From contig JACOMY010000007.1 in NCBI GenBank assembly GCA_014324045.1, positions 24,990 through 88,989 of the forward strand: a stretch of DNA of 64,000 bases, given 5' to 3'. A program made the position numbers and the translations under genes. Below, piece after piece: positions 1 to 64,000 of this stretch (position 1 is the first letter of the stretch; the number at the start of each line of letters is the position of its first letter). Source of the DNA: Rhodospirillales bacterium. GTDB lineage: Bacteria > Pseudomonadota > Alphaproteobacteria > Kiloniellales > JACOMY01. Below the pieces are notes generated by a model that had not been told where the DNA came from, made no database searches, and saw only the letters and a program-made list of their open reading frames with translations.

Positions 1-2
1 TG

Positions 3-146
3 CTGCGCGAAGCCATGTGGTCCATGGTCTCCGAGCTGCACATGACCACGCCGGGCATCGACTACCCCGCCTATACCGCCGAAAACCTGGGCTATCTGGA
101 CCGGGCGCTCGACAGCTACCGCTCCCGCTACGGAAAGGCTTCTTAG
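3..146 (+). CDS. C-terminal end of a choline-kinase/aminoglycoside-phosphotransferase-like protein (truncated by window edge)
   Basis: Open frame from window start to TAG at 144-146: LREAMWSMVSELHMTTPGIDYPAYTAENLGYLDRALDSYRSRYGKAS; resembles tails of choline kinase family proteins. Confidence 0.45.
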   Translation: MREAMWSMVSELHMTTPGIDYPAYTAENLGYLDRALDSYRSRYGKAS

Positions 147-150
147 TCCT

Positions 151-2592
151 ATGTCTCTTCCCGATCGCGCAGAGATTGTCGTTATCGGCGGCGGCATCGT
201 CGGCTGCTCCACCGCCTACCACCTGGCCCGCGACCACAAGGCCGAGGTGCTGCTGCTGGAGCAGGGCAAGCTGACCTCCGGCTCCACCTGGCATGCTGCC
301 GGCCTGGTCGGCCAGCTACGCTCGTCGGCCTCGATTACCCAAGTGCTGAAGTACTCGGTCGATCTCTACAAGAATTTGGACCGGGAGACCGGCCTGGAGA
401 CCGGATGGAAGATGAGCGGCTGCCTGCGGCTGGCCTGCAACCGGGACCGCTGGATCGAGTATCGGCGCCTGGCCACCACCGCCGGCAGCTTCGGTATGGA
501 GATGCACCTGCTCTCCCCGTCCGAGGTCAAGGCCATGTGGCCACTTCTTAACTGCAAGGATCTGATCGGCGCCAGCTACCTGCCCACCGACGGCCAGGCC
601 AGTCCCAGCGACATCACCCAATCCCTGGCCAAGGGCGCGCGTATGCACGGCGTCGCCATTATGGAGGGCGTAGGCGTCACCGGCTTCCGCATGGCAGGCG
701 ACCGCATCACCCACGTCGAGACCGCGCAGGGCCTCGTCGCCTGCGAGAAGGTGGTGAACTGCGCCGGCCAGTGGGCGCGCCAGGTCGGCGCCCTGGCCGG
801 CATCGCCGTGCCGCTGCAGCCGGTCAAGCACCAATACGCCATTACCGAGCCGATCCCGGGCCTGGCCACCGACGTCGCCACCGTCCGCGACCCGGACCGC
901 TGCATCTATTTCAAGGAGGAGGTCGGCGGCCTCTCCTTCGGCGGCTACGAGCAGAATCCCATCGCCTGGACCAAGTACGACCTTCCCAACGACTTTCAGT
1001 TCCAGCTGTTCGACGACGACTGGGACCACTTCGCCCAGCACATCGAACAGGCCGTAGTCCGGGTACCGGCGCTGGAGACCGCCGGGATCAAGCAGATGAT
1101 CAACGGTCCGGAGAGCTTCACACCGGACGGCAACTTCATCCTGGGTCTGGCACCGGAATGCCGGAACCTCTTCGTCGGCGCCGGCTTCAACGCCTTCGGC
1201 ATCGCCTCGGGCGGTGGCGCCGGCTGGGTGCTGGCCGAGTGGGTGGTCTCAGGCGAGGCGCCGCTGGACCTCTGGACGGTCGACATCCGCCGCTTCTCCA
1301 GCCTGCACCGGGACCGCGACTGGGTCGCCGACCGTACCCTGGAGGCCTACGGCAAGCACTACACCGTCGGCTTTCCGCACGAAGAGTACAAAAGCGGCCG
1401 CCCGCGCATCGTCTCGCCGCTCTACCAGCGGCTGAAGGCGCACCGCGCCGTCTTCGGCTCCAAGCTGGGCTGGGAACGGCCCAACTGGTTCGCACCCGAA
1501 GGCATGGAAGCGGAAGACCGCTACTCCATGGGCCGGCAGAACTGGTTCGAGGCCGTGGGCGCGGAGCATCGCCATATCCGCGAGGCGGTCGGCATCTTCG
1601 ACCAGTCCTCCTTCGCCAAGTACGAGATGACCGGCAAGGACAGCTTGGCAGCCCTGGAGTATGTCTGCGCCAACCGCATCGGCAAGCCGCCGGGACGCCT
1701 GACTTACACCCAGCTGCTGAACCGCCGCGGCGGGATCGAGTGCGACCTGACCGTCGCGCGGCTGGCGGAGGATCGCTTCTACATCGTCACCGGCACAGGC
1801 TTCCGTACCCACGACGCCTGCTGGATCCGCGACCATCTCCCGGCCGGGCTGGAAGCCGAACTGTCCGACGTGACAGAGGCCTACGGCACCCTCTCGCTGA
1901 TGGGGCCGCTGTCGCGCGCGGTACTGGCGGCCGTTACCGACGCCCCGGTCGACAATGCCGCCTTCCCCTTCGGCCATGTCCGCCTTCTCACCATCGCCGG
2001 GGCCGAGGTGCGGGCCTTGCGGGTCACCTACTGCGGCGAACTGGGCTGGGAGCTGCACCTACCGCTGGCCGCCACTGGCGCAGTCTTCGACGCCTTGATG
2101 GCGGCGGGCCGGCCGCAAGGCATCCGCCCGGTCGGCTATCGCGCCCTGGAGTCGCTGCGCCTGGAGAAGGGCTACCGCGCCTGGAGCAGCGACATCACCC
2201 CCAACGATTCCCCCTTCGAGGCCGGTCTCGGCTGGGCAGTGAAGCTGCGCCACGGCATCGACTTCCTCGGCCGCGCAGCCGCCGAGGCAGCTGCCCAGCG
2301 CATCCCGAAGAAACTCCTGATCTGCTTCACCGTCGAGGACCCCGAGGTCGTGCTGCTGGGCAGCGAGACCATCCTGCGCGACGGAGACTTCGCCGGCTAT
2401 CTCTCCAGCGGCGGCTTCGGCTACACGCTAGGCAAGCCCATCGGCTATGGCTATCTGCGCAATCCCGAGGGCGTGACGGAGGACTTCGTGACGGCAGGCA
2501 GCTACGAACTGCTGGTGGCTAGCGAACGGGTGCCGGCGCAAGTCCACCTGCAACCGCTCTACGATCCGGCAGGGCATCGCCCGAAGGCCTGA
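151..2592 (+). CDS. FAD-dependent oxidoreductase with C-terminal aminomethyltransferase (GcvT) domain; dimethylglycine/sarcosine dehydrogenase-like
   Basis: N-terminal VVIGGGIVGCSTAYHLA dinucleotide-binding motif (DAO fold) and C-terminal GcvT-like region (YCGELGWELHLP, YRALESLRLEKGYRAW). Confidence 0.88.
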   Translation: MSLPDRAEIVVIGGGIVGCSTAYHLARDHKAEVLLLEQGKLTSGSTWHAAGLVGQLRSSASITQVLKYSVDLYKNLDRETGLETGWKMSGCLRLACNRDRWIEYRRLATTAGSFGMEMHLLSPSEVKAMWPLLNCKDLIGASYLPTDGQASPSDITQSLAKGARMHGVAIMEGVGVTGFRMAGDRITHVETAQGLVACEKVVNCAGQWARQVGALAGIAVPLQPVKHQYAITEPIPGLATDVATVRDPDRCIYFKEEVGGLSFGGYEQNPIAWTKYDLPNDFQFQLFDDDWDHFAQHIEQAVVRVPALETAGIKQMINGPESFTPDGNFILGLAPECRNLFVGAGFNAFGIASGGGAGWVLAEWVVSGEAPLDLWTVDIRRFSSLHRDRDWVADRTLEAYGKHYTVGFPHEEYKSGRPRIVSPLYQRLKAHRAVFGSKLGWERPNWFAPEGMEAEDRYSMGRQNWFEAVGAEHRHIREAVGIFDQSSFAKYEMTGKDSLAALEYVCANRIGKPPGRLTYTQLLNRRGGIECDLTVARLAEDRFYIVTGTGFRTHDACWIRDHLPAGLEAELSDVTEAYGTLSLMGPLSRAVLAAVTDAPVDNAAFPFGHVRLLTIAGAEVRALRVTYCGELGWELHLPLAATGAVFDALMAAGRPQGIRPVGYRALESLRLEKGYRAWSSDITPNDSPFEAGLGWAVKLRHGIDFLGRAAAEAAAQRIPKKLLICFTVEDPEVVLLGSETILRDGDFAGYLSSGGFGYTLGKPIGYGYLRNPEGVTEDFVTAGSYELLVASERVPAQVHLQPLYDPAGHRPKA

Positions 2593-2772
2593 CGGCCGAC
2601 TCTACGGCGATCCCAGTTTGCACCGTCTTCACATCGATGGCAGTCGTTGCGATTTGGACTTGATCGGGTCTCTCAAGCTGGGTGGGGGAGGCTATTGCGG
2701 AGGGGAAATCGAGTAAAAGCGGTGTTGCCCGCCTGCTCCATGCGGCTGAGCCCCACCAAGTCGGGACCCCCG

Positions 2773-2810
2773 AGTCGGGAAACGCGGTCCGGGAAACACG
2801 TTTCCCGACT
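2773..2810. repeat. Perfect 12-bp inverted repeat (AGTCGGGAAACG / CGTTTCCCGACT, 14-nt loop) in convergent intergenic space
   Basis: Arms 2773-2784 and 2799-2810 read directly. Confidence 0.8.
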
Positions 2811-2882
2811 GGACTGCAACAGGATTGGGCCTAACGCGGAGCCCACGTCCCCTCCCTATAGCACCGCAAAGCTTCCCCTCCG

Positions 2883-3050
2883 TTAGCCGTGACAAGCGCA
2901 GCCGGCGTGCTCACAGCCGGCACCCTTGGCGTGGCCTTCGGCACAGGCCTGGCTACAGTAGTTGCGGCCGCCCTTCTTGACCGCATCCTGAACGTTCACA
3001 ACGCACACACAGTCGGTACAGGCACATTTCTGCTGAGTCACAGTCACCAT
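2883..3050 (-). CDS. smtA: SmtA-type bacterial metallothionein (55 aa), below the ORF-track length cutoff
   Basis: Translation MVTVTQQKCACTDCVCVVNVQDAVKKGGRNYCSQACAEGHAKGAGCEHAGCACHG; CxCxxCxC, YCxxACAxGH and GCxHxGCxCHG match SmtA/BmtA. Confidence 0.93.
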   Translation of the reverse strand: MVTVTQQKCACTDCVCVVNVQDAVKKGGRNYCSQACAEGHAKGAGCEHAGCACHG

Positions 3051-3388
3051 TAGAGGTCTCCTTCCACGTTTTGGTCTGGACCGCCCTGCTCATGCGTGAA
3101 CAGATGGCCGACCATGATCTTTAGAACATCGCGTACGCAGGCATCGGCCATTGAGTAGAATACCTGTCGTCCCCGCCGCTCGGCCCGCAGCATGCGCGCC
3201 GCACGCAACAGCCGAAGATGGTGACTGACCAGCGAGGCGGACAGGCCCAACTCCTCGGCTATATCGCCGGCAGGGATCTCGCACTCCATGCAGGCCACCA
3301 CAATCGACAGACGGGTCGGGTCGGCCAGCAGGCCAAAGGTCTCGGCAAGCTGGGCTGTTTGGTCCGACTGCAATTCAATAGCCTGCAT
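3050..3388 (-). CDS. smtB: ArsR/SmtB-family metal-responsive repressor
   Basis: Winged-helix ArsR motif LADPTRLSIVVACMECEIPAGDIAEELGLSASLVSHHLRLLRAARMLRAERRGRQVFYSM; ATG at 3388 preferred over the ORF-track start at 3424 because the latter lies in the promoter palindrome. Confidence 0.85.
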   Translation of the reverse strand: MQAIELQSDQTAQLAETFGLLADPTRLSIVVACMECEIPAGDIAEELGLSASLVSHHLRLLRAARMLRAERRGRQVFYSMADACVRDVLKIMVGHLFTHEQGGPDQNVEGDL

Positions 3389-3409
3389 GGTTCTACATTT
3401 AAACAGTTT

Positions 3410-3425
3410 CTTGATTATTTTCAAG
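3410..3425. promoter_or_regulatory. Candidate ArsR/SmtB operator CTTGA-N6-TCAAG upstream of smtB
   Basis: Inverted repeat CTTGATTATTTTCAAG about 20 bp upstream of the smtB ATG. Confidence 0.45.
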
Positions 3426-4029
3426 CAGGCGGCGAAAAATTTGCAGGCAATGACACCGTCCTCGAGAGGCCCAGATCGCCTTGACCTGGATCATGTCCTT
3501 CCGCCCGCCGGCTTGTAACTGTCCCGGCGAGCAGTCCGACGAGGAACGCCCCGACAAGGAACGCGATATCCGATCTGCCGGCCAAGTACAGGGTGCCTCG
3601 CTACCAACCGTTGGTGGCCTGTCCGGAGATTGCGCTGCTGGCCAAGACTCTGTTGGGGCGGATGCGGGTTACGCATCTGCATTGAGGCACCGGCACCCCG
3701 GCCTCGCTGACGCTGGGCCTCATGGCGCGCGCCATGAGGGCCGTGCGGGATGCTCGGCCTGGGATTGGCTCAGCCGCGCTGCCGAGGACGGCAGCCGCAG
3801 GCGTAATTTCCAGGGCCACAGCACCGGCGCGGCCCAAAATTTACGGGGCTTGGGCACCGCCCCGATCGGCTGCGGTGCCGACAGCGCCGACAGCTATGTC
3901 CAGAATCTGGTAGAGATCGGGGCATGGCACCGTGCCGTGGAGTCCTGCTGCTCTGCGTCGTCGCCGCCGCCTTCGATGCCCATCGCCAGACCAGCACCCC
4001 CACCATTCGTAGAAGTCTGACCGCTTGCC

Positions 4030-4690
4030 TCAGGCCAGGGCCTTGAAGACCGCACGCACATCCTCGGCGTACTCCGGGAAGCAACTGGCGATATAACCGG
4101 AGAAGATCTCGATCGCCCGCGCCCGATCCATGCCGGCCGTCTCAGATACATCCTGAGCCACAGACCCTCCGACAAGGGGTCGGTTGCCACGGCGCCCCCC
4201 TCGGCCTCGGCATCGTCTCGGCCCAGATCTGCCAGAACCTCTTTACAGGCCGTCCGCATGGCTTCGTAGCGTGCCCTGTCGAAGTCGGCGGCATCTCGGC
4301 GAAGTGCAGCCGCGCCGTCGCCTCGCCCCAATAGGCATGCCAGAGGATAAGGCTGTCGGAATTGCAGACTTCTTCGAGGAATTCCGCACGGGCCATCGCC
4401 AGCAGGCGGTCGATGGGCCGAGGGCCGGCTGCCGCCAGTGCAGCCTTCCAACGCTCGTCGTAATGCTGGTAGAGAACCCGCAGCGCCTCGGCCAAGAGCT
4501 CTTGCTTGGTATTGAATTAGAAGACCGTCACGCCCTGGCTCAAGCCGGCCTCTTCGGCGACTGTGGCCAAGGTGGTTCCGGACAGACCGTTCTTTACGAC
4601 CGATCACATGGTCGCGTCGATGATCTGCCGCTGCCGCCGATCGGTGCATTGCGAATGACCCTTCCGCGCGGGTTCGGCTCTTGGTCTCCA
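4030..4690 (-). pseudogene. TetR-family (BetI-like) regulator, decayed
   Basis: Minus-strand pieces in different frames: RRQRQIIDATM*SVVKNGLSGTTLATVAEEAGLSQGVTVF*FNTKQELLAEALRVLYQHYDERWKAAL, then RYEAMRTACKEVLADLGRDD...SEGLWLRMYL, then ETAGMDRARAIEIFSGYIASCFPEYAEDVRAVFKALA*; two in-frame stops and two frameshifts. Confidence 0.82.
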
Positions 4691-4757
4691 TGGCGTTCCC
4701 CATCGAATCGTCTCTCCGGCAGCTTTGTCGCTTGGCGGTATCGCGCCTGGCAAGATT

Positions 4758-4775
4758 TTTGAACGATCGCTCAAA
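4758..4775. promoter_or_regulatory. Palindrome TTTGAACGATCGCTCAAA, candidate TetR/BetI-like operator
   Basis: Near-perfect palindrome between the decayed TetR gene and the solute-binding-protein gene. Confidence 0.55.
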
Positions 4776-4909
4776 TTACATTGCGTGCCCCATTTCCCCC
4801 GAATAGCTTGGTTGTCAGCGGCATCGGATTTTCTACCGGAGGAAGGGATGCCCTAGGGCTTTCACGAAACAACTGGCCCTGCCGCGGGCGGGCCGAGGAG
4901 ACCGTTGAC

Positions 4910-5971
4910 ATGCGTTCGAAATCCATCCTTTCCGCCCTTGCGGCAACCGTACTTTTGCCGGTTACGGTCGGCACGCCGGCAGCTGCCGATCTCTTGGTGT
5001 TCGACTGGGCCGGCTACGAAGACCCGGAGTTCTTTCCCGCCTACATCGAAAAATACGGCAAAGGCCCGACCTACACCTTCTTCGGCGACGAGGAAGAAGC
5101 CTTTCAGAAGCTACGTACCGGCTTCAAGGCCGACGTCGCCCATCCCTGCTCGCAGTCGGTGATCAAGTGGCGCGAGGCCGGCCTGATCGAACCGCTGGAT
5201 ACCTCCCGCATTCGCGGCTGGGACGGCATCATGGAAGGCTTTAAGAATATGGAAGGTTTCACCCACGACGGCAAACAATATGTCATGCCGATCGACTGGG
5301 GCGGAACCTTCCTCACCTATCGCACCGACATGGTGGACGACGCCGACATCAAGAGCCTGCAATCCTTTGCCGATCCCAAGTTCCAAGGCCGCATTTCGAT
5401 CCCCGACAACGTCGACGATGCCTACGCTCTGGCGATGCTGGCGACCGGCGTGACGGACTGGACCGAAGCAACCGAAGAGGACGTCGACCGCGCCTCCGAC
5501 TTCCTGCGCAAGGTGCATCCCAACGTCCGCGCCTACTGGCAGGATGGCGCGTCGCTGGCACAGCTAATGGTCAGCGGCGAGGTGATCATGGCCTGGGCCT
5601 GGAACGAGACCGCGACCACGATGCAGGCGGAGGGCCAGCCGGTGGCGCTGACCCGCGACACCGACGAGGGCTACACCACTTGGGTTTGCGGCTATGTGAA
5701 CCTGGCTAACGGCGAAGGCGACGAGGAGCAGCTCTACGACTTCCTCAGCGCCTGGAATGAGGACCGCGTGGCAAACTACTTGGTCAATGCTTGGGGCTAT
5801 GGCCACGCCAACGGCGAGGCCATGGACAAGATCGACGCCGAAACCCTGAAGGCGCTCAGCTTCGACAACCTGGATGCCTACACGGACAAGACTCTATGGC
5901 AGGCACCCATGCCGCCAGAACTGCGCCAGAAGATGATTTCCGACTTCTCGCGCATCAAGGCGGGGTTCTAA
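4910..5971 (+). CDS. ABC transporter periplasmic substrate-binding protein (spermidine/putrescine PotD-like, polyamine/betaine/choline type)
   Basis: Signal peptide MRSKSILSALAATVLLPVTVGTPAAA followed by DLLVFDWAGYEDPEFFPAYIEKYGK...PIDWGGTFLTYRTD. Confidence 0.85.
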   Translation: MRSKSILSALAATVLLPVTVGTPAAADLLVFDWAGYEDPEFFPAYIEKYGKGPTYTFFGDEEEAFQKLRTGFKADVAHPCSQSVIKWREAGLIEPLDTSRIRGWDGIMEGFKNMEGFTHDGKQYVMPIDWGGTFLTYRTDMVDDADIKSLQSFADPKFQGRISIPDNVDDAYALAMLATGVTDWTEATEEDVDRASDFLRKVHPNVRAYWQDGASLAQLMVSGEVIMAWAWNETATTMQAEGQPVALTRDTDEGYTTWVCGYVNLANGEGDEEQLYDFLSAWNEDRVANYLVNAWGYGHANGEAMDKIDAETLKALSFDNLDAYTDKTLWQAPMPPELRQKMISDFSRIKAGF

Positions 5972-6092
5972 ACTCGACCTCCGTTTGCCCGGTCCCGGGG
6001 AGAGTCTCCATTCGCATTCCCCTTTCGGCCGTCGTCATCTCGGCCATTGCGCGCATAGCGGGGGAACCCTAGGGGCTACGGGAGGACGGTAG

Positions 6093-6425
6093 CCCGACTC
6101 GTCTTCGATTGGTCGGTCCACGGCGATCCCAAGTTCTATCCCGACTACCTGAAGAGGTGCGGGATGCTGCCGGCTTTCGCCTTCTTCGGCGACGAGGAGG
6201 AGGCTTACCAGAAGATGCGGACCGGCTTATGCCGGACTTGGCGACCCCCTGTGCACACAGGCCATAGACACAGGGTACAGTCCGATCTGCCGGCCCCTTG
6301 GATACTGGGTTTATCGCCAACTGCGGTGGCATCGTAACGGAGTGCAAGACCCTGATAAGGCTTCAAGTGCGACGGTCAGCAATATCTCATGCCGATCCGA
6401 CTGGGGGCGCTGCACCGCCGTCAAC
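6093..6425 (+). pseudogene. Decayed fragment of a second PotD-like binding protein, tandem to 4910-5971
   Basis: RLVFDWSVHGDPKFYPDYLKRCGMLPAFAFFGDEEEAYQKMRTG, shifted frame MPDLATPC, later FKCDGQQYLMPI; collinear with LLVFDWAGYEDPEFFPAYIEKYGKGPTYTFFGDEEEAFQKLRTGF, KADVAHPC and FTHDGKQYVMPI of the intact gene. Confidence 0.82.
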
Positions 6426-6429
6426 ACCA

Positions 6430-7071
6430 TCAATGGCGCATGAAGGCGTTCAGGACGCGCATGTAGCGGCCGGTCAGGCGGATCGGCCCCCGGTGAGTGA
6501 CCAGCAGGCAGAGGCAGCCTGCCTCCGGGTCCGGCACGGGGCTGTGGTCCAGCTCGTCATCGGCCAGTTGTAAGTCGCCAAGTCCGTAGCAACCGGTGTC
6601 GTCGCTGTAGGAACCGCGCAAGACCAGGGTCATTTCCAGGCCGGGGTGCGTGTGTGCGGGTACCTTTGCGCCGCCACGCACCGAGAGGAGGCGGACGATA
6701 CCGCCACCGCCGATCGGCAGCACGCAATCGCGCAAGCCCGGCAGGAGGCGGCGCCAGCGCAGGTCTTCAAGCCGCGCGCCCACATAGCCGCGCAAGGGGC
6801 CTGGAAGCCTCGGATCGCCCTCGCTCACAGTAACCGTTTCCGGGGTATCCAGATCCAATTTCTGCATGACCGAGCCCCGCAGATCTTCCGCAACCTCACT
6901 TGGCGCCATTTCTTCTAAGAGGGCGCCGGCGATTGCTTCATAGTCGCCGATCTCCTTCCGGGCTTCGCCATTCAGGGCCGCATGGGACGCAATTACGAGG
7001 CTCGGTGCCGGGGGCAGCAGCCCTGCAGCATAGGCCAGGTAGAGATCGTCACGCTCGTTCAACACTGCCAA
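6430..7071 (-). CDS. chrR: ChrR-family anti-sigma factor (ZAS-like helical domain + cupin)
   Basis: YAAGLLPPAPSLVIASHAALN N-terminal domain; cupin motif VPAHTHPGLEMTLVLRGSYSDDTGCYGLGDLQLADDELDHSP; directly downstream of an ECF sigma gene. Confidence 0.82.
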   Translation of the reverse strand: MAVLNERDDLYLAYAAGLLPPAPSLVIASHAALNGEARKEIGDYEAIAGALLEEMAPSEVAEDLRGSVMQKLDLDTPETVTVSEGDPRLPGPLRGYVGARLEDLRWRRLLPGLRDCVLPIGGGGIVRLLSVRGGAKVPAHTHPGLEMTLVLRGSYSDDTGCYGLGDLQLADDELDHSPVPDPEAGCLCLLVTHRGPIRLTGRYMRVLNAFMRH

Positions 7072-7077
7072 GTTTTC

Positions 7078-7626
7078 CTACTCGTCAGGGTCTAGACTGC
7101 GGCGCAAGCGCTTCATCGCCAGGCGCAGGCGCGATTTAACGGTGCCCAAAGCCACCCCGGTTTGCTCGGCGATCTGCGTGTGCACCACGTCTCCGAAGTA
7201 GGCCATGCGCACCAGTTCGGCCTGCTCCACCGGCAGGGCGGCAATGGCATTCTGCAGTTGCGTGGCCTGCTCACGTCTGTCCACCAACTGTTCCGCGCTT
7301 ACCGTTTCTGGCTGCAGCAGCGGCTCGTTGGGGTCCAGTTCTGGCTTGTTCTCCCGCCGCAAGCGATCGATGCGCTTGTTGCGGGCAATGGTGAAGACCC
7401 AAGTCGCCAAGGTCGCTTGTGCAGAATCGAATCTCTCCGCTTTGCGCCAGAGCGTAAGCATGGTTTCTTGCACCAACTCTTCGGCGGTCGATGCATCGCA
7501 GCCTTGGCGCAAGAGAAAGGTCTTCAGGCGCGGAGCGTAGTGGTCGAACAACTGCGCGAAAGCCTGCTTGTCCCGGCTTTGGGCCACGGCCTCCATCAAG
7601 TCGTTCTGTGCAACGCCTTCTGCCAC
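7078..7626 (-). CDS. rpoE: ECF RNA polymerase sigma factor (RpoE/ECF11-like, paired with ChrR)
   Basis: FDHYAPRLKTFLLRQGCDASTAEELVQETMLTLWRKAERFD...ATWVFTIARNKRIDRLRR and region 4 TQIAEQTGVALGTVKSRLRLAMKRLRRSL; GTG start at 7626 is tentative (ORF open to 7788). Confidence 0.87.
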   Translation of the reverse strand: MAEGVAQNDLMEAVAQSRDKQAFAQLFDHYAPRLKTFLLRQGCDASTAEELVQETMLTLWRKAERFDSAQATLATWVFTIARNKRIDRLRRENKPELDPNEPLLQPETVSAEQLVDRREQATQLQNAIAALPVEQAELVRMAYFGDVVHTQIAEQTGVALGTVKSRLRLAMKRLRRSLDPDE

Positions 7627-7813
7627 GCTGGTAGTCCCTGTTCGACACGTTCGACGGCCCGCCCTGCGTCTTTCTATTGCGGGCGGTCGCGGCGTGGTGC
7701 GTCGAGTGTCCGTTGATTCCGCTCTTTCAAGCAAGGCTAACGAAAGCGTCATAACGAAGCCTACGCAAAGCCGGCGCAGAGGGATCACGGCGACGCCCCT
7801 TTTTTGGCCAGGA

Positions 7814-9514
7814 TCAGCCGGCGGCGATATCGAGGTTCGGCTCCTTGCCAGGCGCGACGGGCTTTGGCCGCTTGGGGCTCCGGTCCAGCGGACGTAAAGC
7901 AGCTTGTGCGGCGCGCAGCTGCACTGTGAAGACCGAACCTTGGCCAGGCTCGCTGCGAATCTCCAGGCGGCCGCGATGGCGGTTCACAATATGCTTGACG
8001 ATGGCCAGACCGAGGCCGGTCCCGCCAAGCGCGCGCGAGCGGGCCTTGTCCACCCGGTAGAAGCGCTCGGTCAGGCGCGGGATGTGTTCGCGCGGAATCC
8101 CCTCGCCGCTATCGATCACCGAGACTTGGAGCGAAGGATGGATGCCACGCCCGCTGTCCCCGTGGGGCCCGCGCGCCCGCAGCGTGACCTCACTGTGGCT
8201 GCGACCGTACTTGATGGCGTTGTCGACCAAGTTCTGAAAGACTTGAAGCAACTCTTCCTCGTCGCCCAAGGCGAGGAGCGGACCATCTTTTTCTATTTCT
8301 ATCGCTAAGGTAACATCGCGATCCTCTGCCTTGAGTGAGAGCGCAGCGGTGACGCGCCGCAATAAGGCGGCAATATCCACCACGTCCTGCGGCGTCATGT
8401 GCTCATGCATTTCGATGCGCGAGAGCGACAGCAAGTCTTCCACGAGATGTGCCATGCGCACCGACTGCTCGGCCATAATTGGCAGAAAACGGTCGCGGGC
8501 CTCGGCGTCGTCGCGAGCCGGCCCGCCCAGCGTTTCGATGAAGCCCATCAGGCTCGCCAATGGTGTCTTTAGCTCGTGGCTTGCATTGGCGACGAAGTCG
8601 GCACGCAGTTGCTCGGCGCGCTTCAACGCTGTTACGTCCTGCAAGGCCAGCACGGCGATGGTGCCGTCCGGCAGGGCGAAAGGCAGGCGCTGTATGCGCG
8701 CAACCAAGTGCTGGATCCGGACGCCGGCGATAGTGAACTCCACGGTACGGCTCTCAGCACCGTCCAGAATCGCTTCGGCTGCCGATAGCAAGGTCGGTTC
8801 GCGCAGGACGGAGATGAGGTCGCTGCCCTCGATGTGGCCTTCGAAGATCTCCTGGGCGGCAGGATTGGCACGCGTGACACGGCGCTCGGCGGTTAAGGTC
8901 AGCAGCGGGTAGGGAATGGTCGCCAGCACCGCCTCCTTGCCGGCGTCGGATGCCGCCAGTCCTTGATGCTCCCGTTGGCCGGTACGGATCGCCTCGATCA
9001 CGCTGCCGGTCAGCGCACCGTCAATCAGGCTACCCACCGGCCACGGCGGCAGACCGGTCTGCGTGTTGGGCTCCTTTGCCCAAGGCACGACATGCTCCAT
9101 GAACCGCCGGACGTGTTGGCGATGACGCCGCAGCAGCAAGAGGCCACCCGTGGCACTGGCAAGAGTGACGATAATCAGCCCCTGCCACGTGAGCCAACCG
9201 GCGGTTTCTGCAAACAAGGCAGCTAAGCATACCGGAACTGTTATTAACAAAAAAGGAATAACAAAATTTTTTCTAAGTACTTTATAAAACATAAATTTCT
9301 GCTTGTCATACATAATTGCATGAGATTGTACGCCTCTCGAATCTATATATTGGTTATTCTGTGCCTTTAAAGCGTCAGAATGACTACTTTTTGTCGCTTG
9401 GGTGTTGTTTTGACGTGTCTCTTTCTGACCGGAAAAAAGGTCGACCATCGCCGGTTGGACTGGCGTGGGGGCAGCTTTTTTCTTGAGAAGAGCCAGCTTG
9501 CTCGTTCGTCTCAT
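7814..9514 (-). CDS. phoR: PhoR-like sensor histidine kinase (TM + PAS + HisKA + HATPase)
   Basis: DFVANASHELKTPLASLMGFIETL H-box, FQNLVDNAIKYG N-box, GGTGLGLAIVKHIV G-box; start uncertain (ATG at 9313 possible). Confidence 0.85.
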   Translation of the reverse strand: MRRTSKLALLKKKAAPTPVQPAMVDLFSGQKETRQNNTQATKSSHSDALKAQNNQYIDSRGVQSHAIMYDKQKFMFYKVLRKNFVIPFLLITVPVCLAALFAETAGWLTWQGLIIVTLASATGGLLLLRRHRQHVRRFMEHVVPWAKEPNTQTGLPPWPVGSLIDGALTGSVIEAIRTGQREHQGLAASDAGKEAVLATIPYPLLTLTAERRVTRANPAAQEIFEGHIEGSDLISVLREPTLLSAAEAILDGAESRTVEFTIAGVRIQHLVARIQRLPFALPDGTIAVLALQDVTALKRAEQLRADFVANASHELKTPLASLMGFIETLGGPARDDAEARDRFLPIMAEQSVRMAHLVEDLLSLSRIEMHEHMTPQDVVDIAALLRRVTAALSLKAEDRDVTLAIEIEKDGPLLALGDEEELLQVFQNLVDNAIKYGRSHSEVTLRARGPHGDSGRGIHPSLQVSVIDSGEGIPREHIPRLTERFYRVDKARSRALGGTGLGLAIVKHIVNRHRGRLEIRSEPGQGSVFTVQLRAAQAALRPLDRSPKRPKPVAPGKEPNLDIAAG

Positions 9515-9640
9515 GCTGTGCGCAGTCTAGCCCCGAAGATCCGCTGCGGGAACGCCCCTGTTGCAAGCCGCGTTACGAGCAGAACCGCTCGCGCAAGGAG
9601 AGCAGCTTCTCTAAACGCCGCGCAGTTTGGAACGAGCGAG

Positions 9641-10168
9641 CTAGGCCTCTCCAGCCGGCCCTGCCGCAGGGATCGCAGCGGATTCAACTGCTGCCTTGCG
9701 TTGACGATAGAGATGCTCGAAATCGATCGGCGTCAACAGGAAGGGCATAAAACCGCCGTCGCGGATCAAGGTGGCAACGATGGCACGCGCGAAGGGAAAC
9801 AGCATCTGCGGAGCATCGATCAGGAAGGCGCGCTTTGCCTCCTCCCGGGTCTTCTCAACGGTCAGGTTAGCGATGCCAGCATAGTCGAGCTCAATCAAGA
9901 AGGCGGCCTTTTCGGCGACCTGGGCCTCAACCTTGAGCGCTAGGATCACCTCGGCCAGTCGCTCCTGGATTCGATTGACCCTGACGTCAACCGAGACCGC
10001 GATCTTCGGACTGGTTTGAGTCTGGCCGAAGATAACTGGTGAGTTAGGATTCTCGAACGAGAGATCCTTGACATACTGGGTCAGGATCATCATTGGGGGC
10101 TGCTGCTGAGCGGCTTCCTGCCGACCGGAAGCAGCCAGCGCAGCAGCGAGCGTCTCGCTGTCGCTCAT
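9641..10168 (-). CDS. secB: Protein-export chaperone SecB
   Basis: ILTQYVKDLSFENPNSP ... ELDYAGIANL ... LFPFARAIVATLIRDGGFMPFLLTPIDFEHLY. Confidence 0.95.
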   Translation of the reverse strand: MSDSETLAAALAASGRQEAAQQQPPMMILTQYVKDLSFENPNSPVIFGQTQTSPKIAVSVDVRVNRIQERLAEVILALKVEAQVAEKAAFLIELDYAGIANLTVEKTREEAKRAFLIDAPQMLFPFARAIVATLIRDGGFMPFLLTPIDFEHLYRQRKAAVESAAIPAAGPAGEA

Positions 10169-10238
10169 AGGGGGGTGTCTTTCCTGCTGATTGCGGCAGC
10201 GCCTCTAGCATGCCGGCGGCGCCGGTGCAAGGAAGCGG

Positions 10239-11140
10239 TCAAGATCGACTCCAGCGTAACGGCATGAGGCCCTCTTCGTAAGGAAAACTAAGCAGGCGCT
10301 GAACGCCAGTCGCGGCGATCTCGATCTTCTGCTCCAGCTTGATGCCCTCGTCGCCGCCAACTTCGCCCATGTAGCTTTCCACGCAGAGCGTCATGCCGAG
10401 CCCAATCTCGCCGTCGTAACCGACCGCCTCCCAAGTCTCGGCATAGAAGATGGAGGGGTACTCGTCGCAGAGCCCGACCCCATGCATGACGACCGGGTAA
10501 CGGTTTGGGCGGCAGTTTCCAGATCTTGTCGGCGATCTCGCGCAAGCCGAGGCCCGGCTTTAGCAAGGCGATGTTGGTCTCGATCTGCTTGTAGGCCAAG
10601 CCGCATGGCCACTTCTGCTCTGTCGTCGGCTTGCCCGGACTGCAGCGAAAGGTGCGCGAGATGTTGGCGCAGTAGCCGAAGGGACCGATAACGTCAGTGT
10701 CGAACAGGTCGCCCGGCCTGATGGGATGCGCCGAACATTCCTGAAGCTAGGGATTGGTATGTCGGCTGGCGGCCATCGGGCGGGTCTCGATCCATCCGCC
10801 GCCACGGGCGATGTTCTGCCGGTGCAGCAGCGACCGGAGTTGTGGCTCTCGCTCATCCCCGGCCGCAGGGCCTCGCGCATAGCATTTGTGCCCACCTCAG
10901 CCACAGCAATGGCATGAGTCATCGCCAGAATCTCATGGTCCGACTTGATAAGGCGCGACTGCTCTATCGCTTCCTGCCCGTCCGGGCGGGTGATGTTTCG
11001 CGCTTTCAGAGCCCAGCGCGGACCCTCTCCAGCCGCTTGGCGCGCAGCAGCATCCATTCCAGGACGCCCGTGGTGTCCGTCTGGGCTCGGCGGCAGCGCC
11101 GTCTGCCTCTGCCCGAGTGCTAAAGTGAAGGAGCTATTCA
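10239..11140 (-). pseudogene. Decayed M24-family metallopeptidase-like protein resembling DMSP lyase DddP
   Basis: Frames must be spliced: IKSDHEILAMTHAIAVAEVGTNAMREALRPGMSE / LLHRQNIARGGGWIETRPMAASRHTNP*LQECSAHPIRPGDLFDTDVIGPFGYCANISRTF / MHGVGLCDEYPSIFYAETWEAVGYDGEIGLGMTLCVESYMGEVGGDEGIKLEQ; one in-frame TAG and at least two frameshifts. Confidence 0.85.
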
Positions 11141-11401
11141 ACAGGACCGGTCTCCCGTAACGCCCGCTGTTCTTCTCTCTCGTTTAGGCTCCGGTGCTTG
11201 TCGGCGTGCTATCCCCTCCAGATTCGACCGCATTGATCGGACCTTGGTCAGTCATGCAGATATCGGGGCTTTGCAGCGGTGAGGCTTCCGCTTATACACT
11301 GAGTTTCCCGAACAAGAGCGCGTGTCCGGTCCCTTGCACCGGCCCCAAGGAGGGGCGCCGAAGCCAATCGCTTCAACCGCACCCAGCAACTGGAGTTAAC
11401 G

Positions 11402-12016
11402 ATGTCGCAACCCCTGATGCCGAAGGCGACCGCCGTCTGGCTGATCGACAACACCGGCCTGTCCTTCGAGCAGATCGCCGAATTCTGCAACCTGCATGTC
11501 CTGGAGGTCCAGGGCATCGCCGACGGCGAGGTGGCCAAGGGCATCCAGGGTCTTGATCCGACCTTGAACAATCAGCTGACCAAGGAAGAGATCGTCCGCT
11601 GCCAAGGTGATCCCAAGCGACGACTGGCGATGCGCAAACAAGATCTGCCGGAACCGTTGAAGCGTGCCAAGGGGCCGCGCTACACTCCGGTCGCCAAGCG
11701 CCAGGACAAGCCGGATGGCGTGGCCTTTCTGCTGAAGCACTTTCCCGACCTTAAGGACGTGCAGATCTCCAAGCTCATCGGCACCACCAAGAACACCATC
11801 CAGACGATTCGCAAGCGCACCCACTGGAACACGCAGAACATCAAGCCGCGCGACCCAGTACTGCTGGGGCTCTGCACCCAGACTGAGCTTAATGCTGCGG
11901 TCGATCAGGCCGCGAAGGTGAAGGCATGCGAGGTCACGAAGGTGGCGGCGCAAAAGGCGCTGGAGGAGAATTTGGACGACGACTTACCAGACGCCCCCGC
12001 GCCAAGACCTTCCTAA
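11402..12016 (+). CDS. trcR: DUF1013 family cell-cycle transcriptional regulator TrcR
   Basis: PLMPKATAVWLIDNTGLSFEQIAEFCNLHVLEVQGIADGEVAKGIQGLDP...KPDGVAFLLKHFPDLKDVQISKLIGTTKNTIQTIRKRTHWN. Confidence 0.9.
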   Translation: MSQPLMPKATAVWLIDNTGLSFEQIAEFCNLHVLEVQGIADGEVAKGIQGLDPTLNNQLTKEEIVRCQGDPKRRLAMRKQDLPEPLKRAKGPRYTPVAKRQDKPDGVAFLLKHFPDLKDVQISKLIGTTKNTIQTIRKRTHWNTQNIKPRDPVLLGLCTQTELNAAVDQAAKVKACEVTKVAAQKALEENLDDDLPDAPAPRPS

Positions 12017-12029
12017 CTGCGACCCGGTC

Positions 12030-12290
12030 TAGCGCCCTATTAGCGATCGCGGGCACGGTACGCATTAAGGCTAAGGCCGGTGGCCTGGAGATAGTGCGAG
12101 GCCAGCGGTGGAAAATAGTGGTAACCCAGTCCCGAGCTGAGAAAGGCTGCCTGCTCTATACCTATGCTGCCGACGTACTGGATCCAAAGTCATCCCTGTC
12201 GTCGAGTTGAAGGCTCACGCGGCCAGCGCCCCGTTATCTCCGACTGCAATCTCCCGCAGAAAACGAGGTAGTCATTGTGCCCGCCTATGC
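12030..12290 (+). pseudogene. Possible remnant of an antibiotic-biosynthesis-monooxygenase (ABM)-like small protein
   Basis: SALLAIAGTVRIKA...TQSRAEKGCLLYTYAADVLDP then frameshift to VIPVVE; pattern typical of ABM quinol monooxygenases. Confidence 0.4.
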
Positions 12291-12912
12291 CGTTTGGCCT
12301 TGACGGTTGCTGTACCGATTCTGCCGCTGCGGATGGCCTTCTTCCTCGCTAGCGCGGGTATAGTCTCCGTCTCGGACCGGGCAAGTATCTGCTTACTGCG
12401 GTGAGAATTCTTGGTGTAGATCGAGTCACCGCTGCCTTGAGTCTGCTGTCGCCAGATGGTCTGAGTCCAGCTGCCCCGCCTCATGCCAAAGCTGCCGTTC
12501 GAAGGCCACTGGTCTTTGGCGTTGGCTGGGAAAGGCAGGTCATCGCGATGCAGCGGACAAGCGTCCGGGTTCTTGAACGCGGGGGACGTTCCCAAAGGCG
12601 TCATTGGAAGCTTTGTCTGCATTTACGGGCAGAGCATCGACATATGATCTGGCGCTTCGCCTTGGTTCCGGGCAGCGCCGCCGCCAGACCATAGACGGCA
12701 CCAGCGGCAAGTTTGAATGCCTGACCGGCGCCGGCACGGCGACCGGCAAGGTTCTGCAGGGGAATGGGGAATCTTCCGCTGGGAAGGGGAGATCGTGCGC
12801 TCCGAATAGCGGGATGGGAGTCTGCGCTCACCCCTTGCCAAGGCTTCTGCAGCCTGCCCACTATTGCGCCTAAACTGACAAGTAAGCGCCTAGGGGAGGA
12901 TGTCCGGAGCGC

Positions 12913-14541
12913 ATGAGTGAGCACAATCCCTTCGAAGAAAATCTGGAGCCGGGTCCAGCCAACCACGTCCCCTTGACGCCGCTGACCTTCCTGGAGCGAG
13001 CAGCCGAGGTTTTCCCGGGGCGCACCGCCTTGCTGCACGGCCCAATTGCGCGCAGCTGGCGCGAGGAGCTAGAGCGCTGCCGGCGCTTGGGCTCGGCCTT
13101 GAGGGCGCGGGGCATCGGGCGCGACGATACCGTGGCCATCGTCGCCCCCAACACGCCGCCCCTGTTCGAGGCCCACTTCGGCGTAGCGCTGGCGGGCGCG
13201 GTACTCAACGCCATCAACACCCGCTTGGATGCCGCAACCGTGGCCTTCATCCTGAAACACGGCGAGGCCAAGGTCTTCCTGGTCGATCCGGGCCTGATCG
13301 ATCTCGCCCGCCAAGCCCTGGCGCTCTGCGCGACGCCGCCGCTCGTGGTGGCGCTGGACGACCCCTTCGTTCCCATGACCGAGGGTTTCGGGGATGTCAC
13401 CTACGAGGCCCTGTTGGCCGAGGGCGACCCGCAGGATCCCGGCATCTGGCCGGAAGACGAGTGGCAAGCGATCGCACTGAACTACACCTCCGGCACCACC
13501 GGCGACCCCAAAGGCGTGGTCTATCATCATCGCGGCGCCGCGCTGCTGGCCTACGGCAACGTCATGACCTGGGATATGGCACCCCATCCGGTCTATCTCT
13601 GGACCCTACCGATGTTCCATTGCAACGGCTGGTGCTTCCCCTGGACCGTCACCGCGCTGGCCGGCACGCATGTCTGTCTGCGCGCAGTGGAAGCGGCGGA
13701 GATCTATCGCCTGATCGCCGAGGCCGGAGTGACCCATCTCTGCGGCGCGCCCATCGTCATGCAGATGCTGATGAATGCCGGCGCGGCAGAACACCGCGAC
13801 TTCGGCGGGCGCGTGGTGCAGTTCATGACCGCCGGAGCCGCCCCGCCGGCGGCGCTCCTGGAGCGCATGACCAGCTACGGTTTCGCCGTCACCCACGTCT
13901 ACGGCCTAACCGAAGTCTACGGCCCTGCCGTGGTCTGCGACTGGAAGCCGGAATGGAACGGCCTGTCCTTGGACCAGCAAGCGCGGATCAAGGCCCGCCA
14001 AGGCGTGACCTATCCCGTGCTGGAAGAAATGATGGTTGCCAATCCCGAGACCTTGGAGCCGCTGCCACGCGACGGCCAGAGCTTGGGCGAGGTCATGCTG
14101 CGCGGCAACGTGGTCATGAAGGGCTATCTGAAGAATCCCAAAGCAACCGAGGAAGCCTTTGCCGGCGGTTGGTTTCATACCGGCGACCTGGGGGTCTGGC
14201 ATCCTGACGGCTACATCGAGTTGAAGGACCGCTCCAAGGACATCATCATCTCCGGCGGCGAGAATATCTCCTCGATCGAGGTGGAAGGCGCCCTTTACCG
14301 TCACCCGGCCGTCGCCGCCTGTGCCGTGGTCGCCAAGCCGGACGAACGCTGGGGCGAGATCCCTTTCGCCTTCGTCGAGTTGCGCGATGGCATGACTGCG
14401 ACCGCAGAAGAACTGCTGGAGCACTCCCGCCATCACCTGGCCCGATTCAAGGTGCCCAAGGGTTTCGCCTTCATGGCGATCCCAAAGACTTCGACCGGCA
14501 AGATCCAGAAATTCGCCCTCAGAGAGAAGGTGAAGATCTGA
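12913..14541 (+). CDS. AMP-dependent acyl-CoA synthetase/ligase (medium-chain/AlkK-DmdB-like)
   Basis: NYTSGTTGDPKGVVYHHRG P-loop, GLTEVYGPAV, YIELKDRSKDIIISGGENISSIEVE, PKTSTGKIQKF. Confidence 0.92.
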   Translation: MSEHNPFEENLEPGPANHVPLTPLTFLERAAEVFPGRTALLHGPIARSWREELERCRRLGSALRARGIGRDDTVAIVAPNTPPLFEAHFGVALAGAVLNAINTRLDAATVAFILKHGEAKVFLVDPGLIDLARQALALCATPPLVVALDDPFVPMTEGFGDVTYEALLAEGDPQDPGIWPEDEWQAIALNYTSGTTGDPKGVVYHHRGAALLAYGNVMTWDMAPHPVYLWTLPMFHCNGWCFPWTVTALAGTHVCLRAVEAAEIYRLIAEAGVTHLCGAPIVMQMLMNAGAAEHRDFGGRVVQFMTAGAAPPAALLERMTSYGFAVTHVYGLTEVYGPAVVCDWKPEWNGLSLDQQARIKARQGVTYPVLEEMMVANPETLEPLPRDGQSLGEVMLRGNVVMKGYLKNPKATEEAFAGGWFHTGDLGVWHPDGYIELKDRSKDIIISGGENISSIEVEGALYRHPAVAACAVVAKPDERWGEIPFAFVELRDGMTATAEELLEHSRHHLARFKVPKGFAFMAIPKTSTGKIQKFALREKVKI

Positions 14542-14765
14542 TCGTCATCCCCCCGGGCAGCGTAAGGCCGGCGTTGCGGGCCTAGAGCTTTTGACGGCGC
14601 GTCGTCTTCGCCGCCGAGGCCCGATCTTGGAGGCGGCGGGCCGGCCTCGCGTGTCACCGATCGAAGTAAGCAGAGAGCGGAACTGAAGACTCATCGCGAT
14701 CTCTGCCCGCTTCGCCGGACGAGGCCCTTGCGCAAAGCTTAAATAAGGCGCTAGATCGTTATTGA

Positions 14766-14777
14766 TTGAACGCTCAA
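14766..14777. promoter_or_regulatory. TTGAACGCTCAA inverted repeat, candidate TetR/BetI-like operator upstream of the Rieske oxygenase
   Basis: Shares half-sites TTGAAC and GCTCAA with the palindrome at 4758-4775. Confidence 0.45.
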
Positions 14778-14797
14778 CAAATAGAGAAACGAAGGTG

Positions 14798-15994
14798 ATG
14801 TTGACCCAAGACGCTTTGCATAATCCGCCACAGGGCTGGGACCGCAGAGGTCTGCCCGGTTGGACTTACTTCAACGAAGAGCTCTATCAGCTGGAGCAGG
14901 AGGCGCTGTTCCGCCGCCAGTGGCAGCTAGCCTGCCATATCAGTGACATTCCCGATCCCGGCGACTTCATAACCTTCGATATCGCCGACGAGCGAGCGCT
15001 GATCGTGCGCGGCAAGGATGGGGTCGTCCGCGCCTTCCACAACCTCTGCCGGCACCGTGGTTCACGGGTCGTGGCAAGCACGCGCGGGCACTGCAAGCAT
15101 GCGCTGACCTGCCCCTATCACGGCTGGGCCTTCGGCCTGGACGGCCATCTGATCGGGCCGGCCAAACCGGGCAGCTTCCCGGATCTAGATAAGGTCGAGT
15201 GGGGCCTGAAATCGGTCGAGATGGAGATATGGCAAGGCTTTGTCTTCGTGCGCTTCAAGCCTAGCGCCCAGCCTTCGGTGGCCCGGATTCTAGCCCGCTT
15301 CGAGGCTGAGGTTGCCCTTTATAATCCAGAGATCTATGTCCCCTCGCAAGGGGCTGCGCCCTATGGCGAGACTGCAGTCAATTGGAAGTCGGTACGCGAT
15401 GTCGACAACGAGGGCTATCACGTGCCCAAGGCTCATCCTGGCCTGCAGGACCTCTACGGCCACCACTACATCGATGAGCCCTTTGTCGAGGGCGCCAGCC
15501 GTTCGGTTGGCGTTTTCAACAAGACGCCAAACAAGATTTGGAGTGTGCGCGCCTATCGCAACCTTTTGCCGGAACCTACCTGGTTACCCGAAAGCCACCG
15601 TGATGCCTGGCTCTACATCGGCCTCTTCCCCAACACGGTGATGAGCTTCTATCCGGACTCCATCAACTTCTATCAGGATCTGCCCGATGGGGTTGGCAAC
15701 ACCAAGCTGCGCGGCGGCACCTATCGCCATTGCGAAGAAAGCCGTGCCCTGCGTGCAGCGCGCTATCTCAGTGCCCGGATTGATCGCATAACAAGCGATG
15801 AAGACCAAATGCTCACGATTTGGTCTTGCGAAGCGGCGCGGTCCAGTGGCTACGATGGGATCATCCTTAGCGATCTTGAGTACGGGGTGAAGACCTATCA
15901 TGATCATCTCCGCGCACTGCTTCCGGTCTACAAACTTGAAGAGGAGCCAGCGCGGGGTACTTTACCGGAGCGGAATCGGGCCCTGGCCGCGTAA
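14798..15994 (+). CDS. Rieske non-heme iron oxygenase alpha subunit (GbcA/glycine-betaine or stachydrine demethylase-like)
   Basis: CRHRGSRV...CPYHGWAF Rieske motif and DVDNEGYHVPKAHPGL iron site. Confidence 0.87.
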   Translation: MLTQDALHNPPQGWDRRGLPGWTYFNEELYQLEQEALFRRQWQLACHISDIPDPGDFITFDIADERALIVRGKDGVVRAFHNLCRHRGSRVVASTRGHCKHALTCPYHGWAFGLDGHLIGPAKPGSFPDLDKVEWGLKSVEMEIWQGFVFVRFKPSAQPSVARILARFEAEVALYNPEIYVPSQGAAPYGETAVNWKSVRDVDNEGYHVPKAHPGLQDLYGHHYIDEPFVEGASRSVGVFNKTPNKIWSVRAYRNLLPEPTWLPESHRDAWLYIGLFPNTVMSFYPDSINFYQDLPDGVGNTKLRGGTYRHCEESRALRAARYLSARIDRITSDEDQMLTIWSCEAARSSGYDGIILSDLEYGVKTYHDHLRALLPVYKLEEEPARGTLPERNRALAA

Positions 15995-16030
15995 CGGCCT
16001 AGAGGCAGCCCACAGCGGGACGAGGGTTAG

Positions 16031-16945
16031 GTGAGCGCCGTTCCGGCAGAGGGAAAGCCACTGCTGGGCGGGCGTTTCCGATTCTGGCTGAAGAGCGAGG
16101 AGGCCAGCGGCTTCAAGCTCTTGAGCCCCGCCTTCCTTTATGCGCTCGTCATGCTGGCGGCGCCCTTGGCGATGGTGGTGGTGATCAGTTTCTGGACCCA
16201 GGAACTGATCGATTTCGATCGTAGCTTCACCTTGAAAAACTACGAAGAGGCCTGGACCGATCCGATCTACCGGGTCTTGATGCTGCGCTCACTGGCGATT
16301 TCCGGCATCGTGACCGTGACCACGGTGATCCTAGCTTTTCCCATCGCCTACTTCGTCTCCTTCCACGTCAAGCACCATAAGCCGCTGTGGATCCTGCTGA
16401 TCACCATTCCCTTCTGGACCAGCTACTTGCTGCGCGTGTTTCTGTGGAAGGTGATCCTAGGCTACAACGGCGTCTTGAATTCCGGTCTTATCGAACTGGG
16501 GCTGATAGAAGAGCCGCTGACTTTCATCCTCTACAATGCAACCACGGTAGTCATCACCTTGGCCCACGCTTGGGCACCCTTTGCGATTTTGCCGATCTTC
16601 GTCTCTCTTGAGAAGATCGACCGCAGCCTCTTGGAGGCTGCGGAAGATCTGGGCGACGGTCCGATCCAACGCTTCTTCCGGGTTACCTTGCCCTTGGCGA
16701 TGCCCGGCGTGATCGCCGCTTCGCTGATCGTCTTTATTCCCACGGTTGGCGACTACGTCACGCCGCGTCTGGTCGGCGGCAACAGCGGCCTGATGATCGC
16801 CAACATCATCCAGCTGCAGTTCGGTCAGGCCAGCAACGCACCACTGGGCGCCGCCCTCGCGCTGTCGGCCATGGTGATCGTGGCCGCCATCTCGGTGCTC
16901 ATCGTGTGGAGCAGCCGACGTTTCACCAAGAGACAAGCCAGGTGA
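16031..16945 (+). CDS. ABC transporter permease (PotB-like)
   Basis: Hydrophobic protein with EAA loop LEAAEDLGDGPIQRFFRVTLPLAMPGV. Confidence 0.88.
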   Translation: MSAVPAEGKPLLGGRFRFWLKSEEASGFKLLSPAFLYALVMLAAPLAMVVVISFWTQELIDFDRSFTLKNYEEAWTDPIYRVLMLRSLAISGIVTVTTVILAFPIAYFVSFHVKHHKPLWILLITIPFWTSYLLRVFLWKVILGYNGVLNSGLIELGLIEEPLTFILYNATTVVITLAHAWAPFAILPIFVSLEKIDRSLLEAAEDLGDGPIQRFFRVTLPLAMPGVIAASLIVFIPTVGDYVTPRLVGGNSGLMIANIIQLQFGQASNAPLGAALALSAMVIVAAISVLIVWSSRRFTKRQAR

Positions 16946-17757
16946 GACAGGGACGCTGGCTCAAGGTCTATTCGTTGACCTATTTGGTCTTCATCTACGC
17001 ACCGGTGCTGTTGCTTCCGATCTTCGCCTTCAACGACAGCGCCATCGTCGCCTTCCCGCTGACCGGCTTCACCACCAAGTGGTTCGAAGAGCTGTGGAGC
17101 GCCACGGTGATGCACGAGGCCTTGTGGAACAGTCTCTACGTCGGCATCGCCACCGCAGTGCTATCCACGGTGTTCGGTACCTGTGCGGCCAGGGCCTCTA
17201 CCCGCTTCGACTTCCGCGGCAAGAAGGCGGCGATGGGCTTCATCATGCTGCCCCTGGTGCTGCCGGAGATCATCGTCGCCGTGGCACTGGTCGTGGTGCT
17301 GGTCCAAATGGGGATCTCGCTGTCGCTCTTCGCCGTGGTACTGGGTCATGTGCTGATCTGCACGCCCTTCTCCATCGCTATCCTGTCCTCTGCCTTCAAC
17401 AATCTGGATCTAAGTCTGGAGGAGGCCTCGCTGGATCTGGGCGAGACCCCCTTCAGCACTTTCTTTCGCGTGACCTTGCCCTTGGTGGCGCCGGGTATCG
17501 TTTCCAGTCTTCTGATCTCCTTCACCATCTCGCTCGACGAGTTCATCATTGCCTTCTTCCTGACCGGCACCGACCCCACCCTGCCGGTCTATATCTGGAG
17601 CCAACTGCGCTTCACCGCCAAGCTGCCGGGGGTGGTGTCCTTGGGCTCGCTGTTGCTCTTGGCCTCGCTGATCCTGCTGTTGGCGGCCGAGTACTTCCGG
17701 CGACGGGCGAACAAGAAGGCTGGCACCGAAGGCGACGGCACCGGAGGATTCCTGTGA
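16942..17757 (+). CDS. ABC transporter permease (PotC-like)
   Basis: EAA loop LEEASLDLGETPFSTFFRVTLPLVAPGI; GTG start overlapping the previous stop. Confidence 0.88.
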   Translation: MRQGRWLKVYSLTYLVFIYAPVLLLPIFAFNDSAIVAFPLTGFTTKWFEELWSATVMHEALWNSLYVGIATAVLSTVFGTCAARASTRFDFRGKKAAMGFIMLPLVLPEIIVAVALVVVLVQMGISLSLFAVVLGHVLICTPFSIAILSSAFNNLDLSLEEASLDLGETPFSTFFRVTLPLVAPGIVSSLLISFTISLDEFIIAFFLTGTDPTLPVYIWSQLRFTAKLPGVVSLGSLLLLASLILLLAAEYFRRRANKKAGTEGDGTGGFL

Positions 17758-18860
17758 GTTCGACACCATCTGCTGGGACCATCATCGACATCGAGCGGGT
17801 CGAGAAGCGCTTCGGCCAGGTTGCCGCCCTGAAGAAGGGGATCGACGCCAGAATCCGCGAGGGGGAGTTTTTCTCGCTACTGGGCCCGTCGGGCTGCGGC
17901 AAGACCACCCTGCTGCGGATGATCGCCGGCCTGGACGATCCGACCGTCGGCGAAATCCGCATCGACGGCAAGCCCATGAACGGCGTGCCGGCGAACCACC
18001 GCCCGACCAACATGGTGTTCCAGTCCTACGCCATCTTCCCGCATCTGAACGTCTTCGAGAACGTCTCCTACGGCCTGCGCAAACAGCGCCTGGTCAAGGC
18101 CGAGGTAGAACGGCGGGTGGCCGAGGCCCTGGCAATGGTCTCGCTTTCCGGCTACGAGAAGCGCGCCTCGCACGCCATGTCCGGCGGTCAGCGCCAGCGC
18201 ATCGCCCTGGCCCGCGCTCTGGTCTTGCGGCCGCGCGTGCTGTTGCTGGACGAGCCGCTGTCGGCACTGGACAAACAGCTGCGCGAGCAGATGCAGATCG
18301 AACTCCGCCATCTGCAGCGCGAGGTCGGCATCACCTTCGTACTGGTCACCCACGACCAGAGCGAAGCCCTGACCATGTCGGACCGCATCGCCGTGATGTT
18401 CGAGGGCAACATTGCCCAGCTAGACAGCCCCGAAATGCTCTACCGGCGCCCGATCAGCAAACGAGTGGCCTCCTTCATCGGCGTGATGAATTTCTTCCCG
18501 GCCTCGGTGACCGGCGAGAGCGCCAAGGGCGTCGAGGCCGAGATCGCTGGGCTTGGCCCCATGACCGTGCCGAAGCAACAGGTCCCCAAGGACGTCACCG
18601 GCCGCGAGGTGACAGCCGGCGTGCGGCCGGAGATGATGACGCTCCTCTTCGACGAGACCGAGACCGCCGAGCGCGAGGTCATGGCGGAGATCGACGACGT
18701 GGTCTACTATGGCGACATGTCCTACTACAGCCTCCGCCTGCCCGGCTGCGAGGAGCTGACGACGGTATCCATGCGCAACACCGCCGGCCGGCCGATCTTG
18801 AAGGAAGGCGGGAGCGTGCGCGTCGGCTGGGGACAGGAATCGGTGGTGCTGCTGTCTTAG
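17754..18860 (+). CDS. ABC transporter ATP-binding protein (PotA-like)
   Basis: LGPSGCGKTTLLRMIAGL Walker [16 protein letters not shown] signature, LLLDEPLSALD Walker B, C-terminal TOBE-like region. Confidence 0.92.
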   Translation: MSSTPSAGTIIDIERVEKRFGQVAALKKGIDARIREGEFFSLLGPSGCGKTTLLRMIAGLDDPTVGEIRIDGKPMNGVPANHRPTNMVFQSYAIFPHLNVFENVSYGLRKQRLVKAEVERRVAEALAMVSLSGYEKRASHAMSGGQRQRIALARALVLRPRVLLLDEPLSALDKQLREQMQIELRHLQREVGITFVLVTHDQSEALTMSDRIAVMFEGNIAQLDSPEMLYRRPISKRVASFIGVMNFFPASVTGESAKGVEAEIAGLGPMTVPKQQVPKDVTGREVTAGVRPEMMTLLFDETETAEREVMAEIDDVVYYGDMSYYSLRLPGCEELTTVSMRNTAGRPILKEGGSVRVGWGQESVVLLS

Positions 18861-19086
18861 CAGCTGTTTGAGGTTACGCAGCGCCAGCCTTCACCCTATT
18901 TTTTGTAGGCAGCCGCGCAGCAGAGAGATTCTCAACGGTGTGGTAGCTGAAGATCGGCAGATAGTGGGCCGAATCGGCCGTGTCTGACAGCCTGACTTCG
19001 CGCTTGTCGAAGGCAGCGCCGATGCAGACGCAAGTCGCACTAAAGTCCCTCCCGATCCCCGCACCTACACGATGACGTAGGCCCCC

Positions 19087-20133
19087 TTGGAGAAGACCCA
19101 GGCCAATCCCTTTCTGGTGGAGATCACCCGCGGTCCGCTGGTCGAGAGCCGGCACCGCGCCGCTTATGCATTGGTCGACACCGGCGGCAAGATACAGCGC
19201 TCGGCCGGGGATATCGAGCGGCCGGTCTATCCGCGCTCCGCCATCAAGGCGCTACAGGCCCTGCCGCTGATTGAGAGTGGCGCCGCCGCGGCCTACGGCC
19301 TTTCGCAGGCGGAGATCGCGCTGGCCTGCGCGAGCCACAAGGGCGAAGCCCGCCATGTTGACGCTGTGGCCGCTTGGCTGGCCCGCTTGGGGCTCGACGC
19401 GCGCGACCTCGCCTGCGGCGCCGCCGCGCCCTACGACCTTGACGCCCTGGCCGCGCTCTACCGTGGCGGCGGAGCGCCCTCGGCGTTGCACAACAACTGC
19501 TCGGGCAAGCATGCCGGCATGCTGACCCAAGCGCTGCAGTTGAGGGCACCCACCAAAGGCTATCTGAAGATTCACCACCCGGTGCAGCAGCGTGTGCTTG
19601 GCCTGCTGGAGGCCATGACCAGCTTGGACCTCGGACGCGCACCGCACGGCATCGACGGTTGCGGCATCCCCACCATCGCCATGCCGCTGGGCCACCTGGC
19701 GCTGGCCATGGCCAGGCTGGGCAATCCCGACGACCAGCCCGACGGGCGGCAGGAAGCCTGCCAGCTGGTCCGCCAGGCGGTAGCGGCCGAACCCGCGATG
19801 TTGGGCGGCAGCGGCGACTTCGTCACCAAGGTCACCGGTGTCTTGGGACAACGCGCCTTGGTCAAGAACGGCGCCGAGGGTGTCTTCTGCGCCGCCTTCC
19901 CTACGCTGAGTCTGGGGTTGGCGCTCAAGATCGACGACGGCGCATCGCGTGCTGCAGAAGTTCTAATGGGGCGCATTCTGCTTGCACTGGGGCTGTTGAC
20001 GGCGCAGGAGACGGCAGATTTGGCGGACACCCTGGCGCCGCCGCTGATCAACCGTGCCGGCCTCACGGTCGGCGGGCAGCGGGCCCTGGGGCCGGAAGAT
20101 TGGAGCATGGAGGCAGCAGGAAGCAACTCGTGA
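19087..20133 (+). CDS. Asparaginase, AnsA/L-asparaginase II family (Rhizobium-type)
   Basis: ITRGPLVESRHRA, ACASHKGEARHV, LHNNCSGKHAGML, HGIDGCGIPTIAMPL; TTG start. Confidence 0.88.
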   Translation: MEKTQANPFLVEITRGPLVESRHRAAYALVDTGGKIQRSAGDIERPVYPRSAIKALQALPLIESGAAAAYGLSQAEIALACASHKGEARHVDAVAAWLARLGLDARDLACGAAAPYDLDALAALYRGGGAPSALHNNCSGKHAGMLTQALQLRAPTKGYLKIHHPVQQRVLGLLEAMTSLDLGRAPHGIDGCGIPTIAMPLGHLALAMARLGNPDDQPDGRQEACQLVRQAVAAEPAMLGGSGDFVTKVTGVLGQRALVKNGAEGVFCAAFPTLSLGLALKIDDGASRAAEVLMGRILLALGLLTAQETADLADTLAPPLINRAGLTVGGQRALGPEDWSMEAAGSNS

Positions 20134-21119
20134 GCACGATGCGGGCGATGATCTGCGCCGAGACGGGACGCGAAGCGAACCTGTCCTTGCACGAGATCGC
20201 TCGGCCGGACCCCGGTCCGGACGAGGTTCTGATCCGGGTACGGGTAGCCGGCGTGAACTTTGCCGATAGCCTTATGCTGGCCGGCCGCTATCAGGACAGG
20301 CCCGAGCCACCCTTCGCGCCTGGTCTGGAGGCGGCCGGCGAGGTCGCCGCGCTGGGCAGTACGGTCAAGGGCTGGAAGGAGGGCGACCGGGTCCTGGCGT
20401 TCCTCGATCACGGCGGCTTCGCCGACTATGTCGTCGCCCGCGCCCAGGACTTGCACGCCATACCCTCCCCGGTCGACGACCCCACGGCGGCGGCTCTAGG
20501 TATCGCCTACGGCACCGCACACGGCAGCCTGGTATGGCGGGCCCGGCTGCAGCCGGAAGAGTGGCTGGCAGTCCATGGTGCCGCCGGCGGCACTGGCCTG
20601 GCTTCGGTGGAGGTCGGCAAGGCCCTAAATGCCCGCGTCATCGCCACCGCCGGCAGCCCGGAGAAGCTGGCCGTCGCGGCCACGCACGGCGCCGATGCCC
20701 TGATCGACTACCGCAAGGAGGATCTGCGCGACCGCATCAAGGCCCTGACAGCGGGACAAGGCGCAGACGTGATCCTGGATCCGGTCGGCGGTGCGGTCTT
20801 CGAGGCCTCGCTGCGCGCGCTCGCCTTCGAAGGCCGGCTGCTGACCTTGGGTTTCGCCGGCGGCAGCATCCCGCAGGCGCCGGCCAACATCGTGATGGTC
20901 AAGAACATCTCGGTGGCCGGTTTCTATTGGGGCGCCTACCGCCGCCGCGCCCCGGCGCGGGTGGCGCAGCAGATGCGCGATCTCTTCGCCTGGCTCATGC
21001 AAGGGCGCCTGCAGCCGCTGGTCTCGCACCGCTTGCCGCTGGAGGAGGGTGCGGCGGCACTAGACCTGCTGCGCCGCCGTAAGGCGACCGGCAAGGTAGT
21101 GCTGGAGACCGGGGGATGA
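20130..21119 (+). CDS. NADPH:quinone oxidoreductase / zinc-type alcohol dehydrogenase-like protein
   Basis: MRAMICAETGREANLSLHEI...PGLEAAGEVAALG...VHGAAGGTGLASVEVGKAL. Confidence 0.88.
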   Translation: MSTMRAMICAETGREANLSLHEIARPDPGPDEVLIRVRVAGVNFADSLMLAGRYQDRPEPPFAPGLEAAGEVAALGSTVKGWKEGDRVLAFLDHGGFADYVVARAQDLHAIPSPVDDPTAAALGIAYGTAHGSLVWRARLQPEEWLAVHGAAGGTGLASVEVGKALNARVIATAGSPEKLAVAATHGADALIDYRKEDLRDRIKALTAGQGADVILDPVGGAVFEASLRALAFEGRLLTLGFAGGSIPQAPANIVMVKNISVAGFYWGAYRRRAPARVAQQMRDLFAWLMQGRLQPLVSHRLPLEEGAAALDLLRRRKATGKVVLETGG

Positions 21120-21305
21120 GCATCGGCGCCCGCACAGCCGGCCTGTGGCGCCACGGAAGGCGGCCGGACAACCCTTCCCGCCCGGATCTCCGCCGCGATA
21201 ATTACCGCTTGACGGTCTAGGCACATAAAAACAAGCTTGCGAGGGTCGCCAACACCCCCTAAATGATCCAGCAGACGCTAACACAACCGAAAGGAGCAAT
21301 CGGCT

Positions 21306-21737
21306 ATGGTCAGTAGTTTTCACGACCATGTAGTCCTTGATCGGACGGGCTCGCGTGGCAACTACCCTCCCGAATATCCCATGGTACTAGAATCCGACCG
21401 CAAGTGTGTCGTCGGCCATATCGAGCGCGTCGGAGATTGGGCTAGATTTGTCATTAAAGACAGTATCGTCGGCTTGACCACTTCCGATCCAACCTCAGCT
21501 GAGAAGTGCTGCGAGCAGCTTGAAGATGAGCTAATCCGCAAGCCTTATGCCGATGCACTCGCCCGCCCACTAAGGTCTCGGCTAGCCCGCGGCCGAAACA
21601 GGGAAGCTGAGGGTGTGTTTGTCGATGATAGAGCTTTGTCCCCGGGAGCTATGAGGAAGTTTGAGAATGTTGACTGGATATGTGAAGACTTTTGCATCTG
21701 CTTTGTTGGCTACAGTGTATTTCGTTCAGCCTGTTAA
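21306..21737 (+). CDS. Hypothetical protein
   Basis: 143-aa ORF at the edge of the low-GC segment; no family recognised. Confidence 0.4.
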   Translation: MVSSFHDHVVLDRTGSRGNYPPEYPMVLESDRKCVVGHIERVGDWARFVIKDSIVGLTTSDPTSAEKCCEQLEDELIRKPYADALARPLRSRLARGRNREAEGVFVDDRALSPGAMRKFENVDWICEDFCICFVGYSVFRSAC

Positions 21738-22226
21738 TTCTCAAGAAGTTAGACTTGAAAATCAGATACAAAGATATTGGATCGATGGAAAAAGAGTTAG
21801 TGGCTGGTGGACATTACATGATACTGAGGATCCTTTTGATGATAATATTAGGACAATCTTTAATTTCTCTGCTTTGAAAAAAATGAATATTATGTTTTAA
21901 TTGTACAATGTTCAACAGAAAGAACCATTGGTGTTTTCGTAGCTGTAGGTAATTATCTTTTAGCTGGCACGGATGACCGAGTGAGTGTAAAATATAAATT
22001 TGACGATGGAGCAATTTTAAGTGAGAATTGGGTCTTAAATTCTGATAAAAAGATAACTTACCCTATTAGAGGAGATAGAATCTTTATTAAGAAAATGTTG
22101 AATTCTGAATCTGTTTACATTAGAGTTACGGAAAGGGATGGAGATCGGCATGATCTTGATATAGATCTTACTGGAGTAAAGGAAGCTGTGGATTTTGTAA
22201 CAGAATTGTGCCCTATTGATGAATAA
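21667..22226 (+). CDS. Secreted protein split by a -1 frame change at an A7 tract (either frameshifted gene or slippage-expressed)
   Basis: MLTGYVKTFASALLATVYFVQPVNSQEVRLENQIQRYWIDGKRVSGWWTLHDTEDPFDDNIRTIFNFSALKK (frame 1) continues only in frame 0: NEYYVLIVQCSTERTIGVFVAVGNYLLAGTDDRVSVKYKFDDGAILSENWVLNSDKK...FVTELCPIDE; crossover at 21877-21883. Confidence 0.6.
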
Positions 22227-23067
22227 GAAGGAAATCCCGGACGGATCGATGCAAAGCTGGGAGCTCGTTCGCTCATGCTTGCGGCAGTCGTTCGAACGGC
22301 AAGGTTCAAGCGTCGCGATCGATAAGGACGGTTATGTACCTAACCCCTGCGACAACCTGCTGCCCTGTGTGCACCTGAAGGACTTCGAGGCAGACCTTAA
22401 GCGCGGCGCCGGCAAGGAACTTGAGAAAAATTTTCGTGCCGTTCATTCGTCGTCGGCGCTTGCGGTGAACTGCTTCGCACCCTTTCGCCAACGGATTGCC
22501 GATCTTGCCCTCCCGGGGATAGCCGCCGGATTTGACTCTCTCCAGTTCGAGAGCGAGTGCCCCAGCGGTCTTGGCGGGCAGCCGCCCACCCTCGACGTCC
22601 TGCTCCGCGGCCGGCACGTCGTCGTGGCGATCGAGTCCAAGCTGACCGAGTTTCTCGGCGACTCCAAGAAGGCCGAATTTTCCCATGCCTATAGCCAAAT
22701 CTGCGACGGGCGGCGGGAACAGCCCTACTTCCGGGCAATGCGCCGCCTGATGGACAACCCGGAAACCTACGTTCGGCTGGATGCGGCGCAGTTGATCAAG
22801 CATGCCTTCGGTCTGGAGTATAGATTCCCGAAGCTGCCGGTAACGCTCCTCTATCTGTTCTGGGAACCGGCAAACCCCGGGCGCGCCCCGGAATTCGCCC
22901 AGCATCGGAAAGAAATCGCGGACTTTACCAAACGGGTCGAGGGATCGAAGGTGGCCTTTAAATCCATGAGCTATCCGAAACTCTGGGAGGAGTGGAGATC
23001 GGGTGCCCAGGAGTGGCTATTCAAGCACCTCGATAACCTGGAGCAACGCTACCTGGTCGAGATTTAG
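22219..23067 (+). CDS. Putative PD-(D/E)XK nuclease (PGN_0703-like restriction-endonuclease-like protein)
   Basis: TLDVLLRGRHVVVAIESKLTEFL fits D-x(n)-E-x-K core; ATG overlaps the previous reading frame (ATGAATAA). Confidence 0.55.
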   Translation: MNKKEIPDGSMQSWELVRSCLRQSFERQGSSVAIDKDGYVPNPCDNLLPCVHLKDFEADLKRGAGKELEKNFRAVHSSSALAVNCFAPFRQRIADLALPGIAAGFDSLQFESECPSGLGGQPPTLDVLLRGRHVVVAIESKLTEFLGDSKKAEFSHAYSQICDGRREQPYFRAMRRLMDNPETYVRLDAAQLIKHAFGLEYRFPKLPVTLLYLFWEPANPGRAPEFAQHRKEIADFTKRVEGSKVAFKSMSYPKLWEEWRSGAQEWLFKHLDNLEQRYLVEI

Positions 23068-23257
23068 CCCCGGCCGGGAGTTGCCGTCGAGCCGTAGCCT
23101 CCCGGCGGGGTTCGCTGCGCCGCAGGGGCAGCCACACAGCGGCCCACGAGACCCCGGCAGGCGCACCGGCGGCCACCTGCCGGAGATCCGGGACGGCGCC
23201 GGTGGGCCGACGGTCCCCGTCGGCCGCCTGCAGCCCTTCGAGGGCCAGCGGCGCCGA

Positions 23258-24565
23258 TCACCCCAGGACGGAGAAGCTGCTCTCTTTATTGATTTCCCGC
23301 TTGCGGGAATAGAAGCCGACGTTCACCGTTCGCTCCAGATAGGGTAGGCGGTAATGCAAAGGGTCCGCGTCGTGGTCCTTGCCGTCTTCGCAGTAGGCGA
23401 TCAGGGCGGCCATCATCTTGCCGGCAATGGGCGCGTTCTTGTACTGATTGCCGCTGGTGCCGCAGGCCATGTAGAAGCCGGGCAGACTGGACTTGTCGTA
23501 GACCGGAATCCAGTCGGTTGAGGCGTCGTAGAGATCCACGACACCCTGCATCCGCGAGGGGATGCCCAGGCTGGGGACGCGCTGGCCGTAGCGCAGCGCC
23601 TGCACCCGCCATTGCTCGGTGAAGTTACGGTCATAGTCGCGGTCGTCCTCGACCCAGATCGAGGGATCGCAGGGCGGATCTTCGGAGCCAATCAGGATGT
23701 GGTTGCCCTGTTCCGGACGGCAGTAACAGCCGATGTCGCTGTCGGAGACCACGAAACCCGCTTTCTCGAAGTCGAAGCCGACCGGCGAGGGCACATGCGC
23801 CACCTCTTGGCGCAGCGCCCTGGTCTCGATGGTCATGTCGCCGGTGACGCCGGCCAGGCCGTTGATGTGGGCGGAGGCAGGCCCGGCGACGTTGACCACC
23901 ACCGGGGCATGGAGTACCTCTCCATCGGCCAGCTTTACGCCTTTGACTCGGCCGGCTTGGCTGAGGATCCCGGTCACCTCGGCCCCCATGCGGAAGTGCG
24001 CGCCCTTGCGTGCCGCCGCCGCGGCGATGTTCTCGGCGGAAAGGGCTGGATCGGTGACGTAGCCGCCGTTGGGCCAGAAGACGCCGCCCTTCAGCCGGCC
24101 GCCATTGCTCTCCCCGAAACTCTCGTCCTCGGGCCGCTTGGCCGGGGCGTAGCTCTGCAAGTCGTAGATCGGCAGGCGTTGGGCGATGGTCTCGGCGTCC
24201 CACTCCTCGAAGGGACAGGCCAAGGCCCGGGAATTCTCCATGTGCTTCTCAAGGAAGCTGTTGTGTTCGGTCTTCATCACCAAGCAGCCGGTCTCCAGGA
24301 AGCGGGCCAAGATCTCCCCCTCCGGGGCTTCCAGATAGTCGGCGTAATCGCGCCAATAGTGATAGCCTTCATAGGCCATGGCGGTGCCGTCCAGAGTGGA
24401 GTAGTGCATGCGGATAATCGCGCAGGAACCCGAGGTCGAGCCGTGCCCGGCCTGGCGGTTGCGATCGACCGAGAGCGTCTTCCAGCCTTGCTTGGCCAGC
24501 TCGTAGGCCACTGCAGCGCCGATCACGCCGGCCCCGATGACGATGGCGTCTGCCGTGTCAGTCAT
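23258..24565 (-). CDS. FAD-dependent oxidoreductase, DAO/sarcosine-oxidase-like
   Basis: AIVIGAGVIGAAVAYELAKQGWKTLSVDR FAD motif; C-terminal GFYMACGTSGNQYKNAPIAGKMMA. Confidence 0.87.
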   Translation of the reverse strand: MTDTADAIVIGAGVIGAAVAYELAKQGWKTLSVDRNRQAGHGSTSGSCAIIRMHYSTLDGTAMAYEGYHYWRDYADYLEAPEGEILARFLETGCLVMKTEHNSFLEKHMENSRALACPFEEWDAETIAQRLPIYDLQSYAPAKRPEDESFGESNGGRLKGGVFWPNGGYVTDPALSAENIAAAAARKGAHFRMGAEVTGILSQAGRVKGVKLADGEVLHAPVVVNVAGPASAHINGLAGVTGDMTIETRALRQEVAHVPSPVGFDFEKAGFVVSDSDIGCYCRPEQGNHILIGSEDPPCDPSIWVEDDRDYDRNFTEQWRVQALRYGQRVPSLGIPSRMQGVVDLYDASTDWIPVYDKSSLPGFYMACGTSGNQYKNAPIAGKMMAALIAYCEDGKDHDADPLHYRLPYLERTVNVGFYSRKREINKESSFSVLG

Positions 24566-24834
24566 GTCTTGTCTCTCCCGTTACCGTCTGGAAGCGGGCG
24601 GACAGGCACTGCGCTGCCCGCCTGCGGCCAAGCGTTGAAGTCTGCGACCGATCTTGGGTTCGGCTGCTTGCCGGTGAAGCCTTCCAGGTAGCCCGGAATC
24701 GAGGCGATGCAGGTCTCCATCGGTTCCTGTAACTTCGGCCTAGCAACCGATCTGCATGTAGTAGAGGATGCGGGCCCGTACGAAAGCCGCGTCCCCGTCT
24801 TCGCCGTAGGCTGCGCCGGTCTCCTCCGTCAGTC

Positions 24835-27246
24835 TCATCCGCGCATGGCCTGTCCCTGCGGATCGTAGGGCGAGGGCGCGACCACCCTGGCCTTGCGCTC
24901 GACGCCAACCACGTGGGTCGAGAGCGCCGTGCCGGGCTCGGTCAGATCCGGTTCGATCAGAACCATGGCCAGAGAGCGCTGCAGACGATGGCCGTAGCCG
25001 CCGGAGGTGACGTAGCCCACCTTGCGGCCCTCGGACCAAACCGGCTCGTAGCCGCTGGCGTCGGCATCCTCGGCCTCGATCTCGATGGTGGCCTGGACCA
25101 GCCGCGGCGGCGGCCCGTTGCGTTCGGCCAAGGCTGCCTCGCGGCCGATGAAGCCGTCCTTATCCCACGCGATCCAGCGGTCCATGGCGGTCATACGCGG
25201 CGTGTACTCCTGGCGGAATTCGGTCGACCAGATGCCGAAGCTCTTCTCCAGGCGCAGGCTCAGCAACGCATTGTAGCCAACCTCCTTCAGTCCCAGAGAG
25301 GCTCCGGCCTCCAGCAAGGTCTTGCGCAGGACGGCATGCTCGGCGGCCGAGCAGTTGATCTCGTAACCGAGCTCGCCGGTGACCGAAAGCCGTGCCGCCT
25401 GCGTCCGGATCAGGCCGACGTCGAGGCTCCGGCAGGACATGAAGGGCAAGGCCTTGCGGCCGATGTCCTCATGCGTCGCCGCGGCCAGTACGTCGCGCGC
25501 CCTGGGACCGGTGACGGCGAAGCCGACAGTCGCGTCGGAGATGTCGCGCAGCGTGACGCCCTCCGCGCCATGGTCGTCGAACCAGCGCATGTGCCAGGCG
25601 CGCAGATAGTAGGAGCCCATGATCCAATAGCGGCCGCCGCCCCAGTTGAAGAGCGTCAGGTCGCCCTTCAGCTTGCCCTTTGGAGAGAGCATGACGGCGA
25701 GCCTGGCGCGCCCCGGCTTCGGCAGCTCGCTGGCAAAGAGGCGGTCCAGCCAAGCCTCGGCCTTGGGTCCGGTGACCTCGTAGCGTGAGAAACCGGAGAT
25801 ATCGAGCAGACCGGCTGCCTCGCGGATGGCCTTGCACTCGCCGGCGACGATGTCGAAGGCGTTGGAGCGCTTTAGGGCCGGTGTCTCCTCGAAGCCCTCA
25901 GGGGCAAAGTAGAGCGGCACCTCTAGCCCCCAGGAACAGCCCCAGCGCGCCCCGGCGGCCGTCATGTCGGCATGGGCGGGCGCCGTCTTCAAGGGCCTGG
26001 CGGCCCAAAGCTGCTCGTTGGGATAGGTCATGACGAAACGGCGGGAATAGAACTGGCCTGTGGTCTGGCGAATGTATTCCCGGTTCGACTGGAAGCCGCC
26101 GTAGCGGGCGATGTCCATGCCGTAGACATCGGCCTCGGGCTCGCCGTGAATCATCCACTCGGCCAGCGACTTGCCGACGCCGCCGCCCTGCAGGAAGCCG
26201 GCCATGACCCCGCAGGCGACCCAGTAGTTCCGCTTGCCGGGCACCGGACCCGCCAAGGGGTTGCCGTCGGGGGAGAAGGTGAAGGCGCCGTTGACCCAGT
26301 TCTTGACGCCGGCCGTCTGTAGGCAGGGGTAGCGCTCGAAGCCCAGTTGCAGCTCTTCGGAGATGCGGTCGACGTCCTCTTGCAGGAGTTCGATTCCATA
26401 GTCCCAGGGTGCACCGTCGATCATCCAGTGCTTGTGTCGAATCTCGTAGATTCCCAGCAACATGCCCTTCTGATCCTGGCGCATGTAGGTGAAGCCCTCC
26501 AGATCGACGCAGAGCGGCAGTTCGCGGTCCAGAGTCTCAACCTCCGCAATCGTGTCGGTCAGGAGATAGTGATGCTCCAACGGCGAGACCGGCAGTTCGA
26601 TGCCGGCCATGCGGCCTACCTGCTTGGCCCAAAGACCGGCGGCGTTCACCACATGCTCGGCAACGATCTCGCCCTTCTCGGTCACCAGACGCCAGCCCTC
26701 GGGGTGGGAATGCAGATCGAGCACCCGGTTGTGCTCGATCACCTCGGCGCCGCGCAGGCGTGCCGCCTTGGCGTAGGCATGCACCGTGCCAGTAGTGTCG
26801 ACATAGCCCTCGCGCTCGGCCCAGAGACCGCCGACGATCCCATGGGTGGAGAGCACCGGGCAGAGTTCGCCCGCCTCTTCCGGAGTCACCAGGCGCACGT
26901 CCTCGATGCCCATGGTCTGGAACACACGGTAGGCCGACTGCAGCCACTCCCAACGCGCTTCCGTGCCGGCCAAGGTCAGGCCGCCGGTCATGTGCAGGCC
27001 GATGTCCTGCTCGCTCTCCTCGCCGATCTGGCCCAAAAGATCGATGGTGTAAGACTGCAGCGCAGCGATGTTGGGATCGGCGTTCAGCGCATGCACGCCG
27101 CCGGCCGCATGCCACGAGGACCCCGCCGTCAGGACCGAACGCTCGACGATCGCTACGTCGGTCCAGCCGAACTTGGCCAAGTGATAGAGGACGGAGGCGC
27201 CAACGACGCCGCCGCCGATTACCACGACACGATAGTGCGATTTCAT
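24835..27246 (-). CDS. FAD-dependent oxidoreductase + GcvT domain; dimethylglycine/sarcosine dehydrogenase-like
   Basis: MKSHYRVVVIGGGVVGASVLYHLAKFGWTDVAIVERS; C-terminal GYEINCSAAEHAVLRKTLLEAGASLGLKEVGYNALLSLRLEKSFGIW; second copy of the family at 151-2592. Confidence 0.9.
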   Translation of the reverse strand: MKSHYRVVVIGGGVVGASVLYHLAKFGWTDVAIVERSVLTAGSSWHAAGGVHALNADPNIAALQSYTIDLLGQIGEESEQDIGLHMTGGLTLAGTEARWEWLQSAYRVFQTMGIEDVRLVTPEEAGELCPVLSTHGIVGGLWAEREGYVDTTGTVHAYAKAARLRGAEVIEHNRVLDLHSHPEGWRLVTEKGEIVAEHVVNAAGLWAKQVGRMAGIELPVSPLEHHYLLTDTIAEVETLDRELPLCVDLEGFTYMRQDQKGMLLGIYEIRHKHWMIDGAPWDYGIELLQEDVDRISEELQLGFERYPCLQTAGVKNWVNGAFTFSPDGNPLAGPVPGKRNYWVACGVMAGFLQGGGVGKSLAEWMIHGEPEADVYGMDIARYGGFQSNREYIRQTTGQFYSRRFVMTYPNEQLWAARPLKTAPAHADMTAAGARWGCSWGLEVPLYFAPEGFEETPALKRSNAFDIVAGECKAIREAAGLLDISGFSRYEVTGPKAEAWLDRLFASELPKPGRARLAVMLSPKGKLKGDLTLFNWGGGRYWIMGSYYLRAWHMRWFDDHGAEGVTLRDISDATVGFAVTGPRARDVLAAATHEDIGRKALPFMSCRSLDVGLIRTQAARLSVTGELGYEINCSAAEHAVLRKTLLEAGASLGLKEVGYNALLSLRLEKSFGIWSTEFRQEYTPRMTAMDRWIAWDKDGFIGREAALAERNGPPPRLVQATIEIEAEDADASGYEPVWSEGRKVGYVTSGGYGHRLQRSLAMVLIEPDLTEPGTALSTHVVGVERKARVVAPSPYDPQGQAMRG

Positions 27247-27599
27247 GATTGTTAGGTCTCCCACTGCAAAGCTTGTTCCCGGATCCCAGGCCGCCGGAAA
27301 GATCGACCGCGGACATCGCCGACGGAGGTCTCGTCGATAAGACAAGATCGGTCTTAATGTTACATTCAGGATGGAACTCTGGACAGAGGTGCCGAAATGG
27401 TCAAATGCCTGCTGCACGCCTTGACCGGATTTCCCAACGACTTGAATCGCACGATCCCGATCGTCGCCTGCTTCGGCGATGCCGCGAAGGATTGATTATG
27501 GAAGGCTCCCAATCCGAAAGGGCTTGCGCTTTGCCGAGGACTATGAGTGACTCCTAGTGACTCCTGACGATGGATCCGCAACAGCGGAGGCGTCTATAG

Positions 27600-28616
27600 A
27601 TGGCACAAAAGTTTACCACGCTCGACAAACCTGCGGCAAAGCAGATTGCCTGGTGGCAAGAGGTGTTGAGCGAGGTTTACTACAATCTTGAGGTCTATAG
27701 CGACGGTCGCGACGGCTTGCGTGGGGAGATTCTGGAGTACGACCTGGACGGCCTCAGCCTTACCCGATTCAACAGCGACTGGCAGCGCGTCTTGCGCACC
27801 AGCCGACGCATCGCCGCAGACGACGACGATTATGTCGTCGTGGTCTTTCCGCGCAGCAAGCCCATGTTCTACAGTCAGTTGGGTCGCAGCGGGGTCCTCG
27901 ACCCCGGCGGCTATATCGTGGTCCATACCCGTGCGTTCTACGAGTTATCTTGTCCCGACGCCTTCGAGAACTTGACCGTAAAGATCCCTAGCGCGCGTGT
28001 CCGTCGGCACCTGCCCTTTATCGAGGATCATTGCGGCTGTGCCTACCCCAACGACCGCAAGATGGCGGCAATCGTCGTCAGTTTCGCCGATTGGCTGATA
28101 CAGCAGGTCGATCGGATGCCGGACAGCGTTCGCCGGGCAATGGGCGACCATTTGATCGAACTGACGATTGCCATGTTGATGGGGGAGAGCGGAGCCCCCG
28201 GCCCGCCGAAGAGCCAGGCCGCGTTGCAACTGCGCCGCCGCATCGAAGCCTTCGTTCGCGAACGGCTAGTCGATCCAGATCTCAGCGCACAATTCGTCGC
28301 CGACCGCTTTGGAATTTCGGTCAGCTATTTGCACCGCCTCTTCCGTCCATCCGGCACCTCCTTCTGGCAATGGATCTTAAGCAATCGTCTGCAGTTGGCC
28401 TACGAGAAGCTGACCCATCCGGGCGATAGCCACAGCACCGTTGCTCAGATCGCCTATTCTTGCGGTTTCTCGCACCAGGCGCATTTCTCCACCCTATTCC
28501 GGCGCCGATTCGCAACCACGCCGCGCAACGTCAGAAGCGCGGCACAGGATGCCGGCGGACAAAGAGCCTGGTTGTTCGGCAGTCCCGCCAACGATAGCGG
28601 CACGTCTGCCCCCTAA
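27600..28616 (+). CDS. AraC-family transcriptional regulator (N-terminal cupin-like, FeaR/AraC_binding_2 type)
   Basis: Two C-terminal HTHs: DLSAQFVADRFGISVSYLHRLFRPSGTSFWQWILSNRLQLAYEKL and TVAQIAYSCGFSHQAHFSTLFRRRFATTPR. Confidence 0.87.
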   Translation: MAQKFTTLDKPAAKQIAWWQEVLSEVYYNLEVYSDGRDGLRGEILEYDLDGLSLTRFNSDWQRVLRTSRRIAADDDDYVVVVFPRSKPMFYSQLGRSGVLDPGGYIVVHTRAFYELSCPDAFENLTVKIPSARVRRHLPFIEDHCGCAYPNDRKMAAIVVSFADWLIQQVDRMPDSVRRAMGDHLIELTIAMLMGESGAPGPPKSQAALQLRRRIEAFVRERLVDPDLSAQFVADRFGISVSYLHRLFRPSGTSFWQWILSNRLQLAYEKLTHPGDSHSTVAQIAYSCGFSHQAHFSTLFRRRFATTPRNVRSAAQDAGGQRAWLFGSPANDSGTSAP

Positions 28617-28806
28617 CTGCCCGCCCCGGACGTCTGCAGCCTTGCGAACGCGCCAAGGCCCAAACGCGCCAAGGCTGGGCGAGATGGTCCAACGCACACC
28701 GACCGCACACGACCCTTGCCGAGCTACCCGAAGGCGCCCGCAGGTTCACGATTGCAAAAATCTTAGTGCCCTTTCCTGAAAGACCGCTGCGGCCGCCCTG
28801 AAGTCT

Positions 28807-28830
28807 AATCGCTATGGATGGTAAGCGATT
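28807..28830. promoter_or_regulatory. Perfect 7-bp inverted repeat AATCGCT-N10-AGCGATT just upstream of the amidase operon
   Basis: Arms 28807-28813 and 28824-28830; first ATG of the operon at 28851. Confidence 0.5.
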
Positions 28831-28850
28831 CCGCTGCAGGAGATCGGCCT

Positions 28851-29174
28851 ATGTACAAGATAAATCCGGACGACAAGCATCTGGCGGAGGAGTTCCGCCG
28901 CAACAGGATCGGCCTGCATAGCGCCGATCTGCAGAAGCTGTTGAACGTCTTCCGCGGCGCGCCAACGGAAGGGAAGTTCGTGTTGATCTGTACCAAGCCG
29001 CACGAGGAGTGGGTTCTGGCACAGCTGCCGAAGACCCGCGGCGGCAAGTTGCATATGCACCACAACCGGGTCTTCACCTCGATCGAAGAGGCCGAGTGGG
29101 AGGTCTTCAAGCTCCGCTGGAAACACTACACCGGCGAAGAGTTTGGAAGTCTGAGTCGGAGGCAGCACCAATGA
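28851..29174 (+). CDS. N,N-dimethylformamidase-like small (alpha) subunit
   Basis: 107 aa MYKINPDDKHLAEEFRRNRIGLHSADLQKLLNVFRGAPTEGKFVLICTKPHEEWVLAQL...VFTSIEEAEWEVFKLRW; size, LQ-x-x-LN-x-FR pattern and position overlapping the large subunit (ATGA). Confidence 0.7.
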   Translation: MYKINPDDKHLAEEFRRNRIGLHSADLQKLLNVFRGAPTEGKFVLICTKPHEEWVLAQLPKTRGGKLHMHHNRVFTSIEEAEWEVFKLRWKHYTGEEFGSLSRRQHQ

Positions 29175-31441
29175 AGAAGATTCTTGGCTACAGCAACCAG
29201 ATCAGCGTCTTCCCGGGCGAGCGGATTGCCTTCATGGTCTCCAGCGAAGAAGGGGCCGACTACGAGGCCTCGCTGGTCCGGATCCTTCACGGCGACACCT
29301 CACCCGAGGGGCCAGGACTGAAACTCGTGCCCGTGCCGGGTCCGATCGACGGCAGCTACAAGGGCCGCCGCCAAGAGCTTCTGGCCGGATCCTACGTGGC
29401 GATCCCCGACAGTCCGCTCTTCTCGGCCCTTGGGTCTTTTACCGTTCAGGCGATGATCTGGCCAACCACCCCGGACCGCGGCGCCCAATCTCTGATCGCC
29501 CGTTGGGACCAGGAAACCCGCGCCGGCTTTATCCTGGGTATCGATGTCAAGGGCTGCCTGTCGCTGACTCTGGGCGACGGCAGGGGCAAGGTCGAAGAGC
29601 TTAGCAGCGGCAAGAGGCTGATGGCACGCGAATGGTATTTCGTTGCCGCCAGCTACGACGCCGAGAAGGGCGAAGTGCGCCTGGTGCAGGATCCGAGCGT
29701 CGACCACGCCATGACCGACGATGCCGCCGAGGCGATCCATAAGGTCACCGGCAATTTGGGCGATGCCAAGCGTCCGTTGTTAATGGCCGCTCACTTCGAG
29801 GAAAAACTTCGATCGAAGATCCGCACTGGCAATCACTATAACGGCAAGATTGACAGCCCCGCCTTAGCGGCTGGCGTTCTTGACCGGGCGCAAAGGGAGC
29901 GGCTGCTGGTCGGCAAGGCCTCGCCGATGGAGATGGCGCAGGTCGTGGGCCGCTGGGACTTCTCGGTAGAGATCGCCAGCGACCGGATCTACGATACAAC
30001 GGAAAACCGCCTGCATGGCAAAATCGTCAACATGCCAGCCCGCGCCATGAAGGGCTACAACTGGAGCGGCGACGAACTCTGTTGGCGCCATGCACCGGAT
30101 GAGTACGGCGCTATCCACTTCCACGACGACGACGTCTACGACGCCGCTTGGGACGAAGATTTCGTGCTGACCGTGCCGGAAAACCTAAAAAGTGGCCTCT
30201 ATGCCGTTCGGGTAGGCTACGGCAACGAAGAAGACTATATGCCCTTCGTCGTCAAGGCGAGGAAAGGCAGCGGCAAGGGCAAGGCAGTCTTCCTGATAGC
30301 GACCGGCAGCTACATGGCTTACGCCAACGAGCACTTGCCGACCGACGCTCCCTTGGCGCAGTTGCTGGCCGGCCGGATCCCGGTGCTCTATCCGCACGAC
30401 GTGTTCCTGCAAGAGAACCGGAACTACGGTTCCTCTTGTTACGATACTCATTCCGACGGCAGCGGAGTCTGCTATTCCTCCAGACTGCGGCCGATCTTGA
30501 ACATGCGGCCAAATTACCAGTCCTGGATTGGCGGCGACGGCTCGTCTCTTTGGCAATTCAATGCCGACACCCACATCATCGACTGGCTGGACGCCAAGGG
30601 TTTCGACTGCGACTTCGTTACCGACGAAGATCTGCATTACCACGGCCTAGCGGCGATCGAAGACTATGCCGTCGTGATCACCGGCTCTCACCCCGAGTAT
30701 CATTCGCGGCAGATGTGGGACGCCATGGAGGCCTTCAAGCAGAAGGGCGGACGCTTGATGTACCTGGGTGCTAACGGCTGGTACTGGCGGATCGCCTATC
30801 ACCAGACCTGCCCCGGCATCCTGGAGGTCCGCCGCGCCGAAGACGGCACCCGTGCCTGGGCTGCCGAGCCCGGCGAATACTACCATTCTTTCACCGGAGA
30901 ATATGGCGGTCTCTGGCGACGCAACGGCCGGCCGACGCAGATGATGGCCGGTACGGGTTTTACCGCGCAGGGCTTCGACGTTTCATCCTACTACCGCCGC
31001 CAGCCCGACGCCGACAACCCGCGCGCCGCCTTCATCATGGAGGGAGTCGAGGATGAGATCATCGGCGACTTCGGGCTGATAGGCGGCGGTGCCGCCGGTC
31101 TGGAGTTGGACCGCGCCGACCGCCTGCTGGGCACGCCGCCGAACTGCCTGGTGCTGGCATCCTCGGAAAACCACACCGACATCTATCTGGTGGTCTGCGA
31201 AGAGATCCTGATCAACTATCCGGGCCAAGGCGGCCAAGAGAATCCCCTGGTGCGCGCCGATATGGTCTTCTACGAAACGGCCTCCGGCGGTGCGGTCTTC
31301 TCGACCAGTTCGATCGCCTGGGGCGGATCACTTTCACACAACAATTACGACAACAACTGCTCGCGGATTACTGAGAACGTACTCAGGCGTTTCTTGGACA
31401 CGACATCCTTCGAAACGGCCTGCCGAGGCAAAAGAGACTAA
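29171..31441 (+). CDS. N,N-dimethylformamidase-like large (beta) subunit: LamG-like + amidase domains
   Basis: 756 aa; LamG-like FTVQAMIWPTTPDRGAQSLIARWD, amidase segments VFLIATGSYMAYANEHL, GSSCYDTHSDGSGVCYSSRLRPILNMRP, VVITGSHPEYHSRQMWDAMEAFKQKGGRLMYLGANGWYWRI. Confidence 0.85.
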   Translation: MKKILGYSNQISVFPGERIAFMVSSEEGADYEASLVRILHGDTSPEGPGLKLVPVPGPIDGSYKGRRQELLAGSYVAIPDSPLFSALGSFTVQAMIWPTTPDRGAQSLIARWDQETRAGFILGIDVKGCLSLTLGDGRGKVEELSSGKRLMAREWYFVAASYDAEKGEVRLVQDPSVDHAMTDDAAEAIHKVTGNLGDAKRPLLMAAHFEEKLRSKIRTGNHYNGKIDSPALAAGVLDRAQRERLLVGKASPMEMAQVVGRWDFSVEIASDRIYDTTENRLHGKIVNMPARAMKGYNWSGDELCWRHAPDEYGAIHFHDDDVYDAAWDEDFVLTVPENLKSGLYAVRVGYGNEEDYMPFVVKARKGSGKGKAVFLIATGSYMAYANEHLPTDAPLAQLLAGRIPVLYPHDVFLQENRNYGSSCYDTHSDGSGVCYSSRLRPILNMRPNYQSWIGGDGSSLWQFNADTHIIDWLDAKGFDCDFVTDEDLHYHGLAAIEDYAVVITGSHPEYHSRQMWDAMEAFKQKGGRLMYLGANGWYWRIAYHQTCPGILEVRRAEDGTRAWAAEPGEYYHSFTGEYGGLWRRNGRPTQMMAGTGFTAQGFDVSSYYRRQPDADNPRAAFIMEGVEDEIIGDFGLIGGGAAGLELDRADRLLGTPPNCLVLASSENHTDIYLVVCEEILINYPGQGGQENPLVRADMVFYETASGGAVFSTSSIAWGGSLSHNNYDNNCSRITENVLRRFLDTTSFETACRGKRD

Positions 31442-31465
31442 CATAGCGAAGGGAGACATGACACA

Positions 31466-32818
31466 ATGCGCAAAGAAACCAAAGGGGCGCCGACGCTCCA
31501 GCCGAAGCCCGGGACGCCGCGGGCCAGCCGCCGAAACTTCCTAGCCGGCGGCAGCGCCATCGGCTTGGGTGCCGCCGCCCTGCTGTCCGGTATGAACCGC
31601 GAGGCCAAGGCCCAGTCCGGTGATCCCATCCCGATCGGATCCGCCCTACCGATGAGCGGTGTCGCCGCCGCCGACGGCATCGAGTTCAAGCGCGGCCTGG
31701 ATATGGCGGTGAGCGAGATCAACCAGGCCGGCGGCATCCTGGGCCGGCCCATCGAGCTCCACACCGAAGACACCAAGGAGATGGGGGCGGAACTGACCAG
31801 CCAGGCCATCCAGCGTCTGATCGATCTGAACGAGGTCCATGCGGTCATCAACGGCTATAATCTTGGCACCACCTCGATCGAGATGGACGTGGTCGCAGAG
31901 AATGACATCATCCTGGTGCACTACAACACCGCGATCACCGCTGTGCAGAAGTTCATGACTGATCCGGATCTTTACTACGGTTCCTTCATGGGCGATCCGC
32001 CGGAGTACTACTACGGGCCAGGCTTCCTGCTGTTCCTGTCCAGCCTGATCGAGCAAGGTTTCTGGGCACCGCCGAACCGCAAATTGGCGCTGATCCCCTC
32101 GGCCAACGAGTACTCCATCATCATCGCCAACGCGATCCGCGACCAGGCCGCTGACTACGGCTTCGAAATCTCCCTCTACGAGACCGTGCCCTACCCCAAC
32201 AATCAATGGGGTCCGATCATCGCCAGGCTGCAGCAGGATCCGCCGGCGGCAATCGCTATCACTCACTTCCTGCCGCAGGATCTGGCCCAGTTCATGCAGC
32301 AGTTCGTGCCGAACCCGACGCCCAGCCTGGTCTACATGCAGTACGGACCTTCGCTACCGGCCTTCCGCGAGATCGGCGGCGAGGCGGTGAACGGCGTCAT
32401 CTATTCCACCGTCATCGGCGCCATTCCCGACGAGTTCGGTTTGCCTTACCGCGAGAAGTATGCGGAGCTCTACGGCAAGGAGGCAGCCTTCAATATCGGC
32501 TCGCAGACCTATGACGGCATGTGGCACTACGCGCTGGGTGCGGCGATCGCAGGCGGCACTGGCGCGCCCTTCGAAGGGGAGCAGAATCGGAAGGTCGCCG
32601 CGGCCATGCGCAAGCTGATCTACCGCGGCATGAACGGTACCTGCCGCTTCGACATCGAGGGGCAGTACGCCTATTGCTATCCCACGCAGGTCAAGGACCC
32701 TTCGCTGGGCATGCCGCATCAGTTCCTGCAGCATCAGGACTATCGCGAGCAACCGCTGCTGATCGCCCCGCCGCTCTACGCGGTCGCACCCTTCACGATG
32801 CCGCCCTGGATCGAGTAA
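31466..32818 (+). CDS. Urea/amide/branched-chain amino-acid type ABC substrate-binding protein with Tat-like signal
   Basis: SRRNFLAGGSAIGLGAAAL twin-arginine leader; IPIGSALPMSGVAAADGIEFKRGLDMAVSEINQAGGILGRPIEL typical of Peripla_BP_6. Confidence 0.9.
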   Translation: MRKETKGAPTLQPKPGTPRASRRNFLAGGSAIGLGAAALLSGMNREAKAQSGDPIPIGSALPMSGVAAADGIEFKRGLDMAVSEINQAGGILGRPIELHTEDTKEMGAELTSQAIQRLIDLNEVHAVINGYNLGTTSIEMDVVAENDIILVHYNTAITAVQKFMTDPDLYYGSFMGDPPEYYYGPGFLLFLSSLIEQGFWAPPNRKLALIPSANEYSIIIANAIRDQAADYGFEISLYETVPYPNNQWGPIIARLQQDPPAAIAITHFLPQDLAQFMQQFVPNPTPSLVYMQYGPSLPAFREIGGEAVNGVIYSTVIGAIPDEFGLPYREKYAELYGKEAAFNIGSQTYDGMWHYALGAAIAGGTGAPFEGEQNRKVAAAMRKLIYRGMNGTCRFDIEGQYAYCYPTQVKDPSLGMPHQFLQHQDYREQPLLIAPPLYAVAPFTMPPWIE

Positions 32819-32940
32819 CGGCACCCATGACCTTGCCGTCCGCGCGAGCCCCTGCGCGCGGGATGGCAGGAGCGGAAGGCCGTGGAGGAAGATCCCTCCG
32901 CTCCCGGTAGTTGCCGAAGCAAGAGGAGAGAGGCTGGATT

Positions 32941-33738
32941 GTGAGCCTGCTGGTCTGCGAGACGGTCACCAAGCGCTTCGGTGCGCTTGCCGCCGTCGAG
33001 GGCTTGAGCTTCGAGGTGGCGCCCGGCCAGGTGCTCGGTATCGGCGGCCCCAACGGTGCCGGCAAGACCACGCTCTTCGACGTGGTATCGGGCCTGCAAC
33101 CGGTGACCTCCGGCCGCGTGGTGCTGGACGGCATCGACATCACCAAGGCCACCGCGGACCGTATCTGCCATCTGGGACTTGCCCGTACCTTCCAACTGAA
33201 CGCCGGCTTCGATTCCATGTCGGGCCGCGAGAACGTGCAGGTGGCCGCCTACTTCGGGCGGCGCAATCGCCTCTTTCCCGGCCTCAGGCTGGGTCGCGAA
33301 GCCATTCGGTGCACCGAAGAAGCGCTGGAACTGGTCGGCATGCGCGAGCGCGCCGAGACCCCTGTCGAGGGCGCGCCGGTCCTGGACCGCAAGCTCTTGA
33401 TGATCGCCGGCGCGCTGGTCACGGATCCCAAGATCCTGCTGATGGATGAGCCGGTCGGTGGCCTTACTGCCAGCGAGATCGACGAGGTCGAGAGCGTGGT
33501 CGCCCGCGTGGTTCGGGAAAAACAGCTGACCGTCGTCCTGATCGAACATGTCATGCGTTTTCTGATGCGCCTCTCGGACCGCGTCATGATCATGCACCAC
33601 GGCGCCAAGCTGTTCGAGGGCCTGCCGCGCGAAGTCTCCGAAGATCCGGAGGTGATCGAGGTCTACCTCGGCAAGAGCGCCAAGGCGCGCAAGGACAGCT
33701 GGTTCGGGGAGAAGACCGTGGCGAAGACGCAGACATGA
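32941..33738 (+). CDS. ABC transporter ATP-binding protein, LivG-like
   Basis: GGPNGAGKTTLFDVVSGL, ILLMDEPVGGLT; LivG-type C terminus. Confidence 0.9.
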   Translation: MSLLVCETVTKRFGALAAVEGLSFEVAPGQVLGIGGPNGAGKTTLFDVVSGLQPVTSGRVVLDGIDITKATADRICHLGLARTFQLNAGFDSMSGRENVQVAAYFGRRNRLFPGLRLGREAIRCTEEALELVGMRERAETPVEGAPVLDRKLLMIAGALVTDPKILLMDEPVGGLTASEIDEVESVVARVVREKQLTVVLIEHVMRFLMRLSDRVMIMHHGAKLFEGLPREVSEDPEVIEVYLGKSAKARKDSWFGEKTVAKTQT

Positions 33739-34454
33739 GCGGGGAAACACTGCTGGCCGTCTCGGACCTGGCATCGGGCTACAAGGGCCGCGACGTGCTG
33801 CACGGCATCTCTTTCGAGGTGCCGGAGGGCAGCCTGATCACCCTGATCGGCCCCAACGGACACGGCAAGTCCACCCTGCTGCGCAGCATCTCCGGTCTTC
33901 TGCGCCCGCGCGCAGGTGGAATCCGACTGGGCGAAAGGGCGATCGCCGGGCTGCCGGCTGAAGCCATTGCCGCCCTGGGCGTCATCCAGGTGCCGCAAGG
34001 CGACATGCTGTTTGCGGACATGACAGTGCACGAGAACCTGACGATGGGGGCCTACCTGGAGCGCGACCGCAGCGTCATCCGACGGCGCCTGGACGAAGTC
34101 CACGCCATCCTGCCCAGGCTGAAGGAACGCGGCCGCCAGTTGGCCAGCACTCTGTCCGGCGGCGAACGCCGCATGGTGGGGATCGGCCGCGGCCTGATGG
34201 CCGGCGGCAAGCTGCTTATGCTGGACGAGCCCTCGCTGGGCTTGGCACCCATCGTCATCGATCGGGTCTACGAGGTAATCGCCGATCTCAAGGCATCCGG
34301 CCGCACCATCCTCCTGGTGGAGGAGAATCCCATGCGTGCCGAAGATCTGTCGGAGCGGGTACACCTCCTGGACAACGGCTACATCGTCTGGAGCGGCGCC
34401 GGCCGGGAGTTGAGCGAGCGCTCCGAACTGATCGAAACCTATCTGGGAGGCTGA
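33735..34454 (+). CDS. ABC transporter ATP-binding protein, LivF-like
   Basis: IGPNGHGKSTLLRSISGLLRPRAG, TLSGGERRMVGIGRGLMAGGKLLMLDEPSLGLAP. Confidence 0.91.
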   Translation: MSGETLLAVSDLASGYKGRDVLHGISFEVPEGSLITLIGPNGHGKSTLLRSISGLLRPRAGGIRLGERAIAGLPAEAIAALGVIQVPQGDMLFADMTVHENLTMGAYLERDRSVIRRRLDEVHAILPRLKERGRQLASTLSGGERRMVGIGRGLMAGGKLLMLDEPSLGLAPIVIDRVYEVIADLKASGRTILLVEENPMRAEDLSERVHLLDNGYIVWSGAGRELSERSELIETYLGG

Positions 34455-34466
34455 GCGCGCGCACGG

Positions 34467-35345
34467 ATGGACGTCCTTCCCTATATCCTGGTCACTGCCG
34501 TCACAGTAGGCGCCATGTACTCCCTGGCGACCCTCGGTCTCTCCCTGGTCTGGGGCGCCATGGGCATGCTGAACATGGCGCACGGCACCATGCTGACCCT
34601 CGGCGGCTATGCCGCCTACAGCGCGGTCACCACCCTGGGTCTACCCTGGTACTTCGGCTTCGTCGCCGCGATCCTGCTGGGCGCGCTGGTCGGCGCGATT
34701 CTCTACTACGGTCTGGTGCGTTTCATGCTGCGCAATCCGGCTTTCGAGACCAACATCATCATCGCTACGGTGGGCATCGCCATCGCGCTGGAGAACCTGG
34801 TGCTTAAGATCTACGGCGGCCAACCCCTGGGACAGCCGGTCAGCCTGCACGGCACGCTTCGGCTGGGGGTGGTACCGGTGCAGACCCAGAACATCCTGAT
34901 CGTGGTCATGTCGGTGACGATCATGGTGCTGGTCGCCTGGACCCTGAAGACCAGCCGGGTAGGCCGTGCCATCCGGGCTACCGCCCAAAACCGGGAGGCC
35001 GCCCAGTTGATGGGCGTACCTATCCGCAAGGTCTATCTGAAGGTCCTGGCGATCTCCGGCGCGCTGGCCGGCGTCTCGGGCGTCCTTCTCTCCTCCCTCA
35101 CCCAACTCTCGCCGCCGCTTGGCAACGATCCTATGTTGAAAGCCTTTATCATGTGCGTGGTGGCGGGCCTGGGCAACCTGCCCGGCAGTGTGCTGGCAGC
35201 CTTCGTGCTGGCCCTAGTCGAGGCCTGCACCCAGTTCTATCTGGGCGCGCGCTGGGGCTTTCCCGTCCTCCTGATTCTGGTGATCCTAGCCCTTATCTGG
35301 CGTCCCTACGGCGTTTTCGGCCGGACCCAGGTGACCCGGCTTTAG
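34467..35345 (+). CDS. ABC transporter permease, LivH-like
   Basis: GAMYSLATLGLSLVWGAMGMLNMAHGTMLTLGGY; GRAIRATAQNREAAQLMGV. Confidence 0.9.
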   Translation: MDVLPYILVTAVTVGAMYSLATLGLSLVWGAMGMLNMAHGTMLTLGGYAAYSAVTTLGLPWYFGFVAAILLGALVGAILYYGLVRFMLRNPAFETNIIIATVGIAIALENLVLKIYGGQPLGQPVSLHGTLRLGVVPVQTQNILIVVMSVTIMVLVAWTLKTSRVGRAIRATAQNREAAQLMGVPIRKVYLKVLAISGALAGVSGVLLSSLTQLSPPLGNDPMLKAFIMCVVAGLGNLPGSVLAAFVLALVEACTQFYLGARWGFPVLLILVILALIWRPYGVFGRTQVTRL

Positions 35346-35355
35346 GGAGCAGCCC

Positions 35356-36360
35356 ATGCTTAGCGGCGTTGCCCGCGATATCCTGATCGCCTTCCTCTTC
35401 CTGGCCGTCTTCGCCACCCTGCCCTTCGTGCTGGACGGGCGTTACTATACCGGCCAGATCGTGACGATCTTCTTCTACGCGGTGGTCGCCTCCCAGTGGA
35501 ACCTGGTGTTCGGCGTCGCCGGTATCTTCTCGTTGGCGCAGATGGCGCTCTTCGCCTTCGGCGCCTATGCCACCGCGATGCTGGGCTTCTATCTGGATTG
35601 GAGCGTTTGGGCAGCCATGCCGCTGGCCGGCTTGACCACCGTCCTGGTCTCGATTTTGATTGGCCTCGCCTGCCTGCGCCTGACCGGTGCCTACGTGGCC
35701 CTGCTGACCCTGTCGATCGCCCAGGTCGTGTATTTCCTGATCGTGACCGACACTGACTGCTTCGTGATGGAGGGCGTGCGCTGCCGACAGTTCACCGGCG
35801 GTGCCGTCGGCTTTTCCCAGTTCGGCGATCTCGGGACGCGCAAGGCCTTTCGCGGCGACTGGCTGACGGCCAACTACTTCATCGTGCTGGCCCTGCTGAT
35901 CGTCTCCATGCTCTTCACCTACGTAATCGTGAAGAGCCCCATGGGCCTTGCCTTCCGGGCGCTTAGAGACAACCCCGGCTATGCCATCTCGCGCGGTATC
36001 GGCCGCTTCAAGTATCAGCTTCTGGTGTTCGGGCTCTCGGCCTTCTTCACCGGCATCGCCGGGGGTCTCTGGGCCAGCCACTTCCGCGCCATCGGTCCCA
36101 ATCTTTTGAGCCTCTCCTTGATGCTTTTTGTGTTGGCGACGATGGTGGTAGGCGGCGTCGGGCGCTTCTGGGGGCCCCTGGTGGGAGCCATCCTGCTGGT
36201 CGGCGCAGACGAAGTCATGCGGGAGTTTGGCGAGTACCGCACCCTGGGTCTCGGTCTGATCCTCGCCGTCTTCGTAGTGGCCATGCCGCAGGGCATCGTC
36301 GGCCTGCTGAAGGCCGGTGCAGCATGCCTGCGCAGGCGTCTGAAAGAGACAGCGGGCTAA
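35356..36360 (+). CDS. ABC transporter permease, LivM-like
   Basis: WNLVFGVAGIFSLAQMALFAFGAYATA; GLAFRALRDNPGYAISRGIGRFKYQLLVFGLSAFFTGIAGGL. Confidence 0.9.
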   Translation: MLSGVARDILIAFLFLAVFATLPFVLDGRYYTGQIVTIFFYAVVASQWNLVFGVAGIFSLAQMALFAFGAYATAMLGFYLDWSVWAAMPLAGLTTVLVSILIGLACLRLTGAYVALLTLSIAQVVYFLIVTDTDCFVMEGVRCRQFTGGAVGFSQFGDLGTRKAFRGDWLTANYFIVLALLIVSMLFTYVIVKSPMGLAFRALRDNPGYAISRGIGRFKYQLLVFGLSAFFTGIAGGLWASHFRAIGPNLLSLSLMLFVLATMVVGGVGRFWGPLVGAILLVGADEVMREFGEYRTLGLGLILAVFVVAMPQGIVGLLKAGAACLRRRLKETAG

Positions 36361-36438
36361 GATCGGATGGCGTCGATGCAAAGGCTCCGACGCCCTCCAG
36401 CTTTACTGCGTTGGAAAGGAGTGCAGGCACAGCGCGGC

Positions 36439-39400
36439 CTATTTCTTCTTGCCTCCTTTGGTCGGATAGAGGCTGGGCGTTTCGGCTATCTCCATGAGGA
36501 AGCGCCGGGCCTTCACCCCCTTGTCCGCCTCACCCAGGTGCAGCAGGCTGCCGCCGGCGGCCGCCCGGGTCACGATCTGGCCGTGCACTTCTTCCGACTG
36601 CGGATAGGCCTTGATGGAAATCCAGGCGCGGTAGATCGTGCTCCCCTCGGCATCGACGCCGATCGGCACCGCGGCGGCGAAAGACTCGACATCGCCGACC
36701 GCTGTGCTGGAACGCAGCAGCTGACCGCCGTCCAGATCGAACACAGCCTCGGCCCGCGGCCGATTCTTTACATCCGTCAGCCAAAGAGTGACGAAACGGC
36801 GGCCGCTGGCCACAAGGTCGATGGCCACGGTGACCGGTTGACCGGCCGTGATATGCCCTTTGATGGCACTGCGGTGAACCCGCAGCGATTCAGTCTCGGT
36901 CAGCAGGCAGAAAAAGTCTTCGGAGCGCTTTCCCACCATCTCCAGTCCGGCCAACTGCCAGTCGGAATTCGGGCGCCCGGCGGACGCCAACACCGATCCC
37001 GGGCGTGGTTGTTCCGCCGCCTCCCAGATCTCCAGACCCTTCTCTTGCGGATCCGACACGGGCTCTTCGTAAGCCAGGTTCTCGCCGCTTTCGAGGACCG
37101 CGGCCGCGATGGCGGGAAGCGCGGTACCGGCCGGCAGGGCCAGAAGATGGCCGCGCGCCCAAGGCAGGTCGGAGACCATCGGATAGGCTGCCAGGCGACG
37201 GAACGCACGCTCCTCCTCGTCTCCGATCTGCGGATGGTCTTCGGCCAGGCAAACCAGATAGCCCTCTTGCGTCAACTGCTCGGCCAGCGCGGCATGGGGC
37301 GCGCCCGCGCCGTCGTCGAAGGCCACGGCGGCTGCCTTGGGCTTCATCCTGCCGATCAGGCCGACAGTGACCTCGGCCAACGCCGGATCGTTCCCCACCA
37401 TGACCTCGACTGCCTTGACCCCGGCGGCTGTGCAGTAGGCCTGCACCTGATCCGTCAGTTCCGTCTCGCCGGCCAGGGCCTCGACATGCATGCGGGCCGC
37501 CAACTCGGGGGGATGTTCCTTCAATCGTGCAGAGGCGCGTTCGGCCGCATAAGCGCTGGCCGCGATGCTGAGCCCCTTGCCTCCGGCGCTCACCAGCTGC
37601 AGCGGCTGATCTTGCCGTGCTTCCAGCAGTGTAAAGATCTTGCCACCCCGCGCACCGTGCAGCAGCGCGCGTAGGGCTTCCAGCGGGCGTGCCCGTCCCG
37701 CTTGGCTGGGCTCAAACGGCCCAAGGAGTGCCACCGGCGCCGCCCCGGCCGCCGACGGCGGGTCCACCAAAGGCGCGGTCTCCGGGCCGGGCCGGCTGTC
37801 GATGATCTCCTGCGCCAGACGCTGCCACGAGTTGGCCTGGAAGTAGAGCGTTGCCGAGCTTCGGAATCCCTGAACCGGGCCGCCCTCTCCCTTCAGCAGA
37901 GACACCACGGCACGCGCCACTTCCGCCGGCGTTTCCCGGTCGGCGACGATGCCGCTACCGTACTTCCTGACCACCTCGGCCAGGAAGGTGCCGCGCATGA
38001 CCACGCTGGGCGTGCCGACGTAGAGCGCGTCGATGATGATGCCCGAGGTGCGGTCAGCGAAGTCCGGCGGCAGATAGGGCAGTACCACGGCGCTGCAGCT
38101 ACGCAGTGTCTCGATGAAGACGCCTTCCTCAATATGGCCTTCCAGCAGCGTGACGTAGGGATAGAGCGGGTCTTCAGCCGGATTGCCCTTGCGCGGGAAG
38201 GGGGAGGCCCGGAATACCAGTTCCACTGGTTCATCGGCCATTAGTTCGACCACCCTGAGGGCCGCCCCGTACAGCATCCCTGTCCCCTTCTCCGCCCGGT
38301 TCGTCGAGGGAAATAAGACGCGCTTGGTCGCGCGCTCCGGCGGCGGGGCGCGCAGCAACTCCAAGGCCCGCTCGTCGGCGATCAGCGGTGAGGGATGCGC
38401 GGCCACCGGCAGAGCGATCCCCGAGCGCTCCATAATCTGGCGCCGCTGGTGCGCGGTCATGCAGGTGATCGTCAGACGCGGATCGCGTTCGGCGGCCTGC
38501 AGCAGCCACATCCACTGCTTCAGGAAGCCGGCCTTCCAAGCTTCGACGGTACGAAACCAGAAGAGATTGACATGGGCGCTAACCCGCGGCCGCAGGCGCA
38601 GGATGCGATAGAGGACCGCCGCATGCTCCAGGCTGCCGCAATACATATAGATATGGACGCGCCCCGACGTCGCTTTCAGCGCACGGTCCACGGCCGCGGA
38701 GAACTCCGTCAAGACCTCGCTGCTGATCGCATCGATGTAGGCTTGGGTCTCTTCCGGCTTGTTTGCCAAGGTCCAGGAAAAGGTAAAGAGCGAGGCGTCT
38801 ACCTCCTTCGCGCCCTCGCCATTGCTGCCCTCCGCCATCTTCCATTCGGCGTTGGAGGCGATGCGATAGGCCAGCCCACCGGCTTCCACCTTGGGAGCCA
38901 GGCGCATCTCGTAGTTCCAGAAGTGCCCGATCTTGTCCTTCAGGTCAGGCGTCATCGAGAGGACGACCGGGTCGTGCTCGTCGACGCCGGCGGGCGGTAG
39001 AACGACCGGTTCGGCCGCGCCGCGGGCGCGCAAAGCAGGAACATAGGAGGCCGTCAGACCGACGACGGTCTTGCCGGCATTCTCGACAGCCTTGCAGAGG
39101 CGACCTACCACCTTGCAGTGCTCCAGATAGGCCTTGCCAGTCGGCATCTCGGTGAGCGCCGGAGCGGCCTGCAACAAGGCGGCCCTCTCGTTCGCCAGCC
39201 CCGCAGGCTCCAGCCGCGGCCAAGGCTTGTCGGCCAGCGCCGACGCCACGCCGTCGGAACCGCAGACCTCAATCCGGTCGAAGAGATAGGCCGCCAGCGG
39301 CAGCAGCAGATGGGTCAAAGCAGCCGGGCGATCGACCACCTTGAAATCTTGTGCGAAGTCGGGCTGACTCAGTAGCTTGGCCACCGACGGCACTGCGATC

Positions 39401-40194
39401 ACGCGCGCCTTCGCAGCCTCGCTCAGCCTTTCGCTCAGCGCCCTATAGTCGCGCAGCGGCACCACCAACCAGAAATCCTGGCTCTCCATTGCCCGAGCCA
39501 GTGCGGCGCGATAGGCAGCGGCATAGCGCGAGGGGCCAGCATAGAAGGAAGGACCGCCCACAACTACAGCCAAGGGACGATGGGCCTCCATCCAAGCGGT
39601 ATCGACGACCCGGTCGTTGCAGACGATGAAACGCCCTTCGGAGAGATCCAAACGCGCGCATTCCTGCAATGAGCGTCCGTTAGCAGCGATGTAGCCCGTC
39701 GCCGATTCGAGCCTGCCCTTAAGACCCTCCAGTTTGGTCTTCGAGTCTTCGATTAGCGCGTCGGCCGGTGGCGCAAGCGAGAGCGCGGCCTCCGCCAGAT
39801 CGCGTCCGACCGTCGGTGAGTGTGTTTCATCTATCGCCAAGACTGGGGCCGCGACTACAGCAGCCAAGTCCTCCAAGGTCTCGAAAGCACCGCCGTCCGG
39901 CTGACGCCACACCAACACGAGGTCGGCCGGCCTAATTGCCGCCTTCCAGGCGGCCCAGTCGGCCGGCGGCGGCGCCAACTGAATCTTAGCAAGAAGCGTT
40001 TGACTGTCGGACGCGGTCAGAATCTCGGGATCGATGTGCGTGGGTGCATGGCCCGGCAAGCTCTGAAAGGAAGCGAAGAGATCGACCGCCGCCACCGCAT
40101 CGGCATAAGCGCGAAAGTACCAACAGAGACGGGCAAGCGCCTCGCCGCAATCCTGCGGCCGTTCGAAAGCAGGAAAGACGACAATCTTGGACAT
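36439..40194 (-). CDS. Very large multidomain glycosyltransferase-like protein (about 1252 aa) with C-terminal beta-rich module
   Basis: GT4-like core KRVLFPSTNRAEKGTGMLYGAALRVVELM...LRSCSAVVLPYLPPDFADRTSGIIIDALYVGTPSVVMRGTFLAEVVRKYGSGIVADRETPAEVARAV; ATG at 40194 preferred. Confidence 0.72.
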   Translation of the reverse strand: MSKIVVFPAFERPQDCGEALARLCWYFRAYADAVAAVDLFASFQSLPGHAPTHIDPEILTASDSQTLLAKIQLAPPPADWAAWKAAIRPADLVLVWRQPDGGAFETLEDLAAVVAAPVLAIDETHSPTVGRDLAEAALSLAPPADALIEDSKTKLEGLKGRLESATGYIAANGRSLQECARLDLSEGRFIVCNDRVVDTAWMEAHRPLAVVVGGPSFYAGPSRYAAAYRAALARAMESQDFWLVVPLRDYRALSERLSEAAKARVIAVPSVAKLLSQPDFAQDFKVVDRPAALTHLLLPLAAYLFDRIEVCGSDGVASALADKPWPRLEPAGLANERAALLQAAPALTEMPTGKAYLEHCKVVGRLCKAVENAGKTVVGLTASYVPALRARGAAEPVVLPPAGVDEHDPVVLSMTPDLKDKIGHFWNYEMRLAPKVEAGGLAYRIASNAEWKMAEGSNGEGAKEVDASLFTFSWTLANKPEETQAYIDAISSEVLTEFSAAVDRALKATSGRVHIYMYCGSLEHAAVLYRILRLRPRVSAHVNLFWFRTVEAWKAGFLKQWMWLLQAAERDPRLTITCMTAHQRRQIMERSGIALPVAAHPSPLIADERALELLRAPPPERATKRVLFPSTNRAEKGTGMLYGAALRVVELMADEPVELVFRASPFPRKGNPAEDPLYPYVTLLEGHIEEGVFIETLRSCSAVVLPYLPPDFADRTSGIIIDALYVGTPSVVMRGTFLAEVVRKYGSGIVADRETPAEVARAVVSLLKGEGGPVQGFRSSATLYFQANSWQRLAQEIIDSRPGPETAPLVDPPSAAGAAPVALLGPFEPSQAGRARPLEALRALLHGARGGKIFTLLEARQDQPLQLVSAGGKGLSIAASAYAAERASARLKEHPPELAARMHVEALAGETELTDQVQAYCTAAGVKAVEVMVGNDPALAEVTVGLIGRMKPKAAAVAFDDGAGAPHAALAEQLTQEGYLVCLAEDHPQIGDEEERAFRRLAAYPMVSDLPWARGHLLALPAGTALPAIAAAVLESGENLAYEEPVSDPQEKGLEIWEAAEQPRPGSVLASAGRPNSDWQLAGLEMVGKRSEDFFCLLTETESLRVHRSAIKGHITAGQPVTVAIDLVASGRRFVTLWLTDVKNRPRAEAVFDLDGGQLLRSSTAVGDVESFAAAVPIGVDAEGSTIYRAWISIKAYPQSEEVHGQIVTRAAAGGSLLHLGEADKGVKARRFLMEIAETPSLYPTKGGKKK

Positions 40195-40697
40195 GAGGTA
40201 AAGCGCTCCCGGCAAGGAATTTCGGTTCGGTGCAAACCGGAGTGACAAGCGTGACTGTTGCCCAGTTGCGGTGCACTCTGTCGTTATCGGAGGGCGCACG
40301 CAAGACCGCCTTGGCCTCAGGACCGAAGTCAAGCGCCCATGCGGCATCGGGCAACGGACTGCCGCGCCGCGATCGGGGCGGAGGGCTGGCTGCTTTGGTC
40401 GTTTTTCATCGTTGCAGCCCCGCTTGCGATGAGCTAGGCAAAACCTGCCTGCATTGAGCGGTCTGCGCCTACTGCCCTACCGCATTCTGCGGTGCGGCAA
40501 TCTAACGGCTGCCGGCCCAGCCCCTCTTAGTGGGATAAGCGCCACTCTCTGTTCGCGGCAAGGTGCAGGCTGAACCGGGGGCAAAGTCCTACGGTAGAAA
40601 GCCTTCTGGCCGGCGGCAGCGAAAGCCGCAGAAACCTCACCATGTCGCAAACTCTAGGCAAAGCCGACGGATTACATAAAGGAAAGGAATTGCTGTC

Positions 40698-41780
40698 GTG
40701 GCCGATAAGAAAACTGCACTCATTACCGGTGTTACGGGTCAAGACGGTGCCTATCTCGCCGAACTTCTGTTAGAAAAGGACTACGAAGTGCACGGCGTGA
40801 AACGCCGTTCCTCTTCCTTCAACACGCTACGGATCGATCATCTCTATCAGGACAGCCACGAGTCCGATGCCAAATTCTTCCTGCATTACGGCGACATGAC
40901 CGATTCCGTCGGGCTTATTCGCCTGATCGGGCAGGTAAGGCCAACCGAGATCTACAATCTCGCTGCCCAGAGCCACGTCAAGGTGAGCTTCGAATCGCCA
41001 GAATATACAGCCAACGCAGACGCGTTGGGCACGCTGCGCATCCTGGAAGCCATCCGCATCCTGGGCGTGGAGAAGATCTGCCGCTTCTATCAGGCCTCCA
41101 CCTCCGAACTCTACGGCCTGGTGCAGGAGGTGCCGCAGCGCGAGAGCACACCTTTCTATCCGCGCTCCCCCTATGCCGCCGCCAAACTCTACGCCTACTG
41201 GATCACCGTCAACTACCGTGAAGCCTACGGCATCCACGCCTCCAACGGCATTCTCTTCAATCACGAGAGCCCGACCCGCGGCGAGACCTTCGTCACCCGC
41301 AAGATCACCCGCGCCGTGGCAGCCATCCATCACGGCCTGCAGTCGACGCTCTTCCTGGGCAACATGGACGCCAAGCGCGACTGGGGTCACGCCCGCGACT
41401 ATGTCGAGGGCATGTGGCGGATCCTGCAGCAGGAGGAGCCGGACGATTACGTTCTGGCGACCGGTGAGACCCATTCGGTACGCGAGTTCGTGGAGCGTGC
41501 CTTCGCCGCCGTCCACCGCAAGATCGTCTGGGAGGGCGAAGGCGTCGACGAGATCGGCCGCGACGCCAAGTCCGGCGAGCGCCTAGTGGCGATCGACCCG
41601 GCCTATTTCCGCCCGACCGAGGTGGAGCTCTTGATCGGCGATCCGGCCAAGGCCAGGCAGAAGTTGGGCTGGTCCTACACCACCAGCTTCCCCGATCTGG
41701 TCACCGAGATGGTCGCCGCCGACCTGGAACTGCTGAAAACCGAGCGATTGAGTCGCACGGCCTACGGTGTGCGCGAGTAG
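40698..41780 (+). CDS. gmd: GDP-mannose 4,6-dehydratase
   Basis: [73 protein letters not shown]. Confidence 0.97.
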
Positions 41781-41808
41781 CGGCAGCGGATAGCTGGAGG
41801 AGGCGAAG

Positions 41809-42777
41809 ATGGATAGGGAAAGCGTGTTCCCTCTGACCGGCAAGCGGATCTACGTCGCCGGGCATCGGGGCATGGTGGGCTCCGGCCTGGTGCGGCGTCT
41901 GGGCCGCGAGGACTGCGAGGTCCTGACCGCCGGCCGGCAGCAGGTCGATCTGCTGTCGCAGGCGGCCGTGCACGGCTACCTGGCCGGCGAGCAGCCGGAT
42001 GCCGTGATCGTCGCAGCCGCCAAGGTGGGCGGGATCCACGCCAACGACACCTACCCGGCCGAGTTTCTCTACGAGAATCTCATGATCGAGGCCAATCTGA
42101 TCCACGGCGCCCACATCGCCGGGATCGACCGGGTGCTGTTCCTGGGCTCGTCCTGCATCTATCCGCGCATGGCGCCGCAGCCCATGCCGGAAGACTGCCT
42201 GCTGACCGGCCCGCTGGAGGCCACCAACGAGTGGTACGCGGTCGCCAAGATCGCCGGCATCAAGCTCTGCCAAGCCTATCGCAAGCAGTACGGCCGCGAC
42301 TACATCTCGGCCATGCCGACCAATCTATACGGCCCCGGCGACAACTTCGACCTGGCCAACAGCCATGTGCTGCCGGCCCTGCTGCGCAAAGCGCACGAGG
42401 CCAAGCTGGCCGGCGACAAGACCCTGGCGGTCTGGGGCAGCGGCAAGCCGCGGCGCGAGTTCATGCACGTCGACGACCTGTCCGACGCCCTAGTCTATCT
42501 GCTGGCGACCTACTCCGGCGAAGAACATGTGAACGTCGGCGTCGGCACCGACGTCTCCATCCGCGAGTTGGCGGAGACCGTCTGCAAGACGGTGGGGCTT
42601 GAGGCCGAATTGGTCTTCGACCCGGTGAAGCCCGACGGCACCCCGCGCAAGCTGATGGACGTCTCGCGCCTGACCGCCATGGGCTGGACCGCGAAGATCG
42701 GCTTAGAAGAAGGCATTGGCCAGACCTACGATTGGTTCCGCGGGAGCTTGGCCGAGGGGGCAGACGTCCGGCAATAG
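41809..42777 (+). CDS. fcl: GDP-L-fucose synthase
   Basis: KRIYVAGHRGMVGSGLVRRL; FLGSSCIYPRMAPQPMPEDCLLTGPLEATNEWYAVAKIAGIKLCQAYRKQYG. Confidence 0.97.
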   Translation: MDRESVFPLTGKRIYVAGHRGMVGSGLVRRLGREDCEVLTAGRQQVDLLSQAAVHGYLAGEQPDAVIVAAAKVGGIHANDTYPAEFLYENLMIEANLIHGAHIAGIDRVLFLGSSCIYPRMAPQPMPEDCLLTGPLEATNEWYAVAKIAGIKLCQAYRKQYGRDYISAMPTNLYGPGDNFDLANSHVLPALLRKAHEAKLAGDKTLAVWGSGKPRREFMHVDDLSDALVYLLATYSGEEHVNVGVGTDVSIRELAETVCKTVGLEAELVFDPVKPDGTPRKLMDVSRLTAMGWTAKIGLEEGIGQTYDWFRGSLAEGADVRQ

Positions 42778-42847
42778 CCGGCGCGCGCCCGAACGCGAAG
42801 CGATAGGATGAACGAGGCCGGTGCGGCCTGACGAAGCGAGGACGCCC

Positions 42848-44242
42848 ATGATCATTCCGGTAATTCTTTGCGGCGGTTCGGGCACCCGGCTCTGGCCGCT
42901 GTCGCGCAAGTCCTATCCTAAGCAGTTGGTCGACGCCCTGGGTCCGCTGTCGCTGTTCCAGGAGACCGCCAGCCGCGCCGCCGGCGGCCCCTTCGGTAAG
43001 CCCATCGTGATTGCCGGCGACGACTACCGCTTCTTGATCGCCGAGCAGTTGAAAACTAAGGGCATTGAGGCCGACATCGTGCTAGAGCCGGAGGGCCGCG
43101 ACACCTTCCCGGCGATCGTCGCCGCGGCGGTGCTGGCGACCAAGCGCAGCCCCGAGGCCAGCGTGCTAGTCATGCCCTCCGACCACGTGATCGCCGACAC
43201 CGTTGCCTTCCAGGCCGCCGCCGAAGAGGCCGGCAGGGCAGCCGAGGCCGGCGACATCGTCACCTTCGGCATCGCCCCGACGCGGCCGGCGACCGAATAC
43301 GGCTATATCCGGCCCGGCGAGAGTCTCGCCGTCGGCAAGCGGATCGAGACCTTTCTGGAGAAGCCCGACGCCGGGACTGCCAAGCGCCTGATCGAAGAAG
43401 GCTGCCTATGGAACAGCGGGCTCTTCTGCTTCAAGGCCGGGGCCCTGCTGACCGCCGCCGAGGCGCTGAACGGCGACAGCGTCGCCGCCGTGCGCGCCGG
43501 CGTCGCCGAAATAAAGTCTGATCTGGATTACTTGCGCCTAGGCGAGTCCTTCCGCAAGGCGCGCAAGATATCCTTCGACTATGCGGTGATGGAGCAGCTG
43601 GCGGACCGGGCCGTCATCCCGGTCAGCTTCCCCTGGTCCGACGTCGGCGACTGGCGCGAACTCTGGAACATGAGCTTGCAGGACGCGGACGGTAATGTGG
43701 CGGTGGGCGACGTCCGTCTGCAAGGTGTGACCGGCAGCTATGTCCGTGCGTCCGGCCGCCTGGTCTGCGTGCTGGGGCTGGAGGGCGTGGCGGTGATCGA
43801 CACCCCCGATGCGGTCCTGGTCGCCGCTTTGGACAAGGCCCAGCAGGTCAAGGCCCTGGCTCAATCCCTGGACCGGGAAGGCCGCGAAGAGGCTAAAGTG
43901 CACAGCCGCGTCTACCGCCCCTGGGGATGGTACCAGACCGTCGATCTGGGCGGCCGCTTCCGGGTAAAGCGTATCGGCGTGACGCCAGGCCGGCAGCTCT
44001 CGCTGCAAAAGCATTTCCACCGCGCCGAGCATTGGGTCGTGGTCCAGGGCACGGCGGAGGTGCGGGTGGACGACAAGGTCTCTATCGTGCGCGAGAACGA
44101 GTCGGTCTTCATCCCCATGGGCAGTGTGCACCGCCTGACCAACCCCGGCCGCATTCCGGTCGAATTGATCGAGGTGCAGACCGGTGCCTATCTGGAAGAG
44201 GACGACATCGTCCGCCTGCAAGACGATTTCGGCCGCGCGTGA
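42848..44242 (+). CDS. manC: Mannose-1-phosphate guanylyltransferase / mannose-6-phosphate isomerase
   Basis: IIPVILCGGSGTRLWPLSRKSYPKQLV; C-terminal cupin YRPWGWYQTVDLGGRFRVKRIGVTPGRQLSLQKHFHRAEHWVVVQGTAEV. Confidence 0.96.
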   Translation: MIIPVILCGGSGTRLWPLSRKSYPKQLVDALGPLSLFQETASRAAGGPFGKPIVIAGDDYRFLIAEQLKTKGIEADIVLEPEGRDTFPAIVAAAVLATKRSPEASVLVMPSDHVIADTVAFQAAAEEAGRAAEAGDIVTFGIAPTRPATEYGYIRPGESLAVGKRIETFLEKPDAGTAKRLIEEGCLWNSGLFCFKAGALLTAAEALNGDSVAAVRAGVAEIKSDLDYLRLGESFRKARKISFDYAVMEQLADRAVIPVSFPWSDVGDWRELWNMSLQDADGNVAVGDVRLQGVTGSYVRASGRLVCVLGLEGVAVIDTPDAVLVAALDKAQQVKALAQSLDREGREEAKVHSRVYRPWGWYQTVDLGGRFRVKRIGVTPGRQLSLQKHFHRAEHWVVVQGTAEVRVDDKVSIVRENESVFIPMGSVHRLTNPGRIPVELIEVQTGAYLEEDDIVRLQDDFGRA

Positions 44243-44281
44243 GCCGGTGCGTGCGCCGGCCGGGGCGGGGCAAAAATTTGC

Positions 44282-44311
44282 TTGACAACCGGCGGCCGGA
44301 GGCGGTACTCT
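44282..44311 (+). promoter_or_regulatory. Sigma70-like promoter TTGACA-N18-TACTCT
   Basis: Perfect -35 hexamer at 44282-44287, -10-like hexamer at 44306-44311, upstream of the lipoprotein gene. Confidence 0.5.
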
Positions 44312-44341
44312 CTCCCGGAAAAGAAACTGCTTTAACTGGGA

Positions 44342-45193
44342 GTGAACACCGTGAAACGCTTTGTCTCGATCGCAACAACCCTTTTTCTGGCGTGCAGCCT
44401 GTCGGCCTGTGGGGGGGGGAGCAGTAACCCATCCGGGGGGAGCAGTAACCCATCCGCTGCTTCAAGAAACTTTGCAAGCTTGGACACCCTTATCTCGGCA
44501 AGAATGCATCAAGTATTCCAAGGTTCCCCTATTACCCTCAATCCTTCATGTGTGGGGAATACGTGCCAATTCCAATCCGAATTGGGAGATAGTGCCCCAC
44601 TTGACACTAGTATTTTTAACCTCAGCGTCGAAGCTACGGGATTCCGCATGATAGAATACCGTATCGTCTCGGAGGACAACGGCATCACGTTCCGGGAAGG
44701 ACGAAGCATACAAGTCCTTAGCCCGAATTTCCTGACTTATGGCGGCTGGATGGACCACGCGGTCTTCCAAGTGTCAACGAACCACAGACCGGAAGCCGGT
44801 CAGGCTAATGGGCGGAGTGCAGAGGCGGGTGGCGATCTCACAGGGTCGTCTCCGGCTGCCGACGCGACATGGCGCGGCGCGATGGTCGGGACAGTGGCAA
44901 CTGGCGCTCGCGCTATCCTGCAAGGAGATGCGGAATTGGTCTACAGCCTTGAGGACAGCCAGCTCGACGCCACCTTCAGCAACATCGAGAACCGGGACAA
45001 CAATAACCGCCCTCACTCTGTGGAGACGATCCGCTTCACCGATGTGCCGGTTGACGCCGGTGGCACTTATGAAGACAGGCAATCTGCTGACGATTACATC
45101 CAGGGCTTTTTTGCCGGTCCGAACCAGGCGGAAACTGTCGGCGTCTTCGAAAAGGAGAACATCGTCGGGGCCTTTGGGGCCAGGAAGCAGTAG
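44342..45193 (+). CDS. Surface lipoprotein, TbpB/Slam-substrate-like C-terminal barrel
   Basis: Lipobox LSAC; C terminus [34 protein letters not shown] typical of transferrin-binding-protein-like lipoproteins. Confidence 0.62.
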
Positions 45194-45276
45194 GCGCCGA
45201 TCCTCCGACGCCCGGCTTCGGTCGGCCTGTAGCCCTCCGGGCTTGCCTTCCTGGCGCACAGCCCTTATCGAGCGCC

Positions 45277-46401
45277 ATGGCAGAGTCGGAAGAGGCAGAA
45301 GCCTTGGCCCCGCCGGCCGAGCGCCGGGAGCAGGATTTGATCGGGCTTTCGCGTAAGGCCTTGGCGGCAGAAGTGGCAGCCCTGGGGGAGCCGGCTTTTC
45401 GCGCGCGCCAGCTTTGGCAATGGCTCTACGGCAAGGGCGCCACCGATTTCGAGGCCATGACCTCGCTGTCCAAGACCTTCCGCGCCAAGCTGGCCGGGGG
45501 CTACCGGATCTCCCGGCCCGAAGTCTGCGAAGCGCTGCTGTCGAAAGACGGCACCCGCAAGTGGCTGCTGCAGCTGGCCGGCGGCCACCGGGTGGAGACG
45601 GTGCATATCCCCGATGGGGAACGCGGCACGCTTTGCGTCTCCAGCCAGGTCGGCTGCACCCTCACCTGCCGCTTCTGCCACACCGGCACCCAACGTCTGG
45701 TGCGCAACTTGACAGCCGCGGAGATCGTGGGCCAGGTCCTGCTGGCCAAGGACCGCTTCGGGGAATGGCCGGCCTCCAGGCCCGGGCGGGCCGTCACCAA
45801 CCTGGTCTTCATGGGCATGGGCGAACCGCTCTATAATTTCGAGAACGTCGCCGAAGCCATCCACATCCTGCGCGACGGCGAGGGCTTGGGGATCTCCAAG
45901 CGCAAGATCACCCTGTCGACCGCCGGCGTGGTGCCGGCGATGCAGCGCTGCGGCGAGGAGCTGGGCGTGAATCTCGCCGTCTCGCTCCACGCCGCGACCG
46001 ACGAGATCCGCGACCGGATCGTGCCCTTGAACCGCAAGTACCCGCTGGCGGAACTGATCGCCGCCTGCCGCGACTATCCCGGCCTGCACAATGCCCGGCG
46101 CATCACCTTCGAATACGTGATGCTACAAGACGTCAACGACAGCGACCGCGATGCGGAGGGTCTGGCCCGCCTGATCGAGGGCATTCCGGCCAAAACCAAC
46201 CTGATCCCCTTCAACCCCTGGCCGGGCGCGCCCTACCGCTGCTCGGCGCCGGAGCGGGTGCGCCGCTTCGCCCGGATCCTGAACGGCGCCGGCTTGGCCG
46301 CTCCCGTACGCACCCCGCGCGGCCAGGACATCATGGCCGCCTGCGGCCAACTGAAGAGCGCCAGCGAGCGGCTGCGCCGAAGCCGGCGCCAGGCTGCCTG
46401 A
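45277..46401 (+). CDS. rlmN: 23S rRNA (adenine2503-C2)-methyltransferase RlmN
   Basis: [20 protein letters not shown] radical-SAM motif; [38 protein letters not shown]. Confidence 0.97.
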
Positions 46402-46418
46402 ACTACCTTCCGCGCCCC

Positions 46419-47282
46419 TCAAGTCGCGGGCTGTCCCTGTCGGAAGGGATGGGCCGGATAGACGCCCAGAACCCGCACCTCGCGGCTGAAGAAGGAGAGT
46501 TCCTCCAGGGCCAGGCGGACCGGGCGCATGTCGGGATGGCCCTCGATGTCGGCGTAAAACTGGGCGACGGTGAAGTTGCCGTCGATGATGTAGCTCTCCA
46601 GCTTGGCGATGTTGACGCCGTTGGTGGCGAAGCCGCCCAGGGCCTTGTACAGCGCCGCCGGCACCGAACGTACCCGGAAGACGAAGGAGGTCACGATCGG
46701 CCCCTCGTCGGACGGCGGATCGCTCGGCTCGGCCGCCATGATCACGAAGCGCGTGGTGTTGTCGGCGCTGTCGTTGATGTCGCCGTCGAGCAGCGCCAGC
46801 CCGTAGATCTCGGCGGCGAGGCGGGGAGCGATGGCACCGACGCTTGGGTCCCCCAGCTCCTTGATGCTGCGGGCGGCACCGGCGGTGTCGGCCACGATCT
46901 CGCGCTCCAGGCCACGGTCGCGCAGATAGCCGCGGCACTGCGAGAGGGCCTGCACGTGGCTGCGCACGCGCTTTAGGCCGGAGAGTGCGGTCCCCGGCAA
47001 GCCCAACAGCTGGTGACGGATCGCCTGAAAGTGCTCGCCGACGATATGCAGCCCCGATTCCGGCAGCAGATGATGGATGTCGGCGACCCGCCCGGCACTT
47101 GAGTTGTCGATGGGAATCATCGCCAGCGCGGCACGGCCCTCTTGCACCGCGGCAAAGGCCTCCTCGAAGGAGGTACAAGGCAGGGTTTCCATGCCGGGAT
47201 AGCAGCTACGGCAAGCCATGTCGGAGTTCGCTCCGGCAAAGCCCTGGAAAGCAATGCGCCCCTCGGCGCCGGATAATGACAT
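46419..47282 (-). CDS. pheA: Prephenate dehydratase (PDT + ACT)
   Basis: IAFQGFAGANSDMACRSCYPGMETLPCTSFEEAFAAVQEGRAALAMIPIDNSSAGRV; NTTRFVI; ACT ALYKALGGFATNGVNIAKLESY. Confidence 0.95.
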   Translation of the reverse strand: MSLSGAEGRIAFQGFAGANSDMACRSCYPGMETLPCTSFEEAFAAVQEGRAALAMIPIDNSSAGRVADIHHLLPESGLHIVGEHFQAIRHQLLGLPGTALSGLKRVRSHVQALSQCRGYLRDRGLEREIVADTAGAARSIKELGDPSVGAIAPRLAAEIYGLALLDGDINDSADNTTRFVIMAAEPSDPPSDEGPIVTSFVFRVRSVPAALYKALGGFATNGVNIAKLESYIIDGNFTVAQFYADIEGHPDMRPVRLALEELSFFSREVRVLGVYPAHPFRQGQPAT

Positions 47283-47378
47283 CGGTACTCTCTATTTATC
47301 TAACTTTACGCGAAAACGCTCCCATCGGCGGCGGGTGCCGAGGGGGCTGCCCAGGGGACTGCCCAGGGGACTGCAGGG

Positions 47379-48137
47379 TCAGCGGCCCAGGATCTGCCGT
47401 GCGCGCTCCAGGTCGGCCGCAGTATCGACACCCAGCGGAACCGAGTCAACGAGGGCCACATCGATGCGCATGCCGGCCTCCAGCGCACGTAGTTGTTCCA
47501 AACTTTCGCGCTGTTCCAAGGGCGAGGGCGGCAGCGCCACGAAGCGCTCCAGGGCGGCACGGCGGTAGGCATAGATGCCGATGTGATGGAAGAGCGCGCG
47601 CCGGTCCTCCTCGCCGGTCCAGGGAATCGGCGCGCGCGAAAAATAGAGTGCGCGGGCTATGCGGCGTTCCGCAGAGAGCGGCGCTGCGATCTTCACCACG
47701 TTGGGATTGCTGCGCTCCTGCACGTCGTCGATGCGGGCGGCCAAGGTGCCGATGTCACAGGTCGCCTCCGCCAGCGGTCCAAGCGCCAGGACGATGTCCT
47801 CCGGCGGCAGGGTCGGCAAGTCGCCTTGCAGGTTCACCACGACGTCGTACCGGCGCCCGGGGTCGAGGTGCTGCAGCGCTTGCTGGACGCGGTCGGAGCC
47901 GGACGGCAGGTCGGGGTCGGTCATGACGGCGGTACCGCCGGCTGCGGTCACCGCCCGGGCAACGGCCTCTTCGGGGCAGGCGACGGCTACCGGCCCCACC
48001 CCGGCCGCCTGTGCGCGCTCAAGCACGTGGACGATCATCGGCTTGCCGGCGATCGTGGCGAGCGGCTTACCGGGGAGCCGGGTGGAGGCCAGTCTGGCCG
48101 GAATCAGGACGATCGGACGCAAGGAAGCATTCCTCAA
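47379..48137 (-). CDS. kdsB: 3-deoxy-manno-octulosonate cytidylyltransferase
   Basis: [87 protein letters not shown]. Confidence 0.96.
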
Positions 48138-48230
48138 AAGGCTTCGCCGGAAGGGCCCGGAACGGTAAGGACGATTGCTTTACCGGGTGTGGGCCGCCAG
48201 ACTAGCGCTTTGCGGCGTTCTGTCGAGTTG

Positions 48231-48251
48231 ATGCCTGCCCGGGGCAGGCAT
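48231..48251. repeat. Perfect 9-bp inverted repeat ATGCCTGCC-CGG-GGCAGGCAT plus a further GCAGGCATAA copy at 48259-48268
   Basis: Read directly in the divergent kdsB/cytochrome intergenic region. Confidence 0.7.
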
Positions 48252-48309
48252 AACGTCAGCAGGCATAATACGCCAGCCAAGATCAGGATCGCGTAGAGGC
48301 CCAAGCCAG

Positions 48310-49338
48310 ATGTCCTTAGAAGTGAACAAGATTGCCGCCGCCGTCTTGACCGGGGGTATCGTCGCCATGCTCAGCGGATTTGTGGCGGGTAAGCTCTATC
48401 ATCCGGAAACCTTGGAAGAGCCCGCATACAAAATTGCCCTGCCAGAAGGCGGCGGCGAGGACAGGGGCGGCCCGCCGAAGGAAGAATCGATCCTGCCGCT
48501 GCTGGCTAACGCAAACCCGGAGGCCGGTGCGAAGGCCGCCACCGCCTGTAAAGCCTGCCACAGCTTCGAAGACGGTGGCCCGAACAAGCTCGGCCCGAAC
48601 CTCTGGGGCATCGTCGGCTCCGAACCGGCGGACGTTGCGGGCTATCGCTTCTCCGATGCGCTAAACAAGCTGAAGCAGGAAGGCAAGACCTGGACCTACG
48701 AGGACCTGGACCGCTTTCTCAAGAATCCCGGCAGCTACGCGCCCGGCACCAAGATGGCCTATGCCGGCATGAAGCCGATCGGCAAGCGGGCCGACCTCAT
48801 CGCCTACCTGCGCACTCTCAGCACAGACCCGGTCCCGCTGCCGACCGCCGCGGAGATCGGGGAGGCCGCCGCGGCATCCAAGACCGAAGAGCCGGCTGAG
48901 GAGACCCAGGTTGCCGTGGCCGCTGCGGCGCCGGTGAGCGACGACAAGGCCACAGCGGCGGGCGGTGGCGGTTCGGAGCTGGCCAGGATGATTGAGGACG
49001 GCGACATCGCCGCCGGCAAGAAGGTCGCGCGCAAGTGCATCGCCTGCCACAGCTTCGAGGAAGGCGGCCCGAACAAGGTCGGTCCAAACCTCTACAACAT
49101 CATCGGCGCCGTCGCCGGCAAAGGGCACGACTACAAGTTCTCCAAGGCCTTGGAGGCCAAGGGCACCGAAGGTTTCACCTGGACCTACGAGCACTTGGAT
49201 GCCTTCATCGAGGCGCCGAAGAAATATATTCCCGGCAGCAAGATGGCCTTCGCCGGTGTGCGTAAAGCTGAGCAACGCGCCGACCTTATTGCATATATCC
49301 GCAGTTTGGCCAAAAACCCGCCGCCCTTGCCGAAGTAA
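48310..49338 (+). CDS. Membrane-anchored di-heme cytochrome c (tandem duplicated CycM-like domain)
   Basis: N-terminal TM anchor; two CxxCH sites (CKACHSF, CIACHSF), each followed by GGPNK(L/V)GPNL... Confidence 0.92.
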   Translation: MSLEVNKIAAAVLTGGIVAMLSGFVAGKLYHPETLEEPAYKIALPEGGGEDRGGPPKEESILPLLANANPEAGAKAATACKACHSFEDGGPNKLGPNLWGIVGSEPADVAGYRFSDALNKLKQEGKTWTYEDLDRFLKNPGSYAPGTKMAYAGMKPIGKRADLIAYLRTLSTDPVPLPTAAEIGEAAAASKTEEPAEETQVAVAAAAPVSDDKATAAGGGGSELARMIEDGDIAAGKKVARKCIACHSFEEGGPNKVGPNLYNIIGAVAGKGHDYKFSKALEAKGTEGFTWTYEHLDAFIEAPKKYIPGSKMAFAGVRKAEQRADLIAYIRSLAKNPPPLPK

Positions 49339-49376
49339 TTGGCCACCGTTCAGCGGCAGACAGAAGATAGGTCGGC

Positions 49377-50159
49377 ATGACGGAGCCCAGCCCGCCGGAA
49401 TTCATCGGATTCGCCCACCGCCTGGCCGACAGGGCCGGCGCGATAGCCTTGGAGCACTTCCGGGCACCGCTCGACGTCGAGCGCAAAGGCGATCGCTCAC
49501 CGGTTACCATCGCCGACCGCAGCGCCGAAGAGGCACTGCGGGCGATGGTAGCCGAAACCTATCCCGGCCACGGCGTGGTGGGCGAGGAGTTCGGACCGTA
49601 TCAACCCGATGCCGAATTCGTCTGGGTCTTCGACCCGATCGACGGTACGCGCGCCTTCGTCAGCGGCAATCCCCAGTTCGGCAACCTATTGGCTTTGCTC
49701 CAGGGCGGCGTGCCGGTGCTGGGCGTTATCAACATGCCGGCCCAGCAGGAGCGATGGCTGGGCGCACGCGGCCGAGGCGTGCAGCATCGTGACCCCTCCG
49801 GCGCGCGCCCAGTGCAGGTTCGTGCCTGTCCAAGACTGGAGCAAGCGATTTTCCGCACCCACGTTCTGGTGCTGAACGAACCGGAGGTCTTTCGGCGGGT
49901 GCATGGCAGCGTGGGCGATACCCTGTTCGGCGGCGACTGCTTCGCCTTTGCACAGATTGCCAGTGGCTGGCTGGATATCGTGATCGATGCTGGCCTCGGA
50001 ACCTTCGACTACCTGCCCCTAGTTAACGTGGTGGAAGAAGCCGGCGGCCGCATTACCGATTGGTTGGGCGCGCCCTTGAGCCTGGAATCGGAGGGGCGTG
50101 TGCTGGCGGTGGGCGATCCGGCGCTGCTTGCACAAGCCGTGGATCTGCTGGCCGCATGA
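49377..50159 (+). CDS. Inositol-monophosphatase family protein (histidinol-phosphatase HisN-like)
   Basis: GVVGEEFG, VWVFDPIDGTRAFVSGNPQFGNLLAL, GLGTFDYLPLVNVVEEAGGRITDWLG. Confidence 0.9.
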   Translation: MTEPSPPEFIGFAHRLADRAGAIALEHFRAPLDVERKGDRSPVTIADRSAEEALRAMVAETYPGHGVVGEEFGPYQPDAEFVWVFDPIDGTRAFVSGNPQFGNLLALLQGGVPVLGVINMPAQQERWLGARGRGVQHRDPSGARPVQVRACPRLEQAIFRTHVLVLNEPEVFRRVHGSVGDTLFGGDCFAFAQIASGWLDIVIDAGLGTFDYLPLVNVVEEAGGRITDWLGAPLSLESEGRVLAVGDPALLAQAVDLLAA

Positions 50160-52066
50160 GCCGCCGGGTAACCCGAAGACGGGCCCTGGGCTTGCTCGGC
50201 ATGGCCTCCCTACCGGTTTTCCCCCTTCGCTCAATCGGGGCCGGCGAGCTTTTGCCGCCGGATCTGGCCGGACAGGACATGACGCCGGTCCGATCGTTGC
50301 ATGCCCTCACCCTGCATGGCGAACCGCGCTATCCGGCCGACTTCTCCAACTTTGCCTATACCAACCCCGATGCTCCCAAGGGCGGCCGCCTGATTCAAGG
50401 GGCCAGCGGCGGCTTCGACAGCTTCAATCCCTTCATTGCCAAGGGCCATCCGGCGGCCGGCGTAGGGCTTTCCATCGATACGCTGATGGTAAGCAGTGGC
50501 GATGAGGCCTTCAGCAAGTACGGGCTCTTCGCCAGGGAAGTCCGGCTTCCCAAGGATTCGACATGGGTCGAGTTTCGCCTGCACGACTTCGCCCATTGGC
50601 ACGACGGTGCGCCCATGACGGCGGAGGATGTGGTCTGGTCCTTCGAGTTTCTGACCCGGAAGGGCCATCCGCAGTTTCGCTTCTACTACGAGAGCGTGAC
50701 AAAGGCGGAGGTCTTGGCCAAGGATCTGGTCCGCTTCACCTTCGCGCCGGGCGAAAACCGCGAGCTGCCAGCCATCGTCGGTGAGCTTAGCATCCTGCCG
50801 AAGCACTACTGGACCAGCGGCGGGCGCGATCCGACGCAAACCTCCCTGGAACCGCCCTTGGGCAGCGGTCCCTACCGAATCGCCGACTTCGAGCCTAACC
50901 GCTTCGTCGAGTTGGAGCGGGTGACCGACTACTGGGCCAAGGAATTGCCGGTGAACCGCGGCCAGTACAACTTCGACCGAATCCGCTACGACTACTATCT
51001 GGACCCGGTGGTCGAGCGGCAGGCAATCAAGGCCGGCCGGATCGATATCCATCAGGAGACCAAGGCGGCGGACTGGATGACGGCCTACGATATTCCTGCC
51101 GTACGCAACGGGACCCTGCGCAAGGAATCCTTCGAGAGGAAGGACGTGGGCCGTATGCAGGGCTTCTGCATGAACCACCGCCGGCCCATCTTCGCCGATT
51201 CCAAGGTGCGCTGGGCCGTCTGCCATGCTTTCGACTTCGAGTGGACCAACCGCAATCTTTTCTTCGGTCTCTACGAGCGGATCGACAGCTACTTCTATCC
51301 CACCGAACTGGGCGCCCGCGGCCTGCCGAGCCCGGCCGAGCTGGAGATTCTGGAGCCCTTTCGCGACCGCCTGCCGCCGAAGGTCTTCACCGACGTCTAC
51401 AAGCCGCCCGTGTCGGACGGCAGCGGCTGGCCGCGCGCCAACCTGGAGAAGGCCCTGTCCCTGCTGGCCGAGGCCGGCTGGGCGGTCCACGATATGCAGC
51501 TGGTGAACGCCCGGACCGGTGAGCCCTTCCGCTTCGAGATCCTGCTGGTCAGCAAGTCCTTCGAGCGCATCGTGCTGCCCTTCAAGCACAATCTGGAACG
51601 CTTGGGCATGGACGTGCGCGTACGCACGGTGGATCAATCGCAGTACGTTAACCGGGTCCGCAGCTTCGATTTCGACATGACCACCCAGGTGATCGCCCAG
51701 TCCCTATCGCCCGGCAACGAGCAACGCGACTTCTGGGGCAGCGCCGCCGCCGGGCGCGAGGGCAGCCGGAATTGGGCCGGGATCGAGGATCCGGCGGTCG
51801 ACGCGTTGATCGATATCCTGATCGCTGCCCCGAACCGTCAAAGCCTGATCGACCGTACCCGCGCCTTGGACAGGGTCCTGCTCTGGGGCCATCACACGGT
51901 GCCGCAATGGACCTCCTCCAAGGCGAACTTCCTGATCTGGGACAAATTCGACTGGCCGGAGACGAGGCCGCTGCGCGGCATCGACCTTACGACCTGGTGG
52001 TACGACGAGGCCAAGGCGGAGCGGCTGCGTCAGCGCCGCCGCAGTGGCACGGCCGAGAAGAGCTGA
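50156..52066 (+). CDS. yejA: Extracellular solute-binding protein family 5 (YejA-like) with Tat leader
   Basis: [19 protein letters not shown] leader; family 5 features [31 protein letters not shown]; operon with yejBEF. Confidence 0.9.
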
Positions 52067-52070
52067 GACC

Positions 52071-53159
52071 TTGGCGACCTATCTGATCCGCCGCCTTTTC
52101 CTGATCATCCCGACCCTCTTCGGGATCATGCTGATCAACTTTGTGATCGTGCAGGCCGCCCCCGGCGGCCCCATTGAACAGGCCATCGCCGATCTCAGCA
52201 ACATTGGCGGCGGCGCCACCGACGCCATTACCCGCGGCGGTGGCGACACCATGGACCAACGGGTGTTGGAGCAGGGCAGCGGCTATCGCGGCCGCCAGGG
52301 CCTACTGCCTGAGTACATCGCCGAATTGGAGAAGCAGTACGGCTTCGACAAGCCCTTGTTCGAGCGCTTCTTGCTGATGATGGGCGGCTATCTGACCCTC
52401 GACTTCGGCACCTCCTTCTTCCGCGATCAGCAGGTGATCGACCTGGTGATCGAGAAGATGCCGGTCTCCATCTCGCTGGGGGTCTGGACCACCCTAATCG
52501 TCTATCTGGTCTCGATCCCCCTGGGCATCCGCAAGGCGATCCGCGACGGTAGCCGCTTCGATGTCGGGACCAGTGCGGTCCTGGCCGTCGGCACCGCCAT
52601 TCCCAGTTACCTCTTCGCGGTCTTCCTGCTGGTCTTCTTCGCCGGCGGTAGTTACCTGCAGTGGTTCCCGCTGGGCGGCCTAGTCTCCGACGATTGGCAG
52701 GAAATGTCCTTAGGCCAGGGGATCGCCGACTACCTCTGGCACATGGTCCTGCCGGTGACCGCCATGGTGATCGGCGGCTTCGCCAGCCTGTCGATGCTGA
52801 CCAAGAATTCCTTCCTGGACCAGCTGCGCCTGCAATACGTGATCACCGCCAGGGCCAAGGGCCTGACCGAGCGCCGGGTGCTCTACGGTCACGTCTTCCG
52901 CAACGCCATGCTGATCGTGATCGCCGGCTTCCCGGCCGCCTTCATCGGTGTGCTCTTCACCGGCTCGCTTCTGATCGAGATCATCTTCTCACTGGACGGC
53001 CTGGGGCTCTTAGGCTTCGAGGCGGTGCTGAGGCGCGACTACAATGTCATGTTCGGGACGCTCTTCTTCTTCTCGCTGATCGGGCTGGTGCTCAACATCG
53101 TCAGCGACTTGACCTACACCTTGGTCGATCCGCGCATCGACTTCGAGCGGCGGACATGA
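52071..53159 (+). CDS. yejB: Peptide ABC transporter permease YejB-like
   Basis: [34 protein letters not shown]; start inferred (TTG; ORF opens at 52044). Confidence 0.9.
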
Positions 53160-54253
53160 GCGCGCTGACCGGCGGCGCAGCTGCTCACGAGAGGACTGAC
53201 AAGGCTAGCAGCCCACCCCGGCGCTCGCCTATGATACAGCGCCGGCTCGATAACTTCCGGGCCAACAAGCGAGGCTACTGGTCGCTTTGGATCTTTGCGC
53301 TGTTGTTCGCAATCAGCCTCTTCGCGGAGTTCATCGCCAACGACAAGCCGATGCTGATCTACTACAACGGCAGCCTTTATTTTCCGATCTTCCAGACTTA
53401 TCCAGAGACCGATTTCGGCGGCAGCCTGCCGACCGCGACCGACTACAGCGATCCCACCGTGCAGCGCCTGATCGAGGACAAGGGCTTCGTCCTGGAGCCG
53501 CTGAGCCCCTACGGCTTCAATTCCGTGGCCTGGAATTCGACCGAGCCGGCCCCGGCGCCACCCAGCGCAGAACACTGGCTGGGCACCGACGACCAGGCGC
53601 GCGACGTGCTGGCCCGGTTGATCTACGGTTGCCGTATCTCCATCCTCTTCGGCTTCGCCTTCACCGCCGTGGCCGCGGCGATCGGCGTCTCGGTCGGGGC
53701 GGTGCAGGGCTACTTCGGCGGCTACATCGACCTTTTCGGACAGCGTTTCATCGAGATCTGGTCGGGCTTGCCGGTGCTGTTTCTGCTGATCATCATGGCC
53801 AGCCTTGTGGAACCCACCTTCTGGTGGCTCCTGGGCGTGACCGTGCTGTTCGGCTGGATGGGCTTCGTCGGCGTGGTGCGCGCCGAATTTCTGCGTGCGC
53901 GCAACTTCGACTATGTCCGCGCCGCCCGCGCGCTGGGCGCTCGTGATCTGGCGATCATGCGCCGCCACGTGCTGCCCAACGCCATGGTCGCGACCTTGAC
54001 CTTCATGCCCTTCACCCTGGCGGGCTCGGTCACCATCCTGACATCGCTGGACTTCCTCGGCGTCGGCCTGCCGCCGGGATCCGCCTCGCTTGGCGAACTT
54101 CTGGCGCAGGGGCGTTCCAACCTGCAAGCGCCTTGGCTGGGACTGACCGGCTTCTTCACCCTGGCCATCTTGCTGAGCCTGCTGATCTTCATCGGTGAGG
54201 CCGTGCGCGACGCCTTCGACCCGCGCAAGTCCATCGTGGAGCAGCCGCAATGA
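53156..54253 (+). CDS. yejE: Peptide ABC transporter permease YejE-like
   Basis: [65 protein letters not shown]. Confidence 0.92.
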
Positions 54254-55857
54254 GCGAGCCCCTGCTGGAAATCTCCAACCTCTCGGTCGCTTTCGGCAAG
54301 GCGCCGCCGGCGGTCAGGTCGCTGTCGCTCCAGATCGCCAAGGGCGAGACCCTGGCGCTGGTCGGCGAATCCGGATCGGGCAAGTCGGTAACGGCTTTAT
54401 CGCTGTTGCAGCTGCTGCCGACCCCGCCGGCGCACTACGGCACGGGCTCTTCCGTACGCTTCCGCGGCAAGGAGCTGATGGGGGCCGGCGAGGCGGCGTT
54501 GCGCGGCGTACGCGGCAACGACATCTCGATGATCTTCCAAGAACCCATGACCTCGCTAAACCCGCTGCACAGGGTGTCGAAGCAGATCGGCGAGGCCCTG
54601 GCGCTGCACGCCGGTCTGGGGCCGGTGGCGGCGCGCAAGCGGGTCTTGGAGTTGCTGCGCCTGGTCGGCATCAAGGACGCCGAACGGCGCCTCGACGCCT
54701 ATCCGCACCAGCTCTCCGGCGGGCAACGCCAGCGGGTGATGATCGCCATGGCGCTTGCCAACGAGCCGGACTTCTTGATCGCCGACGAGCCGACCACGGC
54801 GCTGGACGTGACGGTGCAGGCGCAGGTTCTGGGCCTGATGCGCCGCCTGCAGCGCGAACTGGGCATGACCCTGCTGTTGATCGCCCACGACTTGGGCGTG
54901 GTGCGCCGCATGGCCGACCGGGTCGCAGTGATGACCGCCGGCGAGATCGTCGAGCAAGGCTCGGTCGAGCGGATCTTCGAGGCGCCGCAACATCCCTACA
55001 CCCAGCGCCTGCTGGCCGCAGAACCCAAGGGCGAGGCACCGCCGGTGCCGACCGATGCCGCCGAGGTGATGGCGGCGGCGGAGGTCAAGGTCTATTTCCC
55101 GATCAAGCGCGGCCTCCTGAAGCGTACGGTGGACTACGTGCGCGCCGTTGACGGCGTCTCCCTCTCCTTGCGCGAAGGCGAGACCCTGGGCGTCGTAGGT
55201 GAGAGCGGCAGCGGCAAGACCACCCTGGGCATGGCGCTGCTCGGCCTCACCCAGGCCGAGGGCGCTGTCTCCTATGCCGGCAAGCGGATAGACGGCCTCA
55301 GGACAGCTGCCCTACGGCCGCTACGCAAAGATCTGCAAGTGGTCTTTCAGGACCCCTACGGTTCGCTCTCGCCGCGTCTCACGGTAGGCGACATCGTGGC
55401 CGAGGGCCTGGACATCCACGAAGGGCTGCCGGCGCCGGAGCGCGAGGCCCGCATCGCTTCAGCCCTGGTCGAGGTGGGGCTTGAGCCGGAGATGCGCCAC
55501 CGCTATCCGCACGAGTTTTCCGGCGGGCAGCGGCAGCGCATCTCGATCGCGCGGGCCATCATCCTGAAGCCGCGCTTCGTGATGCTGGACGAGCCGACAT
55601 CGGCGCTGGACATGCCGGTGCAGGCCCAGATAGTGGAGCTGCTGCGCGACCTTCAGCATAAGCACCGCCTGGCCTATCTCTTCGTCAGTCACGACCTGCG
55701 TATGGTCCGCGCCATGTCGCACAAGGTACTGGTCATGCGTGACGGCAAGGTGGTGGAATCCGGCCCGGCCGAGCGCCTCTTCGAGCGCCCGCAGCACCCT
55801 TACACCCAAAGCCTCTTGAAGGCGGCAATCGACGTGGTGATCGAAGATGCTGCTTAA
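54250..55857 (+). CDS. yejF: Peptide ABC transporter double ATPase YejF-like
   Basis: Two Walker A motifs ([24 protein letters not shown]) and two [16 protein letters not shown] signatures. Confidence 0.94.
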
Positions 55858-56061
55858 GCGCCGCTTTCCGGCTTGCACAGGGATCTTGCACCAGGAGCCT
55901 TTCGGATCCGCAGGCAGCAAGCATTCCGGTCCAGCCTGAGGATCCTCGCCTATGTCCGGCCCCCGCAAGAACACCCGCAGCGCTATACGCCGGCCGGGCC
56001 GCCGACTGGGCCAGACTTCACTGCCAAGAGCCGGCCCTCACCCTCAGGCAAAGGAGGCTCC

Positions 56062-56991
56062 ATGAGCATTCTCCACAAGTCGGACTGTACAAACGAAGAC
56101 CCCTGGCGCGCCGCTTGGGCACAGCAGGCACCCGACCGCAGCCTTCAGGTCTATCCGGACCTGGGCGAGGTGGAGACGATCCGCTATGCCTTGGTGTGGG
56201 ATCCGCCGGCGGGGCTTCTCGCCAGCCTGCCGAACCTGGAGGTGATCTTCTCGATCGGGGCCGGAATCGATCACATCGCCAAGGACCCGGAGCGGCCGAA
56301 GCATCTGCCTGTCGTCCGCATGGTAGAGGACGGTCTCACCGCCGGCATGACGGAGTTCGTCGTCCTCTCGGTGCTGTGGCATCACCGGGACATGGCGGCC
56401 TATGCCGTGCAGCAGAACAGCGGCCTCTGGCAGGAAATCGAGCCGAAGCTGGCCAAGGATCGTAAAGTAGGCTTCCTCGGTATGGGCGCCTTGGCCGGCG
56501 CCGCAGCCGCCAAGCTTTGCATCCTCGGCTTCCGGCTGCATGGCTGGAGCCGCAGCCCCAAGCAGGTCCCCGGCGTCATCATGCACCACGGCGAGGCCGG
56601 ACTCGCGGAGGTCCTCGGCGAGAGCGAGATCCTGGTCTGCCTGTTGCCCTTGACTGCGGCGACCGAGGGCATCATGAACCGCAGGACCTTCGCCCAGCTG
56701 CCGGAGGGAGCCGCCTTCGTCAACGTCGGCCGTGGCGGCCTGGTGGTAGAAGAGGATCTTCTGGCAGCACTCAATTGCGGCCAGGTCGGCAGCGCCACCC
56801 TGGATGTTTTCCGGCAAGAGCCCCTGCGGGCTGGCAGTCCCTTCTGGAGCCATCCCAAGGTGGTGGTGACCCCCCACATCGCCGCGAAGACCATGGCGGA
56901 ATCGGCAGTAGCCTCGGTCATGGCCAACATCCGCCGCTTCGAGGCCGGCGAGGCCATGCTGAACGTCGTGGATTTCGAGAGGGGATATTAG
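56062..56991 (+). CDS. D-isomer-specific 2-hydroxyacid dehydrogenase (glyoxylate/hydroxypyruvate reductase A-like)
   Basis: VGFLGMGALAGAAAAKL; LVCLLPLTAATEGIMNRRTFAQLPEGAAFVNVGRGGLVVEEDLLAAL; HPKVVVTPHIAA. Confidence 0.92.
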   Translation: MSILHKSDCTNEDPWRAAWAQQAPDRSLQVYPDLGEVETIRYALVWDPPAGLLASLPNLEVIFSIGAGIDHIAKDPERPKHLPVVRMVEDGLTAGMTEFVVLSVLWHHRDMAAYAVQQNSGLWQEIEPKLAKDRKVGFLGMGALAGAAAAKLCILGFRLHGWSRSPKQVPGVIMHHGEAGLAEVLGESEILVCLLPLTAATEGIMNRRTFAQLPEGAAFVNVGRGGLVVEEDLLAALNCGQVGSATLDVFRQEPLRAGSPFWSHPKVVVTPHIAAKTMAESAVASVMANIRRFEAGEAMLNVVDFERGY

Positions 56992-57191
56992 GGACCCGGT
57001 CCAATAAAGCGCCAGTCAAATAAAACGCAGGGCCCCGGAACGGGAGCCCTCTGGCGGTGCGTGTATCCAACCAGACCTTAAAGCAGGATAATGTCAAATA
57101 GGCACAATTTGCCGTCTGAATAGGGCTTTATTTTACTGAAAGATAGATGTGATTGACATGAGTGGGCGATTCTGTTCGATCGCGATCTGCT

Positions 57192-57968
57192 CTAGCGGCG
57201 CGCGACCATAAGCTTCTTGATCTCGGCGATGGCCTTCGCCGGGTTCAGATGCTTGGGACAGGTCTTGGTGCAGTTCATGATGGTGTGGCAGCGGTATAGC
57301 CGGAAGGGATCTTCCAGGTTGTCTAAACGCTCGCCGGTCGCCTCGTCGCGGGTGTCGGCGATCCAGCGGTAGGCCTGCAACAGGATCGCCGGCCCCAAGT
57401 AACGCTCGCCGTTCCACCAGTAGCTGGGGCAGGAGGTGGCGCAGCAGAAGCAAAGGATGCACTCCCACAGACCGTCCAGCTTGGCGCGATCCTCCGGCGT
57501 CTGCAACCGCTCGCGTCCCGGTGCCGGGGTGGCCGATTTCAGCCAGGGCTCGATCGAAGCGTGCTGGGCATAGGCGTGCGTCAGGTCCGGCACCAGATCC
57601 TTCACCACCGGCATGTGCGGCAGTGGATAGATCTTCACATCGCCCTTTACCTCGGCGATGTACTTGGTACAGGCAAGCGTGTTGGTGCCGTCGATGTTGA
57701 AAGCGCAGGATCCGCAGACCCCCTCGCGGCAGGAGCGCCGGAAGGTCAGGGTCGCATCGACCTCGTTCTTGATCTTGATCAGCGCGTCCAGGACCATGGG
57801 GCCGCAGTCGTCCAGATCGATCTCGAAGTTGTCGATGCGGGGGGTGCGGCCACTGTCGGGATCGAAGCGGTAGATCTTGAAGGTCTTGACGTTCTTCGCG
57901 CCCGCCGGGGCCTTGTAGCTATTGCCGCCGACGATCCTGGAGTTGGCCGGCAGAGAAAATTCAGCCAT
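57192..57968 (-). CDS. sdhB: Succinate dehydrogenase iron-sulfur subunit
   Basis: [57 protein letters not shown]. Confidence 0.98.
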
Positions 57969-57993
57969 CTGCTATCTCCCTCTGGCAGGCCGC

Positions 57994-59799
57994 TTAGTAG
58001 ACCCGCGCCTTCGGCGGGAAGGACTGGACCTCGTTGGTCATGGTGTTGAGCTTGACCGGGCGGTAGTCGAAGCTGTGCTCGCCGGCGCCGTTCACCCAGC
58101 AGAGCGTGTGCTTCATCCAGTTCACGTCGTCGCGGTCCGGGAAATCCTCGCGCGCATGCGCACCGCGGCTTTCTTCGCGGTTGGCAGCCGAGGACAGGGT
58201 GGCCACGGCTTGAGCCATGAGGTTCTCCAACTCCAGGGTCTCCATCAGATCGCTGTTCCAGATCATCGAGCGGTCGGTGACCTTGACATCGGCAAGCTTC
58301 TTCCAGGACTGGCTCATGAGGTCCACGCCCTCGGTCAGGGTCTCACCGGTGCGGAACACGGCGGCGTGGCCCTGCATGGTGTGCTGCATCTCCAGCCGCA
58401 ACGCGGCGGTCGGGATCTCGCCGGAGGCATGGCGCGCCTTGTCCAGGCGATCCATCGCCGGCGCGTCGGCATTGCTGCTCAAGGGTTTGTGCGGCTGCCC
58501 CGGCTTCACCAGCTCTGCTGCATGCAGGCCGGCGGCACGACCGAACACCACCAGGTCCAAGAGCGAGTTGGAGCCCAAACGGTTGGCACCGTGCACCGAA
58601 ACGCAAGCAGCCTCGCCGATCGCCATCAGGCCCGGCACCACGACGTCGGTGTCGCCGTTCTTGCAGGTCACCACCTCGCCGGTGTAGCGCGCCGGGATGC
58701 CGCCCATGTTGTAGTGGCAGGTCGGCAGCACCGGGATCGGCTCCTTGTGCACGTCGACGCCAGCGAAGATACGTGCGCTCTCGGAAATGCCGGGAAGACG
58801 CTGGTTGACGATCTCCGGGTCCAGATGCTCCAGGTGCAGATGGATGTGATCCTTTTTCGGACCGGCGCCGCGGCCCTCGCGGATCTCCATGGTCATGGAA
58901 CGGCTGACAACGTCGCGGCTGGCCAGGTCCTTGGCCGAGGGCGCATAGCGCTCCATGAAGCGCTCGCCCTCGCTGTTGGTCAGGTAGCCCCCCTCGCCGC
59001 GCGAGCCCTCGGTGATCAGACAGCCGGCGCCGTAGATCCCGGTCGGATGAAACTGCACGAACTCCATGTCCTGCAACGGCAGGCCGGCCCTGAGCGCCAT
59101 GGCATTGCCGTCGCCGGTCTGGCTGTGCGCTCCGGTGCAGGAGAAGTAGGTGCGTCCATAGCCGCCGGTGGCGATAATGGCCATGTGGGTGCGGAAGCGG
59201 TGGATCTTGCCGGTGGCCAGATCCCAGGCCACCACGCCGCGGCACTCGCCGTCCTCCATTATCAGATCGATCGCCAGATACTCGATGAAGAACTCGGCGT
59301 TCTGGCGCAGCGATTGCTGATAGAGGGTGTGCAGGATGGCATGGCCGGTGCGGTCGGCCGCAGCGCAGGTGCGGTGCGCGATGCCCTGGCCGAATTCCGT
59401 TGTCATGCCGCCGAAGGGGCGCTGATAGATGCGGCCGGACGGGGTGCGCGAGAAGGGCACGCCGTAGTGCTCTAGCTCGATGATGGCCGGGATCGCCTCC
59501 TTGGTCATGTATTCGATGGCGTCCTGGTCGCCCAGCCAGTCGGACCCCTTAACGGTATCGTACATGTGCCAGCGCCAATCGTCGTCGCCCATGTTGCCCA
59601 GCGCCGCCGAGATACCCCCTTGGGCGGCCACGGTGTGGCTGCGGGTCGGGAAGACCTTGGTGATGCAAGCGGTCTTGAGGCCGGCCTCGGCCAGGCCCAG
59701 TGTGGCGCGCAGTCCAGCGCCGCCGGCGCCGATAACGGCAACGTCGTAGTCGTGATCGACAATGTCGTAGGCCGGTGCGGCCTTCTTGGTCTCTGCCAT
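57994..59799 (-). CDS. sdhA: Succinate dehydrogenase flavoprotein subunit
   Basis: [49 protein letters not shown]. Confidence 0.98.
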
Positions 59800-59805
59800 G
59801 GTTCC

Positions 59806-60186
59806 CTATCCCTGCAGCAGCAAGACGATTACCGAGAGGACGCAGGCCGTGCCCAGCAGCACCAGCAGTCCCTTGATCGCCAGAAGCAGGCCAATCTTCA
59901 TGGCCTCGTTATGGACGTAGTCCTCGATCGCCACTTGAACACCCAGCATGGCATGCCAGAAGGTCGCGACGATCAAAAGCACGGCGAGGCCGGCCGAAAA
60001 GGGCGAGGAGAGCCAGGCGGCCATGTCGTCGTGGCCGGCGCCCGCCATGGCGATCACCGAGATCACGAACCAAAGGCCCAGCGGGATCAGGGCGATGGCG
60101 GTCACGCGCTGCGCCCACCAATGTTGTACGCCTTCCTTGGCGCTGCCCAGGCCGCGGACCGTCCCGAGCGGGGATTTGAGGCTCAT
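59806..60186 (-). CDS. sdhD: Succinate dehydrogenase membrane anchor subunit
   Basis: MSLKSPLGTVRGLGSAKEGVQHWWAQRVTAIALIPLGLWFV...FWHAMLGVQVAIEDYVHNE. Confidence 0.94.
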   Translation of the reverse strand: MSLKSPLGTVRGLGSAKEGVQHWWAQRVTAIALIPLGLWFVISVIAMAGAGHDDMAAWLSSPFSAGLAVLLIVATFWHAMLGVQVAIEDYVHNEAMKIGLLLAIKGLLVLLGTACVLSVIVLLLQG

Positions 60187-60215
60187 GGCAACTCTGTTCC
60201 TTCCCAATCGGAACG

Positions 60216-60614
60216 TCAGGCGGCGGCCAAGCCGACGATCCAGGCCAACAGTGTGAGGATCCCGGTGCCGAGCAGCACCGCGATGGCGGAGCGATAGGCC
60301 GGGACCAATTCCAGCATCTTGCCGCTGTCCCAGATGAGATGACGAATGCCGTTGCAAAGGTGATAGAAGAAAGCCACGGACCAGCCAAACAGCAGCAAAG
60401 AGCCGATGAAGGAGCCGATGAAGCCTTGGGCAGCCGCGAAGGCCTCGGGACCGGCTGCCGCGGCCACCAGCCACCAGACCAGAAGCAGGGTGCCGGCCAC
60501 CAGCGCCAAGCCTGTGACCCGGTGGAAGATCGACAGGGCCATGGTCCACTGCCAGCGATAGATCTGTATGTGCGGTGAGAGCGGGCGGACCGGGCTATCG
60601 GTTTGATCCGTCAT
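60216..60614 (-). CDS. sdhC: Succinate dehydrogenase cytochrome b556 subunit
   Basis: RPLSPHIQIYRWQWTMALSIFHRVTGLALV; FFYHLCNGIRHLIWDSG. Confidence 0.95.
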   Translation of the reverse strand: MTDQTDSPVRPLSPHIQIYRWQWTMALSIFHRVTGLALVAGTLLLVWWLVAAAAGPEAFAAAQGFIGSFIGSLLLFGWSVAFFYHLCNGIRHLIWDSGKMLELVPAYRSAIAVLLGTGILTLLAWIVGLAAA

Positions 60615-60690
60615 GGCAGGGCATTCCCCCTCAATTTCTTGCGCATCGCGGCATAGCGATGCTCTGAATTAGACCCGGCCTTCGAAGGGG

Positions 60691-60957
60691 TCAATCGCCG
60701 CGCTTGCCTTTACCGGGATTATTCGATCCCACCCCAATTGCTGGCGAGACCGCAGTCGTCGCCCCGTGCTTCACGGGGAGGTTCAGACTCTTGACGATGA
60801 AGCACTCGGCGTTGGCGCCGCGGTGCCGCACCTCTGCCTTGGCGGGATCGCCACCCTCGGCAATGGTGACCTCGGGGCGGATCGTCAGGCGGGCGAAGCA
60901 CCCGCCGCCGTCGGCGTCCTGCTCCACGGTGACGCCGGGCGATCGGGGCACCGGCAC
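60691..60957 (-). pseudogene. Truncated C-terminal remnant of an OsmC-family protein
   Basis: VTVEQDADGGGCFARLTIRPEVTIAEGGDPAKAEVRHRGANAECFIVKSLNLPVKH matches OsmC C-terminal half; N-terminal half absent, abutting the epimerase gene. Confidence 0.65.
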
Positions 60958-61901
60958 TAACCGTCGGGGCGAATGCCGTCGGCGAAGGGATCGTCCGGGT
61001 GGCGGAGCAGCGTCGACTCGGCGCAAACATAGGCCCGCCCGGTGACGGTGGGGATCACGCCGCCTTGGGTGCCTGCCCGATAGTGCGCCTCGTAACGGCT
61101 GCCGATAATGCTCTCCTGCGTCCACAGCTGGCCGGGTTGCAGCAGGCCGTCAGCGGCCAGGCAGGCCAACTTGGCGGAAGTACCGGTCCCGCAAGGCGAG
61201 CGGTCGTAGGCGCCGCCGGGACAAAGCACGAAGTTGCGGCTGTCGGCAGCGGCCGCCTCGGCCGGGCCGAAGAACTCGATATGGTCGATCTCTCCCGCTT
61301 CGGCGCCGGTCACGCCTTGGCGCACGATGGCCTGGCGTACAGCCTCGGCGGCAGCGGTCAGCTTGCCTCTGTTTTCGTAGCGAAGCGGGAAGGGCGGTGT
61401 ACCGCTCAAGAAGAACCAGTTGCCGCCCCAGGCGACGTCGCCGGTCACAGGCCCGAGGCCGTCCGCCTCAAGCGTGACAGCCTTCAGATGGCGGTAGCTC
61501 TCGACGTTTTCTACCGAGACCCGGTTGGCGCTGTCCAACGATGCCGTAACGACACCGACCGGAGTCTCGAAGCGTTGCCCGCCCGGCCCAATCCGCCCTA
61601 GATGGGCCAATACTACGGCGGTGCCGATGATGCCGTGGCCGCACATGCCAAGTAGCCCGATGTTGTTGAAGAAGATGACTCCGGCCGCACAGGAAGGATC
61701 GCTGGGCGGACAGAGCAGGGCACCGACCACGGCATCGGAGCCGCGCGGCTCCAGAATCACGGCGCTGCGGAAGCGGTCGTGATCGGCGGCGAAACGGGCC
61801 GCCCGCCTGGCGAGACTACCGTGACCCAGGTCGGGACCGCCCTCGATCACGACGCGGGTGGGCTCTCCCTCCGTATGGGAATCGACGACCTTTAGGGGCA
61901 T
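60957..61901 (-). CDS. Proline racemase-family protein, 4-hydroxyproline 2-epimerase-like
   Basis: VVDSHTEGEPTRVV; GLLGMCGHGIIGT catalytic Cys; DRSPCGTGTSAKLA second catalytic Cys. Confidence 0.92.
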   Translation of the reverse strand: MPLKVVDSHTEGEPTRVVIEGGPDLGHGSLARRAARFAADHDRFRSAVILEPRGSDAVVGALLCPPSDPSCAAGVIFFNNIGLLGMCGHGIIGTAVVLAHLGRIGPGGQRFETPVGVVTASLDSANRVSVENVESYRHLKAVTLEADGLGPVTGDVAWGGNWFFLSGTPPFPLRYENRGKLTAAAEAVRQAIVRQGVTGAEAGEIDHIEFFGPAEAAAADSRNFVLCPGGAYDRSPCGTGTSAKLACLAADGLLQPGQLWTQESIIGSRYEAHYRAGTQGGVIPTVTGRAYVCAESTLLRHPDDPFADGIRPDG

Positions 61902-62152
61902 GCGGTCTCCTCGGCGGGCCACTCCCTGTACCGGGCCTTGAAGGGTTGTCGCTGTTGGGTGGCGTAGGTACGCTGACTATCGCTCAAGGTGTCGCTGGCG
62001 TTAAAGTGGCGTGTGTACTCGGGGTGCCCCTCCAACAACAGCATCTGCTTGAAGCAGAGCACGCGGTCCGGACCCTCGTCGAAGGAAGAGAGGACGCCCA
62101 TGGCACGATCCAGTTGCTCGGCGCGGCGGACCAAAGCATTGAGGTCGGGCAT
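61892..62152 (-). CDS. Small hypothetical protein overlapping the epimerase start
   Basis: 86-aa MPDLNALVRRAEQLDRAMGVLSSFDEGPDRVLCFKQMLLLEGHPEYTRHFN; stop overlaps the next gene. Confidence 0.5.
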   Translation of the reverse strand: MPDLNALVRRAEQLDRAMGVLSSFDEGPDRVLCFKQMLLLEGHPEYTRHFNASDTLSDSQRTYATQQRQPFKARYREWPAEETACP

Positions 62153-62500
62153 GCGATCCGCCCTGCGGGCTGGAATCATCCCTTTGAAGATGCTGCTGTC
62201 TATTGGCCGGGTTTCTCCTCCATTGCGCATCGTCGGGACGGGAGCGTGGCATTCTTCACGCTCGCTGTCTTGCCGGAGTTGCTAACGGTTCAGGTGAAGT
62301 CCGCACAATCTATAATCTTAATGGGGCTGCCCTTCGCGGCCTAGGACGAGGCGGCGATGGCCAGCGGACGGGGAGGACTCGTCCCCGTTTCGGCAATCGC
62401 CGCCCAGAACGATCGTGGGGTCTCCCTGAGCTTGCCGGAAGCTTTCCCGGGTTCGCTATCGCTGTTCGAATAGTGGCGGCACATTGCCGGCGCCGTCAAC

Positions 62501-62534
62501 AAGTAAAGTGAGGCGGCGGAACGCTGCTGCCGCC
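62501..62534 (-). terminator. GC hairpin downstream of the lipoprotein gene (GGCGGC...GCCGCC)
   Basis: Stem arms 62512-62517 and 62529-62534, immediately 3' of the TGA at 62544. Confidence 0.55.
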
Positions 62535-62543
62535 CCGGCACCG

Positions 62544-63182
62544 TCAGTCTTTAATCCTTATCTCCCTGAGCCTTCGGGAGTTGGTCAGTCGTTCGCCAAG
62601 CCTCTCAAGGGTCTCCTGCATGGCATCCTCTGTCGCCCGCCCGATCGCGACCGCGCCTCCTTCACAGGCAACACCGGCATCGGCCGTATAGTTCTCGCTA
62701 CCCTCCACAGAAGTACCGAGGGCACGTCCAAAAGACGTATCGGCTTTTATACTTGCGGTAATCTCTGCATCGGCCTTCATTTCAGCCGACCAGAATCCGG
62801 GAATGACCGTCAGGTCGATATCGAGGTCCTGTACCTCGACGATGACCATCGCATCCAATCCCCGGGCCTGCAGCTGTGCACTGGAAAGCGGCTCGCTGAC
62901 GGTTGTCACTGCGGATACGATGTTCTCGAAGGTTGCAACCGCAGAAGTCACGAAAGCCTGCCGCGCATCGAGCGGATAAACATGCGCCAAGCAAGCATAA
63001 CCTGAAACCTTCACGCGCTGCGCCATGTCCTCTGCATCGACGTAGAGTGCTATCTTCAGAGGCAGTTTTTCATCGTAGTTTGAGTATATGTTACGGGCCG
63101 GGTTAACATTTGTTGCCGCCTCATATGTACAAGCGGTTTGCAGAACCAAGACAGCGAATACCGTAGCGAGTCTCCAGAGCAC
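62544..63182 (-). CDS. Putative lipoprotein of unknown function
   Basis: Lipobox VLQTAC; about 212 aa with no recognised catalytic motif. Confidence 0.65.
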   Translation of the reverse strand: MLWRLATVFAVLVLQTACTYEAATNVNPARNIYSNYDEKLPLKIALYVDAEDMAQRVKVSGYACLAHVYPLDARQAFVTSAVATFENIVSAVTTVSEPLSSAQLQARGLDAMVIVEVQDLDIDLTVIPGFWSAEMKADAEITASIKADTSFGRALGTSVEGSENYTADAGVACEGGAVAIGRATEDAMQETLERLGERLTNSRRLREIRIKD

Positions 63183-63440
63183 TTTATTCTTATTCCTTCT
63201 GTTTCGATGGAATTTTCGGAAGTTCGGAAGGTAGATTTTCGCGATCAGGGCGTTTCCATGGGATTTTCATCCCTATTAACGCTTGGCACGTCCCGATTTT
63301 GTCATCGAACCGGGTGTCGTACGGTCTTCGGATCTGTTTCGGAGAAACGCTCTCTTACCAACCGTGCGGCGCAGATTGCGGGCCATCGCGAAAGCCGGGC
63401 TAATCGGCCGCGCAGGTAATTTGCACGCCGTCAGCGAAGA

Positions 63441-63470
63441 AAAGGGGCGGCGGAACGCTGCCGCCGCCCC
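63441..63470 (-). terminator. Intrinsic terminator (GGCGGCGG/CCGCCGCC stem, CCUUUUCUU tail)
   Basis: 8-bp stem 63446-63453/63461-63468 followed on the minus strand by CCTTTTCTT. Confidence 0.75.
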
Positions 63471-63478
63471 CGGTACCG

Positions 63479-63715
63479 TCAGTCTTTGGAACGGCCCGCC
63501 GCCTGTTCGTAGGCGCGTTGCATAGTCTTCGGATCTTCGAGCAGGCGCAGGTCCTCCTCGTAGGTCCGGCTCTCGGCGGTCATCTGGATTACATGCCAGC
63601 CGGCCCAAAAGATCACGGCGGCGATTACCAGAAGGCCCTCAATCCCGACGAAGGGATAGATGGGACCGATGGTGTTCAGATCGACGGCCCAGCTCTCAAC
63701 ATGTGTGGTACTCAT
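63479..63715 (-). CDS. Small single-TM protein of unknown function
   Basis: MSTTHVESWAVDLNTIGPIYPFVGIEGLLVIAAVIFWAGWHVIQM; same strand as and close to the gene at 63745. Confidence 0.65.
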   Translation of the reverse strand: MSTTHVESWAVDLNTIGPIYPFVGIEGLLVIAAVIFWAGWHVIQMTAESRTYEEDLRLLEDPKTMQRAYEQAAGRSKD

Positions 63716-63744
63716 CTGCTTGCTCCTTTACTTTGAGTGCCGTC

Positions 63745-64000
63745 TCAGGAGATCAGGCCGTGACGGCGGGCTTCTTCCTTTTCTGCCTCGTTCACGTCCT
63801 CTTCGGAGAGATAGCGGTCGCGGTAGTCGGCGAAGTCGAGACCGGCCAACTCCAGCTTCTCGGGAATGCGCAAGACCCCGGCCTTCTTCAGGATGCCGGC
63901 CAGGATGAAGGCCGGCAGGAAGCCCAGAACCCAGAACACGATCACCGCACCGATGAACTGTCCCCAAGGCGTGATGGGCGCGTAGCCCTCGAAGGGCGAC
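63745..64000 (-). CDS. C-terminal part of an integral membrane transporter, possibly ammonium-transporter family (truncated by window edge)
   Basis: SPFEGYAPITPWGQFIGAVIVFWVLGFLPAFILAGILKKAGVLRIPEKLELAGLDFADYRDRYLSEED. Confidence 0.45.
   Translation of the reverse strand, partial: SPFEGYAPITPWGQFIGAVIVFWVLGFLPAFILAGILKKAGVLRIPEKLELAGLDFADYRDRYLSEEDVNEAEKEEARRHGLIS

Follow-up and report, generated by a model that had tools for sequence, protein, structure and literature searches.

A G9 tract and a tandem duplication behind the lipobox of a TbpB-like lipoprotein gene probably encode a flexible tether

Does a run of nine G residues immediately downstream of the lipid-acceptor cysteine codon of a lipoprotein gene act as an on/off switch for its expression, or is it simply the DNA of a protein linker? 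This question is raised by a gene from a Rhodospirillales bacterium (GCA_014324045.1, contig JACOMY010000007.1), which lies within the stretch of 64,000 nucleotides analyzed here (hereafter the window). An initial annotation had proposed that the G run, together with a repeated block that follows it, might render a surface lipoprotein phase-variable. We infer instead both a tether function and the absence of switching, and assign a probability of roughly 70% to the reading that the G9 tract and duplicated block are the DNA of a flexible glycine tether, and that the long G run is not maintained as an on/off switch. Specifically, these nucleotides would encode a flexible stretch of Gly, Ser, Asn and Pro that tethers the folded part of the protein to the lipidated Cys. 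This tether would be lengthened by in-frame tandem duplication, possibly also by slippage inside GGG codons, such that the long G run would be a by-product of three consecutive GGG codons. The relevant features of the window are as follows.

44282-44311, plus strand: possible promoter, TTGACA - 18 nt - TACTCT (sequence reading; tentative)
44351-45193, plus strand: lipoprotein gene, 280 aa, predicted single TbpB-fold C-terminal barrel (ORF, AF2, Foldseek)
44351-44410, plus strand: type II signal peptide of 20 aa with lipobox LSAC (read by eye; paralogues have comparable signal peptides)
44411-44419, plus strand: G9 tract, three GGG codons (Gly-Gly-Gly), directly 3' of the Cys codon at 44408-44410
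44414-44455, plus strand: perfect 21-nt tandem duplication, in frame, encoding GGSSNPS twice (TRF score 86)
44831-45190, plus strand: predicted eight-stranded beta-barrel domain, the last 120 residues (AF2, Foldseek)

The GTG at 44351 is a likelier start codon than the GTG at 44342 (which would give 283 aa), judging from a GGGAG motif read upstream of the former. The candidate promoter was not detected by a consensus promoter scan. The gene is flanked by a manC-like gene and rlmN, and its GC content is 56.5%, versus 67-69% in these neighbors. When the last 120 residues are modeled by AF2 together with two distant homologues, the result is an eight-stranded barrel (mean pLDDT 87.1, pTM 0.80) that Foldseek matches to NHBA, the Slam-dependent PmSLP, hemophilin, LbpB and TbpB. 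A full-length model from a three-row alignment reaches a pLDDT of 41, and even so its Foldseek matches are TbpB-like. Profile comparisons give weaker signals of the same kind: a profile of eight family members, when searched against solved structures, matches only TbpB/LbpB chains and does so weakly (best E 0.014), and the 280-aa protein scores 17.7 bits against Pfam TbpB_B_D, below the curated cut-off of 26. By these models the protein is a TbpB/hemophilin-type C-terminal barrel lipoprotein, which presumably resides on the cell surface. The earlier label of a TbpB-like lipoprotein is therefore apt at the level of the fold, as judged by AF2 and Foldseek, and does not extend to TbpB proper, which was rejected because the protein has one barrel rather than two handle-barrel lobes and because no gene for a TonB-dependent TbpA is adjacent.

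Inspection of the linker reveals how the G run is built. The TGT codon for Cys is followed by three GGG codons, then by AGC, AGT, AAC, CCA and TCC, two further GGG codons, the same five codons again, and finally GCT. The duplicated unit, GGGGGGAGCAGTAACCCATCC, is 21 nt long and occurs as two perfect copies (44414-44434 and 44435-44455), and it overlaps the G9 tract at 44414-44419. Thus, the duplication and the G6 run (44435-44440, the beginning of the second copy) described earlier are both present, whereas the unit given for them was one G short. The duplication, which has the highest TRF score among the four tandem arrays in the window, is clearly not a product of chance. The G9 tract exists because a GGG codon stands directly before this unit, whose first two codons are GGG as well; all five linker glycines of the gene are encoded by GGG, and therefore a G run results.

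In its local setting the tract stands out, as the only G run of at least seven on either strand of the window. G8 words number two where 6.25 are expected from dinucleotide shuffles, and a run of at least nine appears in about 3% of windows simulated with a 5th-order Markov model. The genome as a whole carries 18 G runs of at least eight, including nine of at least nine, with a maximum of 11. Hence the G9 tract is locally unusual yet not unique. G8 to G11 runs also lie within frames that, as identified by eye, resemble AlaRS, RecN, amidase, CitE and DUF1800 proteins; the run in the CitE-like gene is a G9 (C31:36503-36511). The two G11 runs (C9:52476-52486 and C30:10256-10266) are longer than the tract in the window; one is positioned just before a likely ATG start and the other within a 457-codon DUF1800-like frame. 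By tract length alone, they are better candidates for length variation than G9.

The protein belongs to a large paralogous family, with approximately 30 matching stretches in the 2.8-Mb genome (contigs C2, C4, C7, C8, C9, C17, C27, C35, C37, C39, C44, C45 and others). Single-barrel lipidated members comprise the window gene and genes on C39 (two), C2, C9 (two) and C8; members with one or more barrels behind a plain Sec signal are found on C27, C4 and C35, and also on C17. Paralogues on C2 and C27 exceed the TbpB_B_D cut-off. Many copies are located at contig ends, as though repeats had broken the assembly. Perfect in-frame tandem arrays occupy the earliest post-Cys codons in three of the seven lipidated paralogues:

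Window gene 44351-45193, post-Cys codons: 21 nt x 2 (GGSSNPS)
Gene C9:29761-30774, post-Cys codons: 18 nt x 2 (GASDRS)
Gene C9:31097-32221, post-Cys codons, array at L085:6073-6148, minus strand: 9 nt x 8.4, perfect (GPA, collagen-like; weak Pfam Collagen match)

Strong arrays, defined by a score of at least 70, have a density of 12 per 186 kb across the examined sequence, which predicts only 0.04 for the 7 x 90 nt of post-Cys sequence, versus the three observed (Poisson probability about 1e-5, calculated post hoc). Each of the three periods is a multiple of three nucleotides, and the duplicated block of the window gene, having a 21-nt unit, can alter length only in frame. The simplest mechanism for such arrays would be in-frame tandem duplication, through which a disordered tether grows longer. 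The anchor peptide of TbpB is required for its receptor complex (PMC4475390), so that by analogy the length of the tether may matter here as well.

Homologous linkers permit the G run to be separated from the glycines that it encodes. Post-Cys linkers from homologues in other genomes (n=20) are often Gly-rich, with as many as eight consecutive glycines, and their Gly codons are mixed (GGC 36%, GGT 29%, GGA 23%, GGG 11%). The longest G run among them is 7, in a single linker (L138), with no more than 5 in the remainder. Thus, the long G tract of the window gene is not kept in these 20 linkers, and it is likewise absent from the six other lipidated paralogues. In this regard the gene resembles lipoproteins with glycine-rich tethers of the Cys-Gly-Gly-Gly-Ser type, in which a Gly/Ser-rich disordered stretch directly after Cys is common among homologues, and it differs from them in drawing exclusively on GGG. 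This codon usage also counts against the tether reading: GGG makes up 16% of Gly codons in neighboring genes and 11% in the homologous linkers, compared with five of five here. The same reading must also accommodate the rarity of a nine-G run under the 5th-order model, and the fact that nine Gs is the published threshold for candidate phase-variable tracts in Neisseria (at least nine; PMC5953494).

The family is sparsely distributed among relatives. No family member was found among the other genomes of the order (n=62), whereas 12 of the 384 others sampled in the class have the family, mostly in multiple copies. A single-protein query of the genome contigs recovered no orthologue in which the tract could be compared, and a profile query recovered only two metagenome-assembled genomes, with the labels Boseongicola and Rhodobacteraceae, and their linkers do not consist of G runs. 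The longest frames in the region upstream of rlmN in relatives included no trace of the lipoprotein gene. We also considered whether lipoprotein genes with a poly-G stretch after the lipobox recur genome-wide, and rejected this idea because GGG-GG occurs in only one of 14 lipobox-Cys-Gly-Gly matches, the window gene itself; most of the other matches do not resemble lipoproteins. A recurring class-wide architecture was rejected as well, given that the one other match in 385 genomes is a spurious 59-aa frame, and that lipobox-Cys-G8 occurs in no real lipoprotein of the 384 other genomes.

The alternative that survives best, though we hold it only tentatively, agrees that the linker is a tether and adds that its length varies, always in frame. 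Gain or loss of 21-nt units would tune the stand-off distance from the membrane, and this variation would be adaptive and shared by several paralogues. That three paralogues have perfect arrays at a shared position, with periods of 21, 18 and 9 nt, is consistent with this possibility, as is the role of the anchor peptide in TbpB complex formation. However, a copy number of two is low for a hypermutable array, and any variation in length may be neutral.

Less likely is the proposal of the initial annotation, that the tract is a simple-repeat contingency locus in which expression of the lipoprotein is turned on and off by slipped-strand mispairing within G9 (and G6), in the manner of Neisseria hpuA. 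Several of the observations on which it was based are correct. Nine Gs do follow the lipid-acceptor Cys codon immediately, and this 5' coding position and length place the tract at the Neisseria threshold. A change of one G would indeed shift the frame, leaving 25 aa upon gain or 99 aa upon loss, and thus a switch is mechanically possible. Poly-G phase variation is also established for surface antigens. HpuA, a Slam-dependent surface lipoprotein of the same structural superfamily, is phase-variable via a coding poly-G (PMC3786947, PMC5320596, PMC7857515) that ranges from G8 to G10 between gonococcal strains (PMC5320596), and it provides a close structural and positional precedent. HpuA and the window protein are both surface-type lipoproteins that have a C-terminal barrel and, in the coding region, a poly-G of similar length, whereas the window gene has no adjacent hpuB-like partner. 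The expansion of a lineage-specific surface-protein family would also suit such a locus. Although this mechanism is plausible, phase variation of the lipoprotein is disfavored by the absence of the tract from the paralogues and relatives compared, the similar runs in ordinary genes of the same genome, the lack of this architecture across the class (384 other genomes), and the presence of mismatch repair, with both MutS and MutL encoded. Together, these sequence comparisons argue that the conserved feature is the protein tether, and they would remain compatible with a switch private to this species.

A combination of these two alternatives, in which the post-lipobox linkers form a hypermutable set (21, 18 and 9 nt, and G9) that varies tether length and in addition sets the on/off state of the window gene, appears more improbable still. 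An error in the G count or copy number of the draft genome is very improbable, since an intact frame of 280 codons runs through both tracts and the locus is interior to an 89-kb contig, even though the assembly is divided into 46 contigs and several family members lie at their ends.

The closest known proteins are T11SS (Slam) cargo of the lipidated TbpBBD type, PmSLP, TbpB, LbpB and NHBA (PMC8406197, PMC12282271); like them, the window protein would combine a lipobox signal, a disordered N-terminal segment and an eight-stranded C-terminal barrel. T11SS cargo includes TbpB-barrel proteins that are lipidated and others that are soluble (PMC8406197, PMC12282271). The genome encodes one Slam/SlipAM homologue (contig C5, L083:4812-6167, minus strand, 451 aa, with TPR and SlipAM domains), and the family is probably exported by this protein, on which it would then depend. 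Unlike many cargo loci, in which the Slam gene is often adjacent, this homologue is located away from the lipoprotein gene of the window. A search of the literature on TbpB families of sponge symbionts returned nothing specific.

If the tether reading is correct, then a conspicuous G run downstream of a lipobox can be nothing more than glycine-tether DNA, and the codon mix of homologous linkers offers a simple test to distinguish a tether from a switch. Were the length to prove variable, poly-G phase variation of Slam-type lipoproteins would extend from Neisseria to a distant proteobacterium.

Several minor observations concern the same family and its surroundings. A decayed TbpB-like lipoprotein frame is present just upstream of the Slam homologue (L083:6200-6740, contig C5, minus strand). 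A single in-frame TGA interrupts the C8 member (L086:4560-5509) just after its lipobox, with a long open frame beyond, and another, at L087:6660-6680, separates a 1144-codon frame from one of 635 codons in the C27 member; these could be pseudogenes, cases of recoding or errors. Upstream of the C8 member, an 18-nt unit, AAGGGGGAAGCCTGAAGG, is present in five near-perfect copies (L086:3004-3093). Within the window, a 12-nt tandem array of TGCCCAGGGGAC (x 3.2; 47336-47374) occupies the interval between a gene ending at 47282 and the gene at 47379-48137.
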